DNA of 64,000 nt from the NCBI GenBank assembly GCA_036785705.1, contig JAWUZG010000159.1:1488001-1552000 (forward strand). Direction: 5' to 3'. The stretch is from Acanthornis magna. Lineage: Eukaryota > Chordata > Aves > Passeriformes > Acanthizidae. The notes under the pieces are model-generated. The model saw only the letters and a list, made by a program, of their open reading frames with translations, was not told where the DNA came from and made no database searches. Within the stretch, counting starts at the first letter, position 1; each line of letters opens with the position of its first letter. Positions 1 to 64,000 of this stretch are shown piece after piece. The translations under genes and the position numbers were made by a program.

Positions 1-80
1 TCCTCTGCAGGGCCAGGAGTTGGACTAAATGATCCTTGCATGTTCCTTCCAACTCAGGAGATGCTATGACCACGATTCTG
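1..80 (+). mobile_element. CR1 LINE 3' tail fragment
   Basis: The stretch reads like the extreme 3' end of an avian CR1 retrotransposon in sense orientation: a GGAGTTGGACTAAATGATCC segment, a CCTTCCAACTC segment, then a degraded ATTCTGT-type terminal octamer. It is truncated by the window edge. No coding part of the element is visible. Confidence 0.8.
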
Positions 81-924
81 TTTTGGGATGCCACCCTGCC
101 CGGGCCGGGGGTGGGGCTGGTGGCACCCTGAGCAAGGGCGGCGATGCTCGTGGAGTTGCACAACACCGAACGGAGCTGCCGCAGCCTCCAGCTCCGCGCT
201 CCGGCCGCCGTTAACCATTAAACCAGAGCAGGGGCGGCCGCGGAGCCTCCCCCGGGCCCCACGGGCTCTTCCAGGCTAACGGGGCTGCGGGGCCAGGCCC
301 CCCAGGGACGGGCAGGATGGGGATAAAGGCTGCCTCCGGCTGCGCTCCTCCTCCCGTGCTCCCCGGGCAGGTTTGGGGCCGCTGGTGTCCCGGTTCCCGG
401 GGGACACTGCCCTTCATCCGGCTGGTCCCCGGTTCCTGTGGCGTGCAGGGGGACCCCGCGGGCGGCCGTGCCTTGGTGACACCGGGAGCTTGGCCGGGTT
501 CGCGGGGGCTTTCCCGGTTTGCTGCTTTCTTGCGCTCTTAGGAAAGCACCTGGGCATGGCGCAGGGTGGAAGCGGCACCTCCAGCCCCCCCTCCACCGCA
601 GCAGGGAACAAGGGGTGGCCAAGAACCCCAGGAGCCAAGCTGGAAACATCGGCTCCCCAGGCAGGGGATCCCCGGGATGTCGATCCCGCAACCGCATAGC
701 CCCCGAGCCACGGGAATCAGCCGTGTCAGCCAGCCCAGGGCTGCTGGGGGACAGCCGGGGGGGGACAGGCGGGGGCCACCATCCGGGGCAGCCGCACGGA
801 CTCTGTCCCGGCCTTCAGGCTGCGGCTTGGTCAATCCAGCAGCAGCAGGAGCTGGTGGCCCCTCGCCGCCGCCCGGCGCTCTCGGCCCCGCGGGTTTCGG
901 GGCAGGTGAGGAGCAGAAGGAGGG

Positions 925-1215
925 TGAGCGCCAGCCCGGGCTCCCCAAGCACCCCATGCACCCCAGAACCCCTAAATGCCATTCACGACATGCACCCCAC
1001 GTACCCCCTGCACTACAGGTACCTCCTGCACTCCACATACCCAGGGCACCCCAATGCACCCCAGAATCCCATGCACCCTACACACTCCAGGCATTCCTTG
1101 TACCCAGGGCATTCCATGCATCCCACATGCACTCCATGGAGCCCATGCACTCCCTGTGCCCCCCACGCACCGCAGTACCCCAAGCACCTCCCGCACCCCT
1201 CTCACCCCGTGTACC
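925..1215. repeat. Decayed C-rich minisatellite (CCATGCACCCC core)
   Basis: Imperfect reiterations of CCATGCACCCC / CCCATGCACTCC / CCCTGCAC words run through this stretch. Translation gives His-, Pro- and Thr-rich low-complexity peptides in several frames on both strands, which marks the frames as repeat artefacts. Copies are too diverged for a fixed period to be given. Confidence 0.65.
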
Positions 1216-1369
1216 CTGCACCCAGCGCTGCCATTCTGGGTGGGTTTTGGCAGCGATCCCTCATGGTGGGCAGGACTGACTGAAGCCGTGTGGAATTAGG
1301 GACTTTTCCCGCCGGGAACAGCTCTCATACCCCAAAAACCCAGACCACACCCCCTTCCAAGCAGGAGGT

Positions 1370-1790
1370 CACTATAACTTTTGGGGGAGCCCTAGAGCTG
1401 ATGGGGGAGCTCTACCGGCAGGTTAGAGGGGATTTAAAACTTCGGAGAGAACTTTGGGGGGACCCTCTTAAGTTTTGGGGGGTACAACTTTGTGAGGAGC
1501 TCTGCAACGCTTGAAGAACCCCTGTAATTTATCGGCAGTCCTATAATCTGGAGGGGGACATCACTTTTGTAGGAATCCCCCAAATTTTAACGCTGCAAGC
1601 TTCACCCCGGTAAGTCCGCAGGAGCCGTCGGGAGTTTTGCGGGATGCTCCGTGGTGGCGGGATCCCCGTGTTTTTTGGGGGAGCGCCCAGAACCCCGCAC
1701 CGTGACAACAAAATCGGAACTTTCGGGGGTCCTCTGCAACTTTTGGGGAGCCCCGCGAGTTTGGCGGGAAAAGGGCGGGTGACTTCACGG
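1370..1790. repeat. Degenerate G-rich tandem repeat (AACTTTTGGGGG core)
   Basis: The core AACTTTTGGGGG recurs with variants near 1376, 1449, 1470, 1716 and 1738, each followed by CCTCT/GCAAC-like words. The repeated G5-G6 runs could form G-quadruplexes on the plus strand. No coding potential is seen. Confidence 0.55.
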
Positions 1791-1869
1791 GTGCCCCAGG
1801 GGTGCCGGGGGGGGCTCAGTGGTGAGGGGGGTGACACGGGCGGCTGGTTGGAGGTGGGGTGAGGTTTTG

Positions 1870-2300
1870 GGGGGGGTGTTTTTTTTTGGGGGGGGGTCCC
1901 GCGGGCAGCGCGCGCGGCGGGAGGGCGGGGCGCGCGAAGATGGCCGCTGCCGGCGGGGGCGTGGCGCGGCCGGGGGGGCGTGGCGGCCCCGCGAGGGCGG
2001 GGGCGTGGCCGCCGCGGGCGAAGTGGCAGCGCGCCGCGGCCAATCGGAGGCGCGGAAAGCGGCGGCCGCGTTCCAGCCCGCGCGCTCCGGCCAATGGCGC
2101 GGCGCTCGGGGGGCGTGGCCCTGCCGGCGCCGACACCGGGGCCGCGCGCGGCGGAGCGCGCTCCCCCCGCCGGGCCGCGGCCGCTCCGCGCATGGACCCC
2201 CCGCGCCCGCCCGCGGTCCTAATGCCCGCCCGCCGCCGCCGCCGCCCGCCGCCCCCGCCCGCGCCGCCCGCCGCCCGCGCCGCCGCCGCCAAGGTACCGG
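1870..2300 (+). promoter_or_regulatory. CpG-island promoter of SLC2A4RG
   Basis: Extremely CpG-rich DNA ahead of the first coding exon. Visible elements: an AAGATGGCCGC word of YY1 type at 1937-1947, at least four GGGCGTGG/GGGGCGTGG Sp/KLF-type boxes (about 1957, 1978, 2001, 2113), and two CCAAT boxes on the plus strand at 2040-2044 and 2091-2095. There is no TATA box. This fits a dispersed-start housekeeping promoter. The transcription start itself cannot be read from sequence. Confidence 0.75.
2192..2293 (+). CDS. SLC2A4RG: SLC2A4RG coding exon 1
   Basis: Starts at the ATG in CCGCGCATGG (a G at +4 gives fair context) and ends AAG|GTACCG in phase 0. It encodes 34 Arg/Pro/Ala-rich residues with no domain. 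The frame is open upstream to about 1859, so the start is not fixed by a stop codon. Confidence 0.7.
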
Positions 2301-5300
2301 GGGCGGCGGCGGAGACCGGGGTGGGATCCGGGGGAGGCGGCGGGGGGGCGGTGACAGCTGACAGCGGCCCGCCCGAAACTTTCCGCGCCGGTAAAATGGC
2401 GCCGCGATGGGATAAACTTTGGGGGGCGGGAGGGGGGGCGTGTGGCGGCGGGGCGCGGGGAGCGGTGGTGGGTCACATCACCCGCGCCCCCGGGGGGATC
2501 CTCTCTCCTGGATCGCAGCCCGTTGGGATCTTCCAGGGATCTCCCGCCGCGGGGATCCGCCCAGCCCCGCCCCGGCGAGATCAGCTACGATCCGCTCGGA
2601 GCGGGATCCGCTTGGAGCGGGATCGACTCGGGGCTGGATCACGTGCGATCTCCCCGGAGTGGGATCCACTTGGTGCCGGCGCTCAGGCTGTGGGTGCCGG
2701 GGTCTGGGATCGGCCTGCCAGGGACAAGTGTGCTCCCAGCTCTGGGGATACCCGCTGGATCCCGGGTGATCCGCTCAGCGCGGGATAAACTTGGGATGTG
2801 GATTCACGAGGTGTGGATCTCTACCGGGGTGTGGGATGTGGGTGCTGCCACCTTAGAGCTGCGTTGCCAGGAGGGTGTCAGGTCGTCTCCTGGCTCCGTG
2901 GAGATCCCTGCTGGATCCCTGCTGATGCTCAGCCCGTGGGTGGTGGTGCTGGGAGCAGCTTCGCAGGGGGATCTGCAGAGTGCTGGGGAACTCCTGGCTG
3001 GATCCTATTGCCACTGGTGGGATCCACTTGGGATCTGCTCCAGAGGGACCCCTTGAGGGGCTGGCAGGATCCCACCACAGCCCTGCCTGGAGGCGCTGAT
3101 CCAGCTCCCCGGACCCACCTCCCCATCCCACCGAGGTCAGGGGGATCCCCGTGGGATCCACTGCGGGGGGATCCCTGCTGCCCGCCGCCGTCTCTCCCGC
3201 AGGCTCCGTTGGGACCCGAGGGCTGGCTGGGGGAGCCACCGTCGCGCCAGGACCCGGCCAGCCAGGAGGCCATGCTGCGGGTGCTGGACGCGGGGCTGGA
3301 GCGCTGCCTGGCACTGCACTCGGCCGTGCAGTGCATCCCCGTGCCCCGGCACAGGTAGGGACACCGGCACGGCCACCACCCTCCCGCCGGCACTGGCCTC
3401 GCTGCTGGAGCCGGGATTTTGTCTGCTGGCTGCAGGAGGACTTTGGCCGCTGTTGGCCATGCCGGGATCCCCGGCAGTGAGTGGCTGTCCTGCTGTGGCA
3501 GCTCCAGGGACTCTCAGCTGGGAGCATCACCATGTTATCCGTTTGCAAAATGCTTTTGGGTGCTCTTGACCTCTTGCTTTTTTTTCTTAATCTAAATTTT
3601 TTATAGTTATTTTTCCACCTCAAGGAACTGTTTGGCCCCAGCCGAGCCATCCCTGCATCCCTGGAAGGATTGCAAGTGCCAGTACCCTCCGATGCAGTGC
3701 TGCCCACAAGCACGGAGGATTCCCCCCAGTGTGGCACAGGCAGTGGCATTCTGGCTGCCTGCCTACACCTCTGCCTGCGCTGCTGCCTGTGCCGTGCCCA
3801 GGGGGATTCTAGACGGCTGCTGGGATGATCCCTGCAGGGGTCAGCAGCATCTCAGGGTGCTGCAGGGTGTGGGACACCCGTGGGTGCCTTTCCACCTGGT
3901 GATGCCCTCAGCACAGTGTGGCCACTGATACTCTGTGCCACCCATGTACCTCCACACAAACCACCCCGGGGTGGGTGCAGACCACCGTGGGTGGGAGGTC
4001 CTGGCACCTTAGCAGGGGAAGGAGAGTGATAGAGGGTCCCAGGGGACCTGTCCATCCTGACACAGCCCCTTCTGCTCTCACTGGCAGGAAGCTCTCGGGC
4101 AAGGCAGGCATCGATGAGGTGATGGCAGCTGCGGTGCTCACCAGCCTCTCCGCCAGCCCGCTGGTGCTCGGCCATCCGCCGGCCTCTCATGCCCCAGGTA
4201 AGCATGTCCCTGTTCCCCCCCCCATCCCTGGACACATGTCCCAAGGCAGGACCTGACATTCCTCTTCTTCTTCCTCACCAGAGCCTGGTGGTGAGGTCTG
4301 GAAGGAAGTTCCTGCCATGTCCTCCAGCTGCAGCAGCAGCAGCAACACCAGCGGGGACTGGAGCTGGGACCCCTCCAGTGACCGATCCACCCCCTCCACC
4401 CCCTCACCCCCCCTCTCCAGCCACGTCCCCAGCACCTTCCTGCCTGGCCCACTGCCAGATGAGGGCCCTGATGAGCCCGATGGCACCCACTTTGTCTTTG
4501 GAGAGCCCACCCCACGGAAGAGGAAGGTGGGATAAAGCTGGGGATGGTGATGGGGGAGAAGTTGGGCTTGGGGAATACTGAGGATGGGGATGAAGAGGAG
4601 GATGAAGTTGGGGGTGGGGATGAGGCTGGTGATGGGGATGAGGTTGGGAATGGAGATAGTGATGATAGGGATGAGGATGAGGAGGATGACATTTGGGGTG
4701 GGAATGAAAAGGAAGGTGAGGTTGGAGGTAGGGATGACAGTGGGATGAGTTTGGGGATGTGGATGATGATGGGAATGAGGTTGGGGATAACAGGGAAGTT
4801 GGGGCTGGGATGACAGGGGGATGGAGATGGGGTTGGGGGTGATGATGGGGATGGGGCTGCCAGCCTGACGCCTCTTTCCTGCAGAACTCCACCAAGGTGA
4901 TGTTCAAGTGCTTGTGGAAGAGCTGCGGCAAAGTCCTCAGCAGCTCCTCAGGGATGCAGAAGCACATCCGGACTGTGCACCTTGGGTAAGCACGTGGGGT
5001 CCCCCTGGACACCCCCAGACCCCCTGGCACCCCCTGCAGGGTCCTGCCATGCCGGGGGAGAGTGTCCCAGCTAGCCTGTGCTCTCCCTGCAGCCGCAAAG
5101 CCGACCTGGAGCAGAGCGATGGCGAGGAGGATTTCTACTACACGGAGCTGGACGTGGACGTGGACGCGCTGACGGATGGGCTCTCCAGCCTCACTCCGGT
5201 CTCTCCCACCTCCTCCGTGCCTCCCGCCTTTCCCGGCCCCGAGGCTCCTCCGCTGCCGGCGCTGACAATCCCTGACCTGGCGCTGGCCTCCCCCTGCAGC

Positions 5301-5768
5301 CCCCCAGCCCCCGCCGGCCGCTGCCACGTCCACACCGACCACGCGTACCAGGTGAGGGGGACAGGGACGGAGGGGGACAGGGACGGAGGGGGACAGGGAT
5401 GGAGGTGGGGCTGCTGCCCTCCCTCATCACCGTGACGCTCTGGCCACTCTGTGTCTGACCGGGGCCGTGTCCTCTCTCTCCAGGGCTGCCGGACACCCCC
5501 GCGGCCACCAGTGTCCCCCACTGCCCCCACCCCACCACCACCCAAGCCACCGGCCGTGCCCAGGTGAGCCACCGCCGTCGTGCCCCACCCCGTCCCCTCT
5601 CACCCGCGCGTGTCCCCTCGGTGTGACTCGTCCCCTCTGTGTCCCCTCTGTCGCAGGCGGCCGCGGGGGGAGGCCAAGAAGTGCCGCAAGGTGTACGGCA
5701 TGGAGCACCGGGAGATGTGGTGCACGGCGTGCCGCTGGAAGAAGGCCTGCCAGCGCTTCCTCGACTGA
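2192..5768 (+). CDS. SLC2A4RG: SLC2A4RG: SLC2A4 regulator, zinc-finger DNA-binding protein (8 coding exons)
   Basis: Joined exons: 2192-2293, 3203-3354, 4088-4197, 4282-4526, 4885-4985, 5093-5351, 5484-5563, 5657-5768. All introns are GT-AG and phases match, giving 386 residues, close to the human length as I remember it. Residues about 49-70 ([15 protein letters not shown]...) and the [20 protein letters not shown] block after residue 85 are family hallmarks shared with ZNF395 and ZNF704. A basic PRKRK at 199-203 is a likely nuclear signal. A single C2H2 finger uses Cys212, Cys217, His230 and His235. The C-terminus (350-386) is a C-clamp-like basic module with Cys359, 372, 375 and 381. The family binds GC-rich promoter elements (GLUT4 enhancer, Huntington gene). 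I chose SLC2A4RG over its two paralogues because ZBTB46 lies next to it. An in-frame ATG at 1940 could add 84 residues. Confidence 0.87.
2300..3190. repeat. GATC-rich degenerate minisatellite in SLC2A4RG intron 1
   Basis: From about 2490 the intron consists largely of variants of GGGATCCGCTTGGAGC, with GGATC or GATCC recurring roughly every 15-40 bp. The best preserved block is 2590-2670. Copies decay towards the 3' end, where GGGATCCACTTGGGATC words remain near 3030 and GGGATCC near 3140-3175. Nothing coding is seen in the intron. Confidence 0.7.
3203..3354 (+). CDS. SLC2A4RG: SLC2A4RG coding exon 2
   Basis: Acceptor CTCTCCCGCAG at 3202, donor CACAG|GTAGGG at 3354. It carries the conserved helix [20 protein letters not shown], which is Leu-rich and may act as a nuclear-export or interaction segment (inference). 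It enters in phase 0 and leaves in phase 2. Confidence 0.88.
3355..4087. other. SLC2A4RG intron 2, nothing recognised
   Basis: A 733-bp intron with a T-rich stretch at about 3578-3612. No repeat family, exon-like frame or RNA gene could be identified. Confidence 0.6.
4088..4197 (+). CDS. SLC2A4RG: SLC2A4RG coding exon 3
   Basis: Acceptor CACTGGCAG, donor CCCCAG|GTAAGC. It encodes the [20 protein letters not shown] block that is the most conserved stretch of the ZNF395/ZNF704/SLC2A4RG family outside the finger. It enters in phase 2 and leaves in phase 1. Confidence 0.92.
4282..4526 (+). CDS. SLC2A4RG: SLC2A4RG coding exon 4
   Basis: Acceptor CCTCACCAG, donor AGGAAG|GTGGGA. It encodes a Ser/Thr/Pro-rich linker that ends in the acidic-aromatic segment [16 protein letters not shown], whose PRKRK tail is a probable nuclear localisation signal. 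It enters in phase 1 and leaves in phase 0. Confidence 0.9.
4540..4865. repeat. GGGGATGAGG-type minisatellite in SLC2A4RG intron 4
   Basis: The intron is filled by loosely repeated purine-rich words such as GGGGATGAGGTTGGG and GATGGGGATGA. They give acidic Asp/Glu/Gly low-complexity frames on the plus strand and Ser/His/Pro frames on the minus strand. These frames are artefacts of the repeat, not genes. Confidence 0.75.
4885..4985 (+). CDS. SLC2A4RG: SLC2A4RG coding exon 5 (C2H2 finger)
   Basis: Acceptor TTTCCTGCAG, donor CTTGG|GTAAGC. The exon is essentially one zinc finger: [20 protein letters not shown], then HIRTVH, with spacing C-x4-C-x12-H-x4-H. The x4 spacing between the two cysteines is typical of this family rather than of tandem KRAB-type fingers. 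It enters in phase 0 and leaves in phase 2. Confidence 0.95.
5093..5351 (+). CDS. SLC2A4RG: SLC2A4RG coding exon 6
   Basis: Acceptor CTCCCTGCAG, donor TACCAG|GTGAGG. It starts with [20 protein letters not shown], an acidic-aromatic stretch conserved in the family directly after the finger, then becomes Pro/Ser/Ala-rich, and ends HTDHAYQ. It enters in phase 2 and leaves in phase 0. Confidence 0.93.
5356..5403. repeat. Three-copy 16-bp tandem repeat
   Basis: GGGGGACAGGGACGGA occurs three times head to tail just downstream of the exon 6 donor. The third copy carries one C-to-T change (GGGGGACAGGGATGGA). Confidence 0.9.
5484..5563 (+). CDS. SLC2A4RG: SLC2A4RG coding exon 7
   Basis: Acceptor CTCTCTCCAG, donor CCCAG|GTGAGC. 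It encodes a short Pro-rich linker ([20 protein letters not shown]) of low conservation. Splice sites and phases (in 0, out 2) fit both neighbours. Confidence 0.82.
5657..5768 (+). CDS. SLC2A4RG: SLC2A4RG coding exon 8 (C-clamp-like terminus)
   Basis: Acceptor CTCTGTCGCAG, stop TGA at 5766-5768. It encodes the family's C-terminal DNA-binding module, [20 protein letters not shown] followed by [10 protein letters not shown]. Four Cys with spacing C-x12-C-x2-C-x5-C, set in a basic context, match a C-clamp. Confidence 0.95.
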
Positions 5769-6378
5769 CGGAGCCCTGCCGCTCCCTCCTTCTTGCACAT
5801 TTTGCACTCGAGGTGCCTTCGCGCCCCCCCGGCCGCCCCCCCCGGACTCAGGGAACGGCCCCCCGAAAGCTTTATGCACACACACAGCCCCCCCCGCCAC
5901 GGAGCTTGTCCCCCCTGCCTTTTTCCTTTGAAAATAAGCTAAACCCAAGCCCGCTCCTTGCCGGCGGGGGCTGGCGGGGGGCGTCCGGCTGCTCCCGGCC
6001 CCCTCCCCACTCCGGTTTGGGGACCCCCAGGCGGCTCAGATAAGCTGTGCCTGCGGCCGGCGGGGGCTCGGAAAGGGGGTGTCTGTTCCTGCCCCCCGCC
6101 TGCTCCGGGGGGCAGCCCCAGTGCCCAGGGCAGAGGTGGGCGCCTGCCCCCCCTCGCCCCCCCCAGGGGGGTTTTTACTCTTTGTAATGTCATTTCTCTC
6201 TCTCGTTTTGGGGAGCCCCTGCCGGGGCGATGCCCCGGGAAGTGCCTGCAGGAATGCGCCCATTTGCACTAAGCCAAACTGCACAAAGAGGGGTCTTTTC
6301 GTTTTCCTTTACTTTTTTTTTTTTCTCTCCTTCGTGTGGTTTTTATTTTTTAAATAAAATATATGAAAATTCGTATTT
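5769..6378 (+). other. SLC2A4RG: SLC2A4RG 3'UTR and poly(A) signal
   Basis: GC-rich untranslated sequence after the stop, becoming T-rich from about 6300. A canonical AATAAA lies at 6353-6358, so cleavage is expected near 6370-6385. A second AATAAA-type word near 6815 could serve a longer form. Confidence 0.75.
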
Positions 6379-7257
6379 TTACCTACTCCCTCCCACAGCA
6401 CGAGAGCGCGCAGGCCGCGGCGCTGCGGCAGCAGGATGCCTCCAGCCCTGGGCGTGTTTTAAGGGGTTTAATTCACTCTAAACCCCCTTTTTACCCAAAA
6501 AAACCCTTTTTCCCCTCTAAACCCACTCTCCCCTCTCGTCCTGTCATTCTCTAGCCCAGGCAGCAGCTCAGGACTGGGTTTGGCTAGGCCACGCCACCCT
6601 GCTCCTCTCCTCATGCAGGGAGGGGACAGGAGGGGGTGGTGGCCCTGCCACCCTCCTGCCCTGTGGGAAGGTTCCCTTTGCATCAGGGACCCCCCATTGC
6701 AGGGTCCCCCCTCGCAGGGGTCGGACACTGCTTTGTCCCCATGGGTCGGGCTGGTGCTGTGCCCCCCCTTGTCCCCTCCGGGGATGTGATGTGTCAAATC
6801 CAAAAGAAAAAAAAAATAAATATTTGGATTTTTTTAATGATTCCTGTTCTTCAGTCTCTGTTAAGACAGGCGGGGTGGGGACCCTGGGCCCCTTGGCACA
6901 TCCAGACCCTCTGTTGTCACCCTCCTCCTGCATCCCACATCCCCCAGAGATGGCATCGCCCTCTGCATCCTCCTGGGAGTTACTTTAATTTCAGGTAAAG
7001 CCCAAAAAATAAGGAAATTGCTACCAACACGCAGCAGGGAGGGAGGGAAAAGCCACGGGGGCCTGTCTGGGATGGGGAGGGGAAGGGGGAGGGAGCAGCA
7101 CCCCCAGCCTGAGGGTGAGCAGGGCTCCCTGCTGGGGTGAAGGGAGTTTTGGGGAGTGGGGACCCCCATCTCAGGGGGGTGCAGGACCCTGCAGCATCAC
7201 AGGGCTGCAGCTGGGGCCCCTATTTCACTTCATCCTTCCACACAAGGCAAGAAGGAA

Positions 7258-7309
<52 letters not shown>

Positions 7310-7335
7310 TTTTTTAAAAAAGAAAAACCAGACAA
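6379..7335. other. Convergent intergenic gap between SLC2A4RG and ZBTB46
   Basis: Under 1 kb separates the predicted 3' ends of the two genes. It contains C/T-rich stretches and an (AAT)n array. No ORF with a domain, RNA gene or transposable element was recognised. Confidence 0.6.
7258..7307. repeat. (AAT)n microsatellite, about 16 copies
   Basis: Uninterrupted AAT triplets followed by T7 and A-rich sequence. It lies just beyond the predicted ZBTB46 cleavage site. Confidence 0.97.
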
Positions 7336-10300
7336 AATTGTAGCAGCAATTTCCCAATTTATTGAAACTGATTGATTTTTGCAGGTATGTCTAAGCTAAA
7401 TCCCATCACAAAGGTTCTATCTGAGGGGCAGCCCCCGGCAGGCGAGGAACTGGGCAGCAACTAGAAAATAAAATCAGATTTACCTGAACTACATTGACAG
7501 AAAATCAGTACAACACAGCATGTTCTCCCACTGACTTCTGGTTACGAAATCTCAACCTCCCCAAAATATTAAACACATCTTCAATACAAACACAGGTTTA
7601 TAATAATTAATATAAAGTCAGTATAATATAGAATATTCCCAGCAAAAAAAAAATCAACAATCTTCAAACACAGTCCTTTTTGTGTTTGTTCAGCTTTATT
7701 TTTGTAGACAGGTTTAAAGCACGTTGAAAAATAAATATATATGAAAGCATACACACAGCACTCTGACTAGGGGGACTAAAAAAAAAAAAGGCTGAAATTC
7801 AAAACACAATTCAGGATCTACAAAATCAAAGGAACCATTAATTATGGCTTTCGTAGGAGTCGCACATGTCACAGAATGAGTGAAAATTAGATTATCTTTC
7901 AGGCTATTGCAAAAAATTCCAGTTTTTGCATTGTTTTCATGGAGTTTCTTTCCTCAAGGACGATGTGCAAAAGGGGGAGCTTTGAGGGGAGGGTGTTTGG
8001 GGACAGTCCCAAAACACACCCCCCACCCCAAAGCCACGGCTTTGCTTCAGGGAAGCGGAGTGTTTAAAGGCGGGAGTGGGGAGAGGAAACAAAAGGGGAA
8101 GTAACGCTGGAGTGGGTTTCCTTCCGGACAAAAAATACTCGTTTTGCTGTCCAAAAAACTGATTTTTGATTAAAGAAAAAAAAAAAAAACCCCAAAAGAA
8201 AGGGGAAAGGACAATCACTTTGCAAACCTTCATTAGAGAAGCCCCCTCTGCCTGCCCCCAAAGCCGCTCTGCAGCTGTGAGGCTTTGGGGTGACCTTAAA
8301 AACCACAAAAGTGGGGAATCACGATTTTAATAATATTTTTGGAAATCCCAATTTGACACAAGGACCTCTTTCGTCTCCACCCTTTAAGATACTCTCCAAG
8401 TCCATAGATCCCTGGGATGTTTTCCAGAGGGCACAGACAGGACGATGTCCTCTGCCCCGTTCTGCACCGTGGCCGAAACGCTCTGTACTCCTGGCACTCA
8501 GATTTAAAATAAAAAACATGAGGGTAATCAAGGAATTCAAGGAGGAACATTTACATGTACAAATGCTTTAAAAAAATGAGTTGCAAGTTCTCGAGAGGGA
8601 GTATATCCATGTTTTACCTCTAAGCGAGTTATTGTTTTGGAACTACATCTGTATATATATACACACACATATATATATATTTAGAAAAAATTAAAAAAAG
8701 GGAACCTCAGTGAAGTATACAAAGCCCTGAAGGGAAATACAAAGACGAGATGCAGAACAGGCAGAATTAGTGGGGTTTTGTTTAAATCTCCAAGAGCAGA
8801 AGTTTGCATAGGCAGTAGATCCGAGAGACCCCGGAGAGAAGCTGGAGGGATGCGATCACCTGGAGCGACTGATGAAGTTTATAAAGTTTCAGCATAAAAA
8901 ACGTGCCCAAATTCCTTTTTTTCAACCCCAAGTCGGAGCATGGAAGGTTAAAGATGAATCCCTGCGTTTCCAGCTCTGCACACCTCCATCAGAACAAAGC
9001 ACTTCAATAGACATCGGGTGTTAGAAGGGTTTTATTTGGTACATGGTGTGTGTTAGTGGGACAGAAGCACATGTGAGGTTATAACATGGGAAAAGTTAGT
9101 TTTTATGTGGATTTTCCTTTTTTTCCTTTATTTTTTTGCATCCTCAGCTCAAAGAGCCTCGAAGTGGCACAATTAGGAAACACTCCTGAGCGCTGCCCGG
9201 CTCTCTGCCCACCCTTAATAAAAACAAGGAAAGAAAAGAATAAAAACATTTCCAAAGGAATTGTGAAGAAAGCTCAGCACTCCGTAACTCCTGATGACAA
9301 AATTGAGTTACCCAGGGGCAGGGAGGAAGAGGAGGGCTTGGCCCAAACCTGCTCCTCCTCAGAAGGTGGATGCACACACTGGCATTGGAGGGGATGGGCC
9401 ATCGGAATGTCACACAAACCCAGGGGTTTGAACTGTTCGGGTTTTAAAATTCTCTTTTAAATAGATTTTTACATATAAAAAGCAAAGCTACAGATATATC
9501 TTTAAGTACTGTATGTATTTGTCTACACGCAACAGGTGAGGTTGCACGTTCAGGACCTCAGGCACCCCCACCCCCTCCATATTTACAGGGTAAATGACAA
9601 TAAATACAGAGCCCACACTCTGGGGGGGCCAAAATTGGGATAAGGGAACAGCCTCCTCGCTCTGGGACCCCCAAAACCACCGGAAAAGGGTATATAAAGG
9701 TCCAATCATGTCATACTGGGTGGGTTTTTACAGCTTTTTAAATAGGGGAGGAGAAGGAAAAGAAGCTAAAACGCAAAATAAGATTTTCACAAGAGAAACG
9801 TTCCTGCACGACCCGCTCTGCTCTTCCTGGATTTAAGAAAGAGGACAATCTACGCTCACTGCCTAAAGCAACACATCCCACTAACTCCCCCAGCCCAAGG
9901 GGCAGCAGCAGCAGTGCTGCTGTGGCCCCACTGAGCCACACAGAGGATTTTAGGGAAATCACTGAGCACCCCAAACCAACAGGGCAGGAACCTGGAGGCT
10001 CCCAATGGAAGCAATGGAGAACTGGGATGATGAGTGCAGAGGGAAGGAACTGAGGAGCAGAGAAAGGGAGTGAATGCCATAAACCCAGGATGCAACTGGA
10101 AGAAGGGCATGAAGAGAGAAGCAGCTCCTGCAGGTGCCAGGACCGAGGCTCCCACCGCGCTCCAAATCCCGGCACCGAGTGGCTTAAATCCTTTCAGATT
10201 ATTTGCTTTATGGGGGTTTATTGTACAATATACTTCTAATTCCTTTGCTGGGTGGAACCACGCTTTTCCTCACGGACCACCAGGCCTGCAGGAAGGAAAA

Positions 10301-10418
10301 TAGCACCTTGAATCATTTGGCTTCTGGCAATAGGTTGTCTTTCGTGGCAGGTTTCAAGGTACCACAGTCACAGACATTATAGAAAATTGCTCGATGGCAA
10401 GGAAGGAGTGAGATCTTC

Positions 10419-10458
<40 letters not shown>

Positions 10459-11806
10459 ATTAATTATTAATTTAAAAAAGCACCAGAAGCAAAGAGGTGA
10501 AGGTAGAACAAGCTATTTCTCAGGAACAAGACCATTCCAACACACGCTGTTGCTGTTGTTATTTAGGTGTAGCTGGAAGAAGGCAACAGTGGCCGATATG
10601 AACAGGGAGAATCCAACCACCTGGAGCAGCCCCACAGAGTCTGAGCAGACCCTGGGAGAGACACCTGGTTCTTATTCAAAGAAAAAAAATGGTTCATTAG
10701 AAAATTTACACAGAACCAGTGCAGCTAAAGCCAAAGGTTTTCGTTGTGAATTAAGTAGGTGTGAGACCTACCCGTGATCAATGAGAATGTTTAGATTGGC
10801 AAGGAAGAACAAGATACCCAGGTGAAATCCTGGCCCCACCAAAGTCCATGGGACGGGAGCAGCAAGATTCCACCCCGCTGGGATCTCCTCACCTTGGCTT
10901 CTTGCCTTTCCCAGCTCATCCTGCACTTCGCTGAATGCCTTGGTTTTGCTACAGTTTGCATATATTTATGAAAAAGGCAGCTGAGCAAAGGGAGAAAAGT
11001 GAAGATATTTGTGGAGAAGAATGACAGGTACAGAACTACCTGTGTCCTCTAGAGAAAAAGGTGCTTCCAGAAGCACCAACTCGTTTTGGTGCCCGCGGAT
11101 GACCAAGGCTGGAAGACAGGACATGGGTAAGATGCCAGTAGGTCCAAGAAAAGTCACAATCTGTCTTTGATGGTGATTCTTTTGGAAGCTAAGAATCCAA
11201 GAGAAGTATTTGTAAGGCTGTAATCTGACTTGCCTTTTGATCTATTTGGCTCCGTAAAAAATAATAAAAACCTCTTTGAATGACTTTGCAAAAGGCCTGT
11301 GTCATCAGGGGAAGCCCTCCAACGCATCCATCCATCTGCTTTCACAACCTTAACATGGAATTCCACTGCTGCTGGGATTTTAGCACAGACGAGGTGTGAA
11401 AAAAACCCCCCAACCAACCAACAAGCCTGCTTTGGACACACAGACCTCCCCAGTGCTCGGCTCAGGGTGGGAAGGGGAGGAGGATTCATGCTTCACCAGC
11501 CTCCTCACACCTGCAGAGACTCCACCTCCCTCTGGCTGGAGGGGTGGCCGTGGGCAGGGGGTCACAGGGGGAAAAGGGAAAAGGGGAAGGCGAAGTCAGT
11601 CGTGCCGCTGGAAGCGACACCGCTAAGACAGTGTCTGAGTGGAACAGAGAAGGACTTGTTTAGAAAACACAAGAGTTATTTTGCACACATGGACGACAAC
11701 AAGGCTACTTAGTTTTTCCAACATACTCCTTCCTCCCCACCCTCCCTCCCCCTACAAACAACAGAGCGAAACAAAAAAAAAAAAAAATCCAAACAAAAAA
11801 TAATCC
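7335..11806 (-). other. ZBTB46: ZBTB46 3'UTR (about 4.5 kb) with distal poly(A) signal
   Basis: Sequence downstream of the ZBTB46 stop on the minus strand. The most distal AATAAA reads on the minus strand at 7363-7358. Other minus-strand AATAAA words near 7692 and 9030 could give shorter forms. The stretch is AT-rich, contains no long conserved ORF, and includes a T33 run on the plus strand at 10422-10454 and a TA/CA dinucleotide tract at 8650-8682. TGTATATA (8663-8656) and TGTAAATA (9587-9580) on the transcript strand match the Pumilio consensus TGTANATA. The 3' limit is inferred. Confidence 0.6.
10422..10454. repeat. T33 homopolymer followed by AATT-rich tract
   Basis: Thirty-three consecutive T on the plus strand, followed by AATTATTAATTATTAATTT. 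In ZBTB46 mRNA orientation this is an A33 run within the 3'UTR. It could prime oligo(dT) internally in cDNA or 3'-end libraries. Confidence 0.95.
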
Positions 11807-12193
11807 CTAAGAAATCCAGGTAAAATCCTTGTCGTTCTCCCCAGAGTTGTCCTGCTCCTGCGGGGAGTCGACATCTTTGTCATCATCTAAAATCACATCA
11901 TCCTGCGACATCCCCACGTCATCCTTCCACTTGATGTCGTCGTCGTCTCCCATCTCCTCGTCTCCTTCCACTTTGATGTCATCGGGGTCTTCCATGTACT
12001 GCCCTTCCCCGGGGTAGCACTCGTCTGGGGACCCTTCTCCGCCGTTGTGGTCCAGGTGCCCGGCGATGCCGCGGCCGGAGCAGTCGGCGCAGACGCCGTG
12101 GCGGCGCGAGCCGTGCTTGATCCCCACGCTGGCCGCCGACATGAACACCCGGTTGCAAACCTTGCAGACGTATTTTTTATCTTTGCTGTGGAC
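11807..12193 (-). CDS. ZBTB46: ZBTB46 coding exon 4 (last): end of finger 2, finger 3, acidic tail
   Basis: Acceptor CTTCTTTTCCAG at 12194, stop TAG at 11809-11807. It encodes [20 protein letters not shown], a degenerate finger with C-x2-C-x13-H-x4-H spacing, a second Cys pair (GVCADC), and a strongly Asp/Glu-rich tail. Phase 0 at the acceptor matches the exon ending at 14483. Confidence 0.95.
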   Translation of the reverse strand, partial: VHSKDKKYVCKVCNRVFMSAASVGIKHGSRRHGVCADCSGRGIAGHLDHNGGEGSPDECYPGEGQYMEDPDDIKVEGDEEMGDDDDIKWKDDVGMSQDDVILDDDKDVDSPQEQDNSGENDKDFTWIS

Positions 12194-15100
12194 CTGGAAA
12201 AGAAGGAAGATCACAAAGGTGAATGTCAGCAGTGATGGAATGAGAGCTGCTCCCTCTGCAAAGGCAAATCCACAGCTGCAACCTGAGGTCACAACTGGAT
12301 TTTACCGTGAGCTCAAACCCGCCACGATTAATTCAACCCTGCAGTGATGACACACAATGGAAAATCCTTTGGGACTGCCTGTTCATCATCACATTTACAG
12401 TTCTGAGAGGAACTTTTCATCACAATGTTTTTTCTTCCTGTTTCTCTCTGTTTTTCTGGGGTGTATTAGCTGTGTCACACCAACCACCAGGAGGAAAATG
12501 TTAAAAAGAAAAAAAACCCAACAAATCACAATCACCGGTTCTGTACAGACCAGAGAACAACCCCAGTCAAAGCAGCGTTAATGTCATTGTGATTTAGTGG
12601 TCTCCATCCTGATCCCACTGCTGTCCAGGACCAAAGAACAGGAGCGCTGGGAATGCCTCCTGTCTCTCCCAAAACACACACCTGAACTCACTTCTCACCT
12701 TATTTCTGACTACTTTGGTTTGACACAAATGTTTCTCTTTGCTGCAAGGATCCTGTGCATATGGAGCTATCACAGAATATGTGGCCAGGAAAGGAAGTAA
12801 GGAAAATGCTCTGCAGGACACAATAATTCACTTCCAGAGTCAAACTGCACTATTCAATGAGCAAAATTACATACTTTGAGAAGCATAAAACACCTGATTA
12901 AAGGTAAAATCTGTCCCTGGCCATTTTTGCCCTGGAGGCAAGGCAAGGAGCTTGTCAAATCACTCAGCTGCTCCTCTGCCAAAGGAAACCAGAGCAGTGA
13001 GAACTCCCAAATTCCACCACAAGGAGCCTCATGAGGAACTTTCACTTACACATATATACATGTAAAATACATATTGATTTTATTTATATACAGAAAAGTT
13101 CAGTTAGAAGGGACACATGACAATCTTCTTGTCCAACTGCCCGGCTACTTCAGGGCTGCCCAATATGTATTATAAATATATTTTTTTCTTTCTTCTTTTA
13201 TATACTAACACCACATGGGGACAGCACAGGCACTCAATGCCCTGTGTCTGGCACTGATCCTCAGGAGACACTTTAGGAAGTGGTGTAGAAGCACACAAGG
13301 ATCCAGTGCCAGTGGTTTGGGGCTGTCCTGAGCAGCCTTGGGTACAAATCACCAGCCCCTAATCCTTTTTAACTCGTTTCTTCTTTTCATGCTCACAACA
13401 GCCTGTGGGAAAGGTTTTGCTGATTAAAGCCCTTCCTTTTATTTTAAAGCAGCTGCCTGGATGCCTGCTCCTGCCTCAGCATGGGATCACCAGCTCTCAC
13501 CACCTGATTCTCCACAGCCCTGCGCTCTGGGATACTCAGCTGAGCTAAAGCTCTTTGGGAAGAGGACAAATTGACCCATGGCAGCCCCTCAGCCCTCACT
13601 ACTGCAGGACACTGGCTCAGGCTCTGTGTTGCTCCAGTCCCAGCCGTGTTCAAAGCCTGTGAGTGCTTCTGATGTGCTGTGGCTGCAGGTTCCCCTGCTC
13701 CGAGCCAGTCCCCACGACATTCTTCTACTGCATCACGCAAAGGCATTACATTTTATTGCTTTTTTTTTAAAGCAGTTGGACAGGGCTGCTCAGAGTCATC
13801 CGGCAGGATCTAGCAGTATCACTCACTTTCAACTTGTACAAGAATGATTTTCAGGCATCAAAAGCTTAATAGGAGAACAGAAGGTGGCCGGGGTGCAGAA
13901 TAAGGGCGAAAAGAGCCATTTAAAAAAAGAAATTATGAAACAGGTACTAAACCAATCTGTAATTATCACAGAATGGTTTGGGTTGGAAGGGACCTTAAAG
14001 CTGATCTAGTTCTGACCCCCTGCCATGGGCAGGGACACCTTCCCCTAGAGCAGAGTTAAAAAACTGATCACCTCTCTCCCTTTTTTTCAATGCTGACAGT
14101 TCAGTCAGCAGGTTCAAAGTGAGCCCTATTTCCTGGATGCAACTGAACAGAAATTAATCTTATTCCCTTTACTGCCAAATTAGTAAGTATTAAACACAGA
14201 AACAGCACTTGGCCCTCAGTATTGGGCAGTGCTTTTAGAAAGATGATATTCTAACTGATTAAATGCCAATATTCCAAGGAAGAGGAGGGGAAATATGCTG
14301 ACAACATCCTAAATTTATGAAAAAAAAAATTTAAAAAGGGAAAGTTCTCAGAAATAAAATGCTGGAGGCAACCAGCAGGCAGAGCAAGGTGCTCCCTGCT
14401 GCAAAACCAGCAACAGATCTTGAAACCTGTGCGCTTGCAGCAGGACTGAGCTCAGGGCTGACTCCCCCAGCACTGCCCTTACCAAGGTGTGGCGCTTCAT
14501 GTGCTCCCGGCGGGTGAACTTCTTCCCGCAGATCTCGCAGGGGTAGGGCCTCTCTCCCGTGTGGGATCGCATGTGTCTCTTCAGGATGCACTGGTGCATG
14601 GCTGAAAAGCTGCAGTACGGGCACTTGAACTTCTTCCTGATCACTGTGAACTCGTTGACTGCAAGACAGAAAGCCAGAACATACAGATTAATCTCAGAAT
14701 GTCTCAAAACAGCCTTCTCATTGACTATTTCACTATTAAATTAGTTCGCTGTGAAATCACACTCTCGCCCCTTAACCACCTATATATTTTTAATCCTTAC
14801 GCTGTATTACTGGCCATGTATTATTAAAGCTAAGAAGTTGAGTACTTCCACCAGAGCAGCTTTTGAACAAGTTAACACACAAATATTTAGCGACAGCCTG
14901 TTGCAGTCATTGCTTGCTGAAGGGAAAATGAAGAGGGCTGGCAACCTGTTAAGAGTTCTGATTTATTATAAAGGATCTTCCTAAATATCAAGATCTAAAA
15001 TGCTAACAGTATTACTTGTGGAAGAAGCAGAGAGTCAGGAACAGAAGCCCCCAAAGGTGGCACCCCAGTAGGGCCAGCGTTATTTATGGGGTGATGCAAG

Positions 15101-18100
15101 AGCATCATCACACACCACAGGAGTGTTTCGGTGAAGGAGCAGAGACTGAGGATGGCCCAGAGGAAACAGGACAGGCACAACCACCATTCTCCACATTATC
15201 CACCTCCAAACACCGTGACAGTGCCACACACAAAATACAGCAGGTGAAAACAGTATTTGCTGCTCCCTGAGGGCGTCCATCCACCCACTACAAGTTTGGA
15301 AGCGACTGTCCATGTGGAGATGATTCCAAACCTCCAGTTTCTCCTTCATTCTATTGCTTCCCATTAGTACATTTATTTTCACCCACTTTTCTCCTAATTA
15401 TTGTTATTTCTCAAAGCAATATATTTGCATAACAAGGAGGGGGGAAAAAAGCAATTTCTGGTTAATCACTGTAACTTATGTGTTTGTAAATGGCTCCTGG
15501 TAAAGGAAACAGTCGATAGAGGAGAGCTAAGGGAATAAGGGAATGCCAGACCTACTCCCTGGCTTTTAACAGACCCTGTACTCAGCAATATTTTTAGATG
15601 CTTACTGAAATATTATAAATATTTATATATATATATATATAATGCAATATATAATATATATATATAAAATGCAATATATAATATAAACGCCTTACTAGGT
15701 CTGTGCACAGTGCATATCCTCAGTATATCACAGATAATGCCTTGGAGTTACACTGTACACTGAAAAATGGTCTTTTTAAAGAAAATTGGTGAGCCCACGT
15801 TGTGTCATTTCATGCCCAATTTGTGGCTGGTTTTTTTTCCCTTCTGCTTTTAAAATTGACTTTGTCTTGTAGATCAATGCACATGAAACACCACGAAAAG
15901 TAACTACATTTGTCACTCACGTAGAAGTGCAAACCAGCTGGCACTACTAAGAGACACCTTTAAATAAGGTAATGCCTCCCTGGGTAATCAGAACAAACAT
16001 TTCAACACCAGCTCATCTTAGAAAAAGCATTTTGAGTAGTTTTCTATTGTTCTAACACACACTAAGAGCACGATTCAAGATCTTAAAAGGTGCTGTGATA
16101 TGAAGTTTATCTCAGTAGTTGTTTTGACTACTCAGAATTCAAATATACCCTCCACACAGACAACTTTCTGGAAGAAAAACTTCCTTTGATTAGCATTGGA
16201 TCTAATATTCTGTTCTGTTCTTGGGTTCCAAACTCACGGCCTTGGGCTGCTCAGCACCTGTGGTGGTCCAGCCCACAGGTGCCTTTTTTGGGGGGAGCTT
16301 GGTGTTTTTTCAGCCCATTTGTAAAGCTGTCAAGAGAATTTTCTAGCCCACAGGGAAAAAAATCCAAACACCTTGAATATGAAATTTCTTTGTCTTTTAC
16401 ATTACAGGAAAATACTCTTCTTATTTTCTCCTAGGGTTTGACTCTCCCTTGTTTATACACTAAGAGGCAAGGAGCCCACATTCTTCTACTGCAGGTAGCA
16501 ATTTTATGAAACAAAGATATTTATTATAAATACATTTCCAGTCTGACTTTGTAACCACTCGATTACTGGTGACAGGCCACACACACACTTTCAACAGCCC
16601 TGTTACTATGGAGTGTAGACAAGGTGAGCAAGCTGTAAACTGAGCACGGGGAGCCAAGAGGGGACAGGAACCCTCCTTCCTCCAGTCCTGCCCCACACCA
16701 CACACACCGCAGAGCCCCTGGAAAACACTGACCCGGAGATCCTGACAGCAACCTGACCCTGGGATCACGAAGAAAGAGTGCTTTAAGGACAGCAACCCAC
16801 AAAATCCCTTATTCCTACATCGCCGGGCTGTACCTGATCCTGCTGTTCCCTTCCCTGGTGCTGCTCCTGTCTCCTGCCCACATCTCTCCCTTCCCTTCAG
16901 GGCTGAGCTGCTGCAAAGCTGAAAAGGCAGCACCCAACGCTGGGTGCACCACCTGCACTCCCACCTTGCTCCTCTCCTCCCCAGACACCTGCTCCCAGCA
17001 CATCCATGGATTTCCAACAGCCTCTCCCTGACACTGTCCCGTTCCGAGATCCCTCGCGCCTGCGTTCAGTTTAAATCGCTCAAAACCAACGTTTTCAGCT
17101 TCCGTATTTAAAAATACTCACAGAACACTGTTTGCAGCTATAGTTTTATTGAGAACTATTTTTGCACCAAATAGCCACATATTTAGTTCTGGTATCTACA
17201 AAAGGAAGCACCTGAGAACCAGCAGCATTGTCAGAAAAAAAGCTATTGCAGAGTTAACATTTTCACAGTCCTGTCAAATATACGCACCCACAGTACATCT
17301 ATTTAATGCACAAATACCAGTTTTGGTATGAGCATCATCCTTTGTCTAAATGACAATATTTTATAGAGCAGAATTAAGTGTAGCAGCATCAAGGTCCTAA
17401 GAAATCATCTTTAACATGATCATCAAGATGATAAACAGCAGCACCATAGGTAAAGAGCTACTGGACACAGCACCAAGAAATGGAGAATGAAATACAAACA
17501 GCGCCACAGTAAAAATCTGTGTACTGAATGCCACTAAAATACATGGAAATGTGTGTTTTTAAAACCAACACAATAATGCTTGGGAAAAAATCTTTGGTAT
17601 TGTCATCTCAAGTAACTTATTTCACTGAGGCTGTTAAAGGAAACAGGCTCCTACATCCCTGAGAGTGAAGGAAAAGCACTAGTGATGCCTGATAGAGCTG
17701 CTCTGGATTAACTCTGTAAACTGGCATCTAGTTAATAATCACTGAAATACTACATTCTTTGGGTTATTAGAAAGAATTCACAAACTTCAGGAGAATTCCT
17801 GTCCGCTTAATCCTCGTTATACTTAAGGTTATAAATAGCAAGGTGCAATTTAACTGTCAGACTCACACCTCCCATCAGCTTCCCATGCCATTTCCTAGCA
17901 GTAAAATCCTGCTTCTAACACCTGTTCTACACAAACCCACTAAAGCTCTGCCCTGTTATACCCTTTGCTTCTAACAATTTAAAAAACCTAGTACTGATCC
18001 TGAAGGGAAGCACTGGAAATTCCCAGTGCCGAAGTCAGGAAACACTCTGATGTACAGGCCAAGGAAAATACTACTGAAACCTCTATTAGAGACAGTGTTG

Positions 18101-21100
18101 ACCCGACTATAGAAAAAGAATTCCATGCTGAATTAAATTCTAAAACACAAGAAAAATGAGCAAACATGAAACCTCATTAAGCCTTATAATGTAATGAAAC
18201 CTTTTAAAGTTTGCTGAAATTGCTTTTTCTGGCATCTTACTTTCCCAAGTCAGACAAATCCTTCCCTGCTGCTCCCAAATTTCCAGATAAGATTCATTGG
18301 GTTACAACTTTGTTTTCTGGCTCAGCTTTCTCCTTTCTCGCTTGCTGATTATTTAAGAGCAAAATAAATCATGAGGCAATTACTCTGACATCTGTCACAA
18401 GGGAAGCTGACACTAAAAACCACACACATTCACAGACAGCCCAGATCTCCGATGCCAAAATGTCAACGGAACAAGAGCGGAAAAAATGATTGTGACTTTG
18501 CAAAAACCATAAAATTTAAACTCCAAATTATTAAAGTGTACTACAGTGATTATACAGGAACTTATTGTCAATTCAGACTGCAGCCTGCTCAAATGAAGAG
18601 TAAGAAGTAAGCCAAGCAGGGAAACTCCGGCTTCCCAGGCCTGGCATGGCATGGAGCTGTCTCCCTGAAGCTCTGACTCCCAGCAGGAACGGGGGAGCAG
18701 AGCTGCACCAGAATACACCTGTTCCTTCTCTACAAGCCCAAGGGCAGCAGAACTGATGGGCTTTCATTCACCTTTCCACAGGAAAGGCCTGGGGAAGAAT
18801 CTCCCCACTAATTCCACATTGTGCACAAAGAATTATTTGTCATTTTTGTATCCCTGAGATGCACCAGTATCATGAGAAAGAACTTCCCTGAGGAACTCTA
18901 AAGAGCATTTGTAGAAGTCAGGTTTTTTTCCTCCTCAGCTGTCTCTCACACTGAGGAAAGCAACCCCACATGCTGACAAGCTGTGCTGCACACAGAGCAG
19001 CTGGGAAGCACTGCTCTTAATTATGCTACTTTCATTTCACAGTTACCATAATCTGGTTTTGTATGTAAATACATAGTAAGAGACACAGAAATATCTAATT
19101 AAAAAAAAAAAAAAAAGTGGATTTCATAGAATGAAGTAGGAATTACAGATTTCTACGCACCAGGAACAGCCATTACTGATTCTGTATGCACAACCCAAGT
19201 TACAATTAAATCTATGTAAGGCCTCCTTCCTCTGCTTTAACACCACCACGCTCAGCCTGGCTAACTTAATTACAGTAATTAAACCAAACAAGTCACAAAA
19301 ATGTACAGAATCCCTGAAAACCACAGCCATACTCCAGGATGATTTTTAAAAAACAGCCCTGAAAATACTGAAACACAGTATCAGTAGAATATACAAGCCT
19401 TGCAACAACTTTCAAGCCCAAATAGAATACCCTATTGCACATATGACCAAGCAGCATGTTTTTCTCTTTTGGAAGATATAGAAGACCAGACTTTACAAAC
19501 AGCAACTCAGTGCTTCCACAGCTCCTAAGCTCATGGTGAAAACCCCTGGAATGTCCGAATGGTCTAATGGACAGAGCACTAGAGCAGAACTCAAAACTGA
19601 ATTCAATTATTAATTCTATTGCTCGCACTTCCAACAACCTGAGGGATGTTATTTTCCTGGGGAACTGGAGGAAATCACCATTTCTTTTATAAAGCACTTT
19701 GAGATCTACTGATAAAACAGTTGAAGGTAGTGTCAGAATGCAGAATGAGCACTCCAATAAAACAGCCAAAATGCCAATTTTACGGACCCCAAAAAGTTAT
19801 CTTTGCACAAAAATTGCACCAAGGCTGCAGTGACACAGCATCTGGAACCAGCACAGCATCAACTGATCAGCTTTGGGGAGTTACTCTATGGATTAGAACT
19901 GCGGAACATTTATTTGCAGCGCGAGAAGCACGGAACAATTTGCTTTTCCTAGTTCAAGGAAGTGTCTCATATACAATAACAACAGCTACACATCCTCAGG
20001 ATCCTCGCTGGGTCCTACACTGTCCAAAAGCTCCAGCCCAGCCAGGTGGGCAGAGCCCAAGTAACACATTTTCACGTGGCTACTGAGGTTCTTCTGCGTG
20101 CCGAAGCCCTTCCCACAGCAGAGACAGACAAAGGTGCGCTCGCTCGAGTGCACAGACAGAAGGTGCCGGTTTAAGTCTGTCTTGTCACGGAACAGCTTGG
20201 CACAGGAAGGACACTGCATCTTCTTACAGTGGAAGTGGATGGTCTTCTCGTGCCGGTCCATGTTGGATTTCAGGGTGAAGCTGGCGGGGCACTTGGAGCA
20301 CTGGAAGCGGCCGAGCTGCCCGGCGGGAACGCCATCGGCGAGGCCGGGCCGGGAGCAGTCGAGCACGTCGAAGGGGAGAAGCATGGAGAAGGCGTGCTCG
20401 TGGATGTGCTCCTTCAGCTCCTCAGCACGCTGGAACACCCTCCTGCAGAAGCCACAGGTCAGCCTTTTGGCCAGGGCCGAGTCCAGGAAGGCTCCGTCAG
20501 CGGCGGCATCCGCGTCCTCGGATCTCGGGAAGCTCATGTCTGAAACGGAGCCACAGATACACACGCATGGGTCAGCCCCTTCTGGTACAAAATAACGACA
20601 GCTTAAAAATGTGTTTTTCGCTCTGCTTACCTGAGTCAGAGTTACCAAACTGCCACAGCGCCAGCAATCCATCGTAGGCAGCCTGCAAGGGGAAAGCACA
20701 GGGAGGTTAAGGCAGGCACTCACAAGAACCTGTCCTGAAGGCAGAGCTCTGACTCTCATCCCTGTCACTGCCCTCACCCCTTCTCTAAGGGAGGCTCAAT
20801 CATTTGACCTGCGTGCCTTTGCAAAGCTTTCACTGCCAAAGCAGTGGACTGGGCCCTTATCTTGCAGGATTTGGTGTTTTGGAGACAGTAATCAACATCC
20901 CTGTTTAAGCCTTGGATAACTATTCAGTTTCCAGTCTCACTAAGCACCCGCAGCTCCCACTCAGGCCAGTGGGAAATGCTGGACAGAAAATTCTCCTCCA
21001 CAGGTTCCTTCCCTTTCCAAGCAGAAGAGTCTGTAGAACACAAACACCTTCTGCATATCTCTCCCTTTCTGCAATGCCCTCTGGCACTGCTGATCCAAAT

Positions 21101-24100
21101 TCTAAATAAAAGCTGATTTTATCTTCTTTTTTTTATAAATCCTTTGCGATATGCCAGCGTGTGGCAGATGGCAGCCCTGTATGAGGCAGAGGCGTGCTGC
21201 AGCCTCGGCAGGTCTGTGCAGACCAGCTCACTTCGCTCTACGGGGACTGCAAACGAAAATCTGTGTTTCCATCCTTTTCTTTAATAGAAGTAAAATACCA
21301 TTCAAAAATATTAAGAATAAGAAATGCTGCAAAAAACTACATATTTTAGGTCAAAGTTCTGACTTCTGTAACAGAGAGAGCCAGCCCACTTCTGTCTGAA
21401 TTTAGACAGTGACGAGAAACTCAAATGCAGAACACCAGAAGTGAGCAATGGGTGGCTGAGGTCCCATGCCACTATTACATGCTAGTGTGCAATGCTGTGC
21501 AAGTGAAGGGATTTACAATAAAAAGGGCATTTATATTTTAAAAAACCCAGAGGTTTTTGAACAGAAATTCTGTTGAGGTAAGGTAGAAAGACTAAAATTG
21601 GGACAGCACTAGTCCTGACCCTCAACAGACTTCTAGTTTTAAAATAACCTGTATTTTTAAAAAAAAACACCTCACAGATTAAAGTACAAGGTAAGAGGTC
21701 TTTCAAAATACTCCTAACTGGGGAGGATTTGATCAAACAGACACCTTTGCATTTCAAATTCTTTGTATTTCCCCCTCCTCGATCTTACCTGGGTTGAGGA
21801 AGGCACCTCTCCTTTTATCCCCGTTTCTGGTGACATTTCACCAGAAGAGCAGATCCCGGGGGGGCTCTGAGTGGCAAGGTGTGCTGAAGGCAGCGGGGGA
21901 GATGGTGCTTCCACTTTGCCATCACTTTCACCCCTTGAAGGATTCGAGTTGGTGCCAGGCCCTGGGGAACACAGGAAACGAATCTCACCCACGTGAACGA
22001 GCACCAGCTGGTGGCTTTAAAAACGGCCTCGCAAAGGCAGCGCCCCAGCACTCGCAGCTCATCTTCTGTCAGTGGGAGGGAATGCAGCAGGACAGGGATG
22101 CCAGGCTTTTGGTCTTTCTGGTTGATGGGTTGTTTTTTTTTTTTTTTAACCAGCCTCCCCACCCAAATGTCTGTGTGTACCGGAGTGACATCGCAGGGCT
22201 CGGTCACTACAGAGTCCGTCGGGAGAAAGAAGCACAGTGCAGCACAAATATCCAGAGCAATCACATTTCTCTTGGAGAAGCACCATTCCAAATACATTTC
22301 CATCTTTAAGGAATGTACACAGACACTTCATGTCTCTAACTTTCTTGAAAGTTTATGTCACAGGTTCAGATCTCAAGATCTGTCCGTGGTGGTTTATTTA
22401 ATATTGGACTGTCAGTCCTCGATCTCAAAGTGCTTTACAAAAGATGGGAAAAAGGATTCCTGTCATTCTATATTTAGCAAGGATGGAAGTTCAAATATTT
22501 GTACAAAACTGTTCAATTATACCTGACAGTCATTATAGTCTAAAAATCTCCCATAATTCAAAAGGAAAACATGCTGTATCCGGCCCTCGCCTACACTGTG
22601 GCAACAGGCAAATGGAAAACAATATTCCAGAAACTGCCCTGGGAATCAATGACAAAGCTAAACACAAAAAAAGACTGTGTCATCAATATCAGTGTACATT
22701 ATAAATTATTATACAAACTTTAGCACATGCCTTGACTGAATATTGGAATGACATACTGAGCAGGTTGTTCTTTTTGAAACGCAAGGAGGCAAAACCAGAA
22801 GCAAATATGGCACAAAATAAACAAATTCATATTTAAAGCACTCTATGCCCTAAAGGCTTTTCCATTTCTAGCACAAAAGAGTCTGATGGAGACCTCCAGG
22901 GATATAAAAAACACTCTCTTTAATGCAGCTACAAATAACAAGTCACAGTTTACACTGTGTCCGAATACAATGTGCTGTGATCTGGGTGACAACAAAGCAC
23001 TCAAGTGAAACCACACCAAGGTTTTGCAATGTGAACAATCCCAAACCCTACTTTTTTATCAGCTATCAAAGGAAATTCTGCTCTTGTGCCACAAGCTGGA
23101 TGTTTGATTCGCTTTCCTCTGCTTTGATCGCAGATCGATATCTTTCCCAGCTTAGTTAACTCTATTCAGCTGGGATAACAATTTCCTTCAGGTGCTGCTC
23201 ATCTGTTGCTGTTGTCATTTAAAAGTAGGACAGCAAAATGCCAGAAATTCAAGATAGGAAAAATACAGGAAAAAAAGGAATTTATCAGTATTTCCTGTCA
23301 GAAACTGTTACCAGGAATCCAGCTCTACAGGTCCATAGCAGAATTCCTGCCTAGACAGCCACACGTTCCTTTTTTTACTTCTGAACATCCCAAACTGATT
23401 CAAACTGCCCCAAAGGCATCTCTGGGTTACACTTCTTTAAACTAATGGTATTTTAGCACACAGTAAAGATGAGCCAGTGGGGCCTGGCTTGATGAATTCT
23501 TTATTAGCACCTTCCCAGAGTTCCACAGGTTCCCAAAATAAAAATTCTGCATTTCTTAAAGCAAAAATTACAGCTAAAGAATGAGCAGTGAAATAGAGCA
23601 CAGAGAAAAAATAAACTATCATCCAGGGTGTACAAACACAGAAAGATGTACAACACAACAAAGATGAGTTTTCAAACAATAATCAGTATTTATTTAGTTT
23701 CAACAACTGCAAGTAACACAAGAAAAAACCCACATCAATGACCAACACTTTGTACACAAGAATGCAGATTTACGTCCATTCTGACTAGTAGTGTGAGAAA
23801 CCTTTTCCCTCCTAAACTTGCACTAAAATGAATTTTAATTAAAAGTATTTTAACTTCTAAATCAGGAATCAAAAATGTTTTCCTTCAGTCAGCTCTGCAC
23901 AGGGGTTTAGCAATATTTGTATGAATACAGAATTCTTGTGACAGCTGGACAGTAAAGTATTGTAGAAAACAGAAAGGCAAAGTTATTATATCTCATTTAA
24001 AATTGCATCCATTCTCCCCTAAGTTTTTGCTTACCATGTACAAAAATTCCGCACCAAACTGAGTATCTTTAGCTTCTTCTTGGGAAAGTTGACCGCTGTG

Positions 24101-27100
24101 TAAAATGTATTCCTTAACATCCAGTGTAAGGATAAATTATTGGCTCCAATGAACCACTAACTAAAAATAACCTATTAGCTGGTTTGCCCAAAAGAAAAGG
24201 GCTCTGTGTACCATGTAATCACTTGGACTGGAAGCTTCATAGGAATTGCTTCTATAAACAGTTTCAGTTGCAACAGGGTAAACAGGAAAAGCCAAACTTA
24301 GCCATATAAAAAAGCCTTCAAATGTGCTATTCTGAAATGTGGAAGTCATCCTTTAAGGGAGTCCTTCTCCCCATGATCTCAAAGTTTTCTTTTTTTTCTT
24401 TCTTAAATGAGAAAACAAGGATGTAAATTAAGCACCTCATCTTCTAATGAATATTAAAATTCTCATTCTCTTGATTATACTTGGCAAAACCAGCTCAAAA
24501 CATTCAACTGAAGCCTTTGAGACTTCTGCCCGTGTGATGTAACCGTGTGGAACAATGCTACCAAAGTTCAGGCTCATAAATGAAATAAGACACACGTTAT
24601 TAAACCAGAGAGCTCCGCAGAGCAGCTCTGCTGGAGTGGAAATCACAGAACAACCTCCTGCTTTTACAGACAAACCAGGAAAACATGGCAAGACCAGAAA
24701 AACTCTCCTGATATCTTATCTGAAAGGCACCCCCAGCAACAACCCAGGCACAGGTTCAGTAACCAACAGCTCCCCAGACGACCTTGGTGTTATCCATGAG
24801 CAACTCACACATTTTTTTCTGCAAAACCTGCGTGTTCCAGGTTTCTGACAAGCATATGAACAACGTCAATCTTGATCACACATCATGAACATCAAATTCT
24901 CAGAGCCCTTCAGCTGCAGGTTATCTGGCAACTGTGCTACCCAAATGGCAAGATATTTAAGTTTTCCCTTCTGATTTTAAATGAGTTTGAACTGGTTAGC
25001 TTCAGAAATTCACCATAGTGATACAACACCCCCACACACACATTCTGGGCTTCATTTTCCACCAGCAGAATGTCGAGTTCATACCTCATATAATGAATTA
25101 GTTAAAAAGAACATGGGGCAAAATGAAAACCTTGGGGTATCCTCTAACTTCTACAACAGGATGAACTATGCGGAAGAGCAAGGGGAAACTTTTAATGTGT
25201 GCAGTAACTTGGAGGGTAATATCCCCTTTAGAAATGGCTCATCCAAGTTATAAACATGTTTAGTATCCTCTTTGCATTTGTCCACCTCCATTAAGTCTTT
25301 TTTCCTCCAGAAAAAAAAAAAAAGAAACCCAAATACTGCTCCTTGAGGCTGTTATGTACTGCAGGGCTTTGTAAGAGAAGACAATCCAGTGATACCAGCC
25401 AAGATTAAAAACCACTTCTTTAAAGTCAAGAGAGACTGATCACTTATAATCCCTGAAATTAGTGCATTTCTTTTCACATCAAGACAGATGAAAACCACTG
25501 GGTTCGGGTGTCTTGTTAAATTCAATCTTTTGCACTGTGCTCCTGCTTACTCCCTCCTCCTTTTTTTTTTCTTTTTTAATATAACCCAGGACTTGAAATG
25601 ACTCAACATCCTCAAATTGTTTTTGAAGAAAAATGTCAAAAACACCTACAAAGCCAGCACCAACCTAGACTGTGCTTTTACATCTCCACAATCTTCTTCC
25701 ACTTCACTGTCATTTTATACACTGAAAATTCTTGTCAAACTTGATGTCCTGTTGTATTCAGTAATGACCACTTAAAAGGGAATCATATATCACAAGATCT
25801 TTTTCAAGTGATTAAAATAAATTGATACCCATGAATCTGAATAAGATGAAAGACAAATATGTCTCTTAACTCCCTGCTTCTATAAAAATCCTCTTACCAG
25901 GCCACAGCCACATCCCCGACTGCTGTGAGAGCTACAGACCAAGCAGGAAGTCTTCTTTTTGACTTGGGCATTTCACTTTGCTTCCATAAAGATGAGATAA
26001 TTGAAGCTCAGCTGAATGAAATCCAAGCAATAGTGAGAAGACTGGAAAATAAGGACCTCAAATACATGCTGGAAAGTTCCTCCTGAGCCATGGCACCCCT
26101 CAGTGAGCTATCAACTACCCCCTTTTCTAAATGTATCAACCTTTATTTTAAGCCCAGCTGGTCTCCTGCCTGCACCATGTCTGTCCCCAAACTCTGCTTC
26201 TCATCTGGCTGAGCAGTCTCTAATTTTTAAGCCCGATTTATGACTGCTTTATACAAATTTATCTTTGTGCCAAGTGATGCTTCAGTTTTCAAGTAAAACC
26301 TAAAAATCCTCCAGCCAAGAGAAGGATGATGGATAGAGGGCAGCCACATCATTATTCCAATTTATCAAGACAGAAGATGAAACTGCTGATTTCACCTGTC
26401 AGGAGTCACAGATCCGAACCCGCGGTGCATCAATCACCCGCGGCCACACATTGATCGAGGCTCTCACCCACCCTGGTGCCAGCTGAGGGAACCCTGCACC
26501 CAAACCCTGCCACTGAACTCAGGCACATCTGTGCTCTGCCACTGCTACTGAGGGATTTGCAGCCCCGGAGCACAGTCTGAACTGTCTAAATCTGATTTAA
26601 CTGGAGATCCTCCGGGAAGTGAGCTGCTGTGATAGAAACCAGAACACCACATCAGCCATTCCCCACAAATATTTAAGGTACCGAATAAGGTACAGAAACC
26701 TCAGTGTTTTTGGATTTTTTTAAAAACAATCCCACTGTTCAGACATGAGAAGTGAAAAGAGACACTAAGTCTGGCACGACATTGTGCAGTTATTTCCCTT
26801 TGTTACACAACTCCAGTGACCAGTTGGCCACTTGGACAAGGCTTGGGGCAACCTGGTCTGGTGGGAGGTGTTCCTGCTCATGGCAGAGGTTGGAGTAAGA
26901 TGATCTTCAAAGACCCTTCCAACCCAAACCATTCCGGGATTCTATGATTCATTCTATAATTCTAGGACCATTAAAGTTATTTATCTTTTGCCATTGAATA
27001 AACGATAAGAAAATAGAGTAATAGATATCCTAAGTGAACTTTTCATTCTATTTATTTGATCAGTTTTCTCAGCATAGATGAAAATAAACCTTCTGAAAAT

Positions 27101-30100
27101 TAACATGTAGTACTCAGAAAGCTCCTCCTATTTCACAAACGATATATCTTCTCAGAGTATTATTAAAATACAGCATTAATAATTTTGTTTTCTTTATGCA
27201 CTAGAGAATCAAGCTGCAATGAAGGAAATAGAAAAATACGCTGAAAAATCAGCTGTCCACACCTAACGGGTCACATCATCTGTCTCCAACAGATCACCAG
27301 TAGAAAAACACTCATTTCCAGGTGCAAGTATAACAAAACAATCAATAGCTGCTCATTACTTACAGGTCTAAAATTAAACTGCAAGAACTAAAGATAATGC
27401 AATCTACAACATCTCAATTGTTTCCACAGAGACAGGAGCAACATTCAAACTGTTCAACATCAGTCAAGTTTGGATTCAAAACCTTTCCCATAACGACTCA
27501 AATGTTTTGCATTTTGTTTGTAAGTACCGTAGCGCAAAGTAGCAAAATAGAAATTTGAGGACAAGCTCTACAGGCTGAATATTTTCTTCTGTGACTTCAG
27601 CAGCTAACATTAAAGTTCGATCAATATCAGACAAAAGTTTCCAAATTTTACGGAAAGTGGGATTAAGCAGGACTTAAACCTGGATATAAACACATCAGCA
27701 GCAACAAACAAGGCGGTGACCTTCATTCTCTTCCCACTAAAGATTTCCCTTAAAGTGTCAGCAAACAAAAAAAAAATAGAAGAACGCCAACTTACGGGAG
27801 AGCGAGTGCGTGCCTTTGGGGAGGTACTCGAAGAGCAGCGAGCTGTCCTCGCCCAGCATGTCGGCTTTCAGCGACAGCAAACTGTTCTTACTCATCAGAG
27901 CCGCGCGCAGGTTGGCGACGGTGGCAGCCTGGAGCGCGTCCTCCTTGTCCGGAGTCAGGGGCTGGTGGATGTAGCTGGACTCTCCGCCCAGCAGCGCTTC
28001 CTCCACGTTGGTGTAGGGGTCCGGCCGCTCCACCCTGCTGTCCGAGCTGCTGGGCTCTGTCCCGGCCACATCAGCACCTGCGGGACAGGAGATGCTGTCA
28101 GGGACACAGAAAACTCCCAGCGCCAGGACCTGCCTCGCCGCGGATCCAGGTAACACAACCAGGGATGCAGCAACACTTATTTTGGCTTTGCTTTTCGAGT
28201 GGGAGTGAAAAGCTGCTTCTCACCCTCTTTTTTTCCTGCCTCACAGCTGGGGATTCTGTTTTTCCAGCCCATTCCCTCCTGCCCCACCGGCTGGGCTTTG
28301 GTTCAGTACCGTACGCTACAAAGGCAGGGCAGAGGGAGGGGATGTGGATTCTATACACAACCTGGATAAAACTATTTATCTTAAATTAAGATTTCGGGAT
28401 AGTTTATCAGTACTGAAATTACATTCAAAGGTTTAAGTTCTGTTTTCTCCCTAATTTTACACTCCAGTAGTCCAAGTTTTCATTCTTTTGTTTCCTCCCC
28501 ATGATGAAGGTTTTGAAAAGTCCAGTAATAAAGAGCCTCTAATAGAGAGATGCTGAGTATAAATCCCTAGGGGTCACTTCTCTAAAAAATACACAGTAAC
28601 CAGTGGTTCCCAGCATATATCACAGGGTGAGTTTCATACCGAAGTGATACAGTTTAAAAAAGAGAAAGATACAGATCAGCTGCTCTTCAACATGTAACTA
28701 CAAAGAAACTGTATAAAAATATAACATATCAGTAATAAATATGTCAATTACTGAACCCAAACAAAACTGAAAAAGCTATGATAAGGTAAATTCCTTCCTA
28801 TGAAAACACAGTTTATTTTTGTATTTTCGGGGAAGTCTAGTTGAAGAGCCTCTTTTGTTTGAACTTCGACTCTCTTATCAACTGAAATTATTTATTTATT
28901 TTTATGTAAAGGAAAGTGACTCTTAGACTCCTCTCTATTCTTCACATGAAACAACAAAAACTACACACAAAAAGGGCTGTTAGTCCATTTTTAAAGTGCA
29001 TAAAACAAATTGCAATTACCTACTCCACAATCTGCAGCAGCAAACACAGCTGACACACTCAAAGCCCAGCTGAGCACCTGGCAAACGCGGCTGAAGCTTC
29101 CCAACAAACTTATGCCTTTGTGGCATTTCTCCTATCAATGTAGAGGGAAAAAAATCCATATCCAAAGAGAAGGCACAGCTAATGAGCTATCAGATGGAGA
29201 AAGAAGCTGTTTTGCAGATCCTGAATATTTTATTGCCTCCTAGTTTAAAAGAGATTTAAATCTACTTAATGCAAGAGGGAACTATTAGAGCTCAAACCAG
29301 TGGTACAACACGTACAAAATGAATACCTGCTGCCTTCAGAAATTCACCTTGCACTCCTCAGGGCAAGGAATTCAGGTGTTGTCCACACACACAGCACTGC
29401 AATAAACTCCTGGACAGCAGCTCAGGAGAAGGGAGGAGGCAGAGTGTGACAAAGCAGCACTCGGCTTCCACAACTTCAAACCAGGGCAAGGCACTAATCT
29501 GCAGAGCCTTATTAAAAAATGCTAATGAGGACACTGGTGCCGTGCCCACCTCCTGTAACCTGGAAAACAGCTGAAGGAAGATCATTATTTTTATCTCCAT
29601 TTTACAGGTGGTGGCTGCCACAGAAAGACGTGGGGACTCGCTCAAGGTGTCCAGCGTGCGGAGCAGGAGCAGCCAGCGAATTTCCCAGTCCCAGCCCAGG
29701 GCATATCAGATTCCATAACACATTCGGATTGGCTTTACTAAGCTGCACTGTTCTGCCACTACATCCTGCTGTTGAGTTGTCCCTTTAAAAAACAAACAGC
29801 TTCAAAGCAAACAATAAGGAGAAAGCAATCATAGGCAGAGTGCTCCCACACCCTGGAGATGTAGGGAATGCCCAAGGCTGGGGGCTACAGACACAGTAGG
29901 AAGTTCATAAATGTGAACTACCAGAGATGCTCTCTGTTTAAAACAAACCATTTTCCCTCCTCCGTCTGTGTTTTGCTTGTACAGTTTCATATTATCAGTT
30001 TTATTAAATCTCAGCCAAGCAGAAGAATTCAAATGCTTTGAATTTTTACATATTTTGTCATCCCTCTGTTAGCGGCTCACAGGGATATCCACTTTTCTAG

Positions 30101-33100
30101 ATGATAATGAAGGTTTTTTTAAAGCAAGACAGCATGCCTACATTAAGGAAAATTACAAAACAGTAAAAACCAGCAGCTGTTACAAAAGGTGGCAAAGGAA
30201 GCAAATTAAACTTTAGCCCATTAAACCGGTAAGGTAACAGAGAGCTTCATCACATCAAAGCCACGACAATGCCACGATTCCACTGCCTACACAGGGAACC
30301 AGAGCATGTAACTCGGGCCAGAAAGGGTGTTTGCCCACAAAAGTCAGTTCCCAAATAAGCAGGCAGGCAGGAAATCACCTTGTGCTTGCTGCCCTCCTTT
30401 CTCAGAGCCTGTTCCAGCTGCTGATTGACAGTTGCCAGAATCGGCTGCTGCCCGCTGCACATAAACACTAATTGCTAAAACACACGCAGATTAATTGTAA
30501 CCACAACAAGACATTAAATGCTCCTCAAAAGCCAAGATTAGAGACAGGCAGTGAAATAGATGCTTCAGAGCTTCCAGTATTTATAGCTGATGTAATCTAA
30601 TCAAACACACATTATGGCAAAATAAATATCCACTTAGTCACATAAGTACTAAAATACTCTCAGCGCACCAAAACCCAAAAAATGCACCAAGTTCCTCTCC
30701 ACGGTGCCTCCAAAACCACTTCTCTTTTCTCTAGAATGCAGCTCCTTTTAACAAGATTTAGCCAAAGAATTATATGAATCGAAAGCATCCGTCACTTCCC
30801 AGTAATCCAAACTGTTTACTACAGCGCTTCAGCCCCGCGTAAACCAGGCTTTAGTCAATGAGCTTCTATTCTGCAATTATTCACTGCCACGGGCCCCAGA
30901 GCTCCATCCCAGCCCTCCAGAGCTCGTTTTTCACCCTGCTGGGACAGCCCCTGCGACTGCAGGGCTCCACACGCAGGAAATCCCGAGCTAAACATGGGAT
31001 TAATGCTGCTCGGAAAACTGAGCTCATTAGTCTCTTTAGCAAATCATTATTTTGCAGTTATTCTATTACACCAGCCTACTTTCCAAAACACAGAAGCTTT
31101 AGAAAAGCTTTCTTAAGTTTGTTGACTTGGATGAATATTTTATTGTTGGCTTTTATTGTCAAATAAAACACGGGGCCTATTTTTTGACACTTTTGGCAAC
31201 AGCACTTCCACGCAATTCTGAAAACAACAGTGACGTTCTTACCTACACATGAAAGCCTCACACAACAGGGATACAACCTTCTCACAGAGGTCACCCATCC
31301 TAGCTGAGCTCAAAACACCCTCATTCCCAGCCACACTGACCAGGCAGGCTTTAACAGATCCATGAAGAGGAATAAACCCCACGCCAGTACAACAGGAGCA
31401 GTACAATATTCCCAACACACCCAGGGTGGCTACTGTGTGAGCCCTGGAATTCCTATAAACCAAGCTCCTGTCACAAATCCAGGAATGGGAAAACCAAGTT
31501 GTACTTGTCAAAAAAAATCAAGCGCTACAGACATCTGGCAGCGCCTTGGAAAGGGCTGTGGCACAAATCAAAGTAATGCAATGTACTAAAAGTATCCAAA
31601 TGTTAATGCGATAATTTATTTTCAAAGATCTAGGAGGAAGCTGACAGTAAAAAGCATTAAACCTCGTCCAACAACTAACAAAACACACATGCCATCCCAG
31701 AAACAGCAAGGAAAAGCTCCATTTCAAAGACTCCATTTGACTTCCTTAATTAATTACTCTAATACGCAAAGCAATTTTTTTCTTGTATTTCTTCTCCCTG
31801 CTTCTGTCATTTTTTCTCATTACAGCTTAAATTCAGCTGTTACCAAAGCACCTCCTCAGCGTCTGCTTCTCTCACACCACTTATTTCTTGTTTGTACTGT
31901 GTTTTAACCTTCTCAGTAAACCCCCAGTGGGGTTTCCCAGACTCCCAACGCTATTATTCTCTTTCATAATTTTTTTTAAAATTATTTTTTCCCCTTTTCA
32001 TCTTTTATTCCTGCTCTCTCATGTAGACAGTTGAACATCTAGAAATCAGTAGCTGGAGAACTAAACCCATGAGAAGAGAGAAAGGCGTGAATAAAAGCCA
32101 TACAAGGTTACATCTGCTGCTGGAGAACTCAAAGCAGAAACAAGCTTTTCCCCCAAGAACTAAAGGCAATGTTTTGTCAGGCCGCTCTCTCTCAATATTG
32201 CTCTTTTCATTGCAGTCCCAAGGTAAGAGGGGATCCAAGGAATCTGTCATCTTCTCTTCAAAGCCCTGCTCAGCTAGTCAGGAGCCAAAGCAGGGATGTT
32301 TCTCGCTCGCTGCTCCGAGCCTCTGGGATGCTGGGGTCGTGTGATGGAGGTGACCCCCCAGCAGTGAGGGGGAGCCACCCACAGCCATGGGAGTCCTTCA
32401 AAGGAGGACAACAGCACCTCATTTACCATTTACAGAGCTTTAAAATGGTTCCTGGGTGTTTCTCCATCACCCTGGCAAACTTCAGGGATGTTTGAGGAGC
32501 CCTTCCAAGCCCTGCTCAGCCCCCCTGGAATGCAGGGGGTTTCACACAGCACGAGCCACTCCTCCAGCACACTTTTCTGAGCTGCAGGTCTCACCACTCA
32601 GCACCTGGAGTAAATTCTCTGCAAGTCCCACAGCCTCCAAATGGCAACTCAAGCCACCTCCTGCCACAAAAAGCTCCTGACCCTTTCCCATAGCTCACCC
32701 CACCTGCAGAAGCCATTTTGGCAGAATTAGGGTGGAAAGGTGAACGGAAGGGAAGGCCCTTCTGGGTGCAGGAGTCCTGCTGGCAGCAAGGCAAGCACCA
32801 GGGAAAGCAGCCTGGAAAGAGCAGCTGGAGCTCCATCTGCAGTGGTGTCACCGTCAGACAACGGAGCGAGAAGCCATCCTGACCTAAGACAGCATTACTG
32901 CTCTGTCACCTGGAGTCACCTTTAAAAGCTGCAGAATAATTTCGCTTGAAAGTGACTTCAGAGCTACTTTTAGGGTTAGATTCCAGGGGCTTGTACAGCC
33001 CAGCAGTGAATATCAGCAGGGAAGAGAGAGCACAACTTCTCCAGATCCTTCCTCCACCTTTTGACCACTTTTGTGAAGAATCTCCTCCTTTCACCCCATG

Positions 33101-36100
33101 AGAATCTCCCTTCCTGTAACTCGTGTCCACTACCTCTCATCCTTTCTCCACCCACATCTGAGAAGGGTCTGGCCCTGGATAATCCACACACCCCCTTCTC
33201 TTCTCCAAGCTTTTAACCAAGCCCTCAGCCTCTCCTCACACATCATCCTGATGGCCTCAGCTGCGCTTGCTCAAACTTGTCAAAGTCTTTCTTGGCCTGG
33301 AGATGCCCAAACTGGATCCTGTTCTGCAAATGCTCCTCCCAGGGCAGGCAGCCAGCCTTCCCTGGCTGCGAGGGCACGCAGGCTCCTCCGCAGCTCCTCG
33401 CTCACCGCAAGACATTTTCTGCAGAGCTGCTTTCTCTCTCTTTGGCTGCCGACCCAAACTGCTGCACGGGGTTATTCTGTCTCACACGCAGGACTTCACA
33501 CTTGTCTGGGTGGAATTCCTGCTGTGCCTGGCACCTCTGCCTTCCAGCCAATGGTCCCTCCCAGCCTGGTGCCACCCAGCAACTTGCTGAGGCTTCACAA
33601 CATCCCACCACTCGAGTTGTTAATGAGCAAAGTCAACAGCATCAGGCCTGGAAGAAGCCTGGCATGGATACAGGCATCACACTTGCTGGGGCAGATGTTT
33701 AGGATCCCCTCACACAGCTGGATATTTTCAGTGTGATGGAAAATATGTATTTTTTTTGTTTACAATATGACAAGCAGAAAGGGCAGAGGGAAGAGGTCCC
33801 AGCATCAGCAACTTCTCCCACCCTGAATTCCTGCACCCTCCCCTGCTACTCCCTCAGCAGTACCGAGACCACACGTATAGTTGTGATTCAACTTGAGACA
33901 GGAACTAATACGTTAAAAATAAACTGATTTATTAAAAAAAGTTATTTTTAAATGCAGATCAGTTCCCCTGTCTGGTTCTCTACATGGCTACACAGAGATT
34001 TTCACCGGAACAACTGCAGGAGAGCGTGGGGTTGCAATTAAGTACCAAAGGAAAGTGGGAGCCACTTAAACTCAGCTTTTGTTTCAGGTACACGGCCAAA
34101 CTGGCACCTGAAAAAACTTAGGTGAAATCAAAGACATAATTTTCTGAGGTTCTTCTACCTATTTGGGTCACTATCTGACAGTAGATTTTATCTAGAATTC
34201 CAGGGATGATGTTTCTTGTGTAAGTTTAGGAGGGTTTGGCTTGATCTCCTCCTGTACAAAAGACAATTAATTTTTAAACTCCCAGGGAAAAAAAAAAAGA
34301 AAAAGAGCTGTCATTTCATAGTGTGTTTTTTTGATTGGGATTTAAAAAAAAAAAAAAAAAAAGAGCACACAGGCTGGCAGAAAAATGACAATCTTTTACC
34401 AGCTGCTAAAAATATTCTTGAAGTTTGTGTTTCAGATACCTCCTCCTTTCTAACAGAAATCTTCCAAAAGTGTTTCACAACTCACTATTTGTTAAGCAAA
34501 CCCCAGCGATCTCACCCACTGCAATATTTACATGGGGAAGCGATGCCATGAGCTATATTGGGTTTGATTTGCACTATTTTACAACCATAACAGCAGACAT
34601 GTGGATACAATAAATGTGCACAGCATTCAGAATCAGCTCCAATTTCCTAGAGCAGGAAACAATCAAGCAAACATAGATATTTAACCACAACACATATGAT
34701 CATTAAAAACTGCCTTTATGTTAAAGGCTGTAAGATATCTTAAGTGAATCCTTATGGAATCAAAAATTTGGTCTCCTTCAGGCTGAAGGAGACCCAACCC
34801 TCTTCCTCCAGGATCCTACTACAGCTTCTCCACCATGACTCAAAGCAGGGTGACCCGGGACTGTCAGGATTTGAGTTCTGAAAAACACTGTCCTGCAGGA
34901 AAATGCCATTTTCCAGTGCTGCTCCTGTTTCTGGAGGGCTCAGGAGGAGCCCAACTGAGGCTTCAATGTCATTTCCAAGCCTACAGCCACAGGATGTTCA
35001 CTATCTGTGTTTTACAAACAGAAACATTCTCCTCACTACCTCTAGAAAACTATTGCTAGAATAAATCAGGCTTGTTCTACACATAAATGACGTGGTTTTA
35101 TGTTGCTATTCCTGCAGTGTATTCCAAAAGCACAAGTGTATCTCCACCTTTGTCTTCCTCAAAACAGTCATCAGTGTACAAATAACTGGAAAATTCCCTC
35201 CACTCCACCAGGTACCTGGAAGAAAAAAATCAATTTTCATCTCTTTCCCAAAATATTTGTTTTTCTGCCATTGAAGCAGGTTCTGCAGATGCTTTTCTGT
35301 GGTCAGCAGAAGGAGCTCCTGGCCCAAACCCTGCTGCTTGTTGCTGCTTCCTCACCTCCTGTTCGTGACCTCAACTCTGCTGTTCCTTGGGCTACAGAGA
35401 AAACCTGGCCAAGTGCTGACCTTCCTAAAAAAAGACAGGACAGAACAAATCCAAAAAGGAGAGAAACAATTAAACTGGGTGAGTTAATTGTTTTTGAAAC
35501 CATTCTAAAATGGGATAATAAAGGATCCTTGCAGGAGCTGGAATGATTGGGCAGTGCAGAAATACCTTAAGCCACCCTTGTTCCTCCAAAATCTGCAAAG
35601 AATTGTACAGTAACTTGAGACTATCACTTTAAAAGCACTGTAAGCTTAAGCTCTTTTTCCAAGTCTCTTAATTCAGGCAGTAAAAGGAGTAAAAGGAACA
35701 CTATTCCCTGCTGCTCCTCAGGACAGAGGCAGCTCTCGCTGCACATCAGCACAGGAACACACACAAACACGAAGGGACAGAAATAAAACATTCAAGTACC
35801 ACATTAAATATGAATATTAGCACTCGTGATATGACAGAATGCTGAGTTATGAACTCTGAAAATCCTCAGAACAAATATTTACCTTTTGAAACAAGTGCCT
35901 GTGAGAAGTGTTAAAAAAAAGAAAAAGAATAAAAAATAAATCAATCAGAGACCAGTACAGAAAAGTTTGGGTTTGATTCCCAGGCACTGTATCTAAAGAA
36001 TTAACTCCTACTATGTTTTAATGCAAAAGCAGCACTGCAAACAGGGAAAGTAAAGTCCTGAACAGAGCTGATTGCGAAGTAGGAATAGAATTTATGTTAA

Positions 36101-39100
36101 AATACTAAAAGCTACTTGATTTCTCACTTGTAAATTCAAAGTAAAGAATGAAAAAGGGGTAAAAAGTTTTTGAAAAGTTGAGATCTCGGTAAAGAAGAGC
36201 CCAGTGCGTGGCAGAAGGAGCAAATAAAATAGTGAGAAGGGCACTCAGGAGAGGGGAAATGCCTCTGATCTCTAGAGTTAAAGCAGATTAACAGAATCAG
36301 AACTGCTACCATGGGGAGGAGGAAGAGGAGGAGGAGAAGGAGGAGGAGGGCTTGGGAGCCTGGGGAAAATGGAATGTAGGGTGGGGAAAGGAAACAGACA
36401 CTGAGCTTTGAGCTAAAGCTGGTTTAGGGTGGAACCATTTTAAAGCCAGGGTGTAGCCAGGGAATAAGACTGTCTGGGTTTAAAGGGATGATTTTAGCTT
36501 CCAAACTTGAAAATAACCTCACCTAACCCTTCAGTAACAGCAACTCCACAGTTACTCCTGTAAAGATTGGATCCTAATGATTTCATTAACCTGTTGCTGT
36601 GGGGATACAGAGACCCTGAATTATTCACTGAGCACCCTCTCCAAAATCCACCATATGGACACAGAGACTAGTGGTGTTTGGGGTGGGTTTTTTTTCGTTG
36701 GTTTGGCATTTTGAGGCAACTCTCAGCCACCTTCACGCAGCACACTGGGGCTTCAGGCACACCAAGAGTTCCAGAGAGGGTCCAGAAACCTGGGCAGCTC
36801 CTAAGCCCAAGGAATGCAGGCTAAGCCGATTTCAGGCTAAGAAAGAATTCAGGGGGTGGCATTAGAGCACAGAGCTGTAACCCCTCCATGCCTGGCTGCA
36901 TCACTGCCCACCAGGGCTGATGGTGTCCAAATATCTCCCCAATAAAAAGTCCTCAATTGTAGCAAAAAAATATTTTAATACCTTGCACCATAAATGCAAT
37001 GTCATGGCTGTAAAAGAAGGTGGAAAAATGCAGTAATGAACTTAATTTTCCAAGTGGCAGACAAGTTGTAGTTTACTATTACCTACCCTCAAAAATACTC
37101 CAACACCTTTCCAATAAGCTGTTTGGATCCAAAACATCTACCCTGCTTAAAAAGTGATCTTTCCAAAATTAGGCATAAAAGAGGTCTAAGTAACAAGCTA
37201 ACAGTAGGAAATTATTAAAATTTGAGCCTGTGTTGGTTTTTAGGACATCAGACATTCACCTGACAACTGAAATTTTAGGCAGCCCAGTTTTCAATCATGG
37301 CTGTAACAAACACATAACCACCTGAAGTTTTCCCATTGCAACCAGGACTCTAACCATGGCAGGTGGACTGGAGACTCCATCTCCTCTAAGAAAAATCATT
37401 TAAAGGCAGAGTAATCTGTCCCAGTGAGTCTTCTCGCTCGATTATTTCAACAGCAGAAGCTTCCAAGACTTTCCTTAGCACCTCCTTCAATACATTTGTT
37501 TTTGTCTTGTAGAACAGAACAAGAATCTTCAGGAGTTCCTTAAACACCTGAATCCTGAGTACAAACGCCATGCTCATTCCACCCCCTCCCTTTCTCATTT
37601 TGCAAAATCTGGATTCCTCTAGTTGGACTAACATGCTTGCCAAACATCACAACAGAAACAGTGGAATTTTCAGGGGAATTACTTACTTAACAATGATTTG
37701 AAAACATGAATCAAGGGAAGATTTGAAGATTTGCATTGACAAAGAGTTACAGGAAGCCTGGTAGCTTGCTGAGAAAAAACAACTTTTCTTCCAGGATAAA
37801 ATCATCCTGTAATAAGACAATATACACATTCACCTGCCTGCACTCAGGTCCAGAGACCTCACCTGCAGAAAATTAGTTGAGTTCATCTAGAACGAGCTCT
37901 TCCTTGCCTCCCTCTGAATCCTTTTGCGATGTAAGCTCACTATGGGATCCAACTGTTCAGCATCTGCGCCCCCCAACAGCTCCTGTAATCATAATTTACT
38001 CTCTGGAAACCAAGACAGGAAAAGGGATGGGGAAGGCTGACGACACCAGCTGTCTGCAGGCTCCCTGCAGCAGCCACGGCAATCACACGTGTGGCACTGG
38101 AAAACGAGGAATCTTAACATCTCCTCACCGGGAGGGAGGAAACTTGTGCATAATTAAAGATTTTGATGGGGAAAATGTTAAAGGAACTGTGAACTCTGCG
38201 AAGTCAGAGGGATACAGTGAAGTCCTGCCCGTCCTTCCCATGGAGGTCACTACTCTCCTGAAGCTCTTCTTACAGAGCCCAGCAATTCCACTGCATGCAA
38301 CCAAAGGAAAGGAAAGAGTTCCCAAACTGCAGGGCCTTTAAAAAGGGCTGCTCTGTTTTTAAAATAATTAGCTTCATTTCACAGTCAATTGGCACACAGA
38401 AATTCACTTGCAGCTTTTGGGTGCAAACACTCAGAAGATGTGTGGGAGTATTTCCTTGGAAATAAATTCCTGAATCATAACTATCATGCTTGAACTAACA
38501 CGTTAATAAAGCCGTCAATAAATTCTTCAAAATACACCCTCCAAGTGACAGAGTTTTCCATTATGGGAAGAGATAAAACCATCAATACTTTGCTGGCTTG
38601 ACAGTGAAGATAACCATCCCCTTTGGCAAGAGCCCTCCAAATAACACCTGATCCTGTATTCCAAGCACTTGGGTTGTGTAATCTTATGAAAAATTTATCC
38701 AGCAAAATTAAAGGTACTGGAACCTAAGGCAAATAAAGATGTTCAAGGCACAAGACTACTTCTGAATTTCATAAGCGTCTTTGATACAAAGACTAACAAA
38801 CAGCAATACGTTTGTTTAGAAAACCTATGAAATTCAAGAAAAAGGGATAAAATAAAAGGCAGGTTTGCGTTCTTTTGGCAAGTCCGTGGAGAAATTCTTG
38901 GCTCAGTTATGAAGAAAGTTATTATTTATAAAAGCCCATCCTTCAGTTTACTTTGGAGAACTGCTGCTTCAAGTTAATATGGCTTGGTGAGGAAAACATA
39001 TATATGAATGTTTCCTACAAGGAATGACAGACTGACATCCTGAACAACCCAAACAGGATGAGAATGAGAAAATCTAATGTGTTTGATGCTAAACAGACAG

Positions 39101-42100
39101 TCCAAATTAATAAATAGAAGCTAGCATGAAAAGATGGTCCTCATCAAGCTTTGTGCTTGACTGACACCACCCTGAGAAACTGAGAGCTGAATCACAGTCT
39201 CAATGCAGCACCTCAGCTTCGTTTGCATTCTTTTGCAAATCCTATTTGATCATTCTTTCTTGCATGAAAAAGACAATCTTCATGGCAGACATTAACAATC
39301 TCTTGCTATTTCCATTATGTTAGATTATCATTAATAAGATTAAAATAAAAAGGAGTGTCTGGAATAATCTCTAATATTGTCAAATTCAAAGACTCTCAGC
39401 AGCACCACAGCAGCATATGGGAAAGAATCAACTGAGTCACAAAGAATTTTCTTAACCTTTCAATTTAAAAAAAAAAAACCAAACTATGCCTTTTCTGAGA
39501 TGTCATTGGTTTGTATTTAAATAGTCTACTTAAATATTTGGGACATTTTAATACACCTGCCTGTACTGATAAGAATGTTTTTCCCACTGAAAGCAGCACC
39601 ACTGCTGAGTGTGAACAAGCTGTGAGTTGTTTCAAAAGCAAAGTTTCAGGGATTGCAATGTGCTTCTTTGTAATATAACAGGAATTAAGTAACCCTATAT
39701 AATAGGGGAGTAGGAAGCATATTTTTCATCTGTGAATATCCTGCCCCAAATAATCACTGAATTCAAAGGGTGATGCAATGGTTACTTGCAAGATTCCCCT
39801 TCCAAAATGCTGCTGAAATGCAGTGCTGCTTGCAAGCAAGACCAAAAGACTATCTGGCACAATTTCAGGAGGAAGACTGAACTCTGAAGAAATATTCTCC
39901 TAAATCAGCTTTTGCATTTCCAGAAGGTCTGTGCTAGCCCAGCAGCACAGAGGCATTTGTAAACAGAACCCCAGTGATCCCAACAAGAGCTTTCAGCCTT
40001 AGCAAGCAGCATCTTAAAATAACTGATTAGATCAGAAAAGTGAACGAGCCTCAAAGAACAAAGAGTTCTAGGTAACTTTCTTTCCTCTTAGATACTTCTG
40101 AAAGAACATTCAACACCCATTTCCTCAGTGAGTGAGTAGCTTTCCATCTTAGCTGTGAACAATACTGATAGGGACACTTCAAAATAAATGAGGTAAAAAG
40201 AGCCTATGAAATCTGTTTTAAAGAATGGAACCTGACATGACTAAATCAAAGACAACTTCAAGCTGAGATTTAAACACAACCCAAATACTTGTTCCAAGTG
40301 TCTGCACTGTGTCATTATCCATTTCCACACAAGAAAATCAATTATTCTTCACACTTAGGAGTCAAGTATGCAACACCCCTACAGCACTGCTGAATTCTAA
40401 TCAGAGAAGGAAGAACCTGGGGTACCAAAACCCACCCTAAGCACAACCCTGTAGCTCGGGAGATGGAGGAGTTTGAAGGAAAGTTGCTCCCACCTGCTGG
40501 ATATGGGAAATACTCATGCAAGACCAGAGGACCCTACTGCTTGCAGGGCCCCTTATAGGGATGGTTTTGGGGGAGCAGGGTCGCTTTTACTTCACAGTGA
40601 AAGAGCAGCAGCCTCACTTCAGTGCCCATCTGATTGCCCCCAAACCACAGATTTACCACACAAGAGGCTGCCTGTGGGGAGGGTGTCCAAGGCTAACTGA
40701 AATGGAACATGCACAGACCTCAAATCCTTTGAAATCATACCCCAAAAATCCCCAAAGACACAACCTGACCTAAGAGACACGTAGGGCTCACAGAGACAAT
40801 CCCTGCTATTAAGCCCATGTGCACCCACACCACAGTTTCAGGCCCCACAGAGCAGAGGAATGTCCTTTTCCAGCAGGGCAGAAAGGAGGATTTCACCTCC
40901 ATTCACCTCTCCAGATGGCCAATATGGGGAACCCAGGAGCAGCTCAGTCTCCACACGCCCGCCCTGTTCCTCCTGGACACGCTGCTCTCTGCCACTGCCA
41001 ACACAGGCAGCCCCTGAGCCTGTACATTTTGGACAGCAAGCAATGCTGCCATTCATCCTTCCCTTTTGATTGACCAGCACTGTTGGAATATTGAAACTCT
41101 ACCCCCAGCCACCACCACTCAGCTTCACTTTTCCCACCATTGGAACCACCTCTTTTATTGGAAACTGCATTTAAGCCAAGGTTTGGAACAAATAATTGGA
41201 TGTGCCTGTGGCATGCTGTCTCAGCCCTGTGCTGAGTCAACCCCTCGAGCCATCTTCCTCTCATCTCCGAACAGCCACCGCAATTTAATTCCTCAACAAT
41301 TAGGAATTAAATAATCTAAGTTTCATCCAGCTTCCAGTAATACAATCTCTTCTATTCTGCACTGTTTTCAGAAAAGATATTCAATCTGTACTCAGCTTTC
41401 CAAGAGGATCAGAGCTGCAGCTCTGTTTCTGCAGTCACTCCAACATGTCTGGTTCACCCCAGGTACCTGTCCAAACCCACATCCCTCAGACAGAACAAGT
41501 GATTGAGTTGCATTTACGGGATGCCACGGAAAAGGAAAAACAGTTGCATGAGAACAGAGACCAGGCAATCCATGCTCAGTCTTCACTCACAACAAGGATA
41601 AAATACATGCATTATAAAAATGAGATTCTTCATAAATCACTGTTATCTTAAATTATCTCGCATTTTTCTTCTAACTGACGTTGTTTAGATTTTATCATCA
41701 GCTAATTAGAATAATTACATGCAAGCTTGCTGCAGCAGATAACCATAAAACATAATAAATCTCAAGACATTTGCAGTTACTATCCAATGAAAACCACATT
41801 TAAACTCCAGTTATGTGAGAAACTTAAACCTCTTTTTGCAGCCCATAAAGACTTTTAAGACTTTCAGTACTCTTTGTATTGTTTTTTTTATCCAAATTTG
41901 GCAACATAAAAGTCTATAATCTCACACACCCTTCTCCTGGCTGACTTGGACTCTGGTATGCAATGAAACACAAGCTAACTCACAGCACAAAGTTCTTGAA
42001 GACAGCTTGAGAGAGTTTATTAACATGCTTCCTTAAAGTCCTTAGAAAACACCAAACTCCTAGCTCAGAAGCATTCCTGAATCTATTTATTGCTAGATTA

Positions 42101-43751
42101 ATGAATCAAATGGGACAGTTATCTCGAGACAAAAAAATAACTACTGAAGATTCAAAGGAAGTCAAGGAAACAATTTTCTCACTGGCTACACGCTTTAAAT
42201 GCAGCCACTTGTCTCAGACCACAAGTAGTCACACATCAAAATACACTTGAAGCCATAGTAGTGCCTCAGAAAAATATGTTCTTGAGAGCTACTAAACACT
42301 TATCCTGCCATTACCAGCAACAAGCTGTGGTGGTTTTCTTACCCAAGAGAAAGTGACACCTGAATATCAGGAAATTCTGAAGATGGTATCGGCAAGACTA
42401 AATTACACCTGTGTGTGTGGTGTAATTACATCATCAATATATGGTGCAAGGAAAATTCTTCAACCTTGACATCAATGTGCACCCCTACTAAAATAAATTC
42501 CAATCCTTCCTCTCATTAATTCCAAAAATGGAATTAATTCCAAAAATGGAATTAATGAGAGAGTGGTGTTTTGGGGGTGATTTAGGCTGCTCAAAGCCAA
42601 AACAAAACTACCCCTTTCAGAGGAGAACCAGCCTCCGTCAAGGCTCCTGACTGAGCCATACAGTGCTCCTTCTGAATTGCTGGCAACACAAGTTCCTACA
42701 TTTTTCTATTTCTGGCAAGCTCCTATTTCAGAGGCTGATAAGATCATCCCGTGAACAGATCTAATTAACTCCACGTTTTCAGTTTCATCCCCAAAAACTG
42801 GAAGAATGACTTACTTGGGTCTCGACTGCTGTACGGCCATCCTGAGGCAGGTAAAAGGGACAGCACAGGAGAATTTGCCCTGCTGTCATCCTCCACTTGC
42901 TGCGTAATATGTCTCACAGTTTCTTTGTTTTTCCTGTTCTTCCTGCGGCCCGTGGGCTGCCAGCCATCCCCCACTCCTTGCTCTGAGAACCCACTCTGTA
43001 TTGCACTATCCTTGGCAGAATGCAGCTCGCCCCCTCCGTAATGGGACGGCGAGACCTGCTCCTCTTTGATACGCAAAGACCCATAGCCCATGTCACTAGC
43101 CCAGAGAGACTGGGACGAAATGTCTTCGTGGCTGTCTGGTTTTGGTTCTTGATCCTCTTTCCCATAACTACTCCCTCCCTCATGGCAGCTGGCAATGGCT
43201 GAGTCCCCGGAGGAGTTTGCAGGGCTCGTTCTCCGAGCTAACCAGGGGGATATACTCCTGCCAGCCACCACTGCCGAAATCAGAGCGTCCGTGCTGCTGC
43301 TGGAAGGGGCTCCCAGCTCGTAATCCACGAGGTCCTCCGAGGCATCAGACTTGATGCTTATGTCCAGAGCTGCTTTGATGAAGTTGTGGCAGGCCTGCAC
43401 GATGTCTGTCATCTGCAGGTAGCTGGCGGCCGACATCACCTCGATGACGTTCCTGCTGGTCAGCGCCAGGTGTGCGGAATACATGAAGTCAATGATTGCC
43501 TTAAAGCCCTGCGCGGTGACGATGTCCAGGTGGGTGACTGTGGCCTGGTCAGAGGTTTTCTGGACCTGGCAGTAGAGGGTTTTGAAGTAGCGGCTGCTCC
43601 CCAGGAGAACGTTTTTGTGAGCCTTGAAGATCTTGCCCTCCACGATGATGCAGACGTCGCAGAGGATTCCGTGCTGCCTCTGCTCGTTCAGCTCCCGCAG
43701 CAGGTGACGGTAGTGGGAAGCAATCTCCATATCTTCCTTTCGGTTATTCAT
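11807..43751 (-). CDS. ZBTB46: ZBTB46: BTB/POZ zinc-finger transcription factor (4 coding exons)
   Basis: Joined on the minus strand: 43751-42815, 28077-27796, 14658-14483, 12193-11807. This gives 1782 nt, 593 residues, against 589 for human as I remember it. A BTB/POZ domain fills about residues 10-130 ([20 protein letters not shown] onward, ending [10 protein letters not shown]). The central region is Ser-rich with an IKEEQVSPS sumoylation-like site and a basic RRKNRKNKE. Finger 1 uses Cys419, Cys422, His435 and His439. Finger 2 uses Cys447, Cys450, His463 and His467, with the last His coming from the next exon. A degenerate third finger (Cys475/Cys478...His492/His497) precedes an acidic tail ending DKDFTWIS. 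The protein is a nuclear repressor known as a marker of classical dendritic cells and also expressed in endothelium. Start chosen at ATG 43751, which matches the conserved [11 protein letters not shown]-terminus. Confidence 0.95.
13090..13170 (-). mobile_element. CR1 LINE 3' fragment (antisense to plus strand)
   Basis: The plus strand reads TTCAGTTAGAAGGGACACAT and then CTTGTCCAACTGCCCGGCTACTTCAGGGCTG in diverged form. This is the reverse complement of a CR1 3' end of the subfamily with a 'tccaactgcctgaccacttcagggc'-like motif. It is old and truncated. Confidence 0.6.
13967..14050 (-). mobile_element. CR1 LINE 3' tail
   Basis: ATCACAGAATGGTTTGGGTT, then GGAAGGGACCTTAAAG and CCCCCTGCCATGGGCAGGGA: the reverse complement of a standard avian CR1 3' end. 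No coding part remains. Confidence 0.9.
14483..14658 (-). CDS. ZBTB46: ZBTB46 coding exon 3: fingers 1 and 2
   Basis: Acceptor CTGTCTTGCAG at 14659, donor ACCTTG|GTAAGG at 14483. It encodes [20 protein letters not shown] and the two canonical fingers joined by the TGERPY linker. It enters in phase 1 and leaves in phase 0, so the last His of finger 2 comes from exon 4. Confidence 0.97.
15618..15690. repeat. AT dinucleotide tract with internal duplication
   Basis: (TA)n runs interrupted by a word duplicated about 30 bp apart (AATGCAATATATAATATA). It is a simple-sequence expansion. Confidence 0.9.
19545..19735 (+). mobile_element. Ancient tRNA-derived SINE (MIR/L2-tail type)
   Basis: The segment TGGTCTAATGGACAGAGCAC resembles the A-box head of a tRNA-derived SINE ('...ggcctagtggatagagcac'). 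About 140 bp later, ATAAAGCACTTTGAGATCTA matches the 'aagcgctttgagatc' tail shared by MIR/L2-like amniote SINEs. Head and tail share one orientation and plausible spacing. It is heavily diverged, so the subfamily is uncertain. Confidence 0.55.
19909..19914 (-). terminator. Candidate poly(A) signal for the alternative zinc-finger exon
   Basis: AATAAA on the minus strand, 72 nt beyond the stop codon of the candidate terminal exon. This would give a very short 3'UTR. The hexamer is canonical, but AATAAA is common by chance in AT-rich DNA. Confidence 0.4.
19986..20539 (-). CDS. Alternative cassette exon C: three C2H2 fingers plus one C2HC finger
   Basis: Acceptor GGCTCCGTTTCAG at 20540, stop TAG at 19988-19986. 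After an acidic start ([16 protein letters not shown]) come four fingers: [20 protein letters not shown]+HEH (C-x2-C-x12-H-x3-H), [20 protein letters not shown]+KTIH (H-x4-H), [20 protein letters not shown]+LSVH (H-x4-H) and [20 protein letters not shown]+KMC (C2HC). Linkers are not TGEKP. About 27 residues, including the Leu/Pro-rich [15 protein letters not shown], separate fingers 1 and 2. The tail ends in acidic PSEDPEDV. The reverse strand is also partly open, but has no domain. Confidence 0.85.
19986..21961 (-). CDS. Candidate alternative 3' zinc-finger cassette inside ZBTB46 (3 exons)
   Basis: Three minus-strand exons, A 21961-21789, B 20682-20631 and C 20539-19986, sit in ZBTB46 intron 3 and join in one frame (173+52+554 nt). 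Exon A begins in phase 1, like the two upstream ZBTB46 coding donors at 42815 and 27796. Joined to the BTB exon alone the product is 571 residues; with the 282-nt exon included it is 665. Exon C encodes three C2H2 fingers and a final C2HC finger, unlike the canonical ZBTB46 fingers. I see no start codon or upstream exon belonging to a separate gene. The exons are much more GC-rich than the intron around them. What is seen: open frames, splice motifs, phases, finger signatures. What is inferred: use as an alternative end of ZBTB46. The alternative is an unrelated nested gene with unseen 5' exons. Confidence 0.72.
20631..20682 (-). CDS. Alternative cassette exon B (52 nt)
   Basis: Acceptor TTTCCCCTTGCAG and donor CTCAG|GTAAGC flank a 52-nt exon encoding [17 protein letters not shown], an aromatic/Leu-rich peptide of unknown role. 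It enters in phase 0 and leaves in phase 1, which is what exons A and C require. A microexon this small is persuasive only because both splice sites and both phases agree. Confidence 0.72.
21789..21961 (-). CDS. Alternative cassette exon A (173 nt)
   Basis: Acceptor GTGTTCCCCAG, donor ACCCAG|GTAAGA. It encodes a Pro/Ser-rich linker ([20 protein letters not shown] ... [10 protein letters not shown]) containing a possible sumoylation-type IKGE. It enters in phase 1 and leaves in phase 0. As a low-complexity linker it has no domain of its own. The case rests on splice sites, phase and position. Confidence 0.65.
22365..22455 (-). mobile_element. MIR/L2-like SINE tail remnant
   Basis: The plus strand reads CGATCTCAAAGTGCTTTACA followed by AAAGATGGG: the reverse complement of the 'tgtaaagcgctttgagatc' tail of ancient amniote SINE/L2 elements. 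Short and diverged. Confidence 0.45.
26823..26966 (+). mobile_element. CR1 LINE 3' tail with terminal octamers
   Basis: Sense CR1 3' end: GACAAGGCTTGGGGCAACCT, GAGGTTGGAGTAAGATGATC, CCCTTCCAACCCAAACCATT, then a degenerate GATTCTATGATTCATTCTAT terminal repeat. Confidence 0.93.
27796..28077 (-). CDS. ZBTB46: ZBTB46 coding exon 2 (282 nt, symmetric phase 1-1)
   Basis: Acceptor CTGTCCCGCAG at 28078, donor CTCCC|GTAAGT at 27796. It encodes the linker [20 protein letters not shown] through [20 protein letters not shown] to GTHSLS, which lies between the Ser-rich region and finger 1 and is conserved with mammals. Both ends are phase 1, so skipping it would keep the reading frame. Confidence 0.95.
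29545..29730 (-). mobile_element. MIR-like SINE remnant
   Basis: ATTTTTATCTCCATTTTACA, then GACTCGCTCAAGGTGTCCAG, then TTCCCAGTCCCAGCCCAGGG. This parallels the antisense MIR order 'tccattttacagatg...gacttgcccaaggtcacacag...cccagg'. It is strongly diverged. Confidence 0.55.
33050..33700 (-). mobile_element. Long CR1 LINE 3' fragment, diverged
   Basis: The plus strand is the reverse complement of the CR1 ORF2-end/3' region. Recognisable words in order: TGTGAAGAATCTCCTCCTTTC, ACTACCTCTCATCC, TTCTCTTCTCCAAG, CCCTCAGCCTCTCCTCACAC, CTTGTCAAAGTCTTTCTTGG, CCCAAACTGGATCC, GCAGAGCTGCTTTC, GCACGGGGTTATTC, GCAGGACTTCACACTTG, AACTTGCTGAGG. Several internal deletions are evident. A 212-codon open frame on the plus strand runs through it in the wrong orientation and is fortuitous. 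Confidence 0.85.
36308..36350. repeat. GGA/GAA purine tract
   Basis: Uninterrupted AGG/AGA triplets on the plus strand. Such homopurine mirror-like tracts can adopt triplex DNA, but no function is implied. Confidence 0.9.
42510..42561. repeat. 52-bp perfect nested palindrome
   Basis: Structure: arm CTCTCATTAATTCC, spacer AAAAAT, centre GGAATTAATTCC (itself a perfect 12-bp palindrome), spacer AAAAAT, arm GGAATTAATGAGAG. The two 14-bp arms are exact reverse complements, and the two spacers are direct repeats. It can fold as one long stem or as two adjacent hairpins. Confidence 0.95.
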
Positions 43752-43784
43752 TTGGAGATCTTTATGTTTCCTCTTCCACAAGTC
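42815..43784 (-). CDS. ZBTB46: ZBTB46 coding exon 1 (BTB exon; ATG at 43751)
   Basis: Acceptor CTTCCCCCTGCAG at 43785, donor GACCCAA|GTAAGT at 42815. Bases 43784-43752 are 5'UTR and the CDS is 43751-42815 (937 nt, phase 1 out). It encodes the BTB/POZ domain and the Ser-rich linker to [10 protein letters not shown]. The start ATG has a weak context (C at -3, A at +4), but the protein following it matches ZBTB46 from residue 1. The open frame upstream to the acceptor has only a TTG, so no longer start exists in this exon. Confidence 0.96.
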
Positions 43785-45920
43785 CTGCAGGGGGAAGGAA
43801 ATGACAGGATTACAAAATCCAAGACAAGAGACAAACCCCAGGTTGTACCAAATGAAGCAACAGGTTCACCTGGGAAGAGTGCCACAAATACAGCTACTGC
43901 CTGCAATGACTCCACATTCACTACAAAATGTACCTCACATTGACCAGATTTCAAATAATTTACATTAAAAAGGACTAGATTCGAAGCCAATCCTCCAGTG
44001 GCTCATAGCATCCCAGAGAAACATTTCTTTAAATTACTACAGGCTCGTAAGAAAACCCATCTGAAGTTACCAGAGAACAACAGCTGTCAGTTTTTACTGT
44101 GAATGTGTTCAAGTTTGGTTTTGAAAGAGATGCTGCACTTGAAACCATGCTCAGATGCCACAGACTACTGAGGGGCACCCCGGAACACAATTTCCTCGAG
44201 GGAACAAGCATCATGTGTAGCACAGATAGCTGAAATCCTCAAACAGCAAGACCTGATCGAATCCAGTATTTCCCTTGTTATACTGCCATGGAGGGGCTAT
44301 AAACATAGTTCAAAAGTCAGAAGGGCAACAAGCAAATCCAAGACCAAAAATGACAAAGTTTTAAGTCCTCACCCAAACTAAACTGGCAATAGATCACAAC
44401 TATGAAATTAATGTTATTTGAAGCTTAACTGCTTACAAGTAGTATTTTGCAATAAACATGTTATTTCCTTGGCTTTACATCTCCAAGTTTACCCCACAGC
44501 CACCCTCATGATCACCTAAAGAAAGGATCCTTATGACCAACATTAAACTGAGAAAAATTCACAGGGCTTTTGATCACCTTTCATGAAATTTGGCAGTATT
44601 ATCCAAATTAAAAGGCTAGTTAGTGCCAGCAGCAAGTTATCTTGTAAGTTATGCTCCAGATTATCCTCCTCTTACACTCCAAAACAGAAAACAAGGTCCT
44701 AAATGTTGACAGTAATCAGCAGTGCTAGGATTTTCAGATTGAATTTTATCCAGTTACTATCTTTGCAACTCCATAATTGCCTTTGATGCCACAGCTTTAT
44801 AAATCCTTTGGCATTCAGTTCTGCCATTTCCTCTAGCTTATACCACTTTTTTTAGAACTTACTCTCAAGATTTATATACCATATAACAGTGGTTTAATGG
44901 TCCAGCTAATTAAGAGCACCAAGGTGCAGGGTATCTTACTCCTTTCTCTCAAAAGCTTAAAATTTGTTTCAATATAAAAAGTTCCAACTGTAGAACTGAT
45001 GAGGGTCCACATGCCAACACACAACTGTAAAACTGGACCCAGTTCCAAACGTTATTTTGTGCAGGCACACACATCAGAAGCCTGGATTTAGGCTACTGGT
45101 TGTTACTTAAAAAAACAAAATCTCTGAGGTCTCACAGCCTCGAAGCACACATGGTTTGATACAAGCACTGGCATTAAGGAGCTGTTTCCAGCCTGGAGCA
45201 CCTTCCTAACATCCACTGAGTTCACACAAAATTCAGTCCCATCTGCTCAAACTGGCTCGCAGCAGTGGGCAGCACAGCCGTGATTAAGGAAGTTTCCTTG
45301 GCACATGAAAGAGTGTTTCCTGAGCTGTGGAATACAGATCCACAAGCCCCCTGCCCCTACCCTGTGCTATTATTATTATCAGCAGGACCAAAATAGCTGC
45401 AGTTTAGTCAACACTGTTGGCTAGAAAAGCACCTCCCAGCCCACAGAACATCCGTGAGTTCTCTGTGAGACCTCCTGGAGAGCCACCTGATGATTCAGAA
45501 GTTCAAGTTATGCAAGGCTGCTCCAAGCTCCTCCAGTTCTGCAAGGATGGAGCTGCCTCTCTGCAGCCCCGGAAATCCTAATTTGCAAGGCCAGCTGGTC
45601 CCTGATCATTGAGAAATGTTTGCTTCCCGAGAGAGAGGAAGGACCATCTTCCTGCAACACAAACAGGCTGAACTGTGTTCATCCACTTCAAAGCAGTGCA
45701 GCTTTTCTGCAGAATTAAGCACAGAATGAACAGAGAAACCAATACTTTATTTTTTTTTTTTTAATTGAACTGGAAGAGGTCAATACCAGTGCAGCTGCAC
45801 ACACCTATTTGCCACAAAAATCTGCCCAGAGACCTCAAACCAAATCCTCACCCAGACACCATCTCTGTCTCAAATAAAATAAATCAATGAAAATCAAACC
45901 AAGAATCAGGGTCAGGGAGT

Positions 45921-45943
45921 TAAAAAAAAAAAAAAAAAAAAAA
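45921..45943. repeat. A23 homopolymer
   Basis: Run of A on the plus strand in ZBTB46 intron 1, not preceded by a recognisable retroposed sequence. Confidence 0.9.
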
Positions 45944-46740
45944 ATTAATTTTCAGGTATTTGGCCTGAAAAATGTTTGATGTCACCAGCCAGCACAGCAG
46001 GCTCTGGAGGTGGCTGCCAGCACTTCCCAACATCTCCATGTTGGAAAGAACCACCTCTTAAGGCAGAGTGACAGTTCAGTTTTGTCTTTATTCTAGAAAC
46101 CACTACTGCATCTACTTTTAGGAGTTGAAGAGTCAGCTTAGTCCCCTTAGGAAATATGAGTTGCCATATAGGATAAAGTGAGTTGTCCATCACCAGTCGT
46201 GTCTCCAACAGCTGCCATATCCACACAATTCAGAGGAAGATGCAAGAAAACCTCAGAGCCCACAACGAGGAAAAGATCAGAATGTTTTGGATCCAGCATT
46301 TCCTTTTACTGTTCCTTCATGGACATTAAAATCCGTATTTCATGACACCATCTCCCTGGAACCGTAGGGAGGAGGGGCAGGAAATCTCCTGAAAGGATAA
46401 TTTTCTCTTCCTCAACATCATACAGAGCAGCATCACAGTATTTGTCAATGTCTCCACTTGCTCTTGTGAATTTATGGCACAACAGTTTTCCTTCTTCAAC
46501 TGGAAATATTCTTCAGATGGAAATTATATCAATTCCTCGAGATTTTATTTCTTTGCTATCTCATACATTTATTCAGTTTAGCTCAGTGGGTCGGTTTCCC
46601 CCCCACTGATCAAAGTCCACTTCAGATACATCTTGTCCTCTTTTTAAGCTGCCTGGGGCAGAAATACAGAATTTAAAATATGTCTCTTGCTACCATTGGT
46701 TTAGACTGGAGGAGTTTGAGGGTCAGACATTGACTAATAA

Positions 46741-46990
46741 GGATGGATGGAGGGATGGATGGAGGGATGGATGGAGGGATGGATGGAGGGATGGATGGAG
46801 GGATGGATGGAGGGATGGATGGAGGGATGGATGGAGGGATGGATGGAGGGATGGATGGAGGGATGGATGGAGGGATGGATGGAGGGAGGGATGGAGGGAG
46901 GGATGGAGGGAGGGATGGAGGGAGGGATGGAGGGAGGGATGGAGGGGATGGAGGGGATGGAGGGGATGGAGGGGATGGAGGGGATGGAGG
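46741..46990. repeat. Compound GGATG minisatellite with three repeat zones
   Basis: Twelve exact copies of GGATGGATGGAG (46741-46884), then five copies of GGAGGGATGGAG (46885-46944), then about five copies of the 10-bp GGGATGGAGG (46945-46990). All three plus frames and one minus frame are open because of the repeat. The peptides are not genes. Confidence 0.98.
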
Positions 46991-49900
46991 GAGGGATGAC
47001 TTGTTCATCTCTTTAGGAAATAGAAAATAAGGTCAGATAAAAGATACCAGGGAATTTTTACTAAACACACACACAAAATAAATCTGTACAGGACACCTTT
47101 CTGGCCAGTGAGGTGGGCACATGATGGCACTCTGAAGTAAGCATTTAAGTGGATACTCCCGTGTTCGGTGTAATCAATGAAATGTAACCGTTTCCAAATC
47201 AGGAATTATTACTGGAGATGTCTTGATCTTCCCCTGTCAGAAGGTCTGCTCCCTCACACACATCGCTCCACATCCAACATCTGTCACAGCATTGTACCTT
47301 TTAAACGACAGGTCTTTGGGGGAGAAAATTAAATACGCCTCAAATTCAGAGGAATTAATTAGTTTTCTGTCTACCCATGTCAAACCAGAACATCCGTTTA
47401 ATGTCAAGGATCACCGGGGAATTAATCCAAGTTAAATTTAAGGCAATTTGCTAGTAGTTAAAAATTCAGGAAGCTTTAAAACCCTGTGCTCTTGTGTTCC
47501 AATTTTACATGCTGTTTTGTGGCTTGTTGATGGTTTGTTTTTCTTTCCTTTTTTTTTTCCTTTTCCCTGGTAAGGATATTTATTTCCACTTAAAAAATGT
47601 TGTGGAAAGATTTCCTCAGGAAAGCTGTACCCTTCAAACTTCTGGAGAAGCACAGTGAAGACAGAATAAGCTGTGGAGATTTCTTAGAAACAGACCTCAA
47701 AGATCAATGATGTATTTTTTGGTTTATCTTAGGTCTTTTTAGAACATGAAGGTTTTCAAAGTTAAGCATCTACTTGAGTTCTTTAGGCCACATGGCCACA
47801 ACACAGCTTTCCAGGAAGCCAACGAACCATGAAAGCTCATCTGAAGATTTTCCACAAAATAAAATTGTAGCAGATCAGACTTTCTTCATAAGCCAATTCA
47901 CAGGCAGTACAGTGATTCAAGTCTATTACTTCTCCAATAATAACTAAAAGAATTATGTCCCAAATGAAACCATTGCACGTAACAGCAAAAAGAACACAAA
48001 GTGAGCAGATGTAAGAGTCACTTTCATGCAAACTTCTGTCAAGATACAGGCCTGGTTTTATTTTTCATATTAAAAAAGAAACCCTGGTCTTAAATTAAGC
48101 ATTAATAATTTATTTAATCCTTAATCCCAGCTAGACTGAATTTATGGAAGTGGTTTATTTTGCACTATCAGTACAGTTATTTAAACATGAAAACAGCACC
48201 TAATCACACAGTAAGAGTCTAAATAACACAGACTTCACTTCCCATTGGAAAGAAGAGTAACAGCAATATTTATTGGCACACTTCTCAGCATACACTGCAG
48301 GAATAAGTCTCCTGACCAAAATCTCAACACCACTAAAATTAGGGGGCACAAATTTGCTGCATCTAAATCTCAGTGCATTGCTTAAATTTTGACAAAAAGT
48401 CACAGATGAGAAATGAAGTGCACACAAAAGCCTCTACAGAGCAGTCCCCTGGGAAATAGTGGGGACAAAAATAAACTTCCTTCCCTCAGAAAGAAAACAG
48501 GGGAAAAAAAAAAAGCCTGGAGGTTTTTTTTTGGGGGGGTTGCTGTTGTTCGGATTTGTTTGGTTGGTTTACTTTTTCCTCTTTCACAATGTAAGTGAAC
48601 TGAAGATTTAAACTACATGGCACTTCATCTGTTTCAATTTTCTCAGCAGTTTCTACACTTAATACCAAGGACCCGAGTTAAAGAGCACCAAAACACTCAC
48701 TAGTGCACTCCTCCACCACTCTGCTCCCTAGAGAAAACATGCCAACTGGAATTTAACCAAAAATGTGTTGCTTCCTCCCCCCTCTCCCTTCAGAGAAAAG
48801 TAAAAACAGATTAAGGAAGAACTCCAATTCACTCCAATGCTTTATTGCACAAAAACCCAACAAACACACCCCACTTCTCTGCTTCCCCTGTGTCCTGTCC
48901 ATGTCTCCACTCCCAAGACATTCCAACATTTTTTAAATTCCTCTGCAAAGGAACTCTGTAAGGTGAGATTGGGCTTGAAATGCCTCCTTGCACAACAAGA
49001 CACAGTGTGTATGCAAGTTTCACTTTTATCCAATTAAAGTTAACAGAAATGCACGAGATTCCTACTCTCCATCTGCCTTGTGCTGAAAAGAATGGAGAAC
49101 AAAACCCCTTAGGAACTGCAAAGGACAGCAAATGAGAGAAAAAGGAGACCCAGGATATTCATGGATTGTAACTCCCTGCAAGGACACTGCTCAGGAGCTT
49201 TACAAGCACAAATCTCCACAAGTGCAGTGTTTTCTCACAAGTGTCTTTGAGGAAGAGCAGCACAGAATTCTGAAAGAGTTTTAGTTGTTATTTTTAATTA
49301 TTTTAATTAATAATAGTAGATAAGACCAAATTATATTAATATGTTACGCTTTGTAAAAAATAGGTAACATAAGTAACAGCTTATGAAAATGAGCAGTTGC
49401 CAAAAAAAGAAACTCTTCTGCCCTATTCTGATTCCCAAAACCGATCATCGTTGTTTTAAGTTGGTCATTCCAACCACAACTCTGAATTCAAGCACAAAGA
49501 GGCAGATGTTTGTAAACAAACCAAAGCAGACCCTTGGAGCAGAGAGGTCACTCAGAGCTCAGGGTTTCACGCAAACAACGTGGACCACTTTTCCCTGATG
49601 ACTGGGGATGGGAACGTTTAATTGCAGCCCAACAATGCATGTTCAGCCTCATGGGCTGGGAGTCACAGGAAGAAAATAAAAGTTTCATCATTCAGTTTGA
49701 GAAGTACTACAGAAGTACACAAAGGGCCAAGGATTTGGGAGGCAAATGGTTTTCAGTAAACTTAGAGAAAATACTAATTCTATTTTATTACCCAATTTGA
49801 TAGGCTCACTCAATCGTCAGCGATGGTAGGGCAAAAAGAGCCTCAAGTCCCTACAAAAATTTATTAACATTGGTCTGATCAGGATTCACTAAAATTTCTC

Positions 49901-52900
49901 CAACTTCAAGCCAAGCCTCACCACTGACAGCATAAAAACAACATCTCTGTTTAGAATCTCTGTAGCAGATACAATCCACAAAGTGCACGAGTACAGTTCA
50001 AACAGCAGAGTAGAACGCTACACACCTCCAGCATTTCACCATTTCATCAAAGCTTTGTTTCCACAGTCCAAACATGAGCCACAGGTAAAATCTAACTCCA
50101 ACAGCAGAACTTAAAATAGCAGGGGGTCACCATTAAACATTTCATACTCCAAAACTTTAAACCAAAGACTTGGCTATGGCCTTTGACTTGTCAAACCATT
50201 TACCTGAAGTTATAGGGCCAACCAATGTGCAGGAGCTGGACAGCATAAAAGTGCAATTAAAACACAGGATTTCATAGAAAAATCCATTTATTAACCTTCA
50301 TTTGCTCCAACGGCACATGAAGAATTTCAAGGGAAAACCAGGACTGAAAATGAGAGGTAAGTGAAAACTGCTGTCCTCCACATATTGGAAGGAGGGTAAT
50401 TAGAATTAGAAATTTAGAAACTGAAAAGTTAAAAATATTAGGGGAAAAAACAAAAGACAAGATATGTACATTTTGCTGGATTGTTCTTAAAAGTAGAAGT
50501 GATTTTTGCTGATTTTGTTAGGCAATCCATGTAAACTGTAATACTGAATGAATAAATAAAATCCAAGACAATTACTCCTTACCAGTAACAAACTGGGTTC
50601 CAGGTCTAGTGTTTCTCCTACAACAGCTGAGGACATCAACAGCCCCAGGGCAGCACAGGTAGTGCCCTGTTTCGTGACCTTCCGACAGCACTGGTGTGAA
50701 CTCTTGTAGGAGAAAGACAGAACTATGACAAAAAACAAAACCAGAAGAAATTATTAGCAATAAACTACAAGATTACTGAACAACAGTGAAATGCTTTGAA
50801 GTCCTTTCCCTCCAAACTCACAGCTGTGACTTAATGAACCCCAAAAAAGTTAACTTGAAGCATATCAATACATTGCAAGTAATTAAAGCCTGGCTACCAT
50901 TTCGTAATAATGTAAGCAAGAGTTACTTCTTAAAGGTATGGGAACAAAAAGTCTAATTTTAGCTACTAAAACTTCAATCAAATGCTTGAACAACAGGGTT
51001 TCCTGTTTGGGAGCTTTTCAAAACATTCTCACTTTAATGACTCTTTAAAGAGACTCACCTTATCTGACCTATAAAACACTGAGGTTAAAAGCTACCAGTA
51101 CAGCTCCTGGAAGAAATTTGCAGTGGAACACTCAGGAGAATTTCCTCTTGAAATGTTTAGTTGCCACTTTCTAGTGGATGACACCATTCTGGGTTAAGAG
51201 ATCAAACAATCCCAAGATTTTTAAAGTTTTGTGTAAAATGCAGATATTGAGGTATAGCAAAGCACATTCACAGATAAACTTCTCAGAGAAAACCTGAGTG
51301 TTTATGAGTACAAGGAGTAGGAATAGTTTACCTACACCAAGGCTTTTGTCTGTGAGGACACATCCACTAAAACTATCATCTTGAACACCTATTTTTCTCA
51401 TAGGAAACAGACTTTATTTTCTTCAGAATAGCATATACACCACACTGGCAACATTTAACATACAGCTTACACTTCTGAGTCTGTTTTATTCAGAGCTTTA
51501 TACTGTTAGCCATAACAAAGTCTCTTTTGATCTCTGCATTTCAAACATCTTCAATACACAGATTAGCTCTCTTAATGAAAATAAGCTATAAATCAATACT
51601 GGTGATTTCAAGACTGACCTTCTGTATTAACAGATTGGAAAAGGAAACATCAGAAGATAAAAATTAAGAAAGCTTTTCCAACACAAATTAATGCCATTAT
51701 AGAAGGTGAAATAAAACATCTAATAAACAAATGAAGTAATAAGGAAAATCCAAGCATTCTTATGGCAAAGAGCAGGACCGAAAATCTTGAAAACAAATAT
51801 GACCCAATTGAAGCAAACACCAGTGACTTTGTTCTCAATTTCTATTCTGGACTGCCAAGTCTTGCCTTTCTCTAATTCTGATTGCTTCTCCATAGCAATT
51901 GTTTTGGCGAGCTCTTATTAGTCCTGTTATTTGGACACTTAAAAAATAAAGTGGTGAAGTGAGGGAGCCAGACCAACCCAAACACGTGGGAAATTACTTT
52001 GTTAGCAAAGTGTAACAAAGTCTGGGTATTTTCTCTTAGACTTGGGGCTATTATTGTTAAAACTCTCACTTACACCTGTCCCAGAACAGACTGGTAAAAA
52101 TGGCAAAGCCGAGCCCTGCACTTTTCCTTCTTGCTTTGAGCTCTGCACCTGTTTTCCTCTTCTGATCAAACAGATGAGAACCGAGTGACTGTGATGGATG
52201 GGAGCACCTCTGCCACAAGGAAGGAGCAGAACAGCCAGAGGCATTTCTTCAACTTTTGCAGGTGACTAACATTTCCAAATGAGCCCTTGTTGTCAATGCT
52301 AAGTCAAGTTTTATAAAGAACTGTCAGCCCTCATGACAATGTTATCTCCAGGTCCTCTTTCTCCTTCCCGTACCACATGACAAAAATATCTTTAAATGCT
52401 GAGAACTTACCGATACTTGAAAGTGTTTCCTGTTAGCAAAAATAAACGTTGCAATGCTTCACAGCTGGACAGTGCATGTTTCAATGAAGAGAGGAGAATG
52501 GTCTCTGGTAAGAAGCTCCAAAAGGTTCATCAGATGTCCTGTGTTTGGGAATCGTGAAAAAATAGGCAAAAATGAAAATCCAATCAATACAAAGCCCTTC
52601 AGTGTCACATAATTACAAGCAGCAGTTAAAGTCACTGCACATTTACAACACTGTTTGCATTTCGACAAGAAACATTCCAATATATTCCTATAATTAATCA
52701 TGCAGGAAAAATTATTTAACCGCCGTGTTAATGCAAAGAAAGAGTTTAACATACCAATATTAAGTCTGTTAACAACTTCCAACTATGCTTCCAGACAGAA
52801 ATGCTTTGAAAAAGTCACCCTAAAAAACCACCACTTTATAAAAGGATTTTAAAAAAATTTAACAACATTGTTTCAGTTGACATGTAAGTTTCAGTTAATG

Positions 52901-55900
52901 TTTCTGTGACCTCTGCCACCCACACAATTGAAATGGGCTTGGAATGAATCTCACCTCACGGTTACAGTGATTCCCTTCCAAACCAAAATATTTGCCTAAA
53001 GTTACAGAAAAATCATGTGTCCATGTTGTACGAAAGGAAGAGGTTTGAGTTTTACTCCCATCCAGCTCGACTGAACCACAGCCTTCAAAAGCCAGCATGA
53101 CCCTGAGTCTTTAACTACCAAGCAGCATCCACAAAGGCACCAAGGAAAGCACTTTGCTCCCCTTGCAAACATTTAAAAACTTCGCAAAAAAACCCCAACA
53201 AACCCAAACACAAACATGACGATGCAAATACCTAATAGAAGCTTAATTTTCCATGCCTGTAAAAGCTGTGCAGCCTGAAATACAATATTCCAATGGGCAA
53301 TAACTTGCTAATCCGACAGGATGCACCTTTCCGAGGGCACAGGTGTGTGCACCCAGTTCCAACTGCTCACTCGCAGGAATATTTCCACCGCACTTGGATT
53401 TCCTCTGCATTTCTCTTATTCATTTCCCCGTAACTCCCAACTCTGTCCATGTGCCTGTCTCTCCATCCTCTCTACATCACTTTACACTAACAGTTGCTCA
53501 TATCATTCCCCTATTTTTGATCTCTGTTGTCTCTCTCATCTGGTTGCACCAGGAGAAGAACAGATCCAACACTACTCATGTCATGGACCTTGCAGAACAC
53601 AGCAAGAACTTGGCAGAACTGGTACAAGGTACCAGGATTGAGAAGTCTGGTGACATCAAAAAAATATAAGAATTTAGCTACAGATATCACTGCTACTCTA
53701 GCAGTGAAGATTAAAAAACAACCTGAAAAAATTCAAATGCCTATGGCTCATATGACACTTACCTGTCCAAGTGCCATTAGATCTCCTTAAGATCTCCTGC
53801 AAGATCTTAAGCTTTTACTTTAAAAAGTCACAAAAGAAATCTAAGCAAAAAAATTCTGCCCTTGTGCATCTATTAGTAAAAAACACAACATAAAAAGTAC
53901 ATTAAAAAAAAAGAGGATTAGAGAACTGTAAACTTATCACACTGGGAATTGCCCTGGAGAATGGTTTCCCCTAAACTTTCTCATTGGTTTTTGGCTTTTT
54001 AATTAGGGGATCTTTGCCAAAGTTCCCAAACTCAATACGTAAAAAGGGAGGGAGCCAAAGGAGGAAGAATCATGAGGTGATTTTTAAAAAGAAGTGAAGC
54101 AAGGGTAGAAACTGAGAGAAAGATCACTTAAAAGACAAAAAAAACACACACAAAGTCATGAATAATCTAAGAGTAAAAGAATCAATCAGTGCAAAACTCA
54201 AGATAACATATGAGGGGCTCTGAGAACAGCCCAGTTCTGTTTGTGTAATTCATGATACAAGCTCTCAGGGTCTCAGGTAAGGATCCTGGTTTAGTTTGTA
54301 GCACAAATCTCATAATCCAGATTTGATCAACTACTATAAAAAAAAAAAAGGGGAAAAAAAAAAATAAGTGGAGTGAAGCCAAGAAGGACACAGTAGTAAC
54401 AAGAAGGAAGTCAAAAAGCTCGTTTTATATTTAGCCACCACCTCATTCTCCAACCTTATAGTGGCAGGACTGTTAGGAGCAACTGTGCCCTGACTACATC
54501 GTTTACTACTCACTTAAATTAGTTGGGTTTGGGTATTTTAAGCATCTAATGTCCAATACAGACCATTGATTCTTCTGTTTCAGGGCACGATCTGAGCAGT
54601 AGTCAGGAATATATTTCCTCTGGTGCTGTATCAGTGCAAAAGGTGCATATTTTGTTTAACCCTTTCCTCAAAGAGAGCGAGCCAAACCCCCGAAATATCA
54701 GCTTTCTACAGAGCTCTTCTCCACAGGGTGAGAAATACCAGGAAGCAAACTCATTTGGATGGAATAAGCAGTCTGTTCAACATATTAGAAGGAAATAATT
54801 AGGAAAGATAACTAGGTATTTCAGTATTCAGAGATGTAAACATATTCATTAATATACAAAACCCTGCTCACTTTTCTGAGTTATGTTCCTGGGCAGGTAA
54901 GGTCCTGGTACACACTGACAGCCCACCACAAGCTCATAGATGTGTTTGTAGAATTTTTTTGACACCTTGGTGCCTCCCTCCACTACAGGAGATCCCAACT
55001 CAGATTTACTATAAAGCAAATGTAAGGCAACTTCCAACATTTGCAGGGTGTTTTTCTTCCCAAGATGCACAAGAGCCAAGCGAGCAACGGGACAAGATCA
55101 CTGCTGTCTGGGCTGGAATAAAAGCCAGCCACATCCCCAAAAATCAAGGCCAAAAGGTGAATTTCAGCTCTAACTCGGCATCCACCTGTTACATTTCAGC
55201 AAAGCCATCTCTCCCCTCCTGTGCTAGGGACATCCTTACCTATGCACAACTGAGCAGTGCCAAGTGGGACACATTTCCATCTCATTAGAATGGCTGTCAA
55301 GGATCTCACCCTGCCTCGGGAGCACTATTCCAAACCAACAGCTCAGCAGCAGCCTGGTGTTTCTTAAATACATGGGTATGAAAGAAAGTTAAAGCGACTG
55401 TTCAGAAAATAACTGCACCACAGCTGACTTGGTAAGGGACAGCAAACCCCACCCACGAGCTTCTGGACTCCACCACATCCCTGAGGGAACTCAGCCAGGA
55501 CTTCACATTGGCTTGCCTTTATGAAGAATAAGCACTTCTTGAACAATTTTTCATCAGTGGAATTGGAAATGTTTGGGAGAGCTGAGCAAAGCCCTGTTTC
55601 ACAGGAAGGGAGATGGGTAACAAGCAGTTACACACCGAGATGTTCTACTGACAGCTGGAAGATGGGAACTGAGTCCAGAGGAGCAGCTTTCCCTCCAAAC
55701 TAGACATCCTTGTGTGTCCAAATACACCAAGGCAGCATGAACTAGAAAACTATGGAACTGTTTAAGGAAGTTGAGATCCTTCCCTCTTGCATCTCAGGGA
55801 AAGAAGTCCCGCAAAAAGTGATACAGGCTTTTATTCCTCATCCTGTCTAAAGGACTGAAGATCCAGACGGAACTGAGAAACCAAACTACTGCAGGATGTA

Positions 55901-58753
55901 TTTAAGGGGGCTGCAAACACGAACATAAAGAAAGTCCTCAGGAAGAGAATAAAGTGAAATTTTGAAACAACAAATTTTAACGCTGGAGCACTGACTGTTA
56001 TTGTCCTTGACCAAATATCATAAAAACTCCCACAGAGATGCTTTAGGGATGGAGTAGGATCGCAGGACTTCCCGCAGACCGAATTCCTGCCTCTGCCTTG
56101 CAGCCACAGTCGCTCCTCATGCTCTCTCCTAACGTGACCCCTGCTCTCCGCACTCAACCTACGGCGCGCTCACTTTCACCGTTCGCACACTTCGAGTTTC
56201 AAATATCACACAGAGAAAACACAGGTGAGCCCCACACTTCAAAATATCCGGGCCGAGCATAAGCCAGGAACGAAATATAAAAACGGAATTAATCTCTCTG
56301 GGTAAGGTGTTAGAATTTTCCAGGGGAATGCTCGCAGCCAGGAATGGACACAGATTGGTGCCTCCTGGGAATTATAACAGACATGTGGGATAACCATTAC
56401 AACTGCAGGTAGCTCTTCAAAGACTTAAACTAAGCCCTCTCCCTGCCCTTCTGTTTGCCCATTAAACTAAGCACATAGGAGCATGGAAAACCCCTGTGAA
56501 TGTTTTTTACCAATTTAGGGGGAGTCTGGAAAGCATTACAGAGTGCTATGGAGCAGCCAGTAAAACCGGCAACACGAAGGGAAAAATGTCCTGGGAAAGG
56601 CTGAGCTGTTTATGAAATAATTCTGCCCTGAAAGCAGGCAGTGGCAGTTTGGATTGGGTGTCAGCCTGCTCTGCACTGCTGCTGGGAGGACAGGAAACTT
56701 TGCTTAGAAACTTCAAAAACAGGGATCTGAAAAAAAAAAAAAAAATCCACCCAAGTGAATCGCAAAGGCAAAAAGAATATGTTCAACCTCACAGAAACAC
56801 AGCACATCACCAGAGAAAAAGCAGGCAATTAACAGATCTTCCAAATATGAGGCATTTTTCCTTCTGACAGAGGGTTGCTGGAGAGGGGGGAGCTGCTAAA
56901 CTGGTTTTCCTCTAAGCACTTCCAGATATTAAAATTAAAAAAAAAAAAATCCTCTTGCGAAGAACATATCCACTGTTGTACAACTGTCCCAGAAAACAAA
57001 GACCACGGGGAGAAAGTGGCCCATTTTCTCCAGTCTCCAAGAACCCCGAGTACAGGTCATGTTTTCAAAGGCTCAGTCCTACACACTCCAGAACGAAGCA
57101 GCGTTTAAAGCACAGAATAAACACCTGAGAGTTACTAGAATGCCCCGTTTTTGGTACCAGACTGCAATTGACTCAAATGCACCCAGGCGAACGCACAGTC
57201 TATGAAAACAACCGCGAAAGAAGTTTCACTGTGAGTGAGTTTCCCCCTCCTGGACACGCTGCATCAAAACCAAAAGATTCGTTTTCTATTTCAGTTACAG
57301 TTATCCCATGAACGTACCAAACCACGGAATATTTTTCAGCAACATGTGTTTGGGAGCCCCCTGAATCCTGTCCCATAGCTCTCCCTCCAGCCCACGGAGC
57401 AGCTCCTCTGCCTGTTCCTGGTCGGTTCCCAAAAACACCTCAAAGCAGTAATTCCTCACCGCATGTTGAAAATATTGTGACTAATAATACACTCCACCCA
57501 TTTTTTTCCATCACTAAGGATTTCAAAATATAAAACTTGACAAACAGCGAGAGTAGCTAGATGGAGTTTAGAAAGGGAAAGTCAAATTTTATTTCCAATT
57601 AAAAGAGGCTATAAAAGCATAAAAGTCAGGTATTGATTAAAGTGAAAGAGCTATCCAGTCACAGCAAGCTTCTTCTTCAAAAATTATGTTTTTCTCACTC
57701 TTCTTGGGTATCACTGCCTTTTCTGACAATCCCCTCAGGAAAATAAAAATAAAAAGAGAAAAAATACTCCCTGTCTTTTTTGAGAAAACACATTTAATGC
57801 ATTAGTAGCAGGGTTGACCTGCGCACATAGAGAACCCACACTTGCAATAAATACTTGATTGAGTCCACAAACTGAGAACTACATCTGTATGACAGCGACT
57901 AAATGCTAAAAATTATAGCGGTGATGCAACTAAAATACACACGAGAACTTTGGTACAGGTGTCTACAATGCCACTGTTTGCTAAACACATCTCCTAATTA
58001 GCATGGCTTTAAACAATGCTGATAATAATCCCGTCCTGTAAGGCTTGCCAAATGAATCATTGGGATTGCAAAATAAAAAGCATGAGGAATTCATTAAAGA
58101 GCTGTTAAACTCTCCTTTGTTTATCTTTCCCCGGTCAGGTGTAAAAATAAATAAATATGGGTTTATGTCTCCGGATTCCATCCGAATGCTCCACTTCACA
58201 ATAACGCGCCGGAGAAGAACCTCCTCAGGAGGTACCAACATTTTTTTCCTCTCCGTTTCAAAAGAGAAATCCTCCCACTATTACAGTCCTGAAAATCTGC
58301 TCCATTCTCTATTTGTCATCTGGGATTGAGTTATCAGACACTACTTGTATTACTTTGGGAACTGACATGTCTATTTACAGAGACACAAAGGCAATCCAGC
58401 AGCACAACCCCTGCTTTTCCCAGCACCTCTCCTTCTCCCCTTCGCCAAATTCTACCAGCACTTTTTTCTGGGGAGGAGGGAGGACACCTCACTAGTTTCC
58501 CAGCATGACAGAGAACATTTCCAGCCACTTTTGCACTTGTTACAGCCTTATGAAAAAACACCTATATCCCCCCAAAGGAGCAGCATTATTTTTTCAAGGC
58601 TTTTTTTTGTTTGTTTGCTTGTTGGGTTTTTTTTGTATTTCTTTTTTTTAAAGAGGGTCACTTCCCCCATTTCAGCCTGCAATTAAAATGGAGGCAAGGC
58701 CAGGCGATCTATGTCTGGCTTTAGGGGGAGACAATAACCCAAAACAGGCCTGG

Positions 58754-58757
<4 letters not shown>

Positions 58758-58805
<48 letters not shown>
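58758..58805. repeat. A48 homopolymer plus GA-rich tract
   Basis: Forty-eight A on the plus strand followed by GAGGAGAGGGAGAAAGAGAA. It lies in ZBTB46 intron 1 about 0.7 kb from exon 1. Its length may be unstable or an assembly estimate. Confidence 0.95.
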
Positions 58806-58810
<5 letters not shown>

Positions 58811-59310
58811 GAGGGAGAAAGAGAAAGAGAGACAAGCAGAAAGAGAGAAATACAACATGCTTCACCAGTATTATTACCTCATCCCTTTTTCCAAGCAGTT
58901 TTGAACCACACTCCTGACAAACTCTTGGTCCAACTTGCACGGATGCTGGTTTTTAGGGGGCGGAAAGGGTTTTAATGCTGGAGCCGGGATTGAGGCTGGC
59001 TATCCGCAAGTGGAGCTGCTGTTAAAATGCCCCCTTGTCTCTTCTCCTCTCCCTTGAGCTGGGTGTTGACGCAGCAGAAATTACCAGCTGGAAAATTCCC
59101 CTTTTGGAGGTTACGGGGAGGGGGGGGGGGGCGGGCGGAGGAGCGAGGGGAGGGGAGGGCCGGGGGAGGGGGGTTAAACCCGGCACTTACCAAGTTAAGC
59201 CATCCACCCACACCAAATAGGACATCGCGTCCCAAAGAAGGCTCCGTGCCCCCCTCGGCGGGCAGGGCGCGACCGGCCGCGCTCCCCCCGCGGCGGGCGG
59301 GCAGGGGGGG

Positions 59311-59399
59311 AATAACGGGGATAAAAGCGGGGATCAAAACGGGGATAAGGAGAGAAACGGGGATAATACGGGGGATAATAACGGGGCTAACACCGGGGG
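59311..59399. repeat. GGGGATAA-type degenerate array
   Basis: Runs of four or five G recur about every 10-18 bp, separated by A-rich ATAA/ATCAAAA words (AACGGGGATAAAAG, AACGGGGATAAGG, ACGGGGGATAATAACGGGG). It lies just inside ZBTB46 intron 1. At least six G-runs could support G-quadruplexes on the plus strand. Confidence 0.85.
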
Positions 59400-59503
59400 C
59401 GGCGGTGCGGGAGCAGCGGGGGGGGCTCCCCGCCGCCCCTCGGGAGGGGGGGCGGCCATGGCGACCCCCGCTCGCCCCGGGGGGCGGGGGGCGGCGCGCT
59501 TAC

Positions 59504-59760
59504 CTGTGCCCCATGGAGGAGAGCGGGGTGTCGGAGCGGCCGGAGCGGTGGCTCCGTCGGTCACTCCGTGCCTCTCCTCCCGGGTGGGGAGGGGAAGGGG
59601 AAGGGGGGGCGGAGGGCGGAGGAGGGGGGGGAGAACCCGGCGGAGGGGGGGAAGGGGGGGGCGCCCGGGCGCGCTCCCGACGCTCCCTCGGGCGCGCGGG
59701 GCGCGAGCCCGCGGCGGGCGGGGGGGCGCGGGGGGGCGGTGCCGCGCGGCGCGTGCCGGC
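59504..59760 (-). other. ZBTB46: Putative non-coding exon 1 of ZBTB46
   Basis: A strong donor on the minus strand, GGGCACAG|GTAAGC, ends the exon at 59504 inside the CpG island and downstream of a CCAAT box. The 5' limit is an estimate. An ATG at 59514-59512, eleven nt before the donor, opens an upstream ORF that continues into the BTB exon if the two are spliced directly. Confidence 0.6.
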
Positions 59761-60199
59761 GCTGTCCCCGCCCACTCTCCCCCAGCGGCGGGCGCTGATT
59801 GGGCGGTGGCCGCCCCGTGAGCCACGCCCCTTTCCACGCCCCCTCCCCTTGCGCCGGGGGAGCGGGGGCGCCGCCGGCGGCGCTGCCACTGCCGGACACC
59901 GGAAGTGAGGGAGGGCGGGGGCGCGCGGCGCGCGGGGCACGCCGGGACACCGCGGGGGCTGCGCTGAGGCGGGGGGCGGCCGTGGGACCCCGGGACCGCT
60001 CCCGGTCCCGATCTCCATCCCCATCCTAACCCCGGTCCCGCTCCTGCTGCGGACCTCTCTGGGCCTCCGCGGGAGTCTCCTGTCCCCGGCAGGTGCGCCT
60101 GGCCCCGAGAGGGGCGGCTGTTCGCCCTCCGCCGGGCGCGTCCCCTCCGCCCCACCGCGGGATGGAGGACGGCGGCTGTTGGAGCGGGGCAGTGCCGCA

Positions 60200-63100
60200 G
60201 CCTCCTCCGGACCTTGCAGAGAGGGGGGAAAAAAAAAAAAATCACTTTTCCCCTCTTTTACGCACTGAGATGTGTTTCACACAATCCCCTGAAATGAAAT
60301 AATGTAGAATAAGCGCGGTTCGAAGCCCCCTGACCCGTAATGGCCGGAGAAGCGAGGCCGGTGGTCGGGGAAGGATGGAGATCACAGCGGATGGAGATCA
60401 CAGCCGGAGCCGCGATGGAAAACCTCCCGCTGCAACAAAGGGCAGGGCTTTGCCCTTTTGACTGTCGCGCTGAAGGATCTGACAGAAACTGCCCTATATT
60501 TCAAAGGACGGAGCTTAACAGGGCAGGATAGGTCTGGAGCGTGGGGGAAGTCGGCGCGATCGCACGATGGCTGCGGTGAGCGGGGGAATCGCTCTCGATG
60601 CTGTGCGGTCGCTGGATTGTGAAAGCAGGAGCTGGTCCAGCAGATAAAACGTTTGCAAGCTGTTTATCAACATCTGCGTGCTGTGATTGCGCCCAAAATT
60701 GGGGAAATACGTGTCCGACCAGCGGGGTTGGCCGTTTGCATAGTTAACTGACTTAGGTGTGTAATCACAGTAATTGCCCGGATAATTGGGTGCCGAAGGT
60801 TTAAAAATTGCCTCCGTGGTTTCCTTTCCCTCATCCTATATGTTTCCTTCATCTTTGGCTTTCAAGTAGGCAGACCTTCTGTTGAAATCTTAGACTTGAC
60901 TTTTATGCCTACTCTTCAGTCAAATCCATTTCTATAAGGTGCTTCTAATCTCTAGGACATCCCCTCACAAAAAAGTGTATTTTCCCCTTTTTAATCTGTA
61001 ATTTAAATAAACGGATGTTCCGTCATGTGTTTTCCTCCCCCTGTTTCCTCCTACATACCCTAAATACCTTTAATTTTGAAAAGACTATGAATAAACCTGA
61101 TTAATGAAAACAAAATGCCTTTTCACTCCAGCATGTTTTTAATTACCTCTTCATTTTATATTGCAACAGAGTCCAAGCACCACCTTCCTAGAAAGAGTTC
61201 CATTAAAATGCAAATGAAGACTTTGCAGAAGTTGTTAATGCAACCAAGGACACAATTTCTTAGACTTGAGCAGCGCAGAATCGGTGCTGGGTGGGGGTTC
61301 CTGCTGCCACCTGCTCTTTCTGCACACACAGTCCTGTGTAGAACACGTTTTCCAGCCTCTGTCACCTGTGGGTGGGGAGCACCAGAGCTGAACACACAAA
61401 ATTCCTTTTCCACCCTAAATGCTCACGCTGATTTTCATGTGAATCTGTCCCCCCCCATAGCTGCAGGTATTAAATCTTGTGTGCTTTAAGTCTGTCCTTT
61501 CCTTAAGCTGAAATAGGAAGGTTAGAGGGGCTGTTAAAAGTGGAGCTTTATCTTCATGCAATTATGTCTGTTTTGCACGACATCTGCATCATACCTGGTT
61601 GCAGCAATAACCATTCCTGCCTTCCCTCACTCGTCTATTTGAGACCAAGCTTCCTGTGTTACCCCAAAGCTCCTCAGGTGCAGGATGTACGCTCCCCTCC
61701 TCTCCTCCTGCCCGGGGTTTCTTCCCCAGGTCTTTGTTGGAAGAAAGCATTTCTTCCTGTGGTATTTATTTGTGTGTCAGGCTGGGCTGACTCCCCCGGA
61801 GCAGCAGCAGCTGCTGCCTGGGCACTGCCCTGGGGAACACTCCCAAGAGGGGGAGGGTGGCAGCAGGCCCCATTTCCCAAAGCTGTTCCACACAAAGGAT
61901 TTTTAGGAGACTTGAAAAGCTTTAATACCCTTTCACCGACCCCCTTCTCCTTTAATTAGAAGTTTGTATTGTATTTTAGGCAAATACTACAATAGCTCAG
62001 CCTGCCCTGAGAAGAGAGGTGCTTTCTCCTCATGAAGAGGGAAAGTGTGTGTGTGGAAAAATAAGAGCTGGAGGAAAAAAGATGGGCTGGAGGAAAAATC
62101 GGGGTCATTGGGGTAGTTCCTGTGATTTTTAGTGTGCAAAGCACCATAAACAAGGTGTTTGTTAGGAGTGCAATGTCATGTCAGGGGTTACAGACCACGT
62201 GTTTCCAGCCCGAGTCCACATCCCTCGCACACCACCATACCACAGCTTTTACCCTGGCAGAGACTGGTAGTATCACACTGCTGATGGGTTTTAGCCACTG
62301 GGACAACAGGTAAAATTCATATTCCTGTAGCACAAGAGTGCTTGGAGTCACCCTGACATGTTCCTTTTGCTCTACCAAGAGGACGTGGGCACCTGAACCC
62401 CTGGCACAGCCACGCTGACACCACGTGTCAGTGCTCCATGGTGATCATCCTCCCTGGGTGGGCAAATTAAGCCCTTTGAATTTCACTGCCTTTTTTGTGT
62501 CCCTGCACCTCTGTGATTGCTCCCTGCACAATCTCTGAGACCTTTCCAGTGCAAATAAGTCTGCACTATGCTCCCGTTGTCTCCTGTGCTGGGGTGTGGT
62601 GGGACCAGAGCAGGGGACAGCAGCAGAGGAGAGCTGGCTAGGTGCTGCATTCATACCATGTCCTATTTGCAAAAATATGGGATTGTTGAGGTTGGAAAAG
62701 ACCTCCAAGATCATCAAGTCCAAGCATTAATACCAAACCTACCACTAAACTATGTCTCCAAGCGCCACATCTACACGTTTTGTTTTTTAACACTTCCAGG
62801 GATGGAGATTCCACTATTTCCCTTGGCAGAAATTCACAAAATTTGCCAATATGGGCAAAGAAATTCCTGGCCAGAAATGCCAAATCATCAGTAATGCTGA
62901 GTATTCTCATTTCAGCTCCTCTCTCCAGCTCCAACTCTACCTTATGTTAATTGCAGTTGTAGGAGGTTCTACATTTGATAAATTAAAATAATTTGCTCTG
63001 TGTCCTGGTCATGTGGGCAGTTTGGGAACACGTTGACAAAATCCAAATGATCTAATTACTGTTTTTCCCCCTACTAAAGTTTTGTGCTCTGAAATAGAGA

Positions 63101-64000
63101 TGCCAAAGCAATCTGGAGCAATCTGTGATCTCTGCTCGCAGCCATCCCTATTTTGTTTCCATGTTCTGTACGTGGTAGACGTGGCTGTCCATCACCAAAT
63201 CCTGCTCTTCCCTAGGTACAGCAGGCAGAAAGCCATTTTGCAGAGCTCTGCCCCTGCCCTTCTCAGCATCTCTGGATCCCTGGAAATCCCGGGACCATCA
63301 GCTTTGTGAACCGCATGGAGAGCAGCTGGTGGATGTCGGAGGAAAGGGTTAAAGGACCCACATTCCTGTCGCCACTGCCCCGACCAAAGGTCAGGGGTTC
63401 CTTAGGTGAAGGAAAGGAGCAGCCCTGACCAGGTCATTTGAGGAGTAAACCACATCTGAGGGGAGCTAATGAAGCAGCATTTGTCTCTCTCGCAGGCTCA
63501 TACTCCCGGTCTGTGCCGGGCAAGTCGGAATTCCTTCTCTAGTGGGAGTGAAGATGTCGATTGTATTTTTTCCATGATGTGTATTGAGGCATTTGCTAGG
63601 TTGTGGGAGTAAACACTTGGGGGAATTCTCCATGAGCTAGCAAGGGCAAGTCACAAGCCTACTAAATATGGTGAGCGAAGATTACAAAAAAACCCTGGAG
63701 AATAAACCTCCCACTTTCCACCCCATCTCCCCACCACCACCACCCCCACAGATTTGTTCTCATTATCGTGCGCTGTGTTTCACTGCTGGCTGGGTTAACC
63801 CACTGCCATTTGTGGGACTAAACACATCGTGCTGATTTAGTTTTGTTTTCTGCACCCAAGGGCAGCGCTGGGGTGGTCCTTCATGGCTCCACCACGCACC
63901 GACAGGCACTGGAGCATCCTGCTGGAGCAGAGACACCAGATACTCAACAGGGGGGAACAGCAGGAAATGCTCCCAGGTCTGTAAATACTTGAGGGGGTGA
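60200..64000. other. Upstream flank of ZBTB46, no gene recognised
   Basis: Leaves the CpG island at about 60.2 kb and becomes AT-rich. It contains a two-copy 16-bp direct repeat (GGATGGAGATCACAGC) at 60373-60404 and one CR1 fragment near 62680. In human the next genes upstream are ABHD16B and TPD52L2. No exon of either was recognised here. Open frames are short and without domains. Confidence 0.6.
62680..62875 (-). mobile_element. CR1 LINE 3' fragment
   Basis: The plus strand reads GTTGAGGTTGGAAAAGACCT, CCAAGATCATCAAGTCCAAG, ACTAAACTATGTCTCCAAGC, CACATCTACACGTTTTGT and ACACTTCCAGGGATGGAGAT. This is the reverse complement of a common avian CR1 3' region, fading into unalignable sequence after about 62850. 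Confidence 0.93.

What the first reader, a model, noticed from the sequence alone, without database searches (positions are those of the whole stretch)
19986..21961. A second, different zinc-finger module nested in ZBTB46: possible one-BTB/two-finger-set switch
Three consecutive minus-strand exons (21961-21789, 20682-20631, 20539-19986) inside ZBTB46 intron 3 have consensus splice sites, agree in all phases and end in a stop followed by AATAAA 72 nt later. The first acceptor is phase 1, as are both upstream ZBTB46 coding donors (42815 and 27796), so the cassette can replace the canonical fingers without breaking the frame. It encodes three C2H2 fingers and a C2HC finger with no resemblance to canonical ZBTB46 fingers 1-2, so the DNA target would differ while the BTB oligomerisation/corepressor domain is kept. 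Established parallel: Drosophila lola, broad and fruitless attach alternative zinc-finger ends to one BTB. I do not know of this for ZBTB46.
Basis: partly seen in the sequence, partly recalled or inferred. Interest (0 to 1): 0.88.

Follow-up and report, generated by a model that had tools for sequence, protein, structure and literature searches.

The report
Second zinc-finger ending inside ZBTB46
Inside an intron of the ZBTB46 gene of this animal lies an intact set of exons encoding four other zinc fingers that could be spliced onto the same BTB domain, so one gene could make two regulators with different DNA targets; no RNA or other-species data were available to prove it is used.

Summary
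Observation confirmed; interpretation likely but unproven. Minus-strand exons A (21961-21789), B (20682-20631) and C (20539-19986) lie in ZBTB46 intron 3. A and B are two of only three 45-300 nt segments on the minus strand of the 64 kb with acceptor and donor both at 10 bits or more; A is open only in the frame that ZBTB46's phase-1 donors require. C is clearly coding and holds four intact fingers, three C2H2 and one C2HC. AATAAA follows the stop. Spliced after canonical exons 2-3 the cassette gives a 665-aa BTB-zinc-finger protein; canonical is 593 aa. New: A+B (225 nt) is frame-neutral, so C can also join exon 2 or 3 directly; A alone or B alone truncates the protein. Intron 3 upstream shows no CpG island and no in-phase coding first exon at the thresholds used, against an independent nested gene. 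No other copy was found in the genome, nor in the ZBTB10-like and three ZBTB8-like loci examined. Weak points: A and B lack coding-type codon usage; no transcript or cross-species evidence (protein database off).

The parts
42815..43784 (-). ZBTB46 canonical exon 2 (start codon at 43751; BTB/POZ domain); ends in a phase-1 donor
   Evidence: Pfam BTB PF00651 E 2.1e-27; splice signals; frame
27796..28077 (-). ZBTB46 canonical exon 3 (linker); ends in a weak phase-1 donor (6.3 bits)
21789..21961 (-). cassette exon A, 173 nt, S/P-rich linker with one SUMO-like IKGE; phase-1 entry, phase-0 exit
   Evidence: acceptor 10.8, donor 10.9 bits; open only in the phase-1 frame; IKGE
20631..20682 (-). cassette exon B, 52 nt; encodes [17 protein letters not shown]; must be used together with A
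   Evidence: acceptor 14.0, donor 11.6 bits; frame combinations
19986..20539 (-). cassette exon C, 554 nt coding part of a terminal exon: four zinc fingers, acidic tail, stop
   Evidence: acceptor 7.1 bits, the weakest of the cassette
20394..20456 (-). cassette finger 1 (C2H2), separated from the others by a linker
   Evidence: contact residues R,E,E,E
20235..20300 (-). cassette finger 2 (C2H2)
   Evidence: contact residues L,S,N,R
20148..20213 (-). cassette finger 3 (C2H2)
   Evidence: contact residues D,T,D,R
20064..20126 (-). cassette finger 4 (C2HC)
   Evidence: contact residues T,K,N,S
19909..19914 (-). AATAAA poly(A) signal of the cassette; a T/G-rich stretch begins some 50 nt further on (by eye)
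14483..14658 (-). ZBTB46 canonical exon 4 (fingers 1-2), start of the exon group the cassette would replace; phase-1 acceptor
11807..12193 (-). ZBTB46 canonical exon 5, coding part (third finger motif, acidic tail)

Best explanation
Exons A, B and C are an alternative 3' end of ZBTB46. SHOWN in the sequence: a same-strand cassette in intron 3 with consensus splice sites, an intact ORF with four fingers, a stop and a poly(A) signal, reachable in frame from both coding donors. INFERRED: in some cells the pre-mRNA is spliced from exon 3 (or 2) to A-B-C, or directly to C, and is cleaved shortly after the AATAAA. This gives a 665-aa protein (590 aa without A+B) with the same BTB domain but a different finger array, hence other DNA sites; when the cassette is skipped, exons 4-5 give canonical ZBTB46. 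The choice is probably set by competition between the acceptor of A plus the early poly(A) site and the distant exon 4 acceptor. Both products could dimerise through the shared BTB, including with each other.
For: Phase-1 entry shared by A, C and canonical exon 4. A and B are two of the three segments on the minus strand of the 64 kb with both splice sites at 10 bits or more; their donors (10.9, 11.6) outscore those of canonical exons 2 and 3 (8.8, 6.3; the exon 4 donor was not scored). The codon score of C exceeds that of all 3182 overlapping stop-free 60-codon windows of the introns, and its GC by codon position (0.58/0.44/0.80) resembles canonical ZBTB46 (0.56/0.42/0.75). All 16 zinc ligands are intact; in simulated neutral decay at 0.05 substitutions per site with indels at a tenth of that rate, about 0.15% of copies keep the ORF and all ligands. 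No second copy was found in the genome, so it is not a fresh copy of something still there. Upstream of A, intron 3 has no block that meets CpG-island composition and none of its 3 donors of 8 bits or more ends a phase-1 ATG frame of 15 codons or more. The module encodes fingers but no other domain seen by Pfam at E 0.01, and a BTB host would supply the missing effector.
Against: No RNA junction was seen and no second species could be compared. Codon usage of A and B is unremarkable: 12% of 3601 and 14% of 22208 intronic stop-free windows score as well, and GC by codon position in A (0.58/0.66/0.48) is unlike that of C. The acceptor of C is only moderate (7.1 bits, 95th percentile). The closest paralogs examined lack such a module, so there is no family precedent in this genome. 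An ATG two bases into C, or the one in A, would allow a separate short finger protein. Five phase-1 ATG frames of 16-49 codons ending in donors of 8 bits or more occur in intron 2.
Confidence: 0.72

Rival explanations
1. A separate small zinc-finger gene nested on the same strand in ZBTB46 intron 3, with its own promoter and non-coding 5' exon, starting at the ATG in A or the ATG two bases into C (183 aa).
For: C begins AC-ATG just after its acceptor; an in-frame ATG also lies in A; no junction to ZBTB46 is proven. Five candidate phase-1 ATG exons exist in intron 2.
Against: No CpG-island-like block between exon 3 and A (the block 27501-28000, which overlaps exon 3, has CpG observed/expected 0.84 but only 48% GC) and no coding first exon of 15 or more codons with a donor of 8 bits or more there. 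A same-strand nested gene would have to keep ZBTB46 transcripts from using its strong acceptors. It would be a finger protein without another domain seen by Pfam.
Confidence: 0.15
2. A recently dead alternative ending: once used, no longer spliced in this lineage.
For: A and B have no coding-like codon usage; no expression data; the paralogs examined lack the module.
Against: ORF, 16 of 16 ligands, five splice sites and the poly(A) signal are all intact; in the simulation neutral decay broke ORF or ligands within a few percent divergence.
Confidence: 0.08
3. C is joined directly to exon 3 or 2, and A and B are not real exons (or rarely used).
For: Direct joining is in frame; A and B lack codon-usage support.
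Against: A and B have stronger acceptors than C and stronger donors than exons 2 and 3, and such pairs are almost absent elsewhere on this strand. A+B is exactly frame-neutral.
Confidence: 0.05

Closest known systems
Drosophila lola, broad, fruitless (one BTB, many alternative finger ends)
   Same: One shared BTB-coding 5' part and alternative 3' parts, each with its own fingers. [quoted passage not shown]
   Different: Here only two endings, in a vertebrate gene, unproven by RNA. Broad, and fruitless as a case of alternative ends, are recalled, not checked. No homology between the fly and ZBTB46 fingers was tested.
PATZ1 (ZBTB19), a vertebrate BTB-ZF with alternative finger content
   Same: Alternative splicing of one BTB-ZF gene: four isoforms, all with the BTB domain, with four to seven C2H2 fingers (passage in PMC11354804).
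   Different: As described there isoforms differ in finger number; here the whole finger set would be exchanged.
ZFP64 (vertebrate gene with isoforms carrying different finger sets; recalled)
   Same: Exchange of finger exons within one vertebrate gene (recalled; a PDB entry named 'Zinc finger protein 64, isoforms 1 and 2' appears).
   Different: No BTB domain (recalled).
ZBTB10 and ZBTB8A/8B, nearest paralogs of canonical ZBTB46 in this genome (names recalled)
   Same: N-terminal BTB parts 40-57% identical and exon-4 type fingers 45-60% identical to canonical ZBTB46; a ZBTB10 finger structure matches residues 2-66 of the 100-aa canonical query, though many longer finger arrays score higher.
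   Different: No cassette-like module in the 50 kb examined at each of the two loci.

Membership tests
BTB-ZF (ZBTB) transcription factor, fusion product | N-terminal BTB/POZ domain in the upstream exons | tested here: met
   PF00651, E 2.1e-27
BTB-ZF (ZBTB) transcription factor, fusion product | C-terminal Krueppel-type C2H2 fingers | tested here: met
   zf-C2H2 with 4 stretches, E 2.6e-14; one of the four is C2HC
BTB-ZF (ZBTB) transcription factor, fusion product | both parts in one transcript | not testable with these tools
   frame-compatible in silico; no RNA data held
lola-type alternative 3' ends | shared BTB exons with phase-compatible alternative acceptors | tested here: met
   A, C and exon 4 all enter in phase 1
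lola-type alternative 3' ends | each ending has its own finger set, stop and poly(A) signal | tested here: inconclusive
   cassette: fingers, stop and AATAAA present; canonical ending: fingers and stop present, its poly(A) site was not examined
lola-type alternative 3' ends | alternative transcripts shown to exist | not testable with these tools
   no reads held; the paper listings seen give none
independent nested gene | own promoter or 5' exon | tested here: inconclusive
   no CpG-island-like block, no in-phase coding first exon in intron 3 upstream of A at the thresholds used; a non-coding 5' exon cannot be excluded
conserved functional gene part | purifying selection across species | not testable with these tools
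   protein database switched off; the viral and prokaryote contig collections gave no relative

The most novel reading that the evidence does not exclude
ZBTB46, the factor used to mark classical dendritic cells, has in this lineage (perhaps in more vertebrates) a true fly-lola-type switch. One BTB is joined to either of two unrelated finger arrays, and the 52-nt exon B acts as a gate: A+B or neither gives the second finger array, while A alone or B alone gives a finger-less BTB protein that could block both forms. Exon B ([10 protein letters not shown] in an acidic setting) might add an activation-like motif, so that the second form differs in action as well as in target.
Probability: 0.25. 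Interest if true: 0.82.

Novelty: new variant of a known kind. Interest (0 to 1): 0.62.

Why it matters
ZBTB46 is generally treated as one protein with one finger set (my general knowledge). If the cassette is used, expression counts, knock-outs and binding data for ZBTB46 in animals that carry it would mix two factors with different targets. It would also be a vertebrate case of the fly principle 'one BTB, interchangeable finger ends'. ZBTB46 is expressed in chicken XCR1+ classical dendritic cells and in putative plasmacytoid dendritic cells (passage in PMC10634274), so existing bird RNA data could answer the question at once.

Tried and rejected
Cassette as a repeat or transposon copy: rejected. 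DNA 20580-22300 (A, B and flanks) gave one match in the 1.48-Gb genome, itself (that search skips very common words), and exon C protein has one full-length match, next best 43% over 79 residues (218 matches; 150 of 4280 candidates were scored). The DNA search of 19700-20620 did not complete.

Cassette as a duplicate of the canonical ZBTB46 fingers or of a paralog's module: not supported. Identity to canonical fingers 1-2 is 5-8 of 21, contact residues differ, and in the ZBTB10-like and ZBTB8-like loci the matches better than E 0.01 all fall on their canonical-type finger exons.

Fold prediction of exon C from a single sequence gave mean pLDDT 36: useless, not searched further. Viral and prokaryote contig collections gave no relative, as expected. 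Rfam: 0 matches at gathering scores in the window. NCBIfam: 2 weak chance matches. Literature: 735 papers from 2012 on mention ZBTB46, 40 listed; 0 hold ZBTB46 with 'alternative splicing' and 'BTB-ZF'; 27 hold it with 'splice variant', 20 listed, none about this by title; of 65, the 15 listed do not mention ZBTB46; four peptide words from the cassette occur in 0 papers; some searches gave only the precedents and chicken papers cited. I opened passages of five papers; the alligator BTB survey PMC11477308 does not name ZBTB46. The library is open-access only, so absence in print is not shown. Whether RefSeq or Ensembl models of birds already contain these exons could not be checked.

Full report
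WHAT WAS CHECKED. The window lies in a 1.48-Gb assembly of 1515 contigs (C159:1488001-1552000). Canonical ZBTB46 reads on the minus strand as exon 2 (43784-42815, BTB), exon 3 (28077-27796), exon 4 (14658-14483, fingers 1-2) and exon 5 (coding 12193-11807), giving 593 aa. The gene name rests on my recall of the protein; the BTB match and the finger match to a ZBTB10 structure (not the top-scoring row) agree with it.

THE CASSETTE. Scored with recalled consensus matrices, A has 10.8/10.9 bits (acceptor/donor), B 14.0/11.6 and C 7.1 (acceptor); the canonical donors of exons 2 and 3 score 8.8 and 6.3, the canonical acceptors of exons 2-4 14.0, 11.8 and 10.0. Over the minus strand of all 64 kb only three segments of 45-300 nt have both sites at 10 bits or more: A, B and one that is closed in all frames. 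On the plus strand there are 12: five at 4.4-5.6 kb, where another gene seems to lie, one antisense to exon 2 (43419-43529, open in one frame), and six others, of which five have no open frame. In 200 first-order Markov copies of intron 3, A-like segments appeared 0.065 times per 13 kb, 0.015 in the needed frame, and B-like segments not at all.

CODING EVIDENCE. Exon C is clearly coding by codon usage (0 of 3182 overlapping intronic stop-free 60-codon windows score as high) and by GC at codon positions. It holds four fingers with 16 of 16 ligands: finger 1 apart, fingers 2-4 with 7-residue linkers. Exons A and B by themselves are not distinguishable by codon usage (12% and 14% of background windows score as well), and GC by codon position in A (0.58/0.66/0.48) is not coding-like. 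The 100 residues up to finger 1 are rich in S, A, P and G with net charge -8. A simulation of neutral decay shows that ORF plus ligands rarely survive even 5% divergence (about 0.15%). Since no close copy was found in the genome, the module was probably inherited rather than freshly inserted, and so has probably been maintained by selection. That step is inference; no second species was available.

A, C and canonical exon 4 all enter in phase 1. Exons 2-3-A-B-C give 665 aa, 2-3-C 590 aa, 2-A-B-C 571 aa and 2-C 496 aa, all with the full finger set; joining A to C or exon 3 to B gives truncated BTB proteins (465 and 419 aa after exons 2-3). A+B joined to exon 4 stays open through exon 4, while A alone joined to exon 4 stops soon (all). 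So A+B is a frame-neutral 225-nt unit and its two halves are mutually dependent.

ALTERNATIVE ENDING OR SEPARATE GENE. Intron 3 upstream of A has 3 donors of 8 bits or more and none ends a phase-1 ATG frame of 15 or more codons; intron 2 has 17 such donors and 5 such frames of 16-49 codons. In 500-nt blocks no stretch between exon 3 and A looks like a CpG island; the block 27501-28000, which overlaps exon 3, has CpG observed/expected 0.84 but 48% GC. A's acceptor requires an upstream exon. The simplest upstream exons are ZBTB46 exons 3 and 2, in phase. A non-coding first exon with initiation at an ATG in A, or two bases into C, cannot be excluded; I give this 15%.

RELATIVES. Canonical ZBTB46 fingers find, in the same genome, a ZBTB10-like gene (C63:25379097-25395529) and three tandem ZBTB8-like genes (C374, about 1.902-1.928 Mb) (names recalled). 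In the 50 kb fetched at each locus, the cassette's matches better than E 0.01 all fall on their canonical-type finger exons. Among the genes examined the module is thus peculiar to ZBTB46: gained after that split, or lost in the others. A whole-genome search with the BTB domain did not complete.

FUNCTIONAL READING. Contact residues (-1,2,3,6) are H,C,I,R and R,E,H,R for canonical fingers 1-2, against R,E,E,E; L,S,N,R; D,T,D,R; T,K,N,S for the cassette, so a different DNA site is expected (inference). Both endings carry a SUMO-like motif (IKVE in exon 5, IKGE in A; a further IKEE lies in exon 2), which may be chance. The short exon B peptide resembles acidic-aromatic activation motifs by eye only (recalled comparison).

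KNOWN OR NEW. The principle is known from fly lola (passages of PMC6329818), and vertebrate PATZ1 varies its finger number by splicing (passages of PMC11354804). The chicken C2H2 survey PMC11476951 does not mention ZBTB46 in its main text and kept one isoform per gene, preferring those with an effector domain and the most fingers (passages), so such a form could be hidden in its table, which I did not see. In the listings of the open-access library I found no report of a second finger set in ZBTB46 (most of the 735 papers were not opened). I file it as a new variant of a known kind, unproven at the RNA level.

Noticed in passing
window 4909-4980 (+) and surroundings 4.4-5.6 kb: A finger-like stretch [24 protein letters not shown] and strong plus-strand splice sites look like SLC2A4RG (ZNF395 family), the known neighbour of ZBTB46 (recalled); Pfam found nothing in two overlapping pieces typed from a plus-strand frame there.
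   Followed up: partly
window 46741-46998: A 12-nt tandem repeat (GGATGGATGGAG, 21 copies, 91% matches) upstream of exon 2.
   Followed up: no
G000 C374:1902129-1927840 (loci L014-L017): Three tandem BTB plus finger genes of ZBTB8 type; human has two adjacent ones (recalled), so one may be a local duplication.
   Followed up: no
G000 C2, C3, C57, C155, C157, C163, C331, C484 and others: Many finger matches recur within and among contigs with the same score and frame length (about 300-540 codons), seen as background hits; this suggests a large recent expansion of zinc-finger genes.
   Followed up: no
window 7258-7307 and 58758-58805: A perfect AAT microsatellite and a 48-nt poly-A run.
   Followed up: no
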